DNA from: Candidatus Williamhamiltonella defendens
GTDB lineage: Bacteria > Pseudomonadota > Gammaproteobacteria > Enterobacterales > Enterobacteriaceae
Assembly: GCF_900699045.1 (NCBI RefSeq)
Contig: NZ_CAADHL010000001.1
Coordinates: forward strand, 1-64,000
Direction of reading: 5' to 3'
DNA: 64,000 bases
The notes under the pieces are model-generated. The model was not told where the DNA came from and made no database searches. It was given only the letters and a program-made list of their open reading frames with translations. Position 1 is the first letter of the stretch. Each line of letters opens with the position of its first letter. The position numbers were made by a program, and so were the translations under genes. Below, in pieces: positions 1 to 64,000 of this stretch.

Positions 1-249
1 ATTATTCACTCTCACGTCAGTGCACACACACATTATCTGATAAATTTTTAAAGAGCTTCTTCCTAATCCTAATATGACCGCGCATTCTACGTACTTATTC
101 TATCCAGTCAACTCCTTTAGTCCATTTATTTAATTCCAATCAACATCTATATGTTAATTCATTATATTTAGCGTCTCGTATATTTTGAGGGTTATAGTTA
201 ATTCTGAAATTCTACAGAAAATCGAGTCAACTGTTGCTAAATAAATTAA

Positions 250-906
250 TTAGGCTTGAGAAATTACATTTTCTGATGTTTTTTTTGATGATACCTTAAC
301 CATAACTGGGCGCAATAATCGACCATTTAAAGTATAACCTTTACAGACGATAGAAGTAATATGATTAGGTTCATGCATATCTGATTCAACAACTCCCACG
401 GCTTGATGAATATCCGGATTGAAAGGTAGATTGCATTGAGATTCAACCACTTCTATACCGAATTTATTGACAGTATCTAATAACGATTTTAATGTGAGTT
501 TAATGCCTTCAATTATTGGATTTGCTCCCTTCTCAGATTGCTTCACTGTTTCTAAGGCGCGCTCTAGGTTGTCAATTACAGGCAGTAGGTTATAGGCAAA
601 TTTTTGAAGAGCAAATTTATGTGCCTTCTCTATATCTCTTTGAGTACTACGGTGAATATTTTGTTCATTCGCTTTATGCCTTAACAAATTTTCATTCTCA
701 CGCTTTAATGCATCCGTTAATTGAGATTCTAATTTTAAAATTCGAGCTTTCATTGTAATAATATCGCTACTGTTTTCACTTTCTTTTTTAATAAGATTAG
801 ATTCATCATTTTCTACTGATGTTAAAGTTTGTTGATCTATCTGATTTTTTCCTTGTTTTTCTAAATTTATATCAAAACTTTCTTCTTCAGATTGTTTCTC
901 ACTCAT
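250..906 (-). CDS. grpE: GrpE, nucleotide exchange factor of DnaK
   Basis: Cytoplasmic co-chaperone that releases ADP from DnaK in the DnaK-DnaJ-GrpE folding cycle. The protein has 218 residues, slightly longer than the about 197 of E. coli, because of a longer charged N-terminal tail (residues 1-45). A long heptad-rich helix follows (about 48-110, the dimer stalk). The C-terminal beta-wing carries the family signature [16 protein letters not shown] (about 188-203). The start is supported by an AGGAG ribosome site just upstream and by a sigma-32-type promoter further up. It is divergent from nadK, as in enterobacteria. Intact. Confidence 0.97.
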
Positions 907-957
907 CTTAATTTTTCTCCTAATTCAATTTAGCATGCATGTTAAAATTTAAGTTTA

Positions 958-985
958 TTATGGGGATCGCTCGCCATGATTCAAG
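958..985 (-). promoter_or_regulatory. Sigma-32 heat-shock promoter of grpE
   Basis: On the minus strand, CTTGAA (980-985) is followed after 14 bases by CCCCATAA (958-965). This matches the RpoH consensus (CTTGAAA, 11-16 bases, CCCCATnT) almost exactly. It lies about 50 bases upstream of the grpE start. The match is seen in the sequence; its use is inferred from the known heat-shock control of grpE. Confidence 0.85.
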
Positions 986-1038
986 TGAATTAATTATAAT
1001 CTACAGTAACGATAATATCGTGTGAGACAATGAAACGA

Positions 1039-1956
1039 ATGAATAAAAAATTTAATAGCATAGGTATTCTTGGTCGCCCTAGAGATTCAGAGGCTTTAGC
1101 AACTCATCATATGTTATATCACTGGCTAAAATCTGAAAATTACACAGTTATTGTTGAGCGAGAGATTGCAGATGCTCTTTCTCTAAGAGATGTGACGACA
1201 GCTAGCCTAAAAGATATTGGTAATCAATCTGATCTCGCCATAGTAGTAGGGGGAGATGGCAATATGCTAGGTGCAGCTAGAATATTAGCGCAATATGATA
1301 TCAAAGTAATAGGAGTGAACCGAGGCAACCTCGGTTTTTTAACTGATTTAAGCCCAGATAATGTACAAAAAGAACTTTCCGAAGTGTTAAAAGGTGAATA
1401 TCTCAACGAACGACGTTTTTTATTAGAAACGCAATTAAAGTCTTCTCTAACATTGATTGAGGCAAACAATTATACGAGCTGCCCCGCAACACCTACTTTA
1501 ACTGGAACTGCAATTAATGAAATGGTATTACATCCAGAGAAAGTCGCGCATATGATTGAATTTGAAGTATGGATTGATGATCGTTTTGCTTTTTCTCAGC
1601 GTTCTGATGGATTGATCATTGCTACTCCTACCGGTTCTACGGCTTATTCGCTCTCTGCTGGCGGACCAATTTTAACTCCTACTTTAGAAGCTATTTTGTT
1701 AGTACCTATGTTCCCTCATACCCTTTCTACTAGACCTTTGGTAATCAACAGCAACAGTAAAATTTGTTTAAAATTGAAAAAATCAAATCATGATCTAAAA
1801 ATAAGTTGTGATAGCCAAACAGTTTTATCGATTGGAAATGATCAAGAAGTGGTCATTTATAAGAGCGCTCATCATCTCGATTTAATTCATCCAAAAGATT
1901 ACATTTATATTAATAGACTCAATACAAAACTTGGATGGTCAAAAAAATTATTTTAA
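1039..1956 (+). CDS. nadK: NAD kinase
   Basis: Phosphorylates NAD to NADP using ATP; essential cytoplasmic enzyme and the only source of NADP. The catalytic motif [11 protein letters not shown] and the second signature [15 protein letters not shown] are both present. The C-terminal ending LGWSKKLF matches E. coli NadK as I recall it. An ATG at 1030 would add three residues. I prefer 1039 because [12 protein letters not shown] aligns with the family start and the spacing from the weak GAGA site is better. About 13 extra residues lie before [10 protein letters not shown] compared with E. coli. Divergent from grpE. recN, usually next, is missing. Confidence 0.95.
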
Positions 1957-2068
1957 AAATAAAAAGCTATTTAAAACGCATAGATACAGATATGCTTCTG
2001 CTTGTTATCTGTGTGCCTAAACAGTTAATTATATTATATAAAGTGAGAGATAAAGTAAGAGGATAACT

Positions 2069-2149
2069 ATGTTGCAAGCAGTGATAACAAAGCTTGTATG
2101 GGTAACGTTAAAAACCTTCTTATCTTATATAAGAGTACCTTACAATTAA
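2069..2149 (+). CDS. Possible 26-residue small ORF of unknown function
   Basis: Short ORF starting MLQAVITKLVWVTLK, mostly hydrophobic with a few basic residues, preceded by a good ribosome site (AAGAGGATAACT then ATG). It lies between nadK and dolP, where E. coli has recN. It does not resemble the RecN start. It may be a small membrane peptide or a chance ORF in decayed DNA. I recognise no family. Confidence 0.2.
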   Translation: MLQAVITKLVWVTLKTFLSYIRVPYN

Positions 2150-2198
2150 TTAAAAAATTACTTTATTACAAGTGCCATATCTCATATCTATTTAAATC

Positions 2199-2771
2199 TT
2201 ATTTAATATAGCTAAATGCAGTAGTAACGTGTTTAACACCACTTACTTTACTAGCTATTTCTGCTGCAGATGCACCTTCTTTTCTTGTCAGTAAGCCCAA
2301 TAAAAATACCTCTCCATTTTCGGTCACTACCTTTACTTTTGATGATTTCATCGAAAGTATAGATAAAAGCTGAGAACGAACCTTAGTGGTGATCCATATG
2401 TCCGATGAAGTGGTTGCTAAATCAACGGGCCACCCCTGGCGAATTTCATTGTATATTTCACTCACTCCTTCTACAGTAGCAACAATCGCTTTTGCACGTT
2501 CCGACAGTTCAGAGGACTGTGCTTCGCCAGTTAGCAAAATTTTGCCCTGATAAGCCGTCACCGATATTTTTACTTCTTTTTTTAATTTCGGATATTTATT
2601 AATTGCATTAATAACACGTAACTTTAAGGTATTATCGTCGACCTGTGTTCCTATTGTGCGCGGATCCACCGCTGATTTTGTCGCAATAGCAGCAGCCCCG
2701 ATCAATACGGCACCTACACAACCCTGTAAAATCACGCTACTTAATACGATAGCCGCCAAATTTATTTTCAT
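2199..2771 (-). CDS. dolP: DolP (YraP), outer-membrane BON-domain lipoprotein
   Basis: Envelope lipoprotein with 190 residues, the usual length. The lipobox is visible as LQGC near residue 18, after a signal peptide starting MKINLAAIVLSSVI. Two BON domains follow (about 45-115 and 125-190), the second ending AFSYIK. In E. coli DolP supports outer-membrane integrity and BamA folding at the division site. The start codon overlaps the stop of the diaA remnant (ATGA), so they were one operon. It is the only survivor of the lpoA-yraN-diaA-dolP group here. Reported sigma-E control in E. coli was not verified here. Confidence 0.92.
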   Translation of the reverse strand: MKINLAAIVLSSVILQGCVGAVLIGAAAIATKSAVDPRTIGTQVDDNTLKLRVINAINKYPKLKKEVKISVTAYQGKILLTGEAQSSELSERAKAIVATVEGVSEIYNEIRQGWPVDLATTSSDIWITTKVRSQLLSILSMKSSKVKVVTENGEVFLLGLLTRKEGASAAEIASKVSGVKHVTTAFSYIK

Positions 2772-3384
2772 TTTTTCTTTAATTCATCATCCTGATGAAG
2801 CAATACAGTGTGATCAATTAAATCACATAGACAGTTTACAACTACCATATGTACTTACTCAACACTCACACGACAAGCAGAAGGCACTCGAATCTCAACA
2901 TTATTTTTTCCTAAAAGACCTTTTAGCTCATCTACATCATCACATGTCAATGCAATAATTTCATATTACGAGTGACTGCAGCTTCAACGTCTTTAATGAT
3001 AGCAAGATAATTACATTACCTCGAGTCGAAATAGAAAAAAGATATCTCCTGATTGACCTAACGCCTGTACTTGCCGCGTATACATTTTACAATGTAAATG
3101 AACGTAATTTATCGCGGAAGCAATATGTTGTCTGAACTTAAAGTGATAGCCGGTAAGCTATGGCGTTCTGTTTCGAACCAATCGATCATATTGCTGGCAA
3201 AACGATGAGCATTAGCTGAGGATGAACCGTTACCACAGCAAAGAATTTTATGGCCATTCGTTAATACTGGTACAAGGAGAGTTACAGTATAACACAAGGA
3301 CTGCAATAAGGATTCTGTAGCAGCAATTTTGGTTTGAATACTTTCAGTAAAGTAATGTTTGTTTTTATCCAAAACGTAATACAT
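2768..3384 (-). pseudogene. diaA: DiaA (DnaA initiator-associating factor), broken
   Basis: The first 90 codons are open and match DiaA: YFTESIQTKIAATES, then the SIS-domain core KILCCGNGSSSANAHRFA. After that the frame breaks. Fragments RQVQALGQSGDI, EIRVPSACR and VVNCLCDLIDH remain in shifted frames down to LLHQDD at the gene end. DiaA stimulates DnaA assembly at oriC and is dispensable in E. coli. Full-length debris with frameshifts shows decay in place rather than deletion. It overlaps dolP by an ATGA. Confidence 0.88.
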
Positions 3385-3460
3385 ACACTCTCATAATAAA
3401 AATAACTAGTTAAAAGATCGTATTTAACTAAATGCGTTTTGAAACCATGCAAATTGATTA

Positions 3461-3775
3461 CTAGTAATGGAAAAAAGTCAAAACGATAGGATGTATTAAA
3501 ATGGCTTCCACGTTTTTATAGCCAGATTTCGGCCGTATCACATAAGCATTTTTGCTTTTTATTATTGATGCTGTCGGCCGCACTTCCAAAAAAAATTCTT
3601 TTAAATCAAACCTCAACAAAGACCCATTTTTTTGATCACGCATAATAAGATCGATCTCAGCGCTCCAAAGAGTAACATTATCCTCTTTAAAAACAAAACC
3701 CGCTTTTCAAGATCACAAAAGGCGATCATTTCATAGAGAAAACCTATTTCTCTTCGACTTAATGTTTTGTCTATT
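3461..3775 (-). pseudogene. yraN: YraN (UPF0102 nuclease-fold protein), broken
   Basis: The reading frame around AEIDLIMRDQ matches the UPF0102 hallmark EIDLIMRE, preceded by GFVFKEDNV and, in another frame, GFLYEMIAFCDLEK. FFLEVRPTASIIKSKN follows and corresponds to FVEVRYR..AASVTRSKQ of E. coli YraN. At least one frameshift is needed to join the pieces. It sits just upstream of the diaA remnant, the same order as in E. coli. lpoA, expected further upstream, is not recognisable. Confidence 0.65.
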
Positions 3776-4449
3776 ATTTTTGATAATCCTATTTTACTCT
3801 TTATATATTAATTAATTCACGAAACTATGTACTGAGTAAAGTGTCGCGTCAAATTTCAATTTGAGATCAGCATCAGGTTTTTAAAAAACTTTACTATTTA
3901 GTTTCTGATAATCATTATTCAGTTTCTAAGAATCATATATGCACTATTAATAAGGATTTTCACTCCCGTCCTCTGGCTGACTTTGAGAAGGCGACGTTTT
4001 ATTGGGCCATAAAGAATTTTTAAGAAAACCATTTACTTTATGCGCGTTATTTGAAGAATGTTGCTTATTTTATCATCACTAATCCAAAAGAAATAATCTT
4101 AGTGCTCAAGTGATCCCTTTGAGCGAAATAAAAAGTGACCTTAAAATAGCCTAGAGGTCTTGTTCTGTTTAGTGCGGTTTATTAAATATAATTTTTTCTA
4201 GAATGCTAAAGTATCACCTCAATCTTTAAGAGAATTAAGGTTTTTTCTAAATGCGCTAACGTAGGTTTAACTGGCATACTCTCTGCCTTATCAGACTGAG
4301 CGACGGACTAGGGTTGTGTGGTCATCAACTGTCTTCTAGGAAGAAGACTTTTAGCATCATTTTCATCAAATTTAGAGTCATTGACTGATTGTTAAGTACA
4401 ATAACTTGATTTCTCTTTCTAATTTTTAAGAAAAATTTTTAATAAGACA
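3776..4449. other. Non-coding or fully eroded DNA upstream of ispB
   Basis: No supported gene. E. coli gene order would place lpoA on the minus strand here, but I could not match any fragment to it. A perfect 7-bp hairpin (GTCTTCT, loop AGGA, AGAAGAC) lies at 4331-4348, followed by TTTT. It could be a leftover terminator. The ispB promoter was not identified. Confidence 0.5.
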
Positions 4450-5421
4450 ATGAATTTAAAAGAAATTAAAGTATTAACTAAAGAAGACATGGCAGCGTTA
4501 AATGTCATTATCATCGATCAGATGCGTTCTGATATACCACTTGTCAAGCAATTAAGCACTTATATTATTAATGGGGGCGGAAAACGTATTCGCCCCATGA
4601 TTTCAATTTTATCTGCTCGCGCATTAAATTATAAAGGCGATCAACATATTATTGTAGCCGCATTAATAGAATTTATTCATACCGCAACCTTGTTGCACGA
4701 TGATGTCGTCGATAAATCTGATCTGCGTCGCGGGAAAAAAACAGCAAATACCGTTTTTGGTAATTCTGCAAGTGTCTTGGTTGGAGATTTTATCTATACC
4801 CGAGCATTTCAGATGCTGACTGACTTAGGTTCAATGCGCATCCTAAAAGTGATGTCTTCAGCAACTAATGTTATTTCTGAAGGGGAGGTACAGCAATTAA
4901 TGTATTGTAATAATGTAAACATTACCGAATATGATTATATGCAAGTCATATATAGCAAAACAGCACGTTTGTTTGAAGCCGCCTCACAATCTGCTGCCAT
5001 CTTAGCAAAAGCAAGCCCTGAACAAGAATCAGCACTACAAAGTTATGGCTGTTATCTTGGAACAACATATCAATTAATCGATGATCTGCTTGATTACAAT
5101 TCAAAGAGCAATTTTTTTGGCAAAGACATTGGGGATGACCTTGATGAAGGTAAGGCGACTTTACCACTACTACATGCCATGAATCATGGAACAGAAGAAC
5201 AAAAGCACATAATTTCATTCGCAATTAAACGAGGAAATGCGCGTCAATCGCTTCCTCAAATACTCAAAATTATGAAACAATGTGGATCATTGGGATATAC
5301 GTTAAATCGAGCAAAAGAAGAAGCGAATAAAGCTATCTCAGCACTACAAATTTTACCTAAAAATTCTTATCGTACAGCGCTAGAGAGCCTTGCTTATTTC
5401 GCTGTGAAACGTTCATTTTAA
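4450..5421 (+). CDS. ispB: Octaprenyl diphosphate synthase
   Basis: Builds the long polyprenyl side chain of ubiquinone and menaquinone by adding isopentenyl diphosphate units to farnesyl diphosphate. At 323 residues it has the E. coli length. GGGKRIRP lies at 42-49, the first aspartate-rich motif DDVVD at 84-88, and the second, DDLLDY, near 210. All magnesium-binding aspartates are present. Residual regulators follow (sfsB wreck), as in E. coli. The usual divergent neighbour rplU is not in view. Confidence 0.96.
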   Translation: MNLKEIKVLTKEDMAALNVIIIDQMRSDIPLVKQLSTYIINGGGKRIRPMISILSARALNYKGDQHIIVAALIEFIHTATLLHDDVVDKSDLRRGKKTANTVFGNSASVLVGDFIYTRAFQMLTDLGSMRILKVMSSATNVISEGEVQQLMYCNNVNITEYDYMQVIYSKTARLFEAASQSAAILAKASPEQESALQSYGCYLGTTYQLIDDLLDYNSKSNFFGKDIGDDLDEGKATLPLLHAMNHGTEEQKHIISFAIKRGNARQSLPQILKIMKQCGSLGYTLNRAKEEANKAISALQILPKNSYRTALESLAYFAVKRSF

Positions 5422-5525
5422 TTTTTGCTTCAATATATCTAAAATCAAAACCATCAAAATCGTTGATTAATCTTTACTTAGTCTTTTTATTAATCCTCGA
5501 ATACCTGCACGAAAAAGAAACACAA

Positions 5526-5813
5526 TCAGTTTTCACGTTCATAATCTGTTGATTGGCGGTACGATTCTATCCAGATAGTAAATAAATCCTGTTGCTTTAA
5601 ACTATATTTTTCAGGGTTTTCCGTTAACCTTAACTGTTTTAAAATTGGTTTTAGTAAACTATCAATGTAATATTCAAGTGCCTTCCCCTGAACACCTAAC
5701 CAATATCGATGTTTCCAACCTTGTTGGCGCGCCATTTGATTAATTCCTTGCGTTGAAAACGGAAGCCAGGGGGAATGAATTAATTCCTTAGCTGAAAGCT
5801 ATTCCTTATCCAT
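5526..5813 (-). pseudogene. Mu-type winged-helix DNA-binding protein with a stop at codon 5
   Basis: Read from ATG at 5813, the protein is MDKE, stop, LSAKELIHSPWLPFS, then a continuous frame through ARQQGWKHR and GKALEYYIDSLLKP to 5526. The pattern (KEW-SAKEL, leucine-proline, QGW, KxxEY, SLP) is that of the Mu repressor/transposase DNA-binding fold found in small phage-derived regulators. The stop is TAG exactly where the family has Trp (TGG), a single base change. The rest is open, so this is a very young pseudogene, or a shorter protein starting at ATG 5735. Function and target unknown. Confidence 0.5.
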
Positions 5814-6165
5814 AGAATTGTTTATCTCTAATTTCATTTACATATGTATTGATTTATTGAAAACAACAAAAATCATCATTTTATTTTTCAATTCAGATAA
5901 ATCTCATCGTTTTTTTAATTCATTTAATTTTGAATGAAAATTCAACATTTTGATTTTTAAAAATTTTTTTAAAAATGTATTTTGTATCATTTTCGTTTAT
6001 TGAATATATTTAATAAAATACAAATTTTAGAAAAACTCAGTAAATTTTTCCTAAAAATAATGATATGATTTTTAATAAGAATCTTTAATTTCACAAAATA
6101 ACTAATGAAAGCAAGTTAGTTATCATATTAATTAACCAGTATCTTGCAATACAGAAGGATAAACA
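5814..6165. other. AT-rich spacer, nothing recognised
   Basis: Very AT-rich DNA with long A and T runs and no ORF of note. It is the region between the Mu-type regulator and the sfsB remnant. Promoters of either gene may lie here, but no clear boxes can be named. Confidence 0.5.
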
Positions 6166-6440
6166 ATGATTTTAAGGAAATCCAATTAGCATTCATTCAA
6201 TATCATTACAGCATTGCGTAAAAATAAAATCACATTAGCGGCTTTAATCTAGACAATCAGGCTTGGGCTATTCGATTTTAGCTAATATATTAATAAGACC
6301 TTTGCCGAAGGGAGAATGTCTGATTGCCGAATGTTTATGGGTCGGTTTATCCATCGGATATATGGTCTACCGTTATTTCTATTCAGAAACAGATTAACTG
6401 ATTGAAAAATCAGAAAAAATTCAAGGAGAGTTTAGAAGAG
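6166..6440 (+). pseudogene. sfsB: SfsB/Nlp (Ner-like transcription regulator), broken
   Basis: Fragments of a Ner-like HTH protein run in order: ITALRKNKITLAALI, stop, then after a frameshift GLGYSILANILIRPLPKGE, CLIAECLWVG, YRYFYSETD, stop, LIEKSEK. These match the family sequence ALRKKGTTLAALSR..GLSSSTLANAL.RPWPKGE..IAEALG..PWVIWPSRY. The position directly after ispB is the E. coli position of sfsB. At least one frameshift and two stops show that it is dead. murA, the next E. coli gene, is absent. Confidence 0.8.
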
Positions 6441-7294
6441 GTGGTACACCTTACAGGAATATAAAAAGATTTATTTAGAATATCGTTTTATGAAACCGCT
6501 CACAGATATTCCATGTATCTGAGGGATATTAGCCTTCGTCCCATCTATACTTGATATCTTTTAGAGCGGTGCTCATTTATTTTGATTAATTAAAGAGTAG
6601 TTGATATCTATGATTTATTTTTAATTTCATAACGCATTTTTAAACTGAAAATAATCCTAAATCTGCATGGCTCGATTCAATTTACAAAATTGACTGCATT
6701 TTGATTGATAAAATTTTGCTAAACAATACCATTTTTATCAATTTTAAATTATTTTTAAAAATTTTTATAAAAATATTAACTTCATTCCAGTCAGCATATT
6801 CAACTTTTTTACTGGGATCGGTTTCACTCTGCGTTAAGCTCATAATGAGCTGCATCAGCATTTTATCTCGCTAGAGATAATGCGAATAATGTAACACCAC
6901 GGGAAATACCTTAGATAACAGGAGCTTCCAAGGTGTTTTTAATAGAAATTGACGGACATCACTATTGGTTTAAGGGGAATACTTCTCTGGTTTTCGAGCT
7001 AATAAATTCACGAAAAGAGCCGGTGGCATTTGATTTAAAAGTACAATCTATTCGTTTGATGCACTGATCAAGTTGCGGTTACAACGGCAATAATGTACAG
7101 ATAAACCGATGATCACCTGTTGATAGGATTTCAAGTGTCTATGGCTACAGAAAGGGCCTTGACCTCAGATGTCATCAAACAGGATGATTTATTTGCAATG
7201 AAAGAGGCAATTTTACTTTTGCCATTCCCTAGTCGAATAAAGAATTAATGTTTTTGTTTTCATCCTTTTGCTCCTGATTAAGAAGCAGAATTTT
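6441..7294. other. Eroded region between sfsB and cysB remnants
   Basis: No gene can be named. One open stretch on the plus strand at about 6914-7069 reads VFLIEIDGHHYWFKGNTSLV and then SRKEPVAFDLKVQSIRLMH before a stop. It looks like a gene fragment but I recognise no family. The rest is stop-rich in all frames. Confidence 0.4.
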
Positions 7295-8290
<996 letters not shown>

Positions 8291-8358
8291 TCACAGAGAT
8301 GTTCTGATTGAGCCAAATCTTTTATTTTTGCCTTTTTGCATTACATTCATCAATCTAT

Positions 8359-10980
8359 TTACGACTTTACAAGAGGTCTTTTGTTACCTTCAACCCATTG
8401 CCCATCAATGTAAAATGCACACCAACCTGTTGCTTTTCCTAATTTTTCAGAAGAAATATACTGCTCCTTTGTTTTACGACTAAAACGGATGAATGTTGTA
8501 TTCCCCTCTGTATCTTTTAGGGGCGCCTCGGCGAGATAATGCCATTTTTCTGGAAGCCTATCTTTAAAACGCTTTAATTCTTCCACTCTGGGAGCTCTGG
8601 TTTCACGTGATCGAGGAAAGGTGTTAGCCGCAAGAAACAAACCTGCCACTCCATCACGCAACACAAAATAAGCATCCGATTCTTCACAGAGTACTTCAGG
8701 TAAAGGCACGGGATTTTCTTTTGGGGGAGCCACTTCTCCATTACGCAAAATCTTACGAGTGTTTTTACATTCTTCATTCGTACATCCCATATATTTACCA
8801 AAACGCCCTACTTTTAAATGCATTTCATAAGCACATTTATCACATTCTACGATCGGGCCTTCATACCCTTTAATACGAAACTCCCCCTGCTCCATTTGAT
8901 GTCCATCACAGATAGGGTTGTTACCACAAATATGTAATTTCCTCTCTGTATCAAGTAGATAACTGTCCATCGCAGTTTTGCATTTTTCACACCTGCGTCG
9001 CAAACGTAATGCATTTGTCTCTGCTTCATCTCCATCAAGAAGATTTAAAATTTCATTTTCTGGAATCAAATTAAGCGTCGTTTTACAACGTTCTTTTGGA
9101 GATAATGCGTAACTCGAGCAACCCAAGAAAACACCCGTGCTAGCTGTACGTATCCCCATTTTTTTGCCGCAAGCAGGGCAATTAATATCCATTATCACCA
9201 TTGAATTTGGACGCATTCCTCCTTCTGAGGGATCTTTTTCAGCGATATTCAGTTGCGCGATAAATTCACTGAAAAATTCATCCAGCACCTTTTTCCATTC
9301 TGCTTGATGTTGAGCAATTTGATCTAATGCATTTTCCATACGGGCGGTGAAATCATAATTCATCAATTCCCGAAAATTTTTTTCTAAGCGATTTGTGACG
9401 ATCTCGCCCATCTTTTCTGCATAGAAACGACGATTTTCAATGCGGACATAGCCTCGCTCCTGCACAGTGGAAATAATACTAGCATAAGTGGAAGGGCGTC
9501 CTATGCTGCGTTTTTCTAACTCCTTAACCAAAGAAGCTTCACTATAGCGGCCAGGCGGCTTGGTAAAATGTTGACTAGGAATTAATTTTTCTAAATACAT
9601 AGAAGTCCCGACGGCTATGATTGGAAAAGTCTTTTCTTCTTCTGCTTTGCGCAAAGCCGGCATCACTTTAGTCCAGCCATCAAACCGCAATGTCCGTCCT
9701 TTAGCCCGTAATTGATAGTTTTTTGCCTCTACGATCAAAGTGGTCACATCGTATTGAGCCGGGGTCATTTGGCAGGCTACAAACTGACGCCATATCAGCT
9801 GATACAGCTTTCTCGCATCTGGTTCTATGTCTTCTAACTGTTCTGAGAACACGTTAACATTCGAGGGTCTGATAGCTTCGTGCGCTTCTTGGGCATTTTT
9901 TTTATTGCCATATTCATAAGCGGGTGAAATTAAATAATGATTGCCAAAATGCTTCTGAATATAATTCCTCACCATGCTTAATGAGTCCTGGCTGAGATGT
10001 GTGGAATCAGTACGCATATAAGTGATCTGACCTGCTTCATATAAACTTTGCGCCATCAACATGGTTTTTTTAACGCTAAACCCTAATCGAGTGCTTGCTG
10101 CTTGTTGTAACGTGGAGGTAATAAAAGGCGCGCCCGCTTTACTGCTGGTCGGTTTGTCTTTTCGGTCTAAAACAACATATTGTGCATCTTCAAGATCTTT
10201 AAGCGCAGCATAAGTTTGCTCTCGATTCACAGGTTTAAAAGGCTCACCTTCAAAATGGCTGACTATCATGTGAATCATGATTTTTTGTTGTGTCAACAGA
10301 TTTGCCTCTAAATGCCAATATTCTTGAGGCACAAAAGCTTTGATTTCTCTTTCTCTTTCTACGACGAGGCGGACAGCAACAGATTGCACTCGCCCTGCGG
10401 ATAACCCTCTGGCGATTTTTTTCCACAAAAGTGGAGATACCATATAACCCACAACCCGATCCATAAATCGCCGAGCCTGTTGAGCATGAATACGACTCAT
10501 ATTTAATTCGCCTGGCTTTTTAAAAGCCTGTTGAATCGCATTGTGGGTGATTTCATTAAAAATCACCCGACTGAAACGCTGGGGATCACTACCAATGACT
10601 TCACGTAAATGCCACGCAATCGCTTCCCCTTCACGATCTAAGTCTGTCGCCAAATAGATATGATCTGCCTTTTCTGCTAATGCTTTCAATTCGGAAACCA
10701 CTTTTTCTTTACCAGATAAAATTTCATATTGCGCCTTCCAGCCATGATAGGGATCAATCCCCATACGTTTAATCAGGCTACTTTGATGATCTTGCAATAT
10801 CTTTTTTTCAGTTTTTTGTTTTTTTATGACTGCTGAAGCATTTTTTTTATTATTAGAGCCACTTTTTGGTAAATCTCGGATATGCCCTACACTCGATTTC
10901 ACCACATAATGACTGCCTAAATATTTATTAATTGTTTTGGCTTTAGCCGGAGACTCAACTATCACGAGCGATTTACCCAT
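8359..10980 (-). CDS. topA: DNA topoisomerase I
   Basis: Relaxes negative supercoils by cutting and rejoining one strand; essential balance to gyrase. The protein has 873 residues (E. coli 865). The Toprim start [17 protein letters not shown] and the acidic triad [12 protein letters not shown] are present. The catalytic tyrosine lies in [12 protein letters not shown] (about 320-330). Three four-cysteine zinc ribbons follow (starting [17 protein letters not shown] and CDKCAYEMH), then the C-terminal ribbon-like domain. A poly-lysine-rich loop ([16 protein letters not shown]) replaces a shorter loop near residue 45-60. Intact. Confidence 0.98.
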
Positions 10981-11045
10981 AATTTTTTATTACCTGAATT
11001 AAAATTTTTTAAAAAAGGGCAAAATTGATTCCATGCCATAAATTC

Positions 11046-11075
11046 AAAAAAAGAAAGATTGATTCATCTTTTCTT
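11046..11075 (-). terminator. Likely Rho-independent terminator after sohB
   Basis: On the minus strand, AGAAAAGAT, a short loop and ATCTTTCT are followed by a run of seven T. It lies 45 bases after the sohB stop and 65 before topA. The stem is AT-rich with one bulge, so strength is uncertain. It would make topA an independent transcript. Confidence 0.45.
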
Positions 11076-11119
11076 GAGTCCAAATATATTGATTATTTAT
11101 AAGCGTCACCAGATTATTT

Positions 11120-12190
11120 TTAGAGGAATGGTTTTTCTCCTCTCCGCCACCAGAGCAATAATAAACGATCCGCACTTTTTACCATACTGCCTGTTAAGCG
11201 CTCTATTAGGCTTTTATGAGTTTGATACGATACACGGATGATTTGATGGTTTTCCATTTTTGAAATCAACCAATCATCACTCGTACCTATACTGTCTACC
11301 AGACCTTTCTCTTTGGCTTTAACGCCAAACCAATGCTCACCGGTTGACACGGTGTTGATATCAATCTGAGGGCGTTTTTCCTGTACAAACTGCTTAAACA
11401 AAAGATGGGTTTCATTTAATTCTTCACAAAACTTTTCACGACCTTGCTCTGTATTTTCTCCAAATACGGTTAATGTTCTCTTAAACTCACCTGCCGTATG
11501 CAATTCAACATCAATATTATTTTTTTGTAAAAAACGATGAAAGTTAGGAATTTGTGCTACGACGCCAATCGAACCTATGATGGCAAAAGGTGCAGACAAA
11601 ATATGATCTCCGACACAAGCCATCATATAACCTCCACTAGCCGCAATTTTATCAACGGAGACCACTAAAGAAACACCAGCTTGACGAAAACGCGCTAATT
11701 GTGATGCGGCCAAGCCATAGCCATGAACAACTCCCCCGGGAGTTTCTAAACGAAGAAAAACACTGTCTTCTGTCCTTATCACACTCAATATAGCGGAGAC
11801 CTCTTCTCTTAAGGAACTGACCTGATGGGCGTCTATGCTGCCGTTGAAATCAATAACGTAAACACAAGGTTTCTGTGAATGGTGTTCGCCCGATGTCATC
11901 TTTTGCTTTTTAAATTTTGCTTTAAGCTTTTTTTGTTTTTTTTTCGTCTGATGAAAAATTTTTTGTTCTGCTTCACACATTTTAAATAAACGAATTTGTT
12001 CTTCTATCTCTTTATATTCTTTCCCTAAATTAAAAAATTTTAGTTCACCAGTTTTCTCTGATTTACGTTGTCGTATATGGATTATGAGTACAGCAAATAC
12101 CGCAAAGGCACCTAATATAGTAATCATTTTTGCTAAAAACAGGCCATACAAAGAAAGTAATTCCACAAATTTTATCCTTATTAAAAACAT
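11120..12190 (-). CDS. sohB: SohB, inner-membrane serine protease of the S49 family
   Basis: Membrane-anchored peptidase of the SppA/SohB family facing the periplasm, 356 residues (E. coli 349). One N-terminal membrane helix (about 8-40) is followed by a lysine-rich charged region (about 75-100). The S49 domain has the nucleophile motif ASGGYMMA and the downstream IGSIGV and GEFKRTLTVFGENT segments. In E. coli multicopy sohB suppresses degP loss. The natural substrate is unknown. It is the neighbour of topA as in E. coli, where yciN lies between; yciN is missing here. Confidence 0.94.
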   Translation of the reverse strand: MFLIRIKFVELLSLYGLFLAKMITILGAFAVFAVLIIHIRQRKSEKTGELKFFNLGKEYKEIEEQIRLFKMCEAEQKIFHQTKKKQKKLKAKFKKQKMTSGEHHSQKPCVYVIDFNGSIDAHQVSSLREEVSAILSVIRTEDSVFLRLETPGGVVHGYGLAASQLARFRQAGVSLVVSVDKIAASGGYMMACVGDHILSAPFAIIGSIGVVAQIPNFHRFLQKNNIDVELHTAGEFKRTLTVFGENTEQGREKFCEELNETHLLFKQFVQEKRPQIDINTVSTGEHWFGVKAKEKGLVDSIGTSDDWLISKMENHQIIRVSYQTHKSLIERLTGSMVKSADRLLLLWWRRGEKPFL

Positions 12191-12325
12191 GATAACGGAC
12201 GGCTTGCGTAACCCTGCTGCAAGTTTTTCAGAAAGTAGATTTCATAAAATCTGGTCACTCTAGCATCTGCAACAGTTTACGCAAAGGGCGTCTAAAGGCA
12301 TCTAGTTTTGTCTATGTACCAGAAT

Positions 12326-13200
12326 CTATAATTTCTTATTTTTATGATTTTTTATATTGCTCTTGATATTGATGCATGAATTGATATGCATTTTGAATTG
12401 ATTTATGTCATATTTTCAAAATTATTATCATATTGTTCTTTGACCTTTGCCAAAAGGGGCCATAGTCCATACTGCATAAATTTAAATAACAGTATTTTTT
12501 ATTTGGATTCCTCATGGATATTTCCTTCAAAATGATACGTTAAAAATATTTGTTCTTCTTCACTGTGAAACTGATATTATAGAAAATGCGACGCTAAATC
12601 CTACATGGGATCATTTATGCCGGAATATTCTCAATCAATTAAATAGATTTTATCTCCACTTTTAACAATATTTTCTGCAACTAAATCAGTATGAAAAGGG
12701 CGTCTATCGTTATTCAACCTATCTAAAATTTTTATTGTTTTATAAAAAATTAACCAGCATTTTATTATGATAAATACCATCATGGTGATGTTTAAATTTT
12801 AAAATATGTTGATATTTTATATTCAGAAAAGCATTAAATTCATTACAAAATTTAATTTTTAATTGATGCAGTTGACGAAAACAAAGAATGATATTTTCAA
12901 TATTATTTTTCTTACATGGCACGGGATGAATGTTTCTGAATTAGGAATGTATTGAATTATTTTTATTTTACTTACTAGTATCAAAATAAATTGTTTCTAG
13001 ATTAATACCTATTTTAAAAACTAATCCGATGTTATTTTTTCATTATGACGATTAATAAAATTCTCAGTAGCAACACCAGGTACACGAAGCACTAATTTCA
13101 TTTTTTTCATTAATATGAGGTAATTTTTATTTGTTATACCTCCGATAGCGGTAATCTTTATGTTTTCATCTGTATTGAAATTCAGTTCTTTAATTCAAAA
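12326..13200 (-). pseudogene. LicA-like choline/ethanolamine kinase family protein, broken
   Basis: Fragments in order from the upstream end: IKITAIGGITNKNYL, LVLRVPGVATENFINRHNEK, stop, NIILCFRQLHQLK, then HTDLVAENIVKSGDKIYLID, stop, EYSGINDPM, stop, DLASHFL and EEEQIFLTYHF. These are the LicA/choline-kinase motifs (GGMTNKNY, RIPG.GTE, the HNDLxPxN catalytic loop and DWEYSGxNDPxWDLA). Both stop codons in the last part replace conserved Trp codons. Such kinases serve phosphocholine decoration or choline salvage; which one cannot be told. The start codon is lost. Confidence 0.8.
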
Positions 13201-13405
13201 GATTTCCATAATTTGATTATTCATTTTTTATTTATATCCATATTTCAGTGTACTAAATCTGAACGGTTTTTATGCGCTGGATACCATGTGATGACGTTGG
13301 TAAAGAAACATCTCAAAAATAATAAAATTTTGCCAATAAATATTGCATCCACATTCTATGAAAGCTACTCTCTGGCGCACTTAACATTTCACTAAAATTA
13401 GGTCA
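13201..13405 (+). promoter_or_regulatory. Upstream region of artPIQM
   Basis: About 200 bases between the dead licA-like gene and artP. The operon promoter should lie here. E. coli art genes are repressed by ArgR; I looked for a TGAAT-four-ATTCA box and found only one half-site (ATTCA at 13219-13223), which is not convincing. No confident promoter boxes. Confidence 0.3.
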
Positions 13406-14134
13406 ATGAGCATTCAACTAAATGGCATTAACTGTTATTACGGTTCACAACAAGCACTTTGTAATATCAAATTATATTGTCCTGAAGGGGAGACATTAGT
13501 CTTACTTGGGCCCAGCGGTGCAGGCAAAAGCTCTTTATTGCGAGTATTAAATTTGCTTGAAATGCCGGGTTCCGGAATCTTGCAGATTGCAGGGCATTAT
13601 TTCGATTTCAATGAAAATTTATCAGAAAATATTATTCGTGAATTACGAATAAACGTGGGTATGGTATTTCAGCAATATCATCTTTGGCCACATTTATCGG
13701 TGATGCAAAATTTAATAGAAGCACCTTGTTGGTTACTGAGGCTTTCTAAACAGGAAGCGCGTTTTAGGGCTGAAAAGTTGCTGGCTCGTTTACGTTTGCA
13801 GAATTTTTCAAATCGTTATCCTTTGCATCTGTCTGGAGGGCAACAGCAGCGAGTTGCTATTGCACGAGCACTTATGATGGAACCTAAGGTCTTATTATTT
13901 GACGAGCCCACAGCGGCCTTAGATCCTGAAATTACGGCCCAAGTGGTGGACATTATTCGAGAACTTTCTGAAACAGGTATTACACAAGTGATAGTAACAC
14001 ATGAACTTGAGTTTGCCCGTAAAACAGCAACTCGACTTATTTACATGGAAAATGGAAAAATAATAGAGGAGGGGGATGGCAATCTCTTTAAACACCCCAA
14101 AACAAAAGCCTTTGCCCATTATTTATCACATTAG
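13406..14134 (+). CDS. artP: Arginine ABC transporter ATPase
   Basis: ATP-hydrolysing subunit of the arginine importer ArtPIQM, 242 residues as in E. coli. Walker A is GPSGAGKSS (about 36-44), the signature is [15 protein letters not shown] (about 140), Walker B is [12 protein letters not shown], and the switch histidine is in VTHELEFA. First gene of the operon, followed after 104 bases by artI. All catalytic residues are intact. Confidence 0.95.
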
Positions 14135-14191
14135 GCGGGAGTTTATTTCTTCAAGTCTATTTTTAAAAATCTACAACATGAATGCTGGAAA

Positions 14192-14207
14192 ACCATGAAT
14201 CCATGGT
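14192..14207. repeat. Perfect hairpin between artP and artI
   Basis: ACCATG, loop AATC, CATGGT: six perfect base pairs in the only long gap inside the operon, 30 bases before the artI start. There is no T-run, so it is not a classical terminator. Such hairpins often protect the downstream message or pause ribosomes, which would favour more binding protein than ATPase. That role is inference. Confidence 0.4.
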
Positions 14208-14238
14208 GCTCTATTTATAGTAAGAATAGGAGTTTAAA

Positions 14239-15003
14239 ATGAAAAAATTAATCCTTTCTGTATTTTTTTCCCTTATAAGCCTGGCGATCAGTTTATCTGT
14301 GTTTGCTGAGAAAAAAATTCTTCATTTTGCAACCGAGGCCTTGTATCCTCCGTTTGAGTTTATGAGTGCTCATAATGAAATCAAAGGATTTGATATAGAC
14401 CTGGCGAAGGCACTGTGTCAAAAAATGCAGATAGAGTGTGTTTTTGTAAATCAGGCCTTTGATAGCTTAATACCAAGCCTTAAATCACGTCGTATCGATG
14501 CTGTTATCGCGGGGCTAGATATCACTCCTGAACGTTCAAAACAAGTGGCTTTCACGATCCCATATTGTAAAAATTCCGCTTTATTTATTATTCAAACTGG
14601 TAAATTTTCTGGCATAGGCGATTTAAATGGGAAAAGAGTGGGTATGCAAAATGGCAGCACACATCAAAAATTTTTAATAGACAAACATCCTGAAATGATC
14701 CCCATTTCTTATAGTACTTATCAAAATGCTATTTTAGATCTTCAAAATGGTCGCTTGGACGCTGTTTTTGGTGATACAGCGGCAGTCAATCAATGGCTGA
14801 TAAGAAATCCAACTCTGGGTGCACTGGGAAATAAAATTACAGATTCGGATTATTTTGGAGTAGGTTTGGGCATTGCAGTCAAGCAGAGTGCTGATTCATT
14901 ACTCAATAAGTTAAATGAAGCAATAAAAAAAATTAAAGATGATGGAAGCTATGACCATATTTACAAAAATTGTTTCCTAAGAGCTGATTTTATCAATGAA
15001 TGA
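14239..15003 (+). CDS. artI: Arginine ABC transporter periplasmic binding protein
   Basis: Soluble periplasmic receptor of the importer, family 3 solute-binding fold, 254 residues. A signal peptide is clear ([17 protein letters not shown], cut near residue 23). The mature start has the family motif [11 protein letters not shown] and then [11 protein letters not shown]. The [17 protein letters not shown] segment is the ligand-binding signature. Its place between artP and artQ fits ArtI; ArtJ is very similar, so the exact name rests on order. It overlaps artQ by 8 bases. Confidence 0.92.
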
Positions 15004-15706
15004 ATTCTTTTCTTTACTCAATGCAACAGGAATGACGCTTTCTTTAGCGCTGTATTCACTTTTAGTTGGGTTGTTTTTAGGAATACTTTTCGCGATCTTC
15101 GAATCATTAAAATACAGAGGTCTTCGTTATCTTATTCATGGATGGGGGATCTTATTAAGGGGGCTCCCTGAAATTTTAATCGTTTTTTTTATTTATTTTG
15201 GATCTGCAGAACTCTTCATGCTACTGACAGATGGCTTTACCATAAATTTTTATCTATTTGAATTACCTATCAAATATCATTGCAATTTCCTTCAAATTAG
15301 CCCATTTTTATGCGCTGTCATCGCATTAGCTTTGCTTTATTCTGCTTATGCCGCTCAAATTTTTCGGGGGGCACTTAAAGCCATTTCTTTTGGACAAAGA
15401 GAGTCCGGGGAAGCTTTAGGGCTTTCTTCGTTCTTTATTTTTATTCGGCTTATTATGCCGCAAATGTGGCGACATGCCTTACCAGGTTTGGGGAATCAAT
15501 GGCTGATTTTATTAAAGGATACGGCGTTAGTGTCTTTAATTAGTGTGAATGATGTGATGTTACAAGCAAAAAATATTGCGATTCGTACTCAAGAACCCTT
15601 TACTTGGTACTTTATCGCCGCCTTGATTTATTTGTTTATCACACTGATAAGTCAATATTTGATAAAGTGCCTTGAGATTTATACGACGCGTTTTGAACGG
15701 AATTAA
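14996..15706 (+). CDS. artQ: Arginine ABC transporter permease ArtQ
   Basis: Inner-membrane permease subunit, 236 residues, with about five membrane helices. The ABC importer loop is [19 protein letters not shown] (EAA-type motif, about 138-157), which docks on ArtP. Starts inside the artI stop region (translational coupling) and is followed after 5 bases by artM. A cytosolic N-terminal stretch is short, as usual. Intact. Confidence 0.93.
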
Positions 15707-15711
15707 AAGGC

Positions 15712-16380
15712 ATGTTTGAATATATATGTAAAATACTTACTGGGCTGCAAATCAGTGTGACCTTAACCGCGTTTTCTCTATTTTTTGCTTTAGGTTTATC
15801 TATTGTTTTAACTCTTATTTTAGGTCTAAATAGGCCATTTTTATCGCCAATTGTCAAAATTTATCTGACGCTATTTACCGGTACTCCTTTACTAATACAA
15901 ATTTTTTTAATTTATTATGGCCCTGGGCAATTCCCCTCTCTACGCAGCTGCGCTTGGTTATGGCACTTTTTATCGCAGCCTTGGTTATGCGCAATGATAG
16001 CTTTAATGTTAAACAGTGCCGCTTATACCACGCAGTTATTTTACGGTGCTTTACGGGCACTACCTGTTGGCCAATGGGAAGCCTGCCAGGCTCTCGGGAT
16101 GTCAAAAACTCAATCTTTGCGGATTTTGTTGCCTTTTGCTTTGAAACGTGCCCTTTCTTCTTATTCAAATGAAGTAGTATTGATTTTTAAAAGTACATCA
16201 CTCGTATACACGATCACCTTAATGGATCTGATGGGCTACACTCAGTTGATATACGGCAGAACCTACGATATCAAAGCATTTTTAGCAGTCGGTATCATTT
16301 ATTTCTGTATCAACGGAGTATTGACCTTATTGATGCGTTTTATAGAAAGGAAAGGATTAGCTTTTGAACAACGTCATTAA
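15712..16380 (+). CDS. artM: Arginine ABC transporter permease ArtM
   Basis: Second permease subunit, 222 residues (E. coli 222). Five predicted membrane helices and the EAA loop WEACQALGMSKTQSLRILLPFA (about 122-143). Pairs with ArtQ to form the channel. Last gene of artPIQM; artJ, which follows in E. coli, is missing and is replaced by the ydgH wreck. An operon kept whole among dead genes suggests the cell depends on outside arginine. Confidence 0.94.
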   Translation: MFEYICKILTGLQISVTLTAFSLFFALGLSIVLTLILGLNRPFLSPIVKIYLTLFTGTPLLIQIFLIYYGPGQFPSLRSCAWLWHFLSQPWLCAMIALMLNSAAYTTQLFYGALRALPVGQWEACQALGMSKTQSLRILLPFALKRALSSYSNEVVLIFKSTSLVYTITLMDLMGYTQLIYGRTYDIKAFLAVGIIYFCINGVLTLLMRFIERKGLAFEQRH

Positions 16381-16481
16381 TCTCAAGTTTTTCGTTGACG
16401 CGCTTATTTTTTCTTATCTCTTTGAGAAGTGAGTTCACATTCATACGTGAAAAAATCACGTCATTCCCGAAGGGATATTTT

Positions 16482-17400
16482 ATGAAATTTAAACATGGTA
16501 CTGCTATCACATTCATTTGATTATGTTATACCCTTATTAAGGTAAAGGCAGCTCAAGAATTATCATGAGAAAAAATACAGACTCTCACGTCTTTAAAACA
16601 CATTACATTAAATAGCTGTTTTAATAACCTTAGTGAAGTGTCAGAGGCCGTGTCACGGCAGCGAGATACACTCTCTGCATATGCTTTTTATGTTCATGAC
16701 ATTCACAGTACTAATCGGGTTTGAAATTGGCGAGTCACAGCAAATCTTTATCATAAGTATGCCATTGTTCTTATAAAGAAAAATGATTATCGAATATTTA
16801 ATGGCGTGAAAGAATTACCCCAAAAAGAAGTGGAACTATTACTTTCATTTGATACTGTAAATATAACCGATTTCTTTCGTAGTCAATCTGACGTCGATGA
16901 ATCCATTTCTACAAATAGCCTCAGAAAAAAGCAGATGCTTTTTTTATGATTTGTGAAATAGACGCTAATAGCGAGGGTAATCAAAGTATTACAGCTTATA
17001 TTTATGAAGCCAATGTGCCTCTAAATTTTATTTCCACTGATGCAGATGATGGTAAATCGGATTTGGCAGCAGGCTGCGGTAGTGGCACTAAGAAAATTTT
17101 ACCAATTCATGAAGAATCTTAGATGAATCCCTTCAAAAAAGTAGTTCGTCTTTTTGAAAGAGATGCGTCAGTAGGAAGTCGTTACTCGGTAACTTTACCG
17201 AATGGAATAAAAATTGAGGAACTAAATAATATCGCTTCAAAAATATGAATCCCTTCGATAGAGTTACTTTTACAGATCATTTTTCCAGCCTGACTAATGT
17301 CTCCTATCAGAAGATCAAACGAGCAGCAAAAAAGGGGCAAGTACTATCGTATTACTCGTCAATGACAGAGTAAAATGGTGATAATAAGATAGAGGGGTAA
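16482..17400 (+). pseudogene. ydgH: YdgH (periplasmic DUF1471/BhsA-like repeats), broken
   Basis: The start MKFKHGTAITFI is followed by a stop, then by pieces matching all three YdgH repeats. These are SEVSEAVSRQRDTLSAYAFYV, then FNGVKELPQKEVELLLSFDTV and FFRSQSDVDESI. The last repeat gives LFERDASVGSRYSVTLPNG, IKIEELNN and GKYYRITRQ. Frameshifts and stops separate them. E. coli YdgH is a periplasmic protein linked to outer-membrane stress. The gene has decayed in place over its full length. Confidence 0.85.
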
Positions 17401-17464
17401 TCTCAGAGATCCTTTAACAAGGTCGTTCGTTCAGATTAATCGCATATTCTTTGTCGTTTTAAAT

Positions 17465-18235
17465 TTAGGTGCGTAGCCCAAATCCCTTTTCAATCAGATA
17501 CCAAACCAAAAGATAAAAAACAACAATAAATGTTGTTATCACCCATATTGTGATACTTAGTGGTACCTCTGTAAAACCTAGAAACCCATAACGAAAGCCA
17601 CTGATCATATAAACAATAGGATTCACTTTGGAAATCGATTGCCAAAAAGAAGGAAGCAATGTGAGTGAATAAAAAACCCCGCCTAAATAAGTTAAAGGTG
17701 TTAATATAAACGTTGGGATCATGCTAATATCATCAAAAGATTTTGCAAAAAGCGCGTTCAGTAAACCTGCCAAAGAAAACAATACACTAGTTAATAATAA
17801 GGTGAGCAAGACCATCGGCCAAGAATGAACCTGAAAAGGAACAAAAAAAGACGATACAATACTGACAAGCATTCCAACGCAAATACCGCGCGCCATACCT
17901 CCTCCCATATACCCAATAATAATAATATGGGTGGGTACAGGGGCGACTAATAATTCTTCAATATTTCGCTGAAATTTTGCATTAAAAAAAGAGGAGGCAA
18001 CATTTGAATACGCATTAGTGATCACAGACATCATAATTAAACTTGGAACAATAAATTCGATATAATTGACGCCGTTCATGTGACCAATTTTTGAACCGAT
18101 TAATTTACCAAAAATAACAAAATAGAGTGACATGGTGATCATAGGAGGGATTAGAGTTTGTAGCCATATTCGCGTAAAACGATTCACTTCTTTCATCCAA
18201 ATGCTTTTTAAGGCAATCCAATATAAGCGGATCAT
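17465..18235 (-). CDS. yadH: YadH, ABC-2 type exporter permease
   Basis: Inner-membrane permease of 256 residues (E. coli 256) with six hydrophobic segments and the ABC-2 pattern. FNAKFQRNIEELLVAPVP is the conserved coupling region and PLTYLGGVFYSLTLLP the later signature. Works with YadG; the exported substrate is not known. Starts 4 bases before the yadG stop, so the two are co-translated. Intact. Confidence 0.93.
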   Translation of the reverse strand: MIRLYWIALKSIWMKEVNRFTRIWLQTLIPPMITMSLYFVIFGKLIGSKIGHMNGVNYIEFIVPSLIMMSVITNAYSNVASSFFNAKFQRNIEELLVAPVPTHIIIIGYMGGGMARGICVGMLVSIVSSFFVPFQVHSWPMVLLTLLLTSVLFSLAGLLNALFAKSFDDISMIPTFILTPLTYLGGVFYSLTLLPSFWQSISKVNPIVYMISGFRYGFLGFTEVPLSITIWVITTFIVVFYLLVWYLIEKGFGLRT

Positions 18236-19155
18236 ATTTTTACCTCTTTTCTGTTCACTATGTTTACAAACAATTCTTCTAGGCGATTTGATTTATTCCT
18301 CATACTTTGAATCTGGATTCCTTGTGAACTCAGCTGGCTAAATACATTGTTTAACCCCTGTCCACGTTTGACGTCGACCTCAAGGGTGATCTTGTCGATG
18401 AAACGATAAAGATAACCTTCCAGATGAGGCAATTGACTTTTTAATGAGATGTCTAAAATAAAGGTTTCTGATTCCAATGTACTTAATAAATTTTTCATGG
18501 AAGTATTTTCTATCAGTTTTCCACCTTGGATAATACCAATATGACGGCAAAGAATTTCCGCTTCTTCAAGATAATGTGTCGTCAGAATAATAGTAGTACC
18601 ATGTGCATTGAGCTCTTGTAAAAAAAGCCACATAGAACGTCTTAGCTCAATGTCCACTCCAGCCGTAGGTTCATCCAGAATAAGCAATTTTGGATGGTGC
18701 ATTAAAGCTCGTGCAATCATTAAACAGCGTTTCATTCCGCCCGATAAACGAATGGCTGTTTCATTACGTTTCTTCCATAAATCAAGTTGGGTCAGATATT
18801 TTTTTGCTCTTATTTGCGCTTCTTTTCGAGATACTCCATAGTAACCTGCTTGAGTCAGCAAAATTTGGAGCACGGTTTCAAAAGAAGCAAAATTAAATTC
18901 CTGTGGAACTAAGCCAAGGTAGCGTTTAGCATGAATGCTATTTTTGTCAATATCATCACCACATATCTGTACTTTTCCTTCTGTTTTATTTATCAAAGAG
19001 CTGATAATACCGATGATGGTAGATTTCCCTGCCCCGTTTGGGCCCAACAAAGCATAAAAATCACCTTTATTAACACGTAAGTTAATTCCATGAAGCGCTT
19101 TTGTTCCAGTAGAATAGGTTTTTTCCAATTGTGATAATTCGAGAGCATAAGTCAT
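18232..19155 (-). CDS. yadG: YadG, ABC exporter ATPase
   Basis: ATPase partner of YadH. Walker A GPNGAGKST, signature LSGGMKR, Walker B LLILDEPTAGVD and switch TTHYLEEAE are all present. The frame is open from an ATG at 19164, but the start at 19155 (MTYALELSQLEKTYS) matches E. coli YadG and has a better-spaced TAGGTAA site. It lies directly after lpxC in the place where enterobacteria carry secM-secA. Substrate unknown. Confidence 0.93.
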   Translation of the reverse strand: MTYALELSQLEKTYSTGTKALHGINLRVNKGDFYALLGPNGAGKSTIIGIISSLINKTEGKVQICGDDIDKNSIHAKRYLGLVPQEFNFASFETVLQILLTQAGYYGVSRKEAQIRAKKYLTQLDLWKKRNETAIRLSGGMKRCLMIARALMHHPKLLILDEPTAGVDIELRRSMWLFLQELNAHGTTIILTTHYLEEAEILCRHIGIIQGGKLIENTSMKNLLSTLESETFILDISLKSQLPHLEGYLYRFIDKITLEVDVKRGQGLNNVFSQLSSQGIQIQSMRNKSNRLEELFVNIVNRKEVKI

Positions 19156-19451
19156 AAGTAACATTACCTAAAAAAGAAAAAAGTAGAATACTAACCTCCT
19201 CTAAAATCTGAAAACACACAAGATCAGGGATCGAATGAAAAATATCATTGGAGATTATTGTAATCTTCAAGCTAAATCAAAAAATTATTTAGTGCTTTGA
19301 ATGTGCCGAGAACTGCGAGTCTATTTCGATGAAAAATGATGGATTTTGGCAGCTTCGCTTAGAAGTTGATGGCATGGGTATGTTTGTTTGACCACTGGGT
19401 TTAAATGTGACCTTTTGGATATTGTCAGTAGGTGAGCGAGTCAACATGATC
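19156..19451. other. Spacer between lpxC and yadG
   Basis: In E. coli secM and secA follow lpxC. I searched this stretch for the SecM arrest motif and the SecA N-terminus and found neither. An open frame of 74 codons on the minus strand (19289-19513) overlaps the lpxC end and the terminator and resembles nothing. It is treated as chance. Confidence 0.5.
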
Positions 19452-19473
19452 AAAAAAAATCGAGGTACCTCGA
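19452..19473 (-). terminator. Rho-independent terminator after lpxC
   Basis: On the minus strand the perfect palindrome TCGAGGTACCTCGA (stem of 5, loop GTAC) is followed at once by eight T. It lies 27 bases after the lpxC stop. It would end the dcw-lpxC transcript before yadG. Confidence 0.55.
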
Positions 19474-19500
19474 AGAAGGGGTTAAAATCAGATAACTGTA

Positions 19501-20418
19501 TTAAACAAAGCACATCTCTAACGAATGACCAAATAAGATAGGAGCTTCTTCATGCTCAAAAGTAACATACTCCCAAGCAGATTGATTCTCTAAAACGGCT
19601 TTTAATAGCTGATTATTTAATGCATGGCCAGATTTAAAGGCAGAAAAAGCACCAATAATGTTGTGACCACAAATAAATAAATCACCAATAGCATCCAGCA
19701 TTTTATGACGAACAAGTTCATCTTCAAACCTTAAACCATCTTCATTGAGCACACGATAGTCATCCATCACAATAGCACAGTCAAAGCTGCCACCCAAACA
19801 GAGACCTTTTGACTGCAGATATTCAATATCTTTTATAAACCCAAAAGTTCTGGCACGGCTCAGCTCAAGGATAAAAGTTTGTGCAGAAAAATCGAAACCG
19901 TAACTTTGAGTATTTTTATGAATAGCAGGATGCTTAAAGTCAATGCTAAAATCCAAACGAAAACCGTCATATGGTGATAATTCTGCCCATTTATCATCTT
20001 TTTGAACTCGGATGGTTTCTTTTAATTTTAAAAATTTTTTGGGTGCATTGAGTTCTTTGATGCCTGAATTTAGTAAAAAAAATATAAAAGGGCGGGCGCT
20101 ACCATCCATAATAGGCACTTCAGGCGCATCAACTTCTATAATGACATTATCGATTCCGAATGCGGCGAGGGCAGAATTAAGATGTTCAATCGTAGAAATA
20201 CGTATATTATTTTCATTTACTAGGCAGGTACAAAGCTGGGTATCACCTACAGATTTAGGATCTGCAAAAAATTCAACAACAGGGTTTAAATCAACGCGAC
20301 GATAAATAATCCCATCGTTTACTGATGCAGGGCGCATAGTAAGAGTCACTTTTTTCCCTGTATGCAGGCCAACACCGGTTGTTTTCACAACATGTTTTAA
20401 TGTTTTTTGTTTTATCAT
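19501..20418 (-). CDS. lpxC: UDP-3-O-acyl-N-acetylglucosamine deacetylase
   Basis: First committed enzyme of lipid A synthesis; zinc-dependent. 305 residues, exactly the E. coli length. The zinc ligands are in [13 protein letters not shown] (His about 79) and [11 protein letters not shown] (His about 238, Asp about 242). The general acid His is in KSGHALNN (about 265). Last gene of the dcw region, 270 bases after ftsZ. Control by FtsH degradation in E. coli uses the C-terminal tail, which here ends SLEMCFV. Confidence 0.97.
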
Positions 20419-20688
20419 GCGTACTATCTCGCAGTGTTATTTAAGAACAATTATTAATAATCCAAATCTTTATTTCAAATTAGCTTGATTCTAACATAGA
20501 GATGCATCATTCTATATTTTCAAATATGAATTTATTAAATTTATTGCAAAATATAAGCCCATCAATCTCGAGGCCTCTACACGTAGACACAGAGGGTATT
20601 TTTGTAGATAAAGATACCGGGAGAGAACGGTTTTATAAAAACTGAGCACACAAAAATCGATATTCTTAGTAGGGTGTAAACAATTCTA

Positions 20689-21840
20689 TTAATCTGCCTG
20701 CTTACGTAAAAAAGCAGGGATATCAAGATAATCAGGTGCTTTTTTGATTTCCGTATCATCTTCGTTGCTTAAGTGATGATTTGTGTTCTTTGTCTCTTCA
20801 AGCAAAGGTGGCAGAACATTTGTTTGATAATGATGTTTTAATCCGGTCTGCATTTTTTTCTTAGCTGAAGTATTTTCTTGATGTTTATTCATTCCAATAC
20901 CTGTTGCCACCACGGTAACTCGCAATGCATCATTCATTTCTGGGTGTAAAGAAGTCCCGATCACCACAGTAGCATTGTCAGAAGCAAAAGCGCGTATGGT
21001 ATTACCCACTGTTTCAAATTCATCTAATTTGAGATCAAATCCTGCTGTGATATTCACCAACACACCACGAGCACCCGATAAATCGATATCTTCTAAGAGA
21101 GGACTGGAAATAGCCATCTCTGAAGCTTCTTCTGCTCTATCTTCGCCACTAGCTGATCCAGATCCCATCATTGCATATCCCATTTCAGACATGACCGTAC
21201 GTACATCCGCAAAATCGACATTCATTAAGCCAGGGCGTGTAATTAATTCAGCGATCCCTTGTACTGCCCCTTTTAATACATCATTAGCTGCACTAAACGC
21301 ATCCAGTAGAGAAATGCCTCGTCCCAATACTTTTAGCAATTTATCATTCGGAATAGTAATTAAAGAGTCCACATGCTTGGAGAGCTCGATAATACCTTGA
21401 TCGGCAAATAACATACGTTTTTTGCCCTCAAAATTAAAAGGTTTAGTAACCACAGCAACCGTTAAAACATTTAATTCTTTTGCGATTTCAGCTACCACAG
21501 GCGCGGCCCCTGTGCCTGTCCCTCCACCCATACCAGCCGCGATAAAGACCATATCAGCTCCTTCAAGAGCAGCCCTCAAAGCCTCCCTATCTTCTTCAGC
21601 CGCGTTTCGTCCAACATCAGGATTTGCACCAGCCCCTAAACCTTTAGTAATGGTGTTCCCAATTTGAATTGTTTGACCCACAGTCGTTTTACGCAATACT
21701 TGAGCATCCGTATTGACAACAAAAAATTCAACACCTTCAATGTGTTCTTTTACCATGTGCTCGACAGCGTTCCCGCCACCGCCGCCAACACCAATGACTT
21801 TAATAATTGCTTCATTGGTTATTTCAACTGGTTCAAACAT
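20689..21840 (-). CDS. ftsZ: FtsZ, tubulin-like division GTPase
   Basis: Polymerises into the Z ring at mid-cell. 383 residues (E. coli 383). The tubulin signature GGGTGTGAAPVVAE lies near 104, preceded by GVGGGGGNAVEHM. The T7 loop is NVDFADVRTVM. After a variable linker the C-terminal peptide DYLDIPAFLRKQAD, which binds FtsA and ZipA, is complete. 146 bases downstream of ftsA. Intact. Confidence 0.98.
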   Translation of the reverse strand: MFEPVEITNEAIIKVIGVGGGGGNAVEHMVKEHIEGVEFFVVNTDAQVLRKTTVGQTIQIGNTITKGLGAGANPDVGRNAAEEDREALRAALEGADMVFIAAGMGGGTGTGAAPVVAEIAKELNVLTVAVVTKPFNFEGKKRMLFADQGIIELSKHVDSLITIPNDKLLKVLGRGISLLDAFSAANDVLKGAVQGIAELITRPGLMNVDFADVRTVMSEMGYAMMGSGSASGEDRAEEASEMAISSPLLEDIDLSGARGVLVNITAGFDLKLDEFETVGNTIRAFASDNATVVIGTSLHPEMNDALRVTVVATGIGMNKHQENTSAKKKMQTGLKHHYQTNVLPPLLEETKNTNHHLSNEDDTEIKKAPDYLDIPAFLRKQAD

Positions 21841-21986
21841 AGTTTTCTCCGTTTCGCATTTTTGCGGCTACTTAAAATCATTTTTTGATATTTTATGAAA
21901 AAAATTAAAAGAGGTTTTTATTATTCTTTATTGATTTTTTCCTAATTTTTATCCATTATTTCAATCTTATGATGATATTTGAATAC

Positions 21987-23246
21987 CTAAAATTCCTTCT
22001 TAAGCCATTTATGAATGCGTTTTAGTACACAACCCGTTAGAAAACATTTTTTTATTTCTGATTCGGCACCTAAATGGCATTCTTTACCATAATGTAATAA
22101 ACCAACCACAGTAGAATAGTCCGGATTATGTACATAATCGGTCAAACCGGTAATATTAAGAGGCGTTGCAACTCGCACCTGATAAGTATTGAAGATTTTT
22201 TGGGCACAGTTTACTAGGCCATTCATCTGAGCAGCGCCTCCTGTTAATACAATACCTGCAGCAAGATGGTGCTTTAACCCCTGATGACGTAATTTATTCT
22301 GCAGCTGTAGAATTTCATCCTGCACTAACTGTAACAATTCGGCATAGCGAGGCTCTATGACTTCAGCTAATGCCTGCCGCTGCAAGCTACGGGGAGGGCG
22401 TCCTCCGACACTCGGCACTTCCACTTTATCATCTTTTGGAATCATCTTTCCTAAAGCACAACCGTATCTCACTTTAATGGCTTCCGCATCACTAGGAGGC
22501 GTACCAAAAGCATAGGCAATATCTCTAGTCACTACATTTCCGGCATAAGGGATCACCTTGCTATGACGTAATGCCCCATTATAATAAACGGCCATGTCCA
22601 TTGTACCTGCACCAATGTCAATTAAGCAGACACCTAATTCACGTTCATCTTCCGCTAATACGGCATAACTTGCCGCTAAACCAGAAAATATCAATTGATC
22701 CACTTTCAAACCGCAGCGTTCAACCGCTTTTGCAATATTTTTTGCCATATCGTTATGGCATGTGATCAGGTGCACTTTAGCCTGCATACGAACACCACAA
22801 AGGCCAATCGGATTTTTTATCCCTTCTTGATAATCAATCGCATATTCCTGTGGAATCACATGCAAAATACGGTGTTCATCTCTGACTCGTACAGATTTGG
22901 CAGTATGCATAACACTATCAACATCTCCTTGAGTGACTTCCTTTTCTAAAATAGGGACCATACCTATTTCATTGTGACAGCTGATATGCTTACCAGATAA
23001 GGCTAAATAGATGGAAGAAATCTGACAGTCAGCCATCAATTCAGCTTGATCAACCGCACGTTGAACACATTTTATGACAGACTCAAGATCGTTCACGCCT
23101 CCTTTATCCATTCCCTTAGACAGGCAATTACCGATTCCAATAATATTGATTATTCCATCGGGCAATACCTCACCGACTAATACACAGACTTTTGCCGTGC
23201 CTATCTCAAGGCCTACCACTAATTTTTTATCTGTTGATTTCATCAT
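21987..23246 (-). CDS. ftsA: FtsA, actin-like membrane tether of the Z ring
   Basis: Links FtsZ to the membrane. 419 residues (E. coli 420). The phosphate-binding motif GLEIGTAKVCVLVGE and IDIGAGTMDMAVY are present, as is the adenosine motif VLTGGAAQMNG. The last helix CVLKRIHKWLKKEF is the amphipathic membrane-targeting sequence. Follows ftsQ by 36 bases. Intact. Confidence 0.97.
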   Translation of the reverse strand: MMKSTDKKLVVGLEIGTAKVCVLVGEVLPDGIINIIGIGNCLSKGMDKGGVNDLESVIKCVQRAVDQAELMADCQISSIYLALSGKHISCHNEIGMVPILEKEVTQGDVDSVMHTAKSVRVRDEHRILHVIPQEYAIDYQEGIKNPIGLCGVRMQAKVHLITCHNDMAKNIAKAVERCGLKVDQLIFSGLAASYAVLAEDERELGVCLIDIGAGTMDMAVYYNGALRHSKVIPYAGNVVTRDIAYAFGTPPSDAEAIKVRYGCALGKMIPKDDKVEVPSVGGRPPRSLQRQALAEVIEPRYAELLQLVQDEILQLQNKLRHQGLKHHLAAGIVLTGGAAQMNGLVNCAQKIFNTYQVRVATPLNITGLTDYVHNPDYSTVVGLLHYGKECHLGAESEIKKCFLTGCVLKRIHKWLKKEF

Positions 23247-23282
23247 TATTATTTTGCCTGTATCTCATATTACTCAGGGCGG

Positions 23283-24089
23283 TTATTTCTTACTCTGCAT
23301 CTGTACAGGCTGGGTCTCGACAAATATAGGAGACCAATGAACTGCTGCACCATTTTTATACCGTAAATCAATATAATCGATACGTTGATCAGGATGATTT
23401 TCAAAAAATGGATATAATTCAATGAAGCGTTTTAAACGTGATATTATATGAACTTTTCCAATTTCAAGCCGAATCTCGTTATCTAAAATCAATTGCCAAG
23501 AGCGTCGTGCACTCATCTCTGCCATTTTTAAATGAAACTTATGTGCGGATAACAACTGATCCATAGCACGATAAGAAGCCAGCGTATCCTCTTGACTGCC
23601 TTCAGGGCCATAGAGCAACACTAATCTTTCATGTGTCATACGCTCATGAGGCACGCTGAATATTTTCCCTTCATGATCCAGTAAATGTAAGTCGTTCCAA
23701 ACAGCTATAGGCACATAATCTGTAACATGAATATCAAGTTTATCAGGCCAGTGTTTTCGCACATACCCCTGTTTTACCCAAGGGAAACGTTTTATTGCCT
23801 GTTGAAGCAGGTAAACGTCTTCTTCCATAAAAGAGTGAGCTATGCCTGTTGATAAAATCGCTTGTTGAATATCTTTTTTTGTAGTGAAGCGCCTTTCACC
23901 TGTCAACAATAATGTTGAAAGAGGGGATGAATACGTTTGTTTAACCTGCTTAATCGCCCAATAGGATGCTATGCACAAAACAACTAAAAGTATCCAAAAA
24001 AAAATGATCCCCAAAAACGGTCGAGAATCGCGCAATATTCTCTTATTTTTTTTGATATTACGCGCTTTTTTTAAAACAGCTTGGGACAT
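23283..24089 (-). CDS. ftsQ: FtsQ, division protein
   Basis: Bitopic inner-membrane protein that recruits FtsB/FtsL. 268 residues (E. coli 276). A cytoplasmic basic tail (1-25) is followed by one membrane helix (about 27-47). The POTRA domain starts LSTLLLTGERRFTTKKDIQQ, and the beta domain includes YVRKHWPDKLDIHV. One base separates its start from the ddlB stop. Intact. Confidence 0.95.
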   Translation of the reverse strand: MSQAVLKKARNIKKNKRILRDSRPFLGIIFFWILLVVLCIASYWAIKQVKQTYSSPLSTLLLTGERRFTTKKDIQQAILSTGIAHSFMEEDVYLLQQAIKRFPWVKQGYVRKHWPDKLDIHVTDYVPIAVWNDLHLLDHEGKIFSVPHERMTHERLVLLYGPEGSQEDTLASYRAMDQLLSAHKFHLKMAEMSARRSWQLILDNEIRLEIGKVHIISRLKRFIELYPFFENHPDQRIDYIDLRYKNGAAVHWSPIFVETQPVQMQSKK

Positions 24090-24090
24090 A

Positions 24091-25053
24091 TTAATGTGCC
24101 AATGACAATATTTTACAAACCAGTTCAGAAAAGCTAAAACCTGCTTGGCGCGCCGCCATCGGAAAAAGGCTATGGTCTGTCATACCAGGGGCAGTATTGA
24201 TTTCCATTAAATAAAAATAGCCTTCGTCATCTAACATGACGTCTACCCTTCCCCAACCATCACAACCTAATACCCGATAAGCATTCATTGATAATGTCGC
24301 CAATTGTTTTTCTTGCTCCTGTTTTAAACCACTTGGACAAAAATACTGTGTTTTATCTGAAACATACTTTGCTTGATAATCATAAAAGATATCGGATACC
24401 TGAATTCGAATTGAGGGTAAAACGGTGTCACCTAGTATGGCTACTGTCAATTCTGTTCCAGAATGCCATTTTTCAACGAGTATTTCTTCGTCATAATGCC
24501 AAGCTTTTTTCAGTGCATCGTCCATCTGATCAAGATTCTCTACCTTGGTCATACCAAAACTCGAGCCTTCACGACTTGGTTTCACTATTAAGGGTAGACC
24601 CAATTGATTGATATTTTTTATTAATTTATTAGAAATGCTATTATTTGATAATAAATCATTTGCTGTATTTTTGGTAAAATTTGGTAAAATCTGACGACGA
24701 TTAAGAACAACATAAGGGGATACAGGTAAACTAGCGCCCTGAAATATCATTTTGCTGCGATGTTTATCCATCGCCAATGCGGACGCTATCACACCACTTC
24801 CAGTATAAGGAATCTTTAAAAATTCCAGCACCGCTTGTATATGACCGTCTTCACCGTCCCTACCATGTAAAGCGATAAAGGCTTTAGTAAAACCCGTCTC
24901 TTTCAACTTAGTCAAAAGAAAATTTTTTGTATCGATCGGCCAGGCGTCTATCCCTGCTTCTCTTAAACCAGCCACCACAGCATGCCCGGATTGCAAAGAT
25001 ATCTTCCGCTCAGAAGAGGTTCCGCCAATTAAAACGGCCACTTTCTCAGACAT
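24091..25053 (-). CDS. ddlB: D-alanine--D-alanine ligase
   Basis: Makes the D-Ala-D-Ala dipeptide for cell-wall precursors with ATP. 320 residues, ATP-grasp fold. Motifs: [17 protein letters not shown] at the start, [41 protein letters not shown], and the metal-binding [23 protein letters not shown]. About 15 extra residues near 135-150 ([16 protein letters not shown]) are asparagine-rich, likely an AT-driven expansion in a loop. Between murC and ftsQ, as in E. coli. Confidence 0.96.
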
Positions 25054-25066
25054 AATGACTCTCTTT

Positions 25067-26527
25067 TTAAATAAATGGCGGCACTTTTAGCTCACATTCA
25101 GCGAGTGTTCTGGCAACTTTACCAATATTGCCCGCACCCTGAACCAGCACCATGTCGTTCTCTTTTAATTGTTTTGCCAGTAAAGATGGTAATTTTTCGT
25201 GATCGGTGACCAGAATAGGCCTTCTATGACTGAAATCATGAATGCTGTCGCAGAGCGCATCACTACTGATATCTGGTATAGGTGATTCCCCTGCCGAATA
25301 AATCTCTAACATCAATAAAACATCTACTTGAGACAGTACTTTTACAAAGTCATCGTAAAGATCTCGAGTCCGAGTGTAACGGTGAGGTTGAAAAATCATG
25401 ACAATGCGTTTTTTAGGCCACCCTACCCTCGCCGCCTTAATGGTTGCGGCCACTTCAGTGGGATGATGACCATAATCATCGATTAACATCACTTCCCCCT
25501 GCTGCCCATTGATAGGATGTAATGGAAAAATGCCTAAACAATCAAAACGTCTCCCTATACCTTGGAAAAAAGACAATGCTTGTAAAATGTGATCGTCTTT
25601 AACGCCTTCTTCTGTCGCGACCGCAATAGCCGACGCCGCATTTAACGCATTATGACGACCAGGCGCATTCAGTTGTATTTTTAAAATAGGTTTATGAGCC
25701 CGTTCTAACGTAAAGTAGCTAGTAAATTCTTTTTGTTCATAACCGGTGATCTTAATATCTGCATCTTCACTAAAACCATATGTCGTGATATGTCTAGCAA
25801 TACGAGGCAGGAGTGTACGAATCACTTGATCATCAAGACAAAGAATGGCTCGGCCATAAAAAGGTAAATTGTGTAAAAAATTAATAAAAGTCTGTTTTAA
25901 ATGTTCAAAATTACCCTGATAGGTATCCATATGATCGGCTTCAATATTGGTGATAATCGCAACCAAAGGCTGAAGGTGAATAAATGAAGCATCGCTTTCA
26001 TCTGCTTCAACAATAAGATAACGACTGGAGCCGAGTTGCGCATGTTTTCCTGCGGATTTGATCAACCCCCCATTGACAAAGGTGGGATCTAATCCTGCTT
26101 GAGCGTAAATACTGGCAACCATGGCGGTTGTAGTGGTTTTTCCATGAGTCCCGGCGATGGCAATACCATATCGAAAACGCATCAGTTCAGCCAACATTTC
26201 TGCTCTTTGAATGACAGGAATGCGGGCCTCATGTGCAGCAAGAATTTCTGGATTATCTTCAGGAATGGCACTAGAAACGACCACGACACTCGCATTTTTT
26301 ACATTGTCACGATGATGATGCAAAAAAACACAGATCCCTAAATGACTGAGCTGCTGTGTGACCGCATTCTCGGCCAAGTCAGAGCCGGTAATTTTATAGC
26401 CCTCGTTTGCTAATACCTCCGCGATACCGCCCATGCCTGCTCCCCCGATTCCAACAAAATGAATATGTCGGACTCGTTTCATTTCAGGCACCATAGTGCG
26501 TAATTTGGTTAATTGTTTTTGATTCAT
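25067..26527 (-). CDS. murC: UDP-N-acetylmuramate--L-alanine ligase
   Basis: Adds L-Ala to UDP-MurNAc. 486 residues (E. coli 491). Rossmann start [23 protein letters not shown]-loop [14 protein letters not shown] (about 120), Mur ligase EADESDASF and the histidine motif [10 protein letters not shown]. 9 bases after murG. Intact. Confidence 0.97.
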
Positions 26528-26536
26528 TTTTTGACT

Positions 26537-27616
26537 CTATGAAAAATTATTTGTTTTAATAGCCGATTTTATGGCAGAGACAACCTGCTCGGTGGCATCA
26601 GGTTTTCCCACTGTTTTTGCTTTTTCTGCCATTCTGAGCAATGTCGAACGATCCCAACTCTCCAGTAAATTGACGATAGTTTTTATACTGAGTTTATTTT
26701 GCTCTACTATTTTTGCTGCCCCTGCTTTCTCTAAAGGCAAAGCATTCCAATATTGCTGACGATCTGTGTGTTGAAAGGGAACAAATATTGCTGGCAAACC
26801 TACTACGGCAACTTCGCTGACCGTCAAAGCACCGGAGCGGCAAAAAATAACATCCGCCCAGCAGTAAGCTTTAGCCATACAGTCAATAAATTCGACCACC
26901 TTGTAAGGGGACTGCTTTTTGTTCTGATAAGCTAGCAGAACATGTTGTGCCCGATTTTTGCCAACTTGGTGCCAAACAAGGATTTTTTCTCCTAAATGCG
27001 TAGTGATAGATGGCATCATTTGATTCAGTATATCTGCGCCCTGACTTCCTCCTAAAACCAAAATCCGCAATGGGCCTGAACGCTCAGAAAAGCGTTCATT
27101 TGGAAGAGGTAATTTTAACAGCTCTGCTCTAACAGGGTTCCCAACTATTTCTGCATTTGAAAGAGCCCCAGAAAAAGCCTGTAAGCGTTTTTTGGCCATT
27201 TTGCTCAGACAACGATTTGTCAAACCTGCTATCACATTTTGCTCATGAACTACCAGTGGCACGCCTAATAGCCATGCAGCCAAGCCTGCAGGACCAGAAA
27301 CATAGCCCCCCATACACAGTATGGCATCCGGTTTATAAGCCCTAATAATTTTTTTAGCTTGACATGCCGCCCGAAAAATTTCTAATGAAGACCATACTTG
27401 AGATAAAAAGCGTTTATTTTTTAAACCAGAAATTTCAATGAAATCGATTTCAATTCCATGCTGAGGCACTAAAGTGGCTTCCATTCTGTTTTTTGTGCCC
27501 ATCCAACGAATATGCCATCCCTCTGCCATCAGATGATGAGCGACGCTCAGAGCTGGGAAAATATGGCCCCCTGTACCCCCTGCCAATACCATCAAGTGTT
27601 TTTTCTTCTGTGTCAT
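26537..27616 (-). CDS. murG: MurG, lipid II-forming GlcNAc transferase
   Basis: Peripheral inner-membrane enzyme that adds GlcNAc to lipid I. 359 residues. The glycine-rich loop [15 protein letters not shown], the second loop [18 protein letters not shown] and the donor site [23 protein letters not shown] are all clear. It overlaps ftsW by 4 bases. Intact. Confidence 0.97.
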
Positions 27617-28785
27617 GTTTTACTTCTCGCAAAGGCTTGGCTCATAGCCAAACGAGTCTCAAAATCAATACGTAGCAGCACGGCAATGGCGATCATGGTC
27701 ATCACTACACTCGATCCTCCGTAACTAATCAATGGCAGAGTTAACCCCTTAGTGGGTAATAATCCCGAGGCGGCGCCTACGTTAATCAAGCTCTGAAAGC
27801 TCAGCCAGATCCCGATCGCACAGGCTAAAAAACCAGAGAATTGTTGTTCAAATTTTAATGCTCGATAACCAATAAACAAAGCGCGAAAAGAGATCCCAAA
27901 TATCAGGGATAAAACTACGATTACTCCCAGATAACCCAGTTCTTCACCGATAATAGAAAAAATAAAATCAGTGTGCGCTTCCGGCAAATATTCTAATTTT
28001 TGGATAGAATGGCCTAAGCCTTGACCCCATAATTCACCACGGCCGAATGCCATTAAAGATTGTGTGAGTTGATAGCCGCTGCCGAAAGGATCCGCCCAAG
28101 GATCCCAAAATGATGTGACACGCCGCATACGATAAGGTTCTAAAATAATTAATAAAAATACACTCAATAGGCCTGAGATAATTATGGCTAAAAATTGCCA
28201 GAGCCTTGCCCCGCTTAAAAAAAGCAACGATAAGGTGGTCATGAACATGACGAGTACAGTGCCTAAATCTGGCTGAGCTAATAACAAAATCGACAGAATC
28301 AGCATCACTCCAATAGGTTTACAAAATCCCCAAAAATAACGGCGGACTTCTTTTGCTTTTCGAACAAGGTAGTGAGATAGATATAAAAAAAAAGATAATT
28401 TGACACATTCTGCAGGTTGAATCCGAATTATCCCTAAGGCAATCCAGCGTGAGGCACCATTGATAGAATGCCCTATAAATAACACTGTCACCAACATCGA
28501 GATGCTGATTAATAAAAACACATAAGCGTAACGCTGCCAATGTGCCATCGAAATTTCTAAGACGCAGAGAGAGAAGAAAAAAGAGAGACTAAAATAAACG
28601 GCACTGTGTTTAGAAAATAAGAAGGGATCTCCGTTTAATCTCTGACTGACCGGCATGGAAGCAGAGGTGGACATCACAAATCCTAGTGCCACTAAACATA
28701 ATGTCATCCAAAGCAAAAAACGATCGTAAAAAGCATCATGAGTCGAATGTTTTTTTAATTTTCTGAAAAAAGAGAAGAGGTTCAT
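27613..28785 (-). CDS. ftsW: FtsW, septal peptidoglycan polymerase
   Basis: SEDS-family glycosyltransferase that works with FtsI. 390 residues, about ten membrane helices. The conserved loop includes [22 protein letters not shown] and, near the end, [16 protein letters not shown], the family signature. It overlaps both murD and murG by 4 bases. Slightly shorter N-terminus than E. coli (414 residues). Intact. Confidence 0.96.
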
Positions 28786-30119
28786 GCGCCGAGCTCCTTT
28801 GCCAGATGAGAAAATTCTTGCCCACGTTGCTCAAAATCAGAAAATTGATCGAAACTAGCGCAAGCAGGTGAGAGTAAAACCGTATCCCCTTTTTTTAAAC
28901 GAGATTTTAATAATTTCATCGCTTGTTCTAGAGTTTCTGTGCGTTGCGAAACCTCTGGTCTGAGTGCGGCTAAGGTTTCAGCGCCTTGACCAAAGCAGTA
29001 AATTTGAATTCTATTGTGGTTTAAGTCAGGTTGCAGTATCGAAAAATCAGCCGATTTGCCCTGTCCTCCTAACAATAAATGTAACGTGCCTTGACACTGC
29101 ACACTCTTGATGGCAGCACTGGTACTGCCGACATTCGTCGCTTTTGAATCATTAATCCAGCAAACACCATTTTTTTCAAAAATCTTTTCGAAACGATGGG
29201 GGAGCCCTGGATATTCAATTAATGCTTTCAAACTGGCTTCACGAGGTATCTCCGCCGTATCCGCTAATGCCAATGCCGCCAATGCATTGAGGTAATTATG
29301 TTTACCGATAAGCTTCATGTCTTTTGTGTTCAATACATTTTGATCTAATGCCTGTAACCAAAAATCATGGCCGTCTTGATGTAACCGATATTGCCCCTGA
29401 TTTAGGCCAAAAGACACTTCAAATTTAGTAGCTGTTTTTTGTGTTCCATTTCTGGGTAAAGTCAGAGGATCATCGGCATTAATGACAGCCGTGTGGGCAT
29501 TTTGATAAATACGTAATTTGGCCGCTTGGTATTGGTTTAAACCCAAAGGATAACGATCGGTATGATCTTCGGTGATATTGAGAACGGTGGCGGCTTTGGC
29601 AGATAAAGTATGAGTGGTTTCTAATTGAAAGCTGGAAAGCTCCAATACAAAAAGACGGCTTTTTTGTGTTAACAGCTTAAGAGCAGGGATGCCGATATTC
29701 CCTCCTATAGAAACGGGCCAACCTGCCGTTTTAGCCATTTGCGTTACTAAAGTAGTGACTGTGCTTTTACCGTTAGATCCGGTTACAGCCACCACAGGAA
29801 CTGATGGAATTTCACGACAAAATAATTCGATATCCCCAATGATATCGATGCCTTTTTTTGAGGCCGCTTGGAGCATGGGATGTGCTAGTGAAATACCTGG
29901 GCTTAACAAGATCACATCTGCCATCATAAGCCATTTTTCATGGAATCCACCAAGATGACAGTCGACACGGGAGGGTACAGCACTCAAGCCAGGAGGACTC
30001 GCACGGGTATCCATAACCCGCGGCACTATTCCTCGTGAGAGGAAAAAATCAAGGCACGAAAGACCTGTGGATCCTAATCCAACGATGACAATCTTCTGTC
30101 CCTGATAATGGGGTCTCAT
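28782..30119 (-). CDS. murD: UDP-N-acetylmuramoylalanine--D-glutamate ligase
   Basis: Adds D-Glu to UDP-MurNAc-L-Ala. About 445 residues (E. coli 438). The frame is open from an ATG at 30176, but the start at 30119 ([16 protein letters not shown]) overlaps the mraY stop as TAATG and fits the family. The longer start would add 19 residues inside mraY. P-loop [14 protein letters not shown], carbamylated-lysine region, and [18 protein letters not shown] are present. Confidence 0.95.
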
Positions 30120-31201
30120 TACCTGACCTTTAGAGTGGCTAATGCGATCAATACAAACATCAAGGAAACAATCCAAAAACGGACAATCACTCTTGGTTCT
30201 GGCCAGCCTTTGAGTTCAAAATGATGATGAATGGGTGCCATGCGAAAAATACGTTCTCCCCTTAATTTGAAAGATCCCACCTGTAGAATGACCGATAAGG
30301 TTTCAATAACAAAGACTCCCCCCATAATAATCAATAAAAATTCTTGACGTAAAAGTACAGTAATTGTCCCTAATACACCTCCTAAGGCTAACGACCCGAC
30401 ATCTCCCATAAATACCTGCGCAGGATAAGTGTTAAACCAGAGAAAGCCGAGCCCTGCCCCTACAATAGCCGTGCATACCACAACAAGCTCGCCTGCGTGG
30501 CGTAGATAAGGAATGTGTAAATAATGTGCGAAATTAATGTTTCCTGTTGCCCAAGCCACCAGAGCAAGACCTGCCGCGACCAAAACAGTCGGCATGATAG
30601 CTAAACCATCTAACCCATCGGTCAGATTAACTGCGTTGCTGGTCCCTACGATGACAAAATAGGCTAATAAAACGTAAAGTAAACCTAATTGAGGCATAAT
30701 TTCTTTAAAGAAAGGCACCACTAATTGCGTTGCCGGTGTATTTTTTCCGAGGCTATATAGAAAAAAAGACAGCAATAAAGCCAGGATGGATTGCCAAAAA
30801 TATTTCCAGCGAGGAGATAATCCCCGTGCATTTTTTTTGACCACTTTACTATAATCATCGATAAAACCAATGAAACCATAGCCGACTAAAATAAACAGTA
30901 CAGACCAAACATAAGGATTTGCAGGATTAGCCCAGATCACTACAGAAATCAAAATAGACAGAAGGATCATTAATCCGCCCATGGTAGGTGTGCCACTTTT
31001 AGAAAAATGTGATTGGGGCCCATCATCACGAATGACCTGACCAATTTGTAATTTTTGCGACCAACGAATGAAAGAAGGGCCCGTCCATAAGGCAATGCAG
31101 AGTGCTGTTAGCAAGCTAACAATAGCTCGAAAAGTTAAGTACGCAAAGACATGAAACACAGAGTAAAATTTCACCAAATATTCTGCAAACCAGACTAGCA
31201 T
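30119..31201 (-). CDS. mraY: Phospho-MurNAc-pentapeptide translocase
   Basis: Makes lipid I on undecaprenyl phosphate in the inner membrane. 360 residues, the E. coli length, ten membrane helices. The aspartate motif [13 protein letters not shown], the catalytic [13 protein letters not shown] and the histidine cluster [17 protein letters not shown] are complete. It overlaps murF by 7 bases. Intact. Confidence 0.98.
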
Positions 31202-32556
31202 GATGCCTGCTCCTTAATATCTAAAACCAATTTTTCCATGGCTGAGCTCCGTGAGCCTTTCACTAAAATGCTTATTTCTGAATGCCCTAATAGTAAATCT
31301 TGCACTCGTTTAATTAATTTTTCTCGTCTAGTAAAATGTTCTCCATGCTCAATGCTATCTGTCATAAATTTACTTAAATATCCAAAACTGAACACTTTAT
31401 CGATTCCTGCTTGACGCATGACGTTCCCTATTTTTTTGTGACAATTTTTTGATTGTTCCCCTAATTCTGCCATATCTCCAACCACCATAACGCGATAACC
31501 CGGCATGTTCGACATCATTTCCGTGGCCGCGATCATAGAGCCGACATTCGCGTTATAAGTGTCATCTAGCAGTAATTTGCCAGGCCCCAAGATAATCGGG
31601 AATGCTCGACCAAGCATAGGTTTGAGTTCTGATAGCGCTTTAGATATGGCCGATAAATCTGCTCCTACCGAAATAGCCAGGGCGCTCGCGGCTAGCGCAT
31701 TCAAAACATTGTGAAGCCCGGGCAATGGTAAATATATTTTTTGGGATCCTAAGGGAGAATGCAAAGTAAAATCTGTAGCCAGTGGCATTTTTGAGATGTG
31801 GCTCGCAAAAAAATCGATTTCTTTTCCTTTTTCTAAACAAAAACGCCAGAGTCGCTTTCCACGAAAAACCGACTTCCATTTGGGCCAATCATGGCTGCTG
31901 GCATGGATAATCGCAGTCCCTGTTGGTGCAAGCGCTGTTAAAATTTCTCCTTTTGCTTTCGCAACCCCTTTAAAAGAGCCAAAACCGGACAAATGTGCTT
32001 GCGCTAAATTCGTAATCAATACATTTTCTGGACGGCTTAATGCGGCAGTATCCGCAATGTCCCCTGGTTGGCTGGCGCCTAATTCTAATACTGCAAAATC
32101 ATGTTCCGGGGTTAAGCGTAATAGTGTGAGTGGAACCCCAATGCAATTGTTATAATTGCCTTTGGTGTAAAGAACATGTCCAGATTGACGTAAAATCGCG
32201 GCCGTCATTTCTTTGACGGAGGTTTTTCCAGAAGAACCGGTTAAGGCAACTAGACGAGGGTTGACCTGTTGGCGAACCCATGCTGCTAATTGCCAGAGCG
32301 CTTTTAAAGTATTAGGAACAACAATTTGCGGCAATTTGATGGGTAATAAGCGTTCTACCAATAACCCGACGGCACCATGAGATTGGGCTTCGTCTGTAAA
32401 ATGGTGACCATCAAATTTTTCTCCCTTCAAGGCAACGAATAAAGCCCCTGGTTTAATAGCACGGCTATCAATCCCTATCTGTGTGATAGGCATGTTATCC
32501 CCAATCGAATGAACTTGAAGCACCTCAGCAAGCTCTTTCAAAAAAGTTGGGATCAT
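31195..32556 (-). CDS. murF: UDP-MurNAc-tripeptide--D-alanyl-D-alanine ligase
   Basis: Adds the D-Ala-D-Ala dipeptide to finish the pentapeptide precursor. 453 residues (E. coli 452). P-loop [19 protein letters not shown], Mur ligase segment [14 protein letters not shown], and [16 protein letters not shown] in the C-terminal domain. One base from the murE stop. Intact. Confidence 0.97.
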
Positions 32557-32557
32557 C

Positions 32558-34081
32558 TCAACCCTCCATTAAACGCGCGACCGTGGCACGATCCGAATAA
32601 TCTAATTTCTGATTTTCAATGAATTGATAGACTTCATGTCCCTTTCCTGCGATTAAGATGACATCTTCTGGCATTGCATGATTGAGGATATGGGTAATTG
32701 CTTCTGTACGATCTTGGATCACAGAAGCTCGATCTATTTTTAATACCCCTTTGAGAATGTCAGCAGTAATCATTTTATGCGATTCAGTACGGGGATTATC
32801 CTCTGTGATGACCATCTGATCAGCCAGTGTTTCTGCGATTTTTCCCATTAATGGCCGCTTGCCTTTGTCACGATCACCGCCACAACCAAATAGACACCAC
32901 AGCTTTCCTTGACAATGCATTCGAGAAGCAGCTAGTGCCTGTTTCAGTGCATCAGGAGTATGAGCATAATCGACGATAACAGTGGGTCGTCCGACTTTTT
33001 TGAAGACCTCCATTCTTCCAGGGATAGGCTGTAATTTTGAGGCGGCTTTTAATAAATCATCAAGGGGATATTTTAATGCTAATAATGTCGCTAAAGTAAG
33101 CAATACATTGTTGACATTAAAAGCACCAAGAAATGGGCTTTTAAATTCCCCCTTTCCCCAACTTGAATCAAAAAAAATCAAAACCCCGTTTTCATGATAT
33201 TGAATTTTTTGAGCAAATAACCAAGCGCCCTGTAATCCAGAATGAATCTGATGAGATGTGCTTACTGCGACCGCGTTTCGTAATTCAGATAACCAACGCT
33301 TACCAACTGCATCATCCACGTTAATAATATGATTTTTAGATTCATGATTTAGAAAGAGAGATTTTTTTGCAGCTTCATAGGTCACCATATCGCCATGATA
33401 ATCGAGATGATCTCGGCTTAAATTAGTGAATACGGTCGCTGCGAAAGGTAGCGCGGCAACTCTATGTTGTACTAATGCGTGAGAAGAAACTTCTATGGCA
33501 GCAAAAGTGGCTTTGTGTGTGAGCATATTTGATAAAATTTGTTGTACTTCTATCGCAGAGGCAGTGGTATTTTGATGCGATGACAATTGCCCCAAAAGTC
33601 CATTGCCTAAGGTGCCTAAAACAGCGCTTACTTCTCCTAAAGCCCGGGTCCATTGCGCCAGTAATTGAGTATTAGTGGTTTTCCCGTTAGTACCTGTGAT
33701 GCCTACTAAATTCAATTTAGACGCGGGATGATGGTAAAACTCACCAGCCAATTGTGATAAATATTGATTTAAATTAAAAATGTAAATAATAGGCACACCT
33801 TGTATTTTATCAATGCCCATATCATCATTCACTACGCCTTCTGCTTCAGCCAATACGGCGCTGGCACCCTGTAAAATAGCCTGTGTAATATAATGTCGTC
33901 CGTCAGTTTCATGGCCGACAATAGCGACAAATAAATCTCCCGTAGTGACTTCATCGCTTTTAAATGTTATTCCCTTTATTATGATAGTGGCCAGCCGCAG
34001 TACTTCCTTGATCTGTTGTTTCCAAGGAGTAGAAGCAAATAAATCACATAAATTACGATTTTCCACTTGTGGCTCCTGCAT
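32558..34081 (-). CDS. murE: UDP-MurNAc-L-Ala-D-Glu--meso-diaminopimelate ligase
   Basis: Adds meso-diaminopimelate to the stem peptide. 507 residues (E. coli 495). P-loop [32 protein letters not shown], and the DAP-recognition motif DNPR in [11 protein letters not shown], which fixes the wall as DAP-type. The start at 34081 overlaps the ftsI end by 29 bases, and [15 protein letters not shown] aligns with MADRNLRDLL of E. coli. A later start is possible but not needed. Confidence 0.97.
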
Positions 34082-35804
34082 GCTTAATGACTAATGCAGT
34101 ATCATTTTGAATTAAAGCATCCGGTGCAATGTTCATTATACGTAATACAGCGTTCATAATAGACCCAAAAAGAGGAGCAGAGACCGCCCCACCGTAGTAT
34201 TTCCCCGTTCTAGGGTTGTTAATCAGCACGACTAGAGCGAATTTTGGGTTACTAGCAGGCGCGACCCCTGCCGTATAAGCAATATATTGATTAATATATT
34301 TTCCGTTAGGCCCTACTTTTTTTGCGGTACCGGTTTTAATAGCAATACGATAGCCTTTAATGGCAGCTTTACCCCCCCCTCCCCCTGGCAGGGCGACGCT
34401 TTCCATCATCTGTAAAACACTCTTAACGATTTCTTCAGGCAAAATACGTTGACCAGAAACAGGAGTATCAACCTTAGTAATAGATAATGGGCGATAGATC
34501 CCGATGCTCCCAATAGTCGCATACACTCGCGCCAGCTGTAGTGGTGTGACCATCAATCCATAACCAAAAGAAAAAGTGGCTCTATCTAAATCTGACCAGC
34601 GTTTTTTTTGTAAATATAAGCCTTTGCTTTCTCCTACTAACCCTAACAGGGTCGGTTTACCCAGACCAAATTTTGAATAAATTTCAGACACCCATAACGG
34701 AGGCATCGCAAGTGCTAATTTAGACACACCAACATTACTGGATTTTTGTAAAATTTCTGTAATAGATAGTTTTGGGTAGAAACTAATATCATGAATTTTA
34801 TGACCATTAATATAATAAGGAGTGGTATTCAAAACAGTGTCTTTTTCTATTATACGATGTTGTAATGCTGCCATAACGACCATGGGTTTGACCGTGGAAC
34901 CGGGCTCAAAAATATCTGTAATAGCGCGATTACGCATCGCTTTTTGAGGCGTATTCATTAAATTATTTGGATTGTAAGAAGGGCTATTAGTCATCGCCAA
35001 CACTTCACCTGTATTTACATCTAATAAAACCGCTGTGCCAGATTCTGCTTTATGAGCAATAACCACTTGATTTAATTCACGAAACACGTGCCTTTGTAAT
35101 TTTTCATCTATACTCAGCACAAGATGATCTGCTAAATAATAGTCTACTTTAGAAATATCTTCGATCACTCTACCATCACGATCTTTACGCACCACGCGTT
35201 GACCCGGCTGCCCCATCAATAAGGTATTAAAGCTTTTCTCTGCACCTTCAATACCTTGACCATCTATATTCGTTAAGCCAATAATATGAGCTGTTGTTTG
35301 ACCGGTAGGGTAGTAACGACGAGATTCCTGGCGTAAATAGATCCCAGGCAATTTTAACTTTTGAATATAATGAGCTATATCAGGACTGATTTGTCTCGCC
35401 AAATACACAAAACGTGCTTTTGGATGACTATGAATCCGCTCAATTAGTTTGTGAATAGGAAGCTCCAATGCATCTGATAAAGCCCCCCATCGGGGGTTAG
35501 GCGTAATACCTCCTTTTTCACTGAGCTCTTTAGGATCAGCCCAAATAGCATTCACCGGAACACTGACCGCTAATGGGCGCCCTGCTCTATCGGTGATCAT
35601 GCCCCGAGGGTTTGGCATCGTTTGAACTCGTAGTGATCTGAGATCACCTTCCTGGACTAATTTATCGGTTTTAATGATCTGTAGATAAGCCAAGCGAAGC
35701 TTTAATCCTAATATCGCTAATAAAATACAACTACAAAGCAACAAAAATCTCCAGCGAATAATAGAGCCAGTTTGTTCTTTTGGTTGTTTTAATTTTTTTC
35801 CCAT
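34053..35804 (-). CDS. ftsI: FtsI (PBP3), septal peptidoglycan transpeptidase
   Basis: Cross-links septal peptidoglycan; class B penicillin-binding protein. 583 residues (E. coli 588). Cytoplasmic tail, one membrane helix (about 20-40), pedestal with [15 protein letters not shown], then active-site [10 protein letters not shown] (SxxK Ser about 300), KSSN and [10 protein letters not shown]. All penicillin-binding motifs intact. A Gly run ([12 protein letters not shown]) is longer than I recall for E. coli. Between ftsL and murE. Confidence 0.97.
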
Positions 35805-35822
35805 TTGTATCCACTATCTTTC

Positions 35823-36182
35823 TTAATCTGATAGGTGGTTTTTATATTCAGTGAGATTTTGTTTTTGGATCACTAAATATTCTTTTGATGGCTCAACATG
35901 ACGCATTTTAAATTTATTGATTGCAATACGTTCAATCCGGCTTTGATCTCCCAGCGCCGTTTCTTCTAAAATGAGATTACGCCATTCAATGTCCAAGGCA
36001 GTTCGTTCCAAAATCAATTCTTCACGTTCCGAAATTAGCAAGCGGGTCTGATGGATATTAGCCACCACTAATAAAGCGGATACCAGTACAGCAAAAAGTA
36101 ATATAAGTGGCATTTTGGCATTTTTAGCCAAATCCGAGCCTATCAGAGACACTAATCTTTTTCTTTGCAGATCTTGCATCAA
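35823..36182 (-). CDS. ftsL: FtsL, division protein
   Basis: Small bitopic membrane protein of 119 residues (E. coli 121) forming the FtsQ-FtsB-FtsL complex. One membrane helix (about 24-46) and a periplasmic coiled coil (about 50-95). The ending [15 protein letters not shown] matches the enterobacterial pattern MQHVDPSQENIVVQ. It overlaps the rsmH stop by 4 bases. Intact. Confidence 0.93.
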
Positions 36183-37114
36183 TTGATTCTCTCTGCAAAA
36201 CGGAGTATCGAGCTACGTGATCTGGGATTGTCGAGAACTTCTTTTTGGGATGGTATGGTTTTTCCTATCAATTTTAGTTTAGGTTGCCAGATAGACTGTA
36301 TTTGTATTTCTGTTAATGGTAATCCACGAAGAATTTGAGGCCCACGGCTGTTTTGGCGTATAAAATTTTTTACAATCCTGTCTTCTAAAGAATGGAAACT
36401 CACCACAGATAAACGTCCCCCTAATGATAAAATTTCAAGAGAGGCATCCAAAGCAGAGGAAATTTCTTGCAATTCATCATTGATATAGATACGAATTGCC
36501 TGAAAACTGCGTGTAGCAGGATGTTTGTGATGATTTCTGATGGGTATGACATGACTGATTAAATCAGCTAATTCTTTAGTATTTTTGATAGGATTAAGTT
36601 GATTACGTTCTACAATGGCTCTAGCCAAACGCGTTGAAAAGCGTTCCTCTCCAAAATTTTTTAATACCCAAGCCAAGTTTTCGACATTCACTTGCATCAG
36701 CCATTCTGCAGCGGATAAACCACAGGAAGGATCCATTCGCATATCCAATGGGCCATCTCGCATAAAAGAAAATCCTCGCTTTGCGTCATCGAGTTGAGGT
36801 GATGAAACCCCTAAATCGAATAACAAGCCGTTAATACGGTTCATTAAGTTAAGCTTTTGTATATAGTGGGATAAATTAGAAAAAGAGCCTTGTATAAAAG
36901 AAAAACGGGGATCTTTCATCAATTTCGCTTTTTTAAAAGCCTCTGGATCACGATCAATAGAAATTAATTTTCCTTGAGATCCAAGACGAGATAAAATGAG
37001 AGAGGAATGACCTCCACGGCCAAAAGTCGCATCAATATAAATGCCATCGTTTTGGATATTTAAACTGTCAACTGCTTCATAAAGTAATACGGTCTTATGT
37101 TGATTATCAATCAT
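36179..37114 (-). CDS. rsmH: 16S rRNA (cytosine(1402)-N4)-methyltransferase
   Basis: Methylates N4 of C1402 in the decoding centre using S-adenosylmethionine. 311 residues (E. coli 313). Motifs: [28 protein letters not shown] (AdoMet loop), [20 protein letters not shown] and [16 protein letters not shown]. First intact gene of the dcw cluster; it overlaps the dead mraZ by 8 bases. Its message must be started from the mra promoter through the mraZ wreck. Confidence 0.97.
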
Positions 37115-37595
37115 GATTGATGGTATGACATATCGTTATTTGCAGAGATAAGCCTTTTAATCGTTCAGATAAAGATTCTTGAACGAGTTGTTTAGAGGTG
37201 ATGTCGTCTTTAATTTGTTGCTGCCAATTTGGCCTACTACAGATTTCAAATTTATTTAATTGCTCTATCAACATCATTTCCTTGCTTAATTGCGCATGTT
37301 GACGCAAAGTCATTGAAATCAATAAGCGGCCTGATTTATCCATTTTACACTCACTGGCATAACCTAATAATAAACGCTGAACCCGACGATCTGCTGGATG
37401 CATTCTGGAAAAATCAGATAATTTTTTAATGCTTTCCCATTCTAGAAATGGATAAAGTACTCAACAGGTTTGATGAAGATCAATGGTACACATCATTCGA
37501 GATTGTTATTTTTCTTTGAGGATATCTCGATATCGAATAGGAATTACTAATCTTCCCTTGTTATCGAGACTAAGCATAGTCGCACCACGAAACAC
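37107..37595 (-). pseudogene. mraZ: MraZ, repressor of the dcw cluster, broken by two stops
   Basis: From a GTG start at 37595 the frame reads [21 protein letters not shown], then TAA at about codon 30 and TGA near codon 45. It runs on in the same frame through [12 protein letters not shown] to [20 protein letters not shown] and the normal C-terminal end. Both AbrB-like halves are recognisable (DNKGRL and DKSGRLLI). There is no frameshift, so the damage is recent or the downstream part is kept for coupling to rsmH. A fragment starting at ATG 37403 would contain only the second half. MraZ normally represses its own operon. Confidence 0.85.
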
Positions 37596-37647
37596 TGCAC
37601 TGACTCCTTTTATTTTACTCCTCTCAAAATAAAATAATCATTGTTAA

Positions 37648-37672
37648 CTCACTTTACACTACAAATGTCCAC
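37648..37672 (-). promoter_or_regulatory. Possible degenerate MraZ operator boxes
   Basis: Reading the minus strand, GTGGA, GTAGT and GTGAG occur at exact 10-base steps (37668-37672, 37658-37662, 37648-37652). They lie just after the -10 box. Known MraZ operators are TGGG repeats at 10-base steps in the same place. Each box here differs from TGGG, consistent with erosion after mraZ was lost. Confidence 0.35.
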
Positions 37673-37680
37673 TTTTTGCG

Positions 37681-37710
37681 AGTTTATGGAGAGTCAAAAA
37701 ACTTTGTCAA
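37681..37710 (-). promoter_or_regulatory. mra promoter of the dcw cluster
   Basis: On the minus strand, TTGACA (37705-37710) and TAAACT (37681-37686) are separated by 18 bases. The first is a perfect -35 box. It lies about 90 bases upstream of the mraZ GTG with a good AGGAG site in between (near 37600-37606). This is where E. coli has its main dcw promoter. No other strong promoter was noticed inside the cluster. Confidence 0.6.
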
Positions 37711-37860
37711 GTAAAGAAAAAATGCAGATTAAAGCCGATTAAAATAAAAATGAAGTAATAATCTAAGAAATAGTTTAAAAAAATAAGAAAAATGAATGAT
37801 ATTCAATTCTACTAAAATACTGATATTTCAATAGTAAAAATAAACTGATATAGAAAAATA

Positions 37861-38813
37861 TTAGATTTGTAAACTAAATTCTTTCAATAATGCTTTCATC
37901 CATTGATGACCATTATCTCTATTAGTTGATTTATGCCAGTTGAGATCACATGCACGTGTCGCATTTTCCTAAGGCAGTTCGACTAATTTTAAGTTAAGCC
38001 TTTTACTCTGTTCCTGTACCAACCAACGAGGCGCAATTGCGAAAAAATAAGTTTGAGATATAATATTGAGCACACTACTCATATCTGTACTTTCTATGCT
38101 ATTGATTGCGCACATTGCATTAGAAATGTAGTAATGTTCGCTGAAAGATCCTGTTCATTCTATGAAACAATAGCATTCGCTTCATTAAACAGATCATCGG
38201 AAAAGATGGTATCGCCAATACGTGGATGATGCTTTGAAACTACTAAAAGAAGTGCATCATTAAATAAAGGTATTTGATGAAAATCTGAACACTCAAATTC
38301 AGAATAACTGATCACAAATTCATGTTGCATGATAACGTAGCTGATGTTCAATTTTATCATTTAAAGATGAAATAACCAGCTGCGTAATTAGGTGCTGATT
38401 GTTTAATATGCTTGAGTATTTGTGCGGTTAATCAAACATCTAAAAGACTACAAATAAATAAATTAAATAAACGTGTGCGGGTTTTATGTTAAAAACACGC
38501 ACCCGGCGATTTATTATGTACTAATTGTAACGCTTGACGTACAGGTCAAAAGAGTTGACGGGTCCGCAATGTAGGTTGTATGCCACGCTCATAGCGTAGA
38601 AATAATTCATCGTTCAACATCACCTTTAAGCAAGCAACGGCGTTTCTCACTACAGGTTATGAGATACCGAGTAAATTCGCCGCTTTTGTCACATTTTGCA
38701 TTTTCATGACAGCATAAAACACTGTCAACAAATTGAGATCAAGATTTCTTAAATGGATGTCAAATGATTTTTTTGGCTACTTGATTAACAGTTAATAAGT
38801 TATATTCAGACAT
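37861..38813 (-). pseudogene. leuO: LeuO, LysR-type global regulator, broken
   Basis: Debris spans the full gene. From ATG 38813 come HLRNLDLNLLTVFYAVMKMQ, VTKAANLLGIS and [14 protein letters not shown]. In the middle is HEFVISYSEFECSDFHQIPL with LLLVVSKHHPRIG. At the end are APRWLVQEQS, DLNWHKSTNRDNGHQWM and KALLKEF. These match E. coli LeuO piece by piece. Several stops and frameshifts. LeuO counters H-NS silencing in enterobacteria. It sits near mraZ, as in E. coli (leuO, ilvIH, cra, mraZ), with the genes between deleted. Confidence 0.88.
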
Positions 38814-39640
38814 GCTTAACGGCAATAAGTTTTCATGCAGATGATCCTGTAAAAGAAAGCGTCGCTAATGCCAACATCATAAAATGAATGACACTTTATA
38901 TATCTTGCAATTAATAGAATCGATGATCTTTCTTTTTCTATTAAAAATAATTGAATCCCATCCGGGTAGAAAGTATGAATTTTTTAATTTCCAATAATTT
39001 TTATTAAAATAAATCGTCTATAATATAATAAATAAAATTAAATAATTTTAAAAACCAATCAATAAATTAGGTTATTTTACAAAAAATTATTTGTTAAAAA
39101 ATAAAAAATGACTTTTCTTTTATTAAAGAAAGTTTATTTAACTTAATGTTATTGATTCATCTTATCTACCTCGTTAAAATCAATAAAATAATAGTAAGAT
39201 AATTTAAAATTATATGATACATAAAAGCATTGAAGAGATAGTTTTTTAAAATGGATAAAATATAGAAAATTCACTCAGGATAATCAAAAAAATAAAACTT
39301 ATTCTTATAAGATTGCAATATATAAAAATTTCACTTTACGGTCATTTAAAAAGAAATTTGATTCTTTTATTAATTCTTAATTATTGATAAAATCAATATA
39401 TCACTTTTATTTTTTATTTAATATCAATTAAACAAAAATTTTTTCTTATTATTTTATATCAAAAAAAATATTTTCAGCCGTCTTTATCATACATAAAGAA
39501 ATATTCTCTTCTCTTTTTTGCAAAAGATATTATGGTTGAATAAAATTTATTTAAATTTGAGATTACCATTTATTTTTAATAATCTTTGAACAGGCTGTGT
39601 GAAAACCGCCGATATCACTTATTATATTCACACTTATTTT
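38814..39640. other. Extremely AT-rich spacer, no gene recognised
   Basis: Over 800 bases dominated by A/T runs with stops in every frame. In E. coli the leuO upstream region is a curved AT-rich H-NS target, and some of this may descend from it. No promoter or RNA can be named. Confidence 0.5.
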
Positions 39641-39965
39641 CCTTTTCTAATTGTAGACAGCATTATTGAGTCTTCACCATAAGTGTCAGCAATTTTGATG
39701 CCGGTATTCACTGAAATCAGCACATCATGATTTGCTATAGGTTAATTTCGTTGGTCTGTGACCATGATAGTAAGAGCGTAAGAATCTTTTCTGTTGGAGA
39801 CAGGATAAGGACGAACAGTTTTTATGTTGGTGATCTTAGATAGAATCGCTATTTCTGATGTATCATGCCACTCAAATGAGATTTTATTTTTAGAAGGAAT
39901 TCCCGTGGCGCTAGACACTTCAACGGGCACCAGCACATTGACTCGATATTTTTTATTTTACCGAG
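39640..39965 (-). pseudogene. Fragment with a Big-1/invasin-like domain
   Basis: On the minus strand the frame reads VLVPVEVSSATG, KISFEWHDTSEIAIL, then DSYALTIMVTDQRN, stop, PIANHDVLISVNTGIKI. The run LTIMVTD-N-PIANHDVLISV resembles the Big-1 Ig-like repeat (LTVTVTDANGNPVANQ-V) of invasins and inverse autotransporters. Both ends are missing and a TAA interrupts it. The identity is a pattern match by eye; any secreted Ig-like protein is possible. Confidence 0.4.
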
Positions 39966-40079
39966 CGGTTTCGATTGTTCTTATCTATTTAGCATTTTTC
40001 ATCTTTATATATCCAAATAATATCGGCTTCATTAACATAAATCGTTCTTCTTAAACTAAAATTATCGTCTTTATCAAAA

Positions 40080-40104
40080 AAATTTAAGCCCTGTATTCAG
40101 GGCT
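40080..40104 (-). terminator. Rho-independent terminator of the 88-residue ORF
   Basis: On the minus strand AGCCCTG, loop AATA and CAGGGCT form a perfect 7-bp GC-rich stem, followed by TAAATTTTTTT. The ORF stop codon lies at the foot of the stem. One of the clearest terminators in the window. Confidence 0.75.
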
Positions 40105-40350
40105 CGATACTTTTAATTTATTTGGAATATCTGATAAATGTAAAAACTCACCTTTTGATATGAGAGTGACTCCATCTAACTGTAATAAATAGAGAGTACC
40201 CTGCACATTAGGCGGATGCCCATAAATAGCGCTAGTTTTTCCACTTAATATCATAAAAGCAGATCCATAAAATATTAAAGCGAGATAGCCCGATAAAGAA
40301 ACATAGATTTTCTTTTCAAAGAACAAAATGATCACAACCAGAATTGTCAT
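40084..40350 (-). CDS. Small membrane protein of unknown function
   Basis: 88 residues, open, starting MTILVVIILFFEKKIYVSLSG. Two hydrophobic segments (about 2-12 and 19-35) are followed by a 50-residue soluble part with PPNVQGTLYLLQLDG. I recognise no family. Its stop lies within the stem base of a strong terminator, which argues that this was a true last gene of a transcript. It is the only open frame of note between 37.8 and 42.8 kb, surrounded by pseudogenes. It may be intact or the end of a longer dead gene. Confidence 0.4.
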   Translation of the reverse strand: MTILVVIILFFEKKIYVSLSGYLALIFYGSAFMILSGKTSAIYGHPPNVQGTLYLLQLDGVTLISKGEFLHLSDIPNKLKVSSPEYRA

Positions 40351-40721
40351 ATTATTTATTGTTTCGAAAAAATCTGCAGAGCATTTTTATGCTCTTCATT
40401 CATTCTTAAAAAACAAAAGCACTTTCAATCTACAGTCAAGTTAAACCCATGTGCCCCATCTGCAGAATTAGTGCTCTTTTTAGCTTCTTTATTATTTAGC
40501 ATAATGAAATTTCTGTTGAATATTTTCGTTTTAAAAACTTTTGTAGGGAAAGTGATATTATCACTAGCACTCTGTCCTAATAAACGCCACTCATATCATT
40601 ATTAGAACAAGCGAAATGCTGGAAGCGCCAAATAGACTACCTGATTAAACGCAAATTGAAGTTATTGAAGTGTAAAAATTAAATTTGCACAAATTATGAA
40701 TGATTTTTCTGTGGAAATAAT
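40351..40721. other. Spacer upstream of the cpxR remnant
   Basis: No gene can be named. In Yersinia-type gene order cpxP lies here, divergent from cpxR. I looked for CpxP motifs on the minus strand and saw none. Confidence 0.4.
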
Positions 40722-41409
40722 ATGACAATACGTAAAAGTAGATGATAATAAAGAGCTGACTACATTATTAAAATCATTTCTTGAGATAGAATCTTTTGAG
40801 TTAATAGTAGCTCATGATGCAAAAGAAGCATTTAGTTTATTAGATAATTTTATTAATGTGGTGTTAATCGATACTACCATAAAAAATGAATGGTATTTAT
40901 ATATTAAAAGCATTAAGAAAAAATTATGAAATGCCAGTCATTTTTAGGTCAAACTGACAGCAATTTAGATTTAATACTTTCTTGAGAGTCAGCTGCTGAT
41001 GATTATTTGGCTAAGCCATTTAATAATTATAAACTCATTACTCGTATGCGTACTGTTTTACGACATACTGCTTCGAATGAAACAGAAGAAATAAAAATCA
41101 AGCCTAAAAGTATCGTCAATATAGATTGATCTACAGCTTAATTTAGGAAAACAAGAGGCTTGTTTTTCAGGACACGTGTTAGATTTAACAGGTACTAAAT
41201 TTTCTTTATCTTATTTTGTAGAAAAAATATAAGGCAGGTAGTATCAAAAAAGCAAATTAATAGATATTCGGTAAACATTTAGCGCCTTTTAATCATACCA
41301 TTGATATACATATTTCTCACCTTCGTCGAAAATTGCCTGAACACAAAGACCGTTTCCTCGCTTTAAGACGTTGTGTTGGCGCGGATATTTAATGGTCGCA
41401 GACGCGTAA
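40722..41409 (+). pseudogene. cpxR: CpxR, envelope-stress response regulator, broken
   Basis: Pieces in order: VDDNKELTTLLKSFLEIESF, LIVAHDAKEAFSLLD, then AADDYLAKPFNNYKLITRMR, SIVN..LNLGKQEACFSG, HTIDIHISHLRRKLPEHKDR-like segments in changing frames. It ends FKTLCWRGYLMVADA, stop. These match E. coli CpxR from the phosphoacceptor region to the C-terminal winged helix. Many frameshifts and stops. The sensor gene cpxA, which should follow, has been deleted, bringing trmL next to it. Confidence 0.88.
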
Positions 41410-41467
41410 CGAGCTTCATAATTTAGTAAATTCATATCTTCGGTATCGTTAGATTTGAATTATAACT

Positions 41468-41970
41468 ATGAAAAATTTATTAAATATTGTTTTATTCGAA
41501 CCAGAAATCCCTGCTAATATAGGCCATATTATCCGGTTATGTGCTAACAGCAGATGCATCTTTACTTTATGAAGTCGTTAGGTTTTGCTTTAAGTAACCA
41601 AAGATTGTATCTTTCGGGGCTTGATTATTACGAATTTACTGCCGTGAAGCAGCTATCTGACTATCAATCTTTTCTTAATAATGAAAGATTTTATAATACA
41701 TGTGTTGCTTCATTCTTTGCTTTAAAAACCAAGATTGTTCTCTATATAGCGACGTGTATTATCAAAAAATAATTATTTACTGTTTAGTTTAGAAACTCGG
41801 GGGTTGCCTTCTAGGCTTATTAATTTTTTGCCGGCCGAAAAGAAAATAAAAATCCATATGCAACCAATAGCCGTAGTATAAATCTTTCTAATGCAGTTTC
41901 TATTGTGATTTATGAAGCTTGGCGTCAATTAAATTATATTGGCGCTATTTTGTTTAAAATTCTTTTATTT
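41468..41970 (+). pseudogene. trmL: TrmL, tRNA (cytidine/uridine-2'-O-)-methyltransferase, broken
   Basis: Starts MKNLLNIVLFEPEIPANIGH and IIRLCANS, then LSGLDYYEFTAVKQLSDYQ and YLLFSLETRGLPSRLI, followed by [30 protein letters not shown] in shifted frames. These are the SPOUT-family motifs of TrmL. At least three frameshifts. TrmL modifies the wobble base of two tRNA-Leu species in E. coli. Its position after cpx is the Yersinia/Serratia order. Confidence 0.88.
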
Positions 41971-42019
41971 AAAAATTTGAGTTTTTTAGAAGATACTTTT
42001 TTGTCGTGTCAGATGTTGT

Positions 42020-42656
<637 letters not shown>

Positions 42657-42830
42657 AAAAACCTATAAACGAAGCTAAAAAAAAGAGAAAAAGCATAGCT
42701 TATTTTTTAAAAAAATCCTAGGCGCAGTTTTCAGATGGAAGTCAAAATGAATAAAAAATCTGTTTTAATTACAGTTAATGCGTATTTATTATGGTGAAAT
42801 ATCTGACAGAAAAAATGGTTTCAAAAAATT

Positions 42831-44519
42831 TTATAAGGCAATTCGTTTATAACGACTATACTCTGGCTTCCAATAATTACGTTCAATAGACTGCATTAAA
42901 TCCGCTTCAGAAATCAATGGCGCTTTATTTTCTGATTGAGCTGTTTTTCCTACCTCAAAAGCAATACTTTTTGATACTTTATGAATATCATCAATATGCG
43001 GAAGTATCCCGCCCTTTCCTGTCAGTAATAAGGGCGACTGAGAAGCTAAAGCGCGGCTTGCAGCCATAAACATCGCGTCTGTAATTCGACGAGCGCCTGA
43101 TGCTAATACGCCTAATCCGATGCCTGGGAAAATATATGCATTATTACATTGTCCAATCGAGTAAATCTGGTCTTTATAATAAACAGGTTTAAATGGACTA
43201 CCCGTTGCTATCAGAGCACTTCCCGCAGTCCAGTGAATAATTTCTTCCGGTAAGGCCTCCACCTGAGAAGTTGGGTTAGAAAGAGGCAGGATAATAGGAT
43301 GAGCAGAATAAAGGCACATTTCATGAATCAGCTCTTGAGTAAATAATCCAGGTTGACCTGAAACACCAATTAAAATATCTGGACGAGCATTTCGGATCAC
43401 ATCTAGTAAAGAAATGACCTTTTTATCTAAAGTCCAACTTTGAAGGCACCTGGTTTTTTGTGTCAATTTTTTTTGAAAATCTAATAGATTGGGTAATCTA
43501 TCTGTCAGCAAACCAAAGCGATCTACCATAAATATTCGCTCTCTAGCCGCTTTTTCCGTTAAACCTTCTAATTGCATCTGTATGATAATTTGCTCTGCAA
43601 TGCCGCAACCAGCTGAGCCTGCACCCAAAAAAGCAATGGTTTTCTCTTTTAAGTGGCCTCCACTTGCTGCAATTAAAGTGGCCAGCGTGACTGCAGAAGT
43701 ACCCTGAATGTCATCATTAAAGCAGCAGAGTTGATCACGATAATGATTTAATAAACCTGTGGCACTTTTTTGAGCGAAATCCTCAAATTGTAAAAGTACG
43801 TTAGGCCAACGACGTTTCACAGCGTTAATAAATTGATCCACAAAAGTATAATATTCATTACCAGAAATGCGTTCATGACGCCAACCCATATAAAGAGGAT
43901 CTTTTAATCTTTGAGAATTATTTGTGCCGACATCCAGAACAATCGGTAAGGTGTAAGCAGGGCTTATCCCTCCACAGGCAGTATATAATGCGAGCTTCCC
44001 AATCGGGATGCCCATACCGCCAATTCCTTGATCACCCAAACCCAAAATACGTTCACCATCCGTAACCACGATGACCTTCACATTTTGTCTCACGGCGTTC
44101 TGAAGAATCCCATCCATATCAGCGCGATGAGGGTAAGAAATAAATAGGCCCCTCCCTCGCCGATAAATATTTGAAAAATGCTGACAGGCCTCGCCTACAG
44201 TCGGAGTATAAATAATAGGCATCATTTCAGGGAGGTGGCGACAGAGTAAACAATAAAATAGTGTCTCGTTAGTATCCTGGATATTTCTTAAATAAATATG
44301 CTTATCTATATCATTTGTGAATTCCTGATATTGTTGGTAAGCCCGTTCAGTCTGATCTTGAATAGTCTCTATAGACTCTGGCAATAAACCATGGAGATTA
44401 AATTGGCTACGTTCTTCTTTTGTAAAGGCACTACCCTTATTCAGTAATGGAAATTCCAACAAAACTGGACCAGCGTACGGAATATATAGAGGAGGTTTAT
44501 TTTCATATTCAAATTTCAT
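42831..44519 (-). CDS. maeA: NAD-dependent malic enzyme
   Basis: Oxidatively decarboxylates malate to pyruvate with NAD. 562 residues (E. coli 565). Motifs: [11 protein letters not shown] near 105, [25 protein letters not shown] (in two parts), the metal site [22 protein letters not shown], the Rossmann loop [14 protein letters not shown] and [10 protein letters not shown]. Located 24 bases after the end of metG, which may make it a downstream part of that transcript. Supplies pyruvate when C4 acids are the carbon source. Intact. Confidence 0.96.
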
Positions 44520-44543
44520 AAAAATTATCCTGACTGATTACTC

Positions 44544-46181
44544 TCAACATTTCAGCATCGCGACTATTTTATCGTTGTCTATACGGTTAAAAAGAGCTTT
44601 AAAAGGCTTAATTTCATGATTTAATAAAGGAGAATTGATTGAATCCCAAGTTAATTCGGTATTCAAGAATACTTCGCTTCTCTCTGACAACGCAGGCAGA
44701 ACAGGTTTAAGATAAGTCATTAATATACGGAACAAATGGATTCCCATTGAGCAAATAGACTGAATTTTTGCTGCATCAACTTCTTTTTTTGCAAGCACCC
44801 AAGGGGCTTGTTCATCTACATACCGATTGGCTAAATCTGCCAGTGCCATGATTTCACGAATCGCTTTACTGGTTTCACGAGTATGATAGGCCTCCGCTAT
44901 GCGGAGACCTGCTTGAACAAAAGTGAAATACAACTCTGAATCTGCTAATTCTTTCGATAAAATACCAGAAAATTTTTTATTGATAAAACTGGCATTTCGG
45001 GCTGCTATATTCACCACTTTATTGACTAAATCAGCATTCACGCGATGAACAAAATCTTCAAGATTTAAATCGATATCATCGATATGAGAAGATAATTTGG
45101 CTGCATAATAGTAACGCAAACAATCAGGATCTAAATGCTTTAAGTAATTACTTGCTTCAATAAAAGTACCACGAGATTTAGACATCTTTTCGCCATTAAC
45201 CGTGATGTATCCATGTACAAATAGATTGGTTGGTTTGCGAAAATCACTCCCTTCTAGTACAGCAGGCCAAAATAAACTGTGAAAATACACAATGTCTTTG
45301 CCAATAAAATGATACAACTCAGTTTTAGTATCCACCTGCCAAAATTCATCAAAACTAACATCTTCTTTTTTATCACAAAATTTTTTGAAAGATCCCATAT
45401 AACCAATCGGAGCATCCAACCAAACATAAAAATATTTATCGGGTGCATCAGGGATTTTAAATCCAAAATAAGGGGTATCACGTGTGATATCCCATTGACG
45501 AAGACCAGATGTAAGCCAAGTCTGCATTTTATTGGCCACCTGTTGCTGCAGTGTACCAGAATGAATCCATTTTTTTAGCATTCCAGTGAATGCCGGCAAA
45601 TCAAAAAATAAATGTTCAGACTCGCGTATTACAGGCGTTTCGCCAGAAACCTCTGATTTAGGATCAATCAATTCAGTGGAACGATAAGTAGCACCACAAG
45701 CTTCACAATTATCCCCATATTGATGGGGAGCTTGGCATTTAGGGCAGGTACCTTTTACAAAACGATCAGGTAAAAAAAGCTTTTTTTCAGGATCATATAA
45801 TTGTGAGATAACCCGTTTTTTAATGTGTCCTTTCGCTTTGAGCCGCTGATAAATGGCCACGGAAAGCTCACGATTTTCATCACTGTGAGTAGAGTAATAA
45901 TGATCATAACTGATTAGAAACCCAGAAAAATCATTCTGATGCTGCTGATTTATTTCTTCGATCATTTTCTCTGGATGAATACCTAATTTTTCTGCTTTGA
46001 GCATAATGGCAGTACCGTGAGCATCATCTGCACAAATGAAATAAACCTCATGGCCTCTCATTCGTTGATAACGAACCCAAATATCTGCTTGAATATGTTC
46101 TAACATATGCCCTAAGTGAATGGGACCATTGGCATAGGGAAATGCACAGGTGACCAATATTTTTTTGATAGATTCAGTCAT
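44544..46181 (-). CDS. metG: Methionyl-tRNA synthetase lacking the C-terminal tRNA-binding domain
   Basis: Charges tRNA-Met. HIGH motif PIHLGHML near residue 20, zinc knuckle [18 protein letters not shown] (about 145-163), and KMSKS in GEKMSKSRG (about 335). The catalytic core and anticodon-binding helices are complete. The protein ends at residue 545 ([15 protein letters not shown]). E. coli MetG has 677 residues, the last 120 or so being an EMAP-II-like dimerisation domain. That domain is absent and no remnant lies in the 24 bases before maeA. The monomeric core is known to be active in E. coli. Divergent from mrp. Confidence 0.96.
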
Positions 46182-46378
46182 AATAAAAATGGCTTATTTA
46201 AATAATAAAGTTGAATATTAACTGATCAGACTTCCGCCCGCCAGGGATTCATACACGAAGTTTTACCATCCTGATCTCAATTAAGTTACAAAGTTTTTCT
46301 ATTAGTTTTTCAAATGAATTTTATTTTTATGTAGGAAGATAAAATATGAAGAGATATTCAAATTAAAATAGCGCCGAG

Positions 46379-47452
46379 ATGCTTAAAACACAGGTGTCAG
46401 ACATTATCGCGATTTTTACTCATCCCACTCTAAAAAAAGATTTATGATCCTTGAATGCGCTTCATCGTTGCACTTTTTTAGATCAAGTGCTTCATATAGA
46501 AATCATCATCCCGTTTCCATGGGCCTCGGTTTGTGAACAATTAAAATTAAAAACCACTGCAACACTTTTGGCTTGCACTGGCGCTCAAGCCGTTGAATAG
46601 AAATTCATTCAGCATATTCGCCCATTACACAGAGAGAATGGGCAGGCAGCGGTACAGGGAATCAGTAATATTTTAGCGGTCAGCTCAGGAAAATGAGGCG
46701 TCGGAAAATCCTCTATCGCAGTGAATTTAGCCTTGTCTTTGATTCAAGAAGGTGCAAAGTGGGTATTTTATATGCAGATATTACGGCCCATCTGTACCTC
46801 ATATTTTAGGCAATACTGATCTACGACCCACGTCACCGGACGGTCAACATATGGTTCCTATTATTATGCATGGTATGGCGAGTAATTCTATTGGTTATCT
46901 CGTGACAGGTGACAATGCGATGATCTGGCGTGGGCCCATGGCCAGCAAAGCGCTATTACAAATGTTAAACGATACTTTGTGGCCTGAATTAGACTATTTG
47001 ATAGGGATATGCCACCAGGGACAGGTGACATTCGATTAACATTGGCTCAAAAAATCCCTGTGACCGCGGCAATTGTGATCACGACTCTACAAGATCTTGC
47101 ATTAATTGATGCTGCTAAAGGAATTGTGATGTTCAGCAAGGTGAAGGTACCATTATTGGGTGTGATTGAAAACATAACGGAGCATCTGTGCGCTCAGTGT
47201 GGTTCTATTGATCCTATTTTTGGGCGTGGTGGGACAGAAAAATTAATCAAAAAGTATCAAATAAAATTACTGGGAAAAATTCCGCTACACTCTTTTTTAA
47301 GTGAAGATGCTGATTCTTGGTATCCAACCGTCGTCAGGCAACCTGATAGCTGATTGAGCGATATTTTTAGGCAATTAGCTTCTTGTGTGGCCGCTGAAAT
47401 GTATTGGAAAATTAGCGCCATTCCTAATGAAATGCGCAGTCGCCATCTGTGA
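46379..47452 (+). pseudogene. mrp: Mrp (ApbC), Fe-S cluster carrier ATPase, broken
   Basis: Full-length debris from ATG 46379 to TGA 47452. NILAVSSGK, stop, GVGKSSIAVNLA shows the Walker A loop with TGA in place of a Gly codon. Then YGPSVPHILG, TSPDGQHMVPI and WRGPMASKALLQM, DMPPGTGDIRLTLAQKIPV and a CxxC motif (CAQCG) follow. There are stops early (after TLKKDL, after AVE) and at least two frameshifts. Divergent from metG exactly as in E. coli. In E. coli mrp loss is tolerated. Confidence 0.92.
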
Positions 47453-47609
47453 ATAATGATGCTAATCGTATCAATCGATCTTATATAAACTGCGATTTTT
47501 TGTCTATTCTGTGAAAATCATCTGTGTCAAACATAACTTAAGCAGAATAGAAAACTCCTATTTTTAAAATCATCGTGCCCGAATTTTATAGGCACACGCG
47601 TGTTACCAG

Positions 47610-48690
47610 CGCTTACTAAAAGTAAGGCCCAACTCATCTTGAGCACTACCATAGAGAGCAGCCAACAAAGTCATATTGATTTTTTTAAGGTTTGCCTGTA
47701 TCTAAGCTTGCATAAATGCACTCACTTTCTCAGTCTCTTGAGAAGGAACTTCTAGTTTTAATCAACTCAAAAACCATTTAGTCCAGGCATATTAGCAGTG
47801 CCGCCGCTTGTTTTTTAGAAAGCACGAGATCAGCACCAGCTTAGCTCCTGTGCCTACAGAACACACCAGATTCAGTTGCTTATTGAGCTTAATACCGGCT
47901 CGGGCAATATATTTTTTACTTTTGAGTTCATCGTATGCAGTTTTAAAGATCGTGTCTTCCGAATAAGTGTTTCTCTTAAAGTGGCTGTAGCGTAATTCTC
48001 CATATAGAGTGAGATCTAGACTCCGGTCTATTTGAAAAGTATAACGTGCTTGAGTGATAAACGAGAAACCTCTTCAATTGGCATAACCACGACCTTTTTC
48101 TATGTTGGGCTTATAAACTCGTTAGAATATCCAGGAGATCTCTCATATACTCAAGGCCAGTCATTAGCCCCCAACTATGACCATTGTCGTTTTGATCTTT
48201 ATTGTATATAAAAAGCCATAGTAGGGACTATATTTTTTACAACAATCTATTTGGAACCCTGTTATGAAGATTCCGGTTTTAAAAGACGCCGAAATACATA
48301 TCATTCGTCAGAGATTAAGTAAAATTAAGATTAATGGAAGAACCTTTGGTGTCTTTAAATCGACACCAGATCCCTCCTTGAATACAGCTTTGCCCTTGGC
48401 TTATTTCACAGCGGCGTTTAAAAAGACCAGTTAAACGATAGCCTACCAAATTGATCACATACCATTGTTGACTGATCGTTTCAGATAAACCTTCCTATGT
48501 ATTATTCAAATCTATAGAAGTTACCTTTGCTCCTGTAACTGCTTCTAAAAAATTCTTAAAAAGATTAACCGAAATTTTTTCTAAAAATTAGAGCTAGAGT
48601 AATTAGCAAAAGCAGACTCGCTGATCCATAGTAAAACACTAAATAAAGTAGACATGAAAATAAAATGATTGAATTTTTTTAAAAATCATT
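47610..48690 (-). pseudogene. Probable outer-membrane beta-barrel protein, broken
   Basis: On the minus strand a signal-like start (MSTLFSVLLWISESAFANYSS) is followed, in shifting frames, by SWGLMTGLEYM, LYGELRYSHFKRNT, KYIARAGIKLNK and finally ALYGSAQDELGLTFSKRW, stop. The alternation of short beta strands, the SWG-M-GLEY pattern and the terminal aromatic residue are typical of autotransporter or other outer-membrane barrels. Neither family nor name can be fixed. Many stops. Confidence 0.4.
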
Positions 48691-49086
48691 TTTTCCTTAG
48701 TCATTTTTAAATTAAAAATTAAATTTTTAACAACTGTTTAATAACATATATTTTTTAGTTGATTTTAAATATTAATTTCAAATAAAAATAAATATGTGTG
48801 TATATTACAGAATAAATACATAGATTTATTCTTAATAAGATTTAAAATATCAATTTATTTTATAAATTAAAATTTATTAATTTTTAAATAAATTTATCAA
48901 TGTTATTCAACCTTTATTTTTTATTTATTAATAAGACTAGCAAATAAAACTTCCTGAGAGGGGACTCGATTACACTTGAGAAAAATAGACAGTTTTCAAT
49001 TTTTTCATGTACAAATCTTACATACCCGCTCTCAAAACCATATCTAGTGATATGATTCGCCATTTTTTACAAAAATAAGGGATACA
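48691..49086. other. AT-rich region upstream of waaA
   Basis: Mostly A/T runs without ORFs. The waaA promoter should lie in the last 100 bases. A small perfect inverted repeat ATATC-TAGT-GATAT (about 49042-49055) precedes the gene. Nothing else is recognised. Confidence 0.45.
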
Positions 49087-50370
49087 ATGTGGCTTAAACT
49101 CTATCAAGGAGTATTTTATTTGATCCAACCGGTAATTTGGTTGCGCTTATTGTTACGCGCACGTTTAACACCGGCTTATCGAAAGCGATGGTCAGAACGT
49201 TACGGATTTTGCAAAAAAAAAATCACGCCAGGCGGTCTTGTAATTCACTCAGTCTCAGTCGGTGAAACCGTCGCTGCCACTCCATTTGTGAAAGCTTTGC
49301 GGCAAGCTTATCCTTCATTACCCATCACGATGACTACTATGACCCCGACGGGCTCTGAACGCATTCTTTCCGAACTCGGCTCTCAGGTTGATCATGTTTA
49401 CTTGCCTTACGATCTTCCCTGTGCTATCCATCGTTTTCTGGACACCCTGAATCCTAAATTATTTATTATTCTGGAAACAGAACTTTGGCCCACCCTAATC
49501 ACTTTACTTTATCAAAGAAAAATTCCTCTGATCATCGCTAATGCGCGTTTATCAGCGCATTCTGCAGCAGGTTATAAAAAAATAGCGCCCTTCATGAAAA
49601 GCCTCCTGGAGCGCTTAACATTAGTGGCAGTACAAAATGAAGAAGATGGAAAACGATTCATAGAATTAGGGCTAAAGCCATCTCAAATGGTAGTGACGGG
49701 GAGCATTAAGTTTGATATTCACCTGACACCAGAACTAAAAATGAAAGCCGTTAATTTACGCAAACAATGGGCCCCAGATCGTTTGATTTGGATAGCCAGC
49801 AGTACTCATACAGGTGAAGAAATTTTATTATTAGAAGCGCAACGGCAGTTGTTACAAAAACATCCTGATTTATTGCTGATTTTGGTGCCCAGACATCAAG
49901 AACGTTTTTCTAAAGTGGTATCTCTGGTTAAAAAATCTCATTTCAACTATATAAAACGCAGCTCAGGTCATGTTCCTTCAAGTCAAGATCAAGTGATCAT
50001 CGGTGATACTATGGGCGAATTAATGTTGCTGTACGGTATCGCTGATCTGGCTTTTGTCGGTGGTAGTCTCGTCAATCATGGTGGACATAATCCATTGGAA
50101 CCTGCAGCTCACGCGGTTCCAATCATTATGGGCCCATATACATTTAATTTTAAGGATATTTGTACTAAGTTAGTACTTGCTCAGGGTCTGATTCAAATCG
50201 CTGATGTGGCCTCATTAGTAAAAAGAGTCGATCTATGGCTGATAGATCAAAATTGTCGCCATCAATATGGGAGAAATGCCATCAAGGTGGTTCATGAAAA
50301 TCAAGGTGCCTTAAAATGTCTGTTGTCTTTATTGAAACCTTATTTAGCGCCACCGACACGAGATCCATAA
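49087..50370 (+). CDS. waaA: Kdo transferase
   Basis: Inner-membrane-bound GT30 enzyme that adds two Kdo residues to lipid IVA. 427 residues (E. coli 425). N-terminal membrane anchor (about 1-25), VIHSVSVGETVAATPFV with the catalytic glutamate, PYDLPCAIHRFL, ETELWPTLI, and the donor motif GGSLVNHGGHNPLEPAAHAVP. First gene of waaA-waaE-coaD, one stop-to-start step from waaE. Intact. Confidence 0.97.
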   Translation: MWLKLYQGVFYLIQPVIWLRLLLRARLTPAYRKRWSERYGFCKKKITPGGLVIHSVSVGETVAATPFVKALRQAYPSLPITMTTMTPTGSERILSELGSQVDHVYLPYDLPCAIHRFLDTLNPKLFIILETELWPTLITLLYQRKIPLIIANARLSAHSAAGYKKIAPFMKSLLERLTLVAVQNEEDGKRFIELGLKPSQMVVTGSIKFDIHLTPELKMKAVNLRKQWAPDRLIWIASSTHTGEEILLLEAQRQLLQKHPDLLLILVPRHQERFSKVVSLVKKSHFNYIKRSSGHVPSSQDQVIIGDTMGELMLLYGIADLAFVGGSLVNHGGHNPLEPAAHAVPIIMGPYTFNFKDICTKLVLAQGLIQIADVASLVKRVDLWLIDQNCRHQYGRNAIKVVHENQGALKCLLSLLKPYLAPPTRDP

Positions 50371-51156
50371 ATGAAAGCAAAAAACCGCCTATCTGTAGTC
50401 ATTTTAACCAAAAATTCATCCGATTTACTAAATGAATGCCTTATCAGCGCTTCTTGGGCTGATGAAATCATCGTTCTTGACTCAGGGAGTCAAGACGACA
50501 CCCAAACCATCGCAAAACGACATAATGTAAAATTTTACACTCAAACAGATTGGCGAGGGTTTGGACAACAAAGACAATTAGCACAACAATATGCGCAAGG
50601 ACAATATATTTTTATGTTAGACGCAGATGAACGAATCACGCCAGAACTCAAAACAGCTATTCAAATTATTTTAACGAAAACGCATACTGAAAAAAAATCG
50701 CCAACGGTGTACAGCTGTTGTCGTCGAAATTTTTTTTTAGGACGATTAATACGACATAGCGGTTGGTATCCTGATCCTGTGATTCGATTATATCCTCGAT
50801 TACAGTATCAATACGGTGATGAAGATGTTCACGAATCGCTCAATTACGGCTCTGCAAAAGTCGTGTGCTTACAAGGAGATTTATTGCATCTCACTTATCG
50901 AGATTTTTTCTCTTTTCAAAAAAAACAGCTTGATTACGCGAAAGCTTGGGCCTCAGAGCGCCATAAAAAAGGCAAACGCGTTTCTTTTTTATCCATTTTT
51001 ATTCACTCTATCGGAGCCTTTATAAAAACTTTTTTACTCAGACTCGGTTTTTTGGATGCTCAAGAAGGACTATTACTTTCTTTGTTAAACACACAATACA
51101 CTTTTAATAAATATGCAATTTTATGGTCATTTCAACGTTCAAAAAATAGGGATTAA
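50371..51156 (+). CDS. waaE: LPS core heptose beta-1,4-glucosyltransferase family protein
   Basis: Family 2 glycosyltransferase of 261 residues. N-terminal GT-A start [26 protein letters not shown], and the DxD-like [11 protein letters not shown] (about 86-96). Its place between waaA and coaD is that of WaaE (KdtX) in Yersinia, Serratia and Klebsiella, where it adds glucose to inner-core heptose I. E. coli K-12 lacks it, so this supports a non-coli ancestor. The end overlaps the upstream part of the coaD frame but not the coaD start. Confidence 0.88.
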
Positions 51157-51163
51157 AAACACG

Positions 51164-51634
51164 ATGAGTATTCGAGTAATTTATCCAGGTACATTTGATC
51201 CCATCACTAATGGTCATGTAGATTTGGTGAGCAGAGCCTGTTCCTTATTTGATCACGTGATACTCGCTATAGCAGACAGCGCCAATAAAAAAACGCTTTT
51301 TAGCTTGAATGAGCGTGTAGATTTCGCAACGGACGCGACGGCCCACCTTAACAATATTGAAGTCACTTCATTTCATGGATTATTGATTCATTTTGCGCAA
51401 CAAAAAAATACCCCTATTTTACTTAGGGGCATCCGTTCTATTTCAGATTTTGAACAAGAATGGCAACTCTGCCATATGAATCATCGCATCATGCCTGAGC
51501 TAGAGACGTTATTTTTGATGCCTGCAGAAAAATGGGATTTTATCTCCTCCTCATTAGTCAAAGAAATTGCCCAATATCGAGGGGATCTCACGCCTTTTGT
51601 TCCAGATTGTGTTAAAAAAGCGTTATTACGTTAG
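51164..51634 (+). CDS. coaD: Phosphopantetheine adenylyltransferase
   Basis: Makes dephospho-CoA from 4'-phosphopantetheine and ATP. 156 residues (E. coli 159). The HxGH-type site is in [16 protein letters not shown] (about 7-22), and [14 protein letters not shown] and [10 protein letters not shown] (the ISSTxVR region) follow. The frame is open 17 codons upstream (51113), but [13 protein letters not shown] is the family start. Last gene of the waa group. Intact. Confidence 0.96.
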
Positions 51635-51669
51635 GGATTTTTTAACGCCATTCACAAGACTTAAAAGGA

Positions 51670-52018
51670 AAAATTAGAACCACGCTAATTATATTTTAGC
51701 CCGCGCTTTAAAATATTTCACTCAAAAAATTGAAAATTTAGATGGGATGAAGGCTATCTGTAAATTATATTATTTTGAAAATGAAGTTGATTATTTTAAT
51801 TTAATCATTAATCAAGAATAAAAATCGGATAGGAATACCGGTGTTACGTATGATATTCATTTCTTAGCTGACAAGAATAGTTGCACGAAAATAAACTGTA
51901 TACTGACTGAACTAAATAGTTTAGATTCAGTTTTACTTGAAGCTTTTTCGAGTAATGAAGCAATTTATTCATACCAGTTACGCTATAAATCCAGCCGTAC
52001 ATCTTCTATTTTTCCATG
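51670..52018 (+). pseudogene. Unrecognised ORF interrupted by one stop
   Basis: A single frame runs about 115 codons with one TAA in the middle (51819-51821). It reads NHANYILARALKYFTQKIEN, LYYFENEVDYFNLIINQE, stop, then GVTYDIHFLADKNSCTK and SYQLRYKSSRTSSIFP. No start codon is seen. The codon pattern looks like a real protein that has just lost its frame. I recognise no family. It sits between coaD and the uvrA remnant. Confidence 0.35.
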
Positions 52019-52051
52019 ATCTTACAGTAACTTTCAACTAGGAAGTTTTGA

Positions 52052-54316
52052 ATGAAAAATATCAAAATTCTAGGCGCTTGTACTCACAATCTAAACAATA
52101 TAACATTGACTATTCCTAGAGATAAATTGATTGTGCTTAAAGAATTATCTGGCTCTGGCAAATCTTCGTTAGCTTTCGATACTTTATATTCTGAGGGGCA
52201 GCGCCGTTATGTGGAATCTCTTTCGTCTTATGCACATAAATTTTTTCATTAATGGAAAAACCTGATGTCAAATACATGAAAGGATATCGCCCTCTATTTC
52301 TATCGAACAAAAATCAACTTCACATAATCCTCATTCTACTGTGGGTACAATTACTGAAATTCATATCCAAGCTGTGATAAGTTAGGCATTCAGAAATTTT
52401 CTGATCACAAAAAATTAATTGAGAACGAGGAACTTTCCTTACCCGGTAGAGCAATTATAGGTTGGGATCTCCGTCATTCTTATTATTTTCAAATACTCAA
52501 TTCTTTGGTAAATTATTATCAATGTGATATTCAAACATCGTTTCTGATTTTAAAAAGTCATATAAAAGCAATTTTATAGGGTTCTGGAAACGAAATTATT
52601 AGTTTCAAATACGCGAATGATCGAGGTGATAATACAGTAAAATGTTATCTATTTAAGGGTATTCTCAATAACATAGAGCGTCGATATAAAGAAACTGAAT
52701 CAATTACCGTCCGTGAACAATTGGGGAAATTTATTAGTCATCGTTGATGTACTTTCTGCCATGGCACTCGTCTACGTAAAGAAGCGCCTTATATTTTTAT
52801 AGAAGAGAAGACTATTTCAGAGCTTTCTGATTTCAGTATTGCGGCAGTATTGCTGTTTTTAAAGGCATTGAGTTAATTGAGCAGAGCGCTTAAATTGCAG
52901 AAAAATTTTACAAGAAATCATCGCTAAACTAAAATTTTTAGTCAGTGTGGGATTGAATTATCTTTCACTTTCACGAGCTCTTTAAACCTTATCTGGGGGA
53001 GAAGCCCAACGTACTCGTTTGGCAAGCCAAATCGGGGCAGGTTTGATTGTGGTCACATACGTATCGGATGAACCTTCGGTGTACATAAAAGAGATAATAA
53101 ACGATTAATCAATACATTGATTTATTTATGTAATATAGGAAATACAGCGATTGTGGTGGAGCATGATGAAGACGCCGTTTGTACCGCCGATAATCTGATT
53201 AACATCGGTCCTGGTGCTGGCGTTCATGGAGGAAAAGTAGTAACTAAAGGAACAATGGAAGATATTATAGCGACGGCTGAATCTGTAACGGGGTAATTTC
53301 TCAGTGGGCGATTAAAATTATCATTCCATCTCAGCGTATTTCAGCAGATCACAAGAAAGTGCTTAAATTAACATGTGCATAAAGAAATCATTTCAAAAAT
53401 ATTACTTTAATATTGCCTGTAGACTTATTGATTTGTGTGACAGAAGTGTATAGTTTGGGTAAATCAACCCCGATTAATGACACCCTTTATCCTATTGCTC
53501 ATGGTGAATTTAATGGTGCCACTGAGACTCGACCTTCTCTTTATTATAAAATTGAAGGATTAGAACATTTTGATAAATTAATCGATATTGATTAAAGCCT
53601 AATTGGCCGCACACCTCTATCGAATCCAGCCACTTATACGGGTGTTTCACACCTATGCGTAAGTTATTTACGGCGGTTCATGAATCACGGAGTAGAGGTT
53701 ATAAGCGGGAAGTTTTAGTTTTAATGTCAAATGTGGCCGTTGCGAAGCACGTCAAGGAGCAAGGTAAAGATGCATTTTTTTGCCTGATATTTATGTGCAA
53801 TATGATCCTTCTAAAGGAAAACACTATAATCATAAAACTTTGGAGATCAAATATAAAGGAAAAATATACATCAAGTATTGCATATGACGGTTGAAGAATC
53901 TTGAATTTTTTCAAGCCGTCCCTGTATTAACAAGCAAATTACAGACGTTAACAGAAGTGGATTTATTTTATATGCGGCGGGGCTAATCAGCGGCGGCGCT
54001 TCCTGAGGAGAAGCCAAATGGATAAAATTATCGCGCGAGGTGTCAAAAGGTGCCACAGGAAAGACGCTATATATATTGGATTAGCCAATAACGGGATTAC
54101 ATTTTGCGGACATAGAGCCATTATTATCAGTATTACAGAGACTCCGAGATCAGGAAAATACGATTTTAGTGATTGAACATAATTCAGATGTGATTAAAAC
54201 AGCAGATTTGATTGTAGATTTAGGTCCTGAAAGTGGTAATGGGGTGGCATATTTTGGTTTCAGGCACGCCAGAAGAAATTGTAGAATGTACAGATTCTCA
54301 TACCACTCGTTTTTAA
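52052..54316 (+). pseudogene. uvrA: UvrA, excinuclease ABC damage-recognition ATPase, broken
   Basis: Starts intact with [17 protein letters not shown] and a Walker [21 protein letters not shown]. It then decays: [68 protein letters not shown], then in the second half [54 protein letters not shown]-like fragments and [19 protein letters not shown]. Dozens of stops and frameshifts and a few deletions. Length 2.3 kb against 2.8 kb in E. coli. Loss removes nucleotide excision repair, unless a second copy exists elsewhere. Confidence 0.93.
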
Positions 54317-54405
54317 AAGTTTTTATTACATAATAAATAAATCATACTTTCATTTTTACCTACATAATATAGACAAATATTGATCTCACTTTTTTATGGA
54401 GATAT

Positions 54406-55545
54406 TTAAGACAAATGGGGTTGGCTTAAATACGATTTAATCTGCATGTCCTTCAGCCTTGATACACAACGCCGATATTCAAATGTAAAATATTTCCCCC
54501 TGAAAAACTCAGATATAGACACTTGAGCAGAAATGATTAAGTTCACCTTTCTTGCATAAAATTCATCAATTAAAACTAAAACGTCGTGCAGTATTGTCAT
54601 CGGTTTTTGCTGACGGACCTATCCCCATGACGACTACATTATGGAGTAGAAATGTGTGATATAAGCGGGATGATAAAACGTAATCAGAGGAACTGCGAGG
54701 CTCTATTCATAAAACAAAAAATCAATCGCTAATAGACCTGCTGTGACACGAATCACTTTCAAAAAACGGTGATTGATACTAAGTAAACACACCTTATCTT
54801 TTTTTGCCAATTTTATAAATAAATTGGCCATGGCCTCTTCTGTTTTTTAATTTAATGGCGTGAAATATCAATAAGCGTTTTTAAGCGCTTGTTGTCGATA
54901 ATCGATGTCTGAATCAAAATGAATGACATGGCAATTGTATGCATAAAGAGTGCACGCTGTACTCCATGAGAAGAAAGCTGATCTGGAGGAATATTTGAAA
55001 TGGCAATCAAGGTGATCCCACGAGAAAATAAGGCTTTTAATACTGTTGCTAATAACATGACGTCAGTAATATCAGAAAAAAATTCATCGAAACAGAGAAG
55101 ATCAGTTTGTGCTTTCAACCTGTCTGCTAGTATTTCTAAAGGGTTGAGATGTCCAGCTAATTGCATGAGCATATCATGAATGATTAACATAAAATGGTGA
55201 AACTAGAGTCTCAATTTACATTCAGCTTCTAAATGATGAAAAAATAGATCCATGAAGTAGGTTTTACCTCCACCAACTCCTCCCCAAAGATACAAACCTT
55301 GTGGTGTCATCACCGTATTTTTTTCTTTACGAGAGAAACGATTTAATAGTTTCTGGAATCAAGTATATTGAGTGGGTAATACAACATGTCGATTGATCAG
55401 TTGATAAGCAATGCTCGCTAGCTGAGAAATCGCTTTCAATTTTTTTATCAACCTGAAAGTGTTGATTTGCTATCTCTTTTTGATAGTGGAATGTAAAATT
55501 ATTTTTTTGCATGAAAATTCTATTAAAAGCCATCAGCAATATCAT
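54406..55545 (-). pseudogene. zapE: ZapE (AFG1-like division ATPase), broken
   Basis: Fragments: GLYLWGGVGGGKTYFMDLFF (Walker A, about 55210-55300), HLNPLEILADRLKAQTDLLC, FDEFFSDITDVMLLA (Walker B), ARGITLIAISNIPPDQL-like, and at the end LIDEFYARKVNLIISAQVS and YRRCVSRLKDMQ. All match E. coli ZapE (YhcM). One residue is missing after FDEFF, frames change several times, and stops occur. ZapE helps Z-ring constriction under stress and is dispensable in E. coli. Divergent from zapG as in E. coli. Confidence 0.9.
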
Positions 55546-55588
55546 TAATCAACATATTTGATTAAACAGTAAGATAAAAGAGGCCATC

Positions 55589-55981
55589 ATGACTTGGGAA
55601 TACGGATTAATTAGTTTCATTCTAGGTGTCGTTGTCGGTGCCTTAGGAATACGTTTTTTACACCCAAAACTACGTGAACAAAAAATACTACAAACGCAAT
55701 TAGAAAGAAATAAAGCTGATTTAGAACAATATCGTCAAGAATTAATAGATTATTTTTCACACAGTTCTGAATTGCTCGATAATATGTCACAAGAATATCG
55801 TAAGTTATATCAGCATATCGCAAAAAATTCGAACCAATTATTACCTGATTTGCCATTAAAAAATAATTTATCACATCCGCCTTTAACAGAAGTTGATTTC
55901 ATTAATAACGCAGAGAAAATAAAAATCCCCCCGCGAGATTATTCTGATGGATCATCCGCTTTTACAGAAAGTTCTAAATAA
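55589..55981 (+). CDS. zapG: ZapG (YhcB), membrane-anchored division/envelope protein
   Basis: 130 residues (E. coli 132), DUF1043. One N-terminal membrane helix (about 3-23, with the glycine-rich LGVVVGALGIRF), then a coiled coil (about 25-80: LREQKILQTQLERNKADLEQ) containing the conserved YRQELIDYFSHSSELLDN. In E. coli it links division and cell-wall synthesis. Kept intact although its neighbour zapE is dead and degQ, normally downstream, is gone. 50 bases before degS. Confidence 0.92.
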   Translation: MTWEYGLISFILGVVVGALGIRFLHPKLREQKILQTQLERNKADLEQYRQELIDYFSHSSELLDNMSQEYRKLYQHIAKNSNQLLPDLPLKNNLSHPPLTEVDFINNAEKIKIPPRDYSDGSSAFTESSK

Positions 55982-56031
55982 TAAATTATTTATTGTCCGA
56001 TTTGTTCTTCAATTTTCTTGATATCTAACTA

Positions 56032-57087
56032 ATGTTTAAAACAATATGCTTGAAAAAATTACTCTCTTCTGCTATTGTAGGAGTGATTATTGGTAGTATA
56101 TTTTTAATATTCACCTCCACGTCTCCTTTTTCTTTTTTTAAAGAGATCCCCTTTTTAAATTTTACTAAAAATCAAACCCCTATTAGTTATGCACAAAGTG
56201 TGCAGACCGCCGCACCGGCAGTAGTGAATGTATATAACAGTAATATCAATCGGGCTCCAGAACTGGGATCCGGTGTTATTATAAGTCACAAGGGTTACAT
56301 TATTACTAATAAACATGTGATTAATCATGCAGATAAAATTATTGTGGCTTTACAGAACGGGCAAATTTACGAAGCTTCGCTGATAGGTTCAGATAGCTTA
56401 ACAGATTTGGCGGTATTAAAAATTGATGCAGACAACCTTCACGTTATTCCAATGAATCAAAATCGTATCACTCGTGTTGGTGACGTCGTCCTGGCGATAG
56501 GAAATCCTTATAATTTAGGCCAAACAATCACCCAGGGTATTATCAGCGCGACAGGTCGTGTGGGTTTGAGTGGCTCAGGGCGTCAAAATTTTTTACAAAC
56601 CGATGCCCCAATTAATCAAGGTAATTCCGGGGGAGCCTTAGTGAATACCTTAGGTGAGCTGGTAGGTATCAATACATTATCTGTTGATACCGCTAAAAGC
56701 TATGGACAAGTACCAGAAGGAATAGGATTTGCCATTCCAGCCGCTTTGGCCATTAAAGTGATGCATAAGTTGATCCTACATGGGCGTGTTATTCGTGGTT
56801 ATATTGGTATCGCAGGGAGCGATTATCCCCTATTTTATGAGGATAAGCAAAATCATTTCCGTGGGATTAAAGTCAATCATGTTTCACCTAATGGGCCTGC
56901 TGTTCTATCCGGAGTACAGAAAGGCGATATTATTTTAAGTTTGAATAATAAACGCAGCCATTCTACTATTGAGACCATGGATCAAGTAGCAGAAATCCCG
57001 CCTGGTAGCCAGATCCCTATTGTTGTTCTACGTAATGGTAAAAATATCAATTTAAACATCACTATTATTGAAAACCCCTATAATTAA
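56032..57087 (+). CDS. degS: DegS, regulatory serine protease of the sigma-E pathway
   Basis: Membrane-anchored periplasmic protease that cuts RseA when its PDZ domain senses unfolded porins. 351 residues (E. coli 355). One N-terminal membrane helix (about 10-30), catalytic His in IITNKHVINHAD, Asp in SLTDLAVLKID, Ser in INQGNSGGALVN, and one PDZ domain (about 255-345). A single PDZ and the anchor mark DegS, not DegP or DegQ. No degQ upstream. A membrane-stress sensor kept while Cpx is lost. Confidence 0.94.
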   Translation: MFKTICLKKLLSSAIVGVIIGSIFLIFTSTSPFSFFKEIPFLNFTKNQTPISYAQSVQTAAPAVVNVYNSNINRAPELGSGVIISHKGYIITNKHVINHADKIIVALQNGQIYEASLIGSDSLTDLAVLKIDADNLHVIPMNQNRITRVGDVVLAIGNPYNLGQTITQGIISATGRVGLSGSGRQNFLQTDAPINQGNSGGALVNTLGELVGINTLSVDTAKSYGQVPEGIGFAIPAALAIKVMHKLILHGRVIRGYIGIAGSDYPLFYEDKQNHFRGIKVNHVSPNGPAVLSGVQKGDIILSLNNKRSHSTIETMDQVAEIPPGSQIPIVVLRNGKNINLNITIIENPYN

Positions 57088-57155
57088 GCCTATTTAATCT
57101 ATCTGCTTGATCAAATCTACCCAAAAATATTTAGCGGCTCGATTTTGAAAAAGGG

Positions 57156-58394
57156 CTATTGATAAATTGGCAACACGCCAGCTAATGACAAAATCTGTGA
57201 CACAGCATTGATCAAACCAAAAAAAATAATAAAATAAATCATTATTTTACCTCCCGGCGCTTGGTAAAGCGATTTCTTAAAACGCAGACGGCTAGCTCTG
57301 ACCATTAATGCTGGAATGATCACCGCCCATAAAGTAGCGGCCAAACCAGCAAAACCAATGGCATATAAAAATCCGTTAGGAAAAAAGAAAGCAGCAACGG
57401 TAGGAGGTAAAAATGTCACTACAGCAGATTGCGTGCGGCCCCAGCTGTCATCAGAAAATAAGAAAAAATCAGAGATATAATCAAACAAACCTAAAGAAAC
57501 GCCTAAAAATGAGCTCACCAATGCCATATAAAAAAAAGTATTTAATAATTTACGAGTGATATCGGTATCAGAAAAGCTATCTATTTGTTTGAGCAAACTA
57601 CTGATATTCCCACCTTCTGTGATCACCTTTTTAAAAGATTCTCTCGGAATATTTCCCTGTATGACGTATTGCCAAATTAAATAAATGATTAGTGCTATCA
57701 AGGTGCCAAAAAATAGACTTTTTACGACACAATTGCTGTTTTTATGATAATACTTAACCAGACCAGGCACATTGCCATGGTAACCGAAAGAACTTAATAA
57801 ATAAGGTAAGCTGATCAGTGCATAAGGTAAGTATTGCGTGAACTCAATATTCTGAGGAAAGAGTATAGCTGTCTCTACACGAAAAAATAGCTGGCCAACA
57901 GAGAAAATAAAAGTAATCACCATAGCTCCTATTAAAAAGGTGCTTAAGCGATCGACCATGCGAGTCGATAACCACACGATAAAAGCCACGACGACAGAGA
58001 AACACATACCTGCAGAAGATTGGCTAACATTAAAGATCCTAGAAAAAGTATGAAAAATAATGGAACTACCCGCAGAAATATAAGCGTAAATCAGAATATA
58101 AAGAACAAAAGCCATAGAAAGCCCGTTAATGTAGCTCCATATTCGACCTAATAGATCTTTTGTCATACGATAAAAACTCACCCCGACAGAATAATGAAGA
58201 CTCACCTCTAGAATCATCAAACCAGAAATGAGCATGCATGCCCAAGTATAAATCAGCAAAAAGATAGATCCATTGAACCAGACACCCGCCGTCACAATAG
58301 GAATAGAAAACATGCCTGCTCCGATTGCAGTTCCGGCAATAATCGTACTGCCTCCTAATAGGGACGGTATTTTTTTTATTGGATTGATATACAT
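57156..58394 (-). CDS. mtr: Tryptophan-specific permease
   Basis: Proton-driven aromatic amino acid importer (HAAAP family), 412 residues (E. coli Mtr 414), eleven membrane helices. GGSTIIAGTAIGAGMFSIPIV at the start (in two parts), TKDLLGRIWSYINGLSMAFVL-like and SLPYLLSSFGYHGNVPGLVKYY, SSFLGVSLGLFDY, LFPNGFLYAIGFAGLAATLW, and the end VLPIYQ. The match to Mtr is closer than to TyrP or TnaB, from memory. Convergent with degS. In E. coli repressed by TrpR and induced by TyrR; no box was identified here. Confidence 0.9.
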   Translation of the reverse strand: MYINPIKKIPSLLGGSTIIAGTAIGAGMFSIPIVTAGVWFNGSIFLLIYTWACMLISGLMILEVSLHYSVGVSFYRMTKDLLGRIWSYINGLSMAFVLYILIYAYISAGSSIIFHTFSRIFNVSQSSAGMCFSVVVAFIVWLSTRMVDRLSTFLIGAMVITFIFSVGQLFFRVETAILFPQNIEFTQYLPYALISLPYLLSSFGYHGNVPGLVKYYHKNSNCVVKSLFFGTLIALIIYLIWQYVIQGNIPRESFKKVITEGGNISSLLKQIDSFSDTDITRKLLNTFFYMALVSSFLGVSLGLFDYISDFFLFSDDSWGRTQSAVVTFLPPTVAAFFFPNGFLYAIGFAGLAATLWAVIIPALMVRASRLRFKKSLYQAPGGKIMIYFIIFFGLINAVSQILSLAGVLPIYQ

Positions 58395-58622
58395 GCTTTG
58401 CTCCAGAAAAATCAGTTTTTGATTATCTCCTTTTTATTTCGTTGTACTATTTAATAGTGTGTCTTTAAATAAACATTGTAAATCAAAAAATAGGTTAGAC
58501 TTACTTGAAAAACCGTAGTAAAGGCAAGTCAGTTATTCGTAGATTTTGAAATAAAGGTCTCTTGTATTAATTGATACCTGTACTAGTAATATCATTTTTA
58601 CCTTCCAGAGTAGGGAGAGTCT

Positions 58623-59756
58623 ATGTTCCAGTTGTTAATAGAAAACATTCATTTAGATTGCCATGCTTCAAATAAAATTGAAGCAATAAAACAAGTGGCA
58701 AAAGCATTAGCAAAAGCAGGACAAGTTGACGAGAGTTATGTCAAAGATATGATGCAACGCGAAGAACAAATTTCAACCTATCTTGGCAATGGAATTGCTA
58801 TCCCACACGGCACAACTGAAAGCCGTGCTTTAATAAAAAAAACAGGGGTACAAGTATTTCAATTCCCCAAAGGAATTGAGTGGGATGTCGATCACATTGC
58901 TTATATTGTGATTGGGATTGCCGCTCATTCTGATGAGCATCTATCTTTACTAAGACAACTAACTTACGTACTAAATGACAATACAGTCGCTAAAAAATTA
59001 GCTCAAACTAAATCAGCAATAGAATTTAAATCGCTATTAATAGGAGAAACAAAAAATCCTGATCTTTTATTTGATATTTCACTGATTGCTTTAGATGTGC
59101 CCGCAGAAAATATGACCACACTAAAAGCATTAAATGCAGGTCGTTTAAAAGAAATCTCCTCAGTGGATGAACACTTTGTCAGTGAAGTGATTCTTCAATC
59201 GCCCGTCCATCTTGGAGAAGGTATTTGGTTAAGTGATACCCCAAAAGGTAACCTTATCAGTGCTATCGTAATCAGCCGTCCATTAACTCCTTTTAAACAT
59301 GACGATCAAGAGGTGAGATTGCTGCTGACTGTATCTGCATCCGACGACAAACCCAAGAGGGTTTTATCTTACCTAGGTCAATTATTGTTAACAAAAAAAG
59401 CCGGCTTATTGTTAAAATCGGATGCTAGCACTTTGCTATCTTTATTAACGAGCGATTATATAGACTCTACTCAAGCGGTCAGTGCAGAATTTGTGATTCA
59501 TAATAAACATGGGTTACATACACGCCCTGCCACCTTGCTAGTAAATTTAATCAAAAAATTTAACAGTGAGATCAACGTTGCCAATCTAAATGGCACAGGT
59601 AAAAAAGTGAATGCTTGCAGTTTAATGAAAGTGGTCGGATTAGGGTGTAAGCAAGGTAATCGCTTACAGTTTACTGCTCAGGGTGAGGATGCTTCTACGG
59701 CATTAAAGGAAATAGGCAAAGCGATTACATCTGGTTTAGGGGAGACTTTGGATTGA
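58623..59756 (+). CDS. fruB: Fructose PTS diphosphoryl transfer protein (EIIA-HPr fusion)
   Basis: Passes phosphate from enzyme I to FruA. 377 residues (E. coli 376). The EIIA domain has its histidine in NGIAIPHGTTES (about 62). A central linker domain follows, then an HPr-like domain starting VSAEFVIHNKHGLHTRPATLL with the active His (about 299). First gene of fruBKA with a good AGGGAGAG site. No clear Cra box was seen upstream. It overlaps fruK by 4 bases. Confidence 0.96.
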   Translation: MFQLLIENIHLDCHASNKIEAIKQVAKALAKAGQVDESYVKDMMQREEQISTYLGNGIAIPHGTTESRALIKKTGVQVFQFPKGIEWDVDHIAYIVIGIAAHSDEHLSLLRQLTYVLNDNTVAKKLAQTKSAIEFKSLLIGETKNPDLLFDISLIALDVPAENMTTLKALNAGRLKEISSVDEHFVSEVILQSPVHLGEGIWLSDTPKGNLISAIVISRPLTPFKHDDQEVRLLLTVSASDDKPKRVLSYLGQLLLTKKAGLLLKSDASTLLSLLTSDYIDSTQAVSAEFVIHNKHGLHTRPATLLVNLIKKFNSEINVANLNGTGKKVNACSLMKVVGLGCKQGNRLQFTAQGEDASTALKEIGKAITSGLGETLD

Positions 59757-60688
59757 AAAAAAATCACATTCTTACTTTTACATTGAACCCTGCTTACGAT
59801 TTGATGGGCTCCTGCAAAAAAATAGAATATGGCGAAGTGAATCGTATTAAAACCCACGGCTTATATGCTGCAGGAAAAGGCATCAATGTTGCTAAAGTAC
59901 TCAGAGACCTTGGTATGCCAGTCACTGTTAGTGGTTTTTTAGGGGAAGAAAATAAAGAAGGATTTTCTTCAAAAATATTAGAGATGCCCGCACAGTTTCA
60001 CACTGTGCCAGGTAGAACACGTATCAACATGAAATTAACTGATGCAGAGAACATCAGCACGGATTTTAATTTTTCTGGTTTTGAAATCAATCCCAAAAAT
60101 TGGGAGGATTTTTATTCTCATTCAATGAATATCTTAAATAATGTCAATCTCGTCGTGGTGAGTGGCAGTTTACCTATAGGAATTGATATTCATGATTTTA
60201 GTCTATGGATAAAGTCAGTTAAAGAAAAGTGCCCTCGTCTGGTATTTGATAGCAGTGGAGAAACATTAAAAATCGGTTTAAAAGTATTACCTTGGCTTGT
60301 AAAACCGAATCTCCCTGAATTAAAAATATGGGCGGGCGTTGATTTATCTCATTTTTCAGATGTTGTGGAAGCAGCTAAAAAATTGCATCAAGAGGGCATC
60401 GCACATGTCATCGTGTCTCTGGGAGACAAAGGCGCTATTTGGATTTATAAAGATGGAGGGTATTTTGCCTCTTCTCCTGCCTGTAAAGTGGTCAGTACCG
60501 TAGGAGCTGGGGATTCGATGGTTGCGGGTTTAATTTATGGGTTGCTTACAGGTAAAACTTATGCACATAGCTTACGTTTAGCCACAGCCATATCCTGTAT
60601 CACTGTCAGTCAAAGCGGTGTCGGTATTGATGATATTGATAAGCTCGATGCCATGATGGCTCGAGTCAATCTACAACCCTTGAGTTAA
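59753..60688 (+). CDS. fruK: 1-phosphofructokinase
   Basis: Phosphorylates fructose 1-phosphate to fructose 1,6-bisphosphate. 311 residues (E. coli 312), PfkB family. NPAYDLMG at the start, GLYAAGKGINVAKVLRDLG (signature 1, about 33-51) and STVGAGDSMVAGLIYGL (signature 2, about 248). The start is a TTG overlapping the fruB stop (TTGA); no ATG occurs before the conserved LTFTLNPAYD, so the rare start is needed. Translation is likely coupled to fruB. Intact. Confidence 0.95.
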   Translation: MKKNHILTFTLNPAYDLMGSCKKIEYGEVNRIKTHGLYAAGKGINVAKVLRDLGMPVTVSGFLGEENKEGFSSKILEMPAQFHTVPGRTRINMKLTDAENISTDFNFSGFEINPKNWEDFYSHSMNILNNVNLVVVSGSLPIGIDIHDFSLWIKSVKEKCPRLVFDSSGETLKIGLKVLPWLVKPNLPELKIWAGVDLSHFSDVVEAAKKLHQEGIAHVIVSLGDKGAIWIYKDGGYFASSPACKVVSTVGAGDSMVAGLIYGLLTGKTYAHSLRLATAISCITVSQSGVGIDDIDKLDAMMARVNLQPLS

Positions 60689-60699
60689 TTGGAGATATC

Positions 60700-62382
60700 A
60701 TGAAAACATTATTAATTATAGATAACTATTACGGGCCAGCCAGCCAATATCTGGCTGAATGGATGTTAAAAACCAGCGCAGATAAATTACAATTGCATTT
60801 TGTAGAAAAGCCAGACGATGCAGAATTGATTATTGCAATTGGTGCAGTTAGAGACGAATTTGGTGTATTTAAAAATAAAAAATTATTTACAGGCTCATTA
60901 GAATCAGCACTAAATAATCCTAATATTTTTTTAAAACAGGCTCTATCTGAAGCAAAAATCTATCAAGCCTCTGCAAAAAAACCCGACCTTTCTCACCACA
61001 GAAAACGTATTGTTGCAATCACAGCCTGTCCTACTGGTGTTGCTCATACCTTTATGGCTGCAGAAGCGATTGAATCAGAAGCCCACAAACGAAATTTTTG
61101 GGTCAAAGTGGAAACAAGAGGTTCGGTCGGTGTCACTAATACTCTCACGGCCGAAGACATTAAAGCCGCTGATTTGGTTATTGTTGCTGCGGATATCGAA
61201 GCCAATTTGGATAAATTTCAAGGCAAGCAGTTGTACCGTACTTCTACATCTTTAGCATTAAAAAAAACCGCTCAAGAGTTCGATAATGCTTTAGCCACAT
61301 CAGAGATTTACCATTCTCCTTCCCAGCACGCAAAGCCATCTCACAGCCGGACAGATCAAGGTCAGGGTATATATAGTCATTTGCTGACCGGAGTGTCTTA
61401 TATGCTGCCCATGGTAGTTGCTGGTGGGTTGTGTATCGCGCTTTCTTTTATATTTGGTATAAAAGCATTTGAAACGCCAGGGACATTTGCAGCCGCCTTA
61501 ATGCAAATCGGGGGCGCTTCTGCTTTTGCTTTGATGGTGCCCGTGTTAGCCGGTTTTATTGCTTTTTCTATTGCTGATCGTCCCGGTTTAACACCGGGAT
61601 TGATTGGTGGCATGTTAGCAGTCAGTACAGGCGCTGGATTCTTAGGGGGCATCATTGCCGGGTTTCTTGCAGGTTATGTCTCAAAAATCATCAGCACGAA
61701 ATTATATCTCCCTTCTAGCATGAACGCGTTAAAACCTATTCTTATCATCCCATTAATAAGCAGCCTTGTTGTTGGCCTGATCATGATCTATCTAATCGGC
61801 GAACCTGTTGCTCAAATCATGGCAGCACTGACAAACTGGTTAAAATCCATAGAAACTGCTAATGCGATTCTGCTAGGTGCAATTTTGGGGGGGATGATGT
61901 GTTCAGACATGGGAGGACCGGTAAATAAAGCGGCTTATTCTTTTGGGGTTGCTCTCTTAAGTTCCTCTGTTTATGCGCCGATGGCGGCGATTATGTCCGC
62001 AGGGATGGTACCCTCACTGGCGATGGGGTTAGCCACATTTTTGGCTAAACAAAAATTTGAAACCAGCGAACGAGAAGCAGGGAAAGCTGCTTTGGTGTTG
62101 GGTTTGTGTTTTGTTTCTGAAGGTGCGATTCCCTTTGCAGCCAGAGATCCAATGAGAGTCTTGCCCTGCTGTATCGCAGGGGGCGCTTTAACCGGCGCGC
62201 TCTCTATGATGTTTGACGCAAAATTAATGGCACCACATGGTGGATTATTTGTTTTAATTATTCCAGGTGCGATTCATCCTGCAATCCTTTATTTAGTGGC
62301 TATTTTGGCTGGCACAGTATTGACTGGAATACTTTATTCTATTTTAAAATCGCGGAATGCACCTCTAGTCCCAGATGCTTAA
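60700..62382 (+). CDS. fruA: Fructose PTS permease EIIB'BC
   Basis: Imports fructose and releases fructose 1-phosphate. 560 residues (E. coli 563). The N-terminal EIIB' domain (1-95) lacks the active cysteine as usual. EIIB (about 105-200) has the phosphorylated Cys in AITACPTGVAHTFMAAEAI (about 109). Membrane EIIC domain (about 225-555) with GLIGGMLAVSTGAGFLGGI and CSDMGGPVNKAAY. Last gene of fruBKA, 11 bases after fruK. A complete, uninterrupted operon. Confidence 0.97.
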   Translation: MKTLLIIDNYYGPASQYLAEWMLKTSADKLQLHFVEKPDDAELIIAIGAVRDEFGVFKNKKLFTGSLESALNNPNIFLKQALSEAKIYQASAKKPDLSHHRKRIVAITACPTGVAHTFMAAEAIESEAHKRNFWVKVETRGSVGVTNTLTAEDIKAADLVIVAADIEANLDKFQGKQLYRTSTSLALKKTAQEFDNALATSEIYHSPSQHAKPSHSRTDQGQGIYSHLLTGVSYMLPMVVAGGLCIALSFIFGIKAFETPGTFAAALMQIGGASAFALMVPVLAGFIAFSIADRPGLTPGLIGGMLAVSTGAGFLGGIIAGFLAGYVSKIISTKLYLPSSMNALKPILIIPLISSLVVGLIMIYLIGEPVAQIMAALTNWLKSIETANAILLGAILGGMMCSDMGGPVNKAAYSFGVALLSSSVYAPMAAIMSAGMVPSLAMGLATFLAKQKFETSEREAGKAALVLGLCFVSEGAIPFAARDPMRVLPCCIAGGALTGALSMMFDAKLMAPHGGLFVLIIPGAIHPAILYLVAILAGTVLTGILYSILKSRNAPLVPDA

Positions 62383-62493
62383 TTTTAAAAAATTTTTAAA
62401 AATGATTTTTTAAAGTACTGAGATTGTTTTCATCGATCTTTAACAGAGACATTTTTAGTTATCCCTTCTACAGAACAAGATAAAGAACCTTCA

Positions 62494-63723
62494 ATGTTTT
62501 CAGAAAAGCGCTTTAATATTAAAAAATCTCATAAATTAGATAAGGTTTGTTACGATATTCGTGGCCCTGTCTTAAAAGCTGCGAAACGTCTTGAAGAAGA
62601 AGGGCATCATATTTTCAAGCTTAATATCGGCAACCCAGCGCCTTTTGGTTTCAATGCGCCCGAAGAAATTTTGGTCGATGTGATTTGTAATTTGCCGACG
62701 GCTCAAGGTTACTGTGATTCCAAAGGGCTGTATTCCGCTCGTAAAGCCATCATGCAACATTATCAATCCCGAAATATGCACCATCTCACAGTAGAAGACA
62801 TCTACATTGGAAATGGCGTCTCAGAGCTGATTATTCAATCTATGCAGGCGTTATTAAATACTGGGGATGAAATGTTGATCCCTGCGCCAGATTATCCCTT
62901 GTGGACAGCAGCGGTTTCTCTTGCAAATGGAAAAGCGGTTCATTACCTCTGTGATGAAGGCGCTGATTGGTTTCCAGATCTGTGCGATATTCGTCGTAAA
63001 ATTACGTCTTCTACGAAAGGGATTGTTATTATTAATCCTAATAATCCAACAGGATCAGTATATAGTAAAGCTTTATTATCAGAGATTGTAGAGATCGCCC
63101 GTCAGCATGATTTAATCATTTTTTCAGATGAAATTTATGACAAAATTCTTTACGATGGCGCGCGGCATCATTCTATTTCAGCTTTAGCGCCTGATTTGTT
63201 TACAGTGACCTTTAACGGATTATCGAAAACCTACAGAGTAGCTGGATTTCGACAAGGTTGGATGGTATTACATGGGCCTAAAAAACACGCAAAGGGCTAT
63301 ATTGAAGGTTTGGAGATGTTAGCCTCGATGCGTTTGTGTGCCAATGTACCGATGCAACATGCGATTCAGACGGCCATAGGGGGCCATCAAAGCATTAACG
63401 AATTGATTCAACCTACGGGCCGTTTGTACGAACAAAGAGAAATGGCATGGCATCTGATCAATGAAATTCCTGGATTATCTTGTACTAAACCCGCTGGCGC
63501 ACTTTATATGTTCCCCAAATTGGATACAAAACGGTTTCATTTATACGATGATCAAAAAATGGTCTTAGATCTGCTTTTACAAGAGAAAGTCTTATTAGTG
63601 CATGGTGGGGCTTTTCATTGGCCCGAGCCCGATCATATGCGTATCGTTATTTTACCCGCCGTTAATGAATTAGCTCAGGCTATTAAAAAAATAAAACAAT
63701 TTTTATCTTCTTATCGTCAATAA
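62494..63723 (+). CDS. alaA: Glutamate-pyruvate aminotransferase AlaA
   Basis: Makes alanine from pyruvate and glutamate; PLP enzyme of aminotransferase class I. 409 residues (E. coli 405). VCYDIRGPVLKAAKRLEEEGH near the start (in two parts), IGNPAPFGFNAPEEI, INPNNPTGSVYS, DEIYDKILYDG and the PLP lysine in FNGLSKTYRVAGFRQGW (about 240). The C-terminal arginine binding the carboxylate is in HMRIVILP. Followed by thrS on the same strand. Intact. Confidence 0.96.
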   Translation: MFSEKRFNIKKSHKLDKVCYDIRGPVLKAAKRLEEEGHHIFKLNIGNPAPFGFNAPEEILVDVICNLPTAQGYCDSKGLYSARKAIMQHYQSRNMHHLTVEDIYIGNGVSELIIQSMQALLNTGDEMLIPAPDYPLWTAAVSLANGKAVHYLCDEGADWFPDLCDIRRKITSSTKGIVIINPNNPTGSVYSKALLSEIVEIARQHDLIIFSDEIYDKILYDGARHHSISALAPDLFTVTFNGLSKTYRVAGFRQGWMVLHGPKKHAKGYIEGLEMLASMRLCANVPMQHAIQTAIGGHQSINELIQPTGRLYEQREMAWHLINEIPGLSCTKPAGALYMFPKLDTKRFHLYDDQKMVLDLLLQEKVLLVHGGAFHWPEPDHMRIVILPAVNELAQAIKKIKQFLSSYRQ

Positions 63724-63845
63724 ATAAAACTTTTTTAAAAACTGTAGACTAGTAAAACTGTCACTAAAACGCGCAATAAATCAATCACACTCCAGTTGTG
63801 GTTTTTTAACGAGGTCTATTATTTTTTCTCACTAAGGAACAGAGA

Positions 63846-64000
63846 ATGCCGGTTATTACCCTGCCTGATGGCAATACACGTCATTATGAACAAGCGCTTT
63901 CTGTACTTGATGTCGCCTTCGACATTCATCCTCATTTAGCTAAATCCTGCGTTGCGGGTCGTTTTAATGGTCAATTGATCGATGCCTGTGATTTGCTCAG
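63846..64000 (+). CDS. thrS: Threonyl-tRNA synthetase, N-terminal part (runs off the window)
   Basis: The first 51 codons read [19 protein letters not shown] and [19 protein letters not shown], matching the TGS domain at the start of ThrS ([19 protein letters not shown]). AAGGAA lies just upstream of the ATG. In E. coli thrS is repressed at translation by its own product through a tRNA-like leader. The 122-base leader here (63724-63845) was not folded. The gene continues past base 64000. Confidence 0.93.

Follow-up and report, generated by a model that had tools for sequence, protein, structure and literature searches.

The Cpx two-component system was very probably lost in two stages in a lineage of host-restricted symbionts, and the window, the whole stretch of 64,000 nucleotides of Candidatus Williamhamiltonella defendens DNA analysed here, represents the second stage. 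The sensor gene cpxA disappeared before the response regulator gene cpxR, CpxA is absent from both genomes of the genus that were compared, and cpxR has been under selection in one of them and decaying in the other. The draft genome (G000) amounts to 1,439,146 bp in 13 contigs, and contig 1 begins with the window. The window is compared below with G001, the sole genome of the same genus among the 29 relatives drawn, which is composed of a chromosome of 2,110,331 bp and a second contig of 59,032 bp.

Three neighbouring genes in the window are pseudogenes. On the forward strand at 40722–41411, cpxR can be followed end to end by nucleotide alignment to the intact G001 gene, with 624 of 687 aligned bases identical, seven internal frame-breaking indels, and two in-frame stops. 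A spacer of 54 bp (41412–41465; 68 bp in G001) lies where relatives have cpxA, and no cpxA remnant is seen within it in the alignment to G001. The gene for the tRNA 2'-O-methyltransferase, trmL, follows on the forward strand at 41466–41975 (442/502 bases identical to intact G001 trmL, nine internal frame-breaking indels). Independently of the alignment, a TIGR00185 search returned two overlapping trmL matches, 41480–41866 and 41551–41943, with stops in both; the debris scores 62 bits with four stops and in no single open frame reaches the cut-off of 190.6 bits. Likewise, the CpxR model NF008199 has no match to the debris in the genome at 1e-55, and its cut-off is not reached in one open frame. 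No open frame spans cpxR or trmL in the three forward frames of 40600–42150. On the reverse strand, sanA debris with approximate ends at 41901–42680 overlaps the end of trmL, an arrangement shared with G001 (669/746 identical, four internal frame-breaking indels). The original prediction, made from the window alone, that cpxR and trmL remain traceable from end to end with no cpxA between them, is borne out by these alignments. The decay of cpxR and trmL is in itself ordinary gene decay.

Beyond the pseudogenes, maeA and metG are intact, with zero indels in the same comparison with G001 (1619/1689 and 1551/1638 bases identical). The roughly 2.4 kb to the left of cpxR (38160–40600) contains short open reading frames only, is 88–91% identical to G001, and probably consists of further pseudogenes. 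Within it, a junction at 40595/40596 marks the absence of 7,275 bp that G001 has just upstream of cpxR: window positions 39025–40595 match G001 up to 1638121, and the match from 40596 onward begins at 1645397. The junction is clean, and its flanks are collinear with G001 apart from small gaps. Missing from the window are the end of rcsD, an interrupted rcsB, and an inverse-autotransporter ORF of 796 amino acids. In G001, rcsB is split by an opposite-strand reverse transcriptase of the group II intron type (L109:4223–7248), the ORFs of which carry group II intron maturase and HNH domains in two frames, and matches to rcsB resume beyond the insertion.

The corresponding genes in G001 are open and adjacent. 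Its cpxR encodes 234 amino acids and scores 348 bits against the CpxR equivalog NF008199, above the cut-off of 341, and an open trmL lies 68 bp downstream, with a product scoring 218.5 bits on TIGR00185 (cut-off 190.6) and 266.8 on the more restricted NF007683 (cut-off 282). No CpxA match adjoins cpxR in G001, and a CpxA query found no ortholog genome-wide, the best kinases being at most 30% identical. With that query, no cpxA ortholog was found in the window or in its genome, where the sole match, at 26% identity, is to a kinase remnant interrupted by seven stops; the same query recovers full orthologs in two other genomes, G002 (89%) and the one from which the query was taken, G012. Neither genome of the genus contains the cognate CpxA kinase/phosphatase of a Cpx two-component system. 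Because G001 has an intact cpxR–trmL pair and no cpxA anywhere, cpxA was lost first, in the common ancestor of the two genomes before their split, which left CpxR an orphan; this timing rests on one comparison, since two species of the genus were compared. The original prediction had described the Cpx system as erased in this DNA with cpxA deleted. Genome-wide CpxR, CpxA, response-regulator, and HATPase searches found no intact cpxRA elsewhere in G000, and that possibility is rejected. Erasure therefore stands for the genome, but the loss of cpxA was not part of it, being ancestral as judged from G001.

Selection on cpxR has differed between the two lineages. The readable G001 CpxR and the debris differ at 47 places, polarised by 11 other CpxR proteins in a count that excludes indel-touched codons and the G001 stop codon and includes two changes to stop. 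Thirty-five of the differences are derived in the debris (one to stop), seven are derived in G001, and five are unclear; the seven of 42 depart from equal rates (P = 1.5e-5). By codon position, the substitutions between G000 and G001 are distributed 26/14/23 in the cpxR debris, compared with 15/13/42 in maeA and 21/10/56 in metG (Fisher P = 6e-4 for the contrast between the debris and maeA/metG). The 35 derived changes against seven indicate that orphan cpxR has been under selection in G001 and decaying in the window lineage. Our inference from these sequences is that, for most of the period after the two lineages separated, the debris was drifting while the orphan CpxR of G001 was conserved.

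The order in the ancestor was presumably cpxR-cpxA-trmL. This order is drawn from other genera, where trmL is present beside cpxA, because trmL was not found near cpxRA within the 14 and 13 kb taken from G081 and G202. In a CpxR tree, G081 has the CpxR nearest to that of G001 (support 87/69, modest), with a full-length CpxA beside it. The arrangement had been put forward as a marker of Yersinia and Serratia, a view that does not hold: a CpxA-like kinase is found within the 1.5-kb flank in 12 of the 20 trmL loci compared, which come from relatives in the family and in the order (identity is at least 56% in seven of the 12, including the locus of the query's own source), so the neighbourhood is widespread and is the mark of neither genus.

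Decay in the window's genome extends to the other two-component genes. A HisKA profile search of G000 matched two places, one of them over the cut-off, and a HATPase search matched seven, four of which are GyrB, ParE, MutL, and HtpG. The HATPase matches on contigs C5 and C6 are broken kinase remnants, and a further HATPase_c remnant (G000:C4:16383–16538), in a 94-amino acid frame with a stop, has no match to any of the four kinases of G001. All six response-regulator matches are partial, frameshifted, or interrupted by stops. Compared with G001 proteins, the remnants correspond to an SsrA-like kinase and SsrB-like regulator (L125), BarA (L123), ArcB (L124), an EvgA-like regulator (L126), and ArcA (L127); no remnants of UvrY or the EvgS-like kinase were found in the G000 stretches taken. 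The searches of G000 found neither a histidine kinase nor a response regulator that is intact, and on this evidence the genome has no intact two-component system. G001 has SsrA/SsrB-like proteins, BarA, UvrY, ArcA, and ArcB, the last matching its profile only from position 272, together with EvgS- and EvgA-like proteins that score below their cut-offs; four of its kinases are hybrids (ArcB, BarA, SsrA-like, and EvgS-like). Whitefly Hamiltonella is described with a truncated SsrAB, a BarA fragmented in one strain, and an ArcB lacking PAS and carrying a premature stop (PMC5322557). Like it, G000 has broken remnants of the SsrA/SsrB-like pair, BarA, and ArcB, and these remnants, with the G001 kinase set and an ArcB matched from position 272, fit the aphid and whitefly Hamiltonella of that report; unlike what is reported there, no two-component gene found in G000 is intact. 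The main text of the report has no words beginning with cpx (PMC5322557).

The sigma-E pathway of G000 is in better condition. The trigger protease gene degS is intact on the forward strand of the window at 56032–57087, as originally stated, and its product of 351 amino acids scores 523.5 bits on NF008147 against a cut-off of 408. Elsewhere in the genome, rpoE, rseA, and rseB lie next to one another as open frames, so the loss of rpoE or rseA that would have counted against the original prediction has not occurred. RpoE scores 288.7 bits against a cut-off of 236 and RseB 369 against 368. At the end of this locus, rseB is followed directly by lepA (L122:5008–5011, about position 244010 of contig C1), so rseC is missing there. 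The suggestion that envelope stress sensing depends on sigma-E alone is plausible because no intact two-component system was found, and it is supported by the open frames of all four genes; it is weakened by RseA, an open frame of 201 amino acids that scores 150 bits against a family cut-off of 263.

The separation of CpxR from its sensor recurs in the family. In a sample of 295 genomes, with E cut-offs of 1e-55 for CpxR and 1e-50 for CpxA, CpxR matches occur in 206 and CpxA matches in 201; five genomes (G001, G049, G091, G107, and G222) have CpxR without CpxA and none has the reverse. The 201 CpxA matches include two or three broken genes (G095, G141, and G202), with CpxA read gene by gene in one set of 16 genomes and one of 14, and G041, which is 49% complete and scores weakly for CpxR and CpxA alike, was still counted as a match. 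The state of cpxA was compared among the 13 CpxR-bearing genomes of at most 2.2 Mb (rounded sizes). Beside cpxR there is no trace of cpxA in G001, G107, or G222; the gene contains several stops in G049, G091, and G141, is partial with a broken frame in G095 (a 0.5-Mb genome), and forms two overlapping pieces in G202, a draft of about 170 contigs. The kinase has diverged in G113 and G295, where the first ~140 residues do not align to CpxA. CpxA is full-length in G067 and G101 and nearly so in the draft G063. The ORF at the cpxA position in G113 (L214:3408–4586, 392 amino acids) is 43–44% identical to CpxA only from residue ~142 and seems to be a sensor without a periplasmic part. In G107, a 1.2-Mb genome, a gap of 544 bp (L213:4722–5265) that has no long ORF separates cpxR from genes that on reading by eye are cysE and gpsA, at a place where G012 has trmL and cpxA.

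CpxR has fared better in the same 13 genomes, and CpxR without an intact CpxA persists in G001 and several other small-genome genera. The CpxR frame is open over its full length in 12 of the 13, the exception being G091 (L207), where the DNA-binding domain is identical to the reference at 86 of 100 positions and the first 56 residues, phospho-acceptor included, are missing; on account of this shortened frame, the G091 orphan may itself be decaying. The cpxR of G222, which lacks CpxA, differs from that of G295 at 41/13/84 sites by codon position over 231 codons, mostly at third positions. A CpxR tree was built from 19 of 44 rows (the 14 survey rows and five of the 30 others), in which G202, G113, and G295 were counted as having kept cpxA; with G202 coded either way, six changes account for seven cpxA losses (bootstrap range 5–7). 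The figure of six is rough, and only two changes are forced, because two of the 16 inner branches are well supported and the end branches of G001, G049, and G107 are very long. The cpxA losses are no more clustered on the tree than in shuffles. The sensor-first pattern in related symbionts is modestly interesting and partly expected, given that cpxA is the longer gene.

The receiver of CpxR has sites that we take to be the acid pair D8/D9, the phospho-acceptor D51, the switch residue T78, and K100. The G001 protein keeps D8, D9, D51, and K100 and so lacks the complete set only through a glycine at position 78. All 30 reference rows (the best-scoring CpxRs of the NF008199 family search) and 13 of the 14 survey rows have threonine there, with glycine only in G001. 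The window debris also reads glycine at codon 78 in the alignment, so the T78G change predates the split of G000 and G001. Without the switch threonine, the protein could be weakly active instead of locked on.

CpxA is both a kinase and a phosphatase. When E. coli lacking cpxA is grown in glucose minimal medium, acetyl phosphate causes phosphorylated CpxR to accumulate, while CpxA acts as a net kinase in urine (PMC9045377). Considering the dual role of CpxA together with this accumulation, CpxA loss can turn Cpx output on in a manner dependent on metabolism. The symbionts resemble the deletion mutant in having a CpxR that, without CpxA, may be phosphorylated by acetyl phosphate; they differ from it in that the mutant is a laboratory construct and not an evolved state, and its effect holds for glucose minimal medium but does not extend to urine (PMC9045377). 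In the proposed history, stage one would precede the split: cpxA would be lost from the order cpxR-cpxA-trmL, the switch threonine would become glycine, and CpxR would remain useful as a regulator without a kinase. In stage two, confined to the window lineage, cpxR, trmL, sanA, and every two-component gene found would have been released from selection and decayed. The orphan CpxR of G001 and several small-genome genera is predicted to be a hard-wired DNA-binding regulator, always partly on, that would either draw on acetyl phosphate where Pta remains or act independently of phosphorylation. Pta is intact in 12 of the 13 genomes searched, G000 and G001 among them, and is missing in G107; acetyl phosphate from Pta cannot explain the CpxR of G107, which lacks Pta and carries D9N. 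Constitutive activity of orphan CpxR, including that of the ancestor of the window's genus, is given about an even chance.

Comparable cases have been described in other insect symbionts. In Moranella endobia, cpxR is kept, cpxA is a pseudogene, and constitutive activation has been suggested (PMC3620526). The response regulator outlives its sensor kinase in both cases; unlike Moranella, in which cpxR is intact, the window has lost cpxR as well, and G001 shows no trace of cpxA and has an altered switch threonine (PMC3620526). Sodalis glossinidius PhoQ is similar in that sensing is lost, the regulator is in use, and constitutive output is predicted, although PhoQ there is present and insensitive, whereas here the kinase gene is gone (PMC3207850). 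CpxR has also been detected in Serratia symbiotica (PMC5426354). A literature search that covered few subscription papers found the same state, CpxR without a working CpxA in a symbiont, only in Moranella (PMC3620526), and a search for orphan CpxR together with CpxA returned no report.

Two alternatives concern the window itself. Errors of assembly or sequencing might have broken genes that are truly intact, and the draft state of G000, in 13 contigs, would allow for this; the reading is hardly credible, since maeA and metG come through the same G001 comparison without an indel, whereas cpxR, trmL, and sanA have seven, nine, and four internal frame-breaking ones, and the substitution pattern in cpxR is near neutral. 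It is rejected on this comparison of indels and substitutions in five genes. Erasure of cpxR, cpxA, and trmL all at once in the window lineage would fit a locus in which all three are non-functional or absent, and is very improbable given that cpxR and trmL are joined and intact in G001 while cpxA is absent genome-wide; it too is rejected on those grounds.

The alternatives that concern the orphan regulator deserve more weight. Chief among them is that target size and drift produced the sensor-first pattern and that each surviving cpxR merely awaits decay. At 456 codons against 232, cpxA is about twice as long and hence the likelier first casualty by chance; on length alone, six to eight independent losses that all begin with cpxA have a probability of (2/3)^6 to (2/3)^8, or ~0.09 to 0.04, which is not negligible. 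The two forced changes on the tree and the truncated CpxR of G091 also fit this account. It is nevertheless the less likely course, as the changes after the split (7 in G001 against 35 in the debris) show constraint on G001 cpxR and the cpxR of G222 has changed chiefly at third positions despite the lack of CpxA. In a second account, the G001 orphan is not hard-wired and is driven by cross-talk from a remaining hybrid kinase, for which the four such kinases and the retained D51 provide the means. This seems unlikely, though the evidence against it comes from G107 and is not direct for G001: in that genome, where a first search with the CpxR model gave one candidate and no CpxA-like kinase matched at 1e-5, CpxR has been retained, so retention does not in every case depend on a donor kinase.

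A broader and more doubtful form of the hard-wiring proposal is offered tentatively. Selection may keep CpxR after CpxA is discarded across several insect-symbiont genera; loss of the phosphatase might leave the stress programme permanently on, through acetyl phosphate or because receiver changes (T78G and D9N, for example) remove the need for phosphorylation. CpxR might then be the last response regulator to remain before its own loss, as in the window. The two-stage reading replaces the mere statement that Cpx has been lost with an ordered history, in which the sensor is lost first and the regulator later, with G001 and several other small genomes at the intermediate stage. Whether the loss of a sensor locks a symbiont's stress response on becomes testable with natural orphan cpxR genes.
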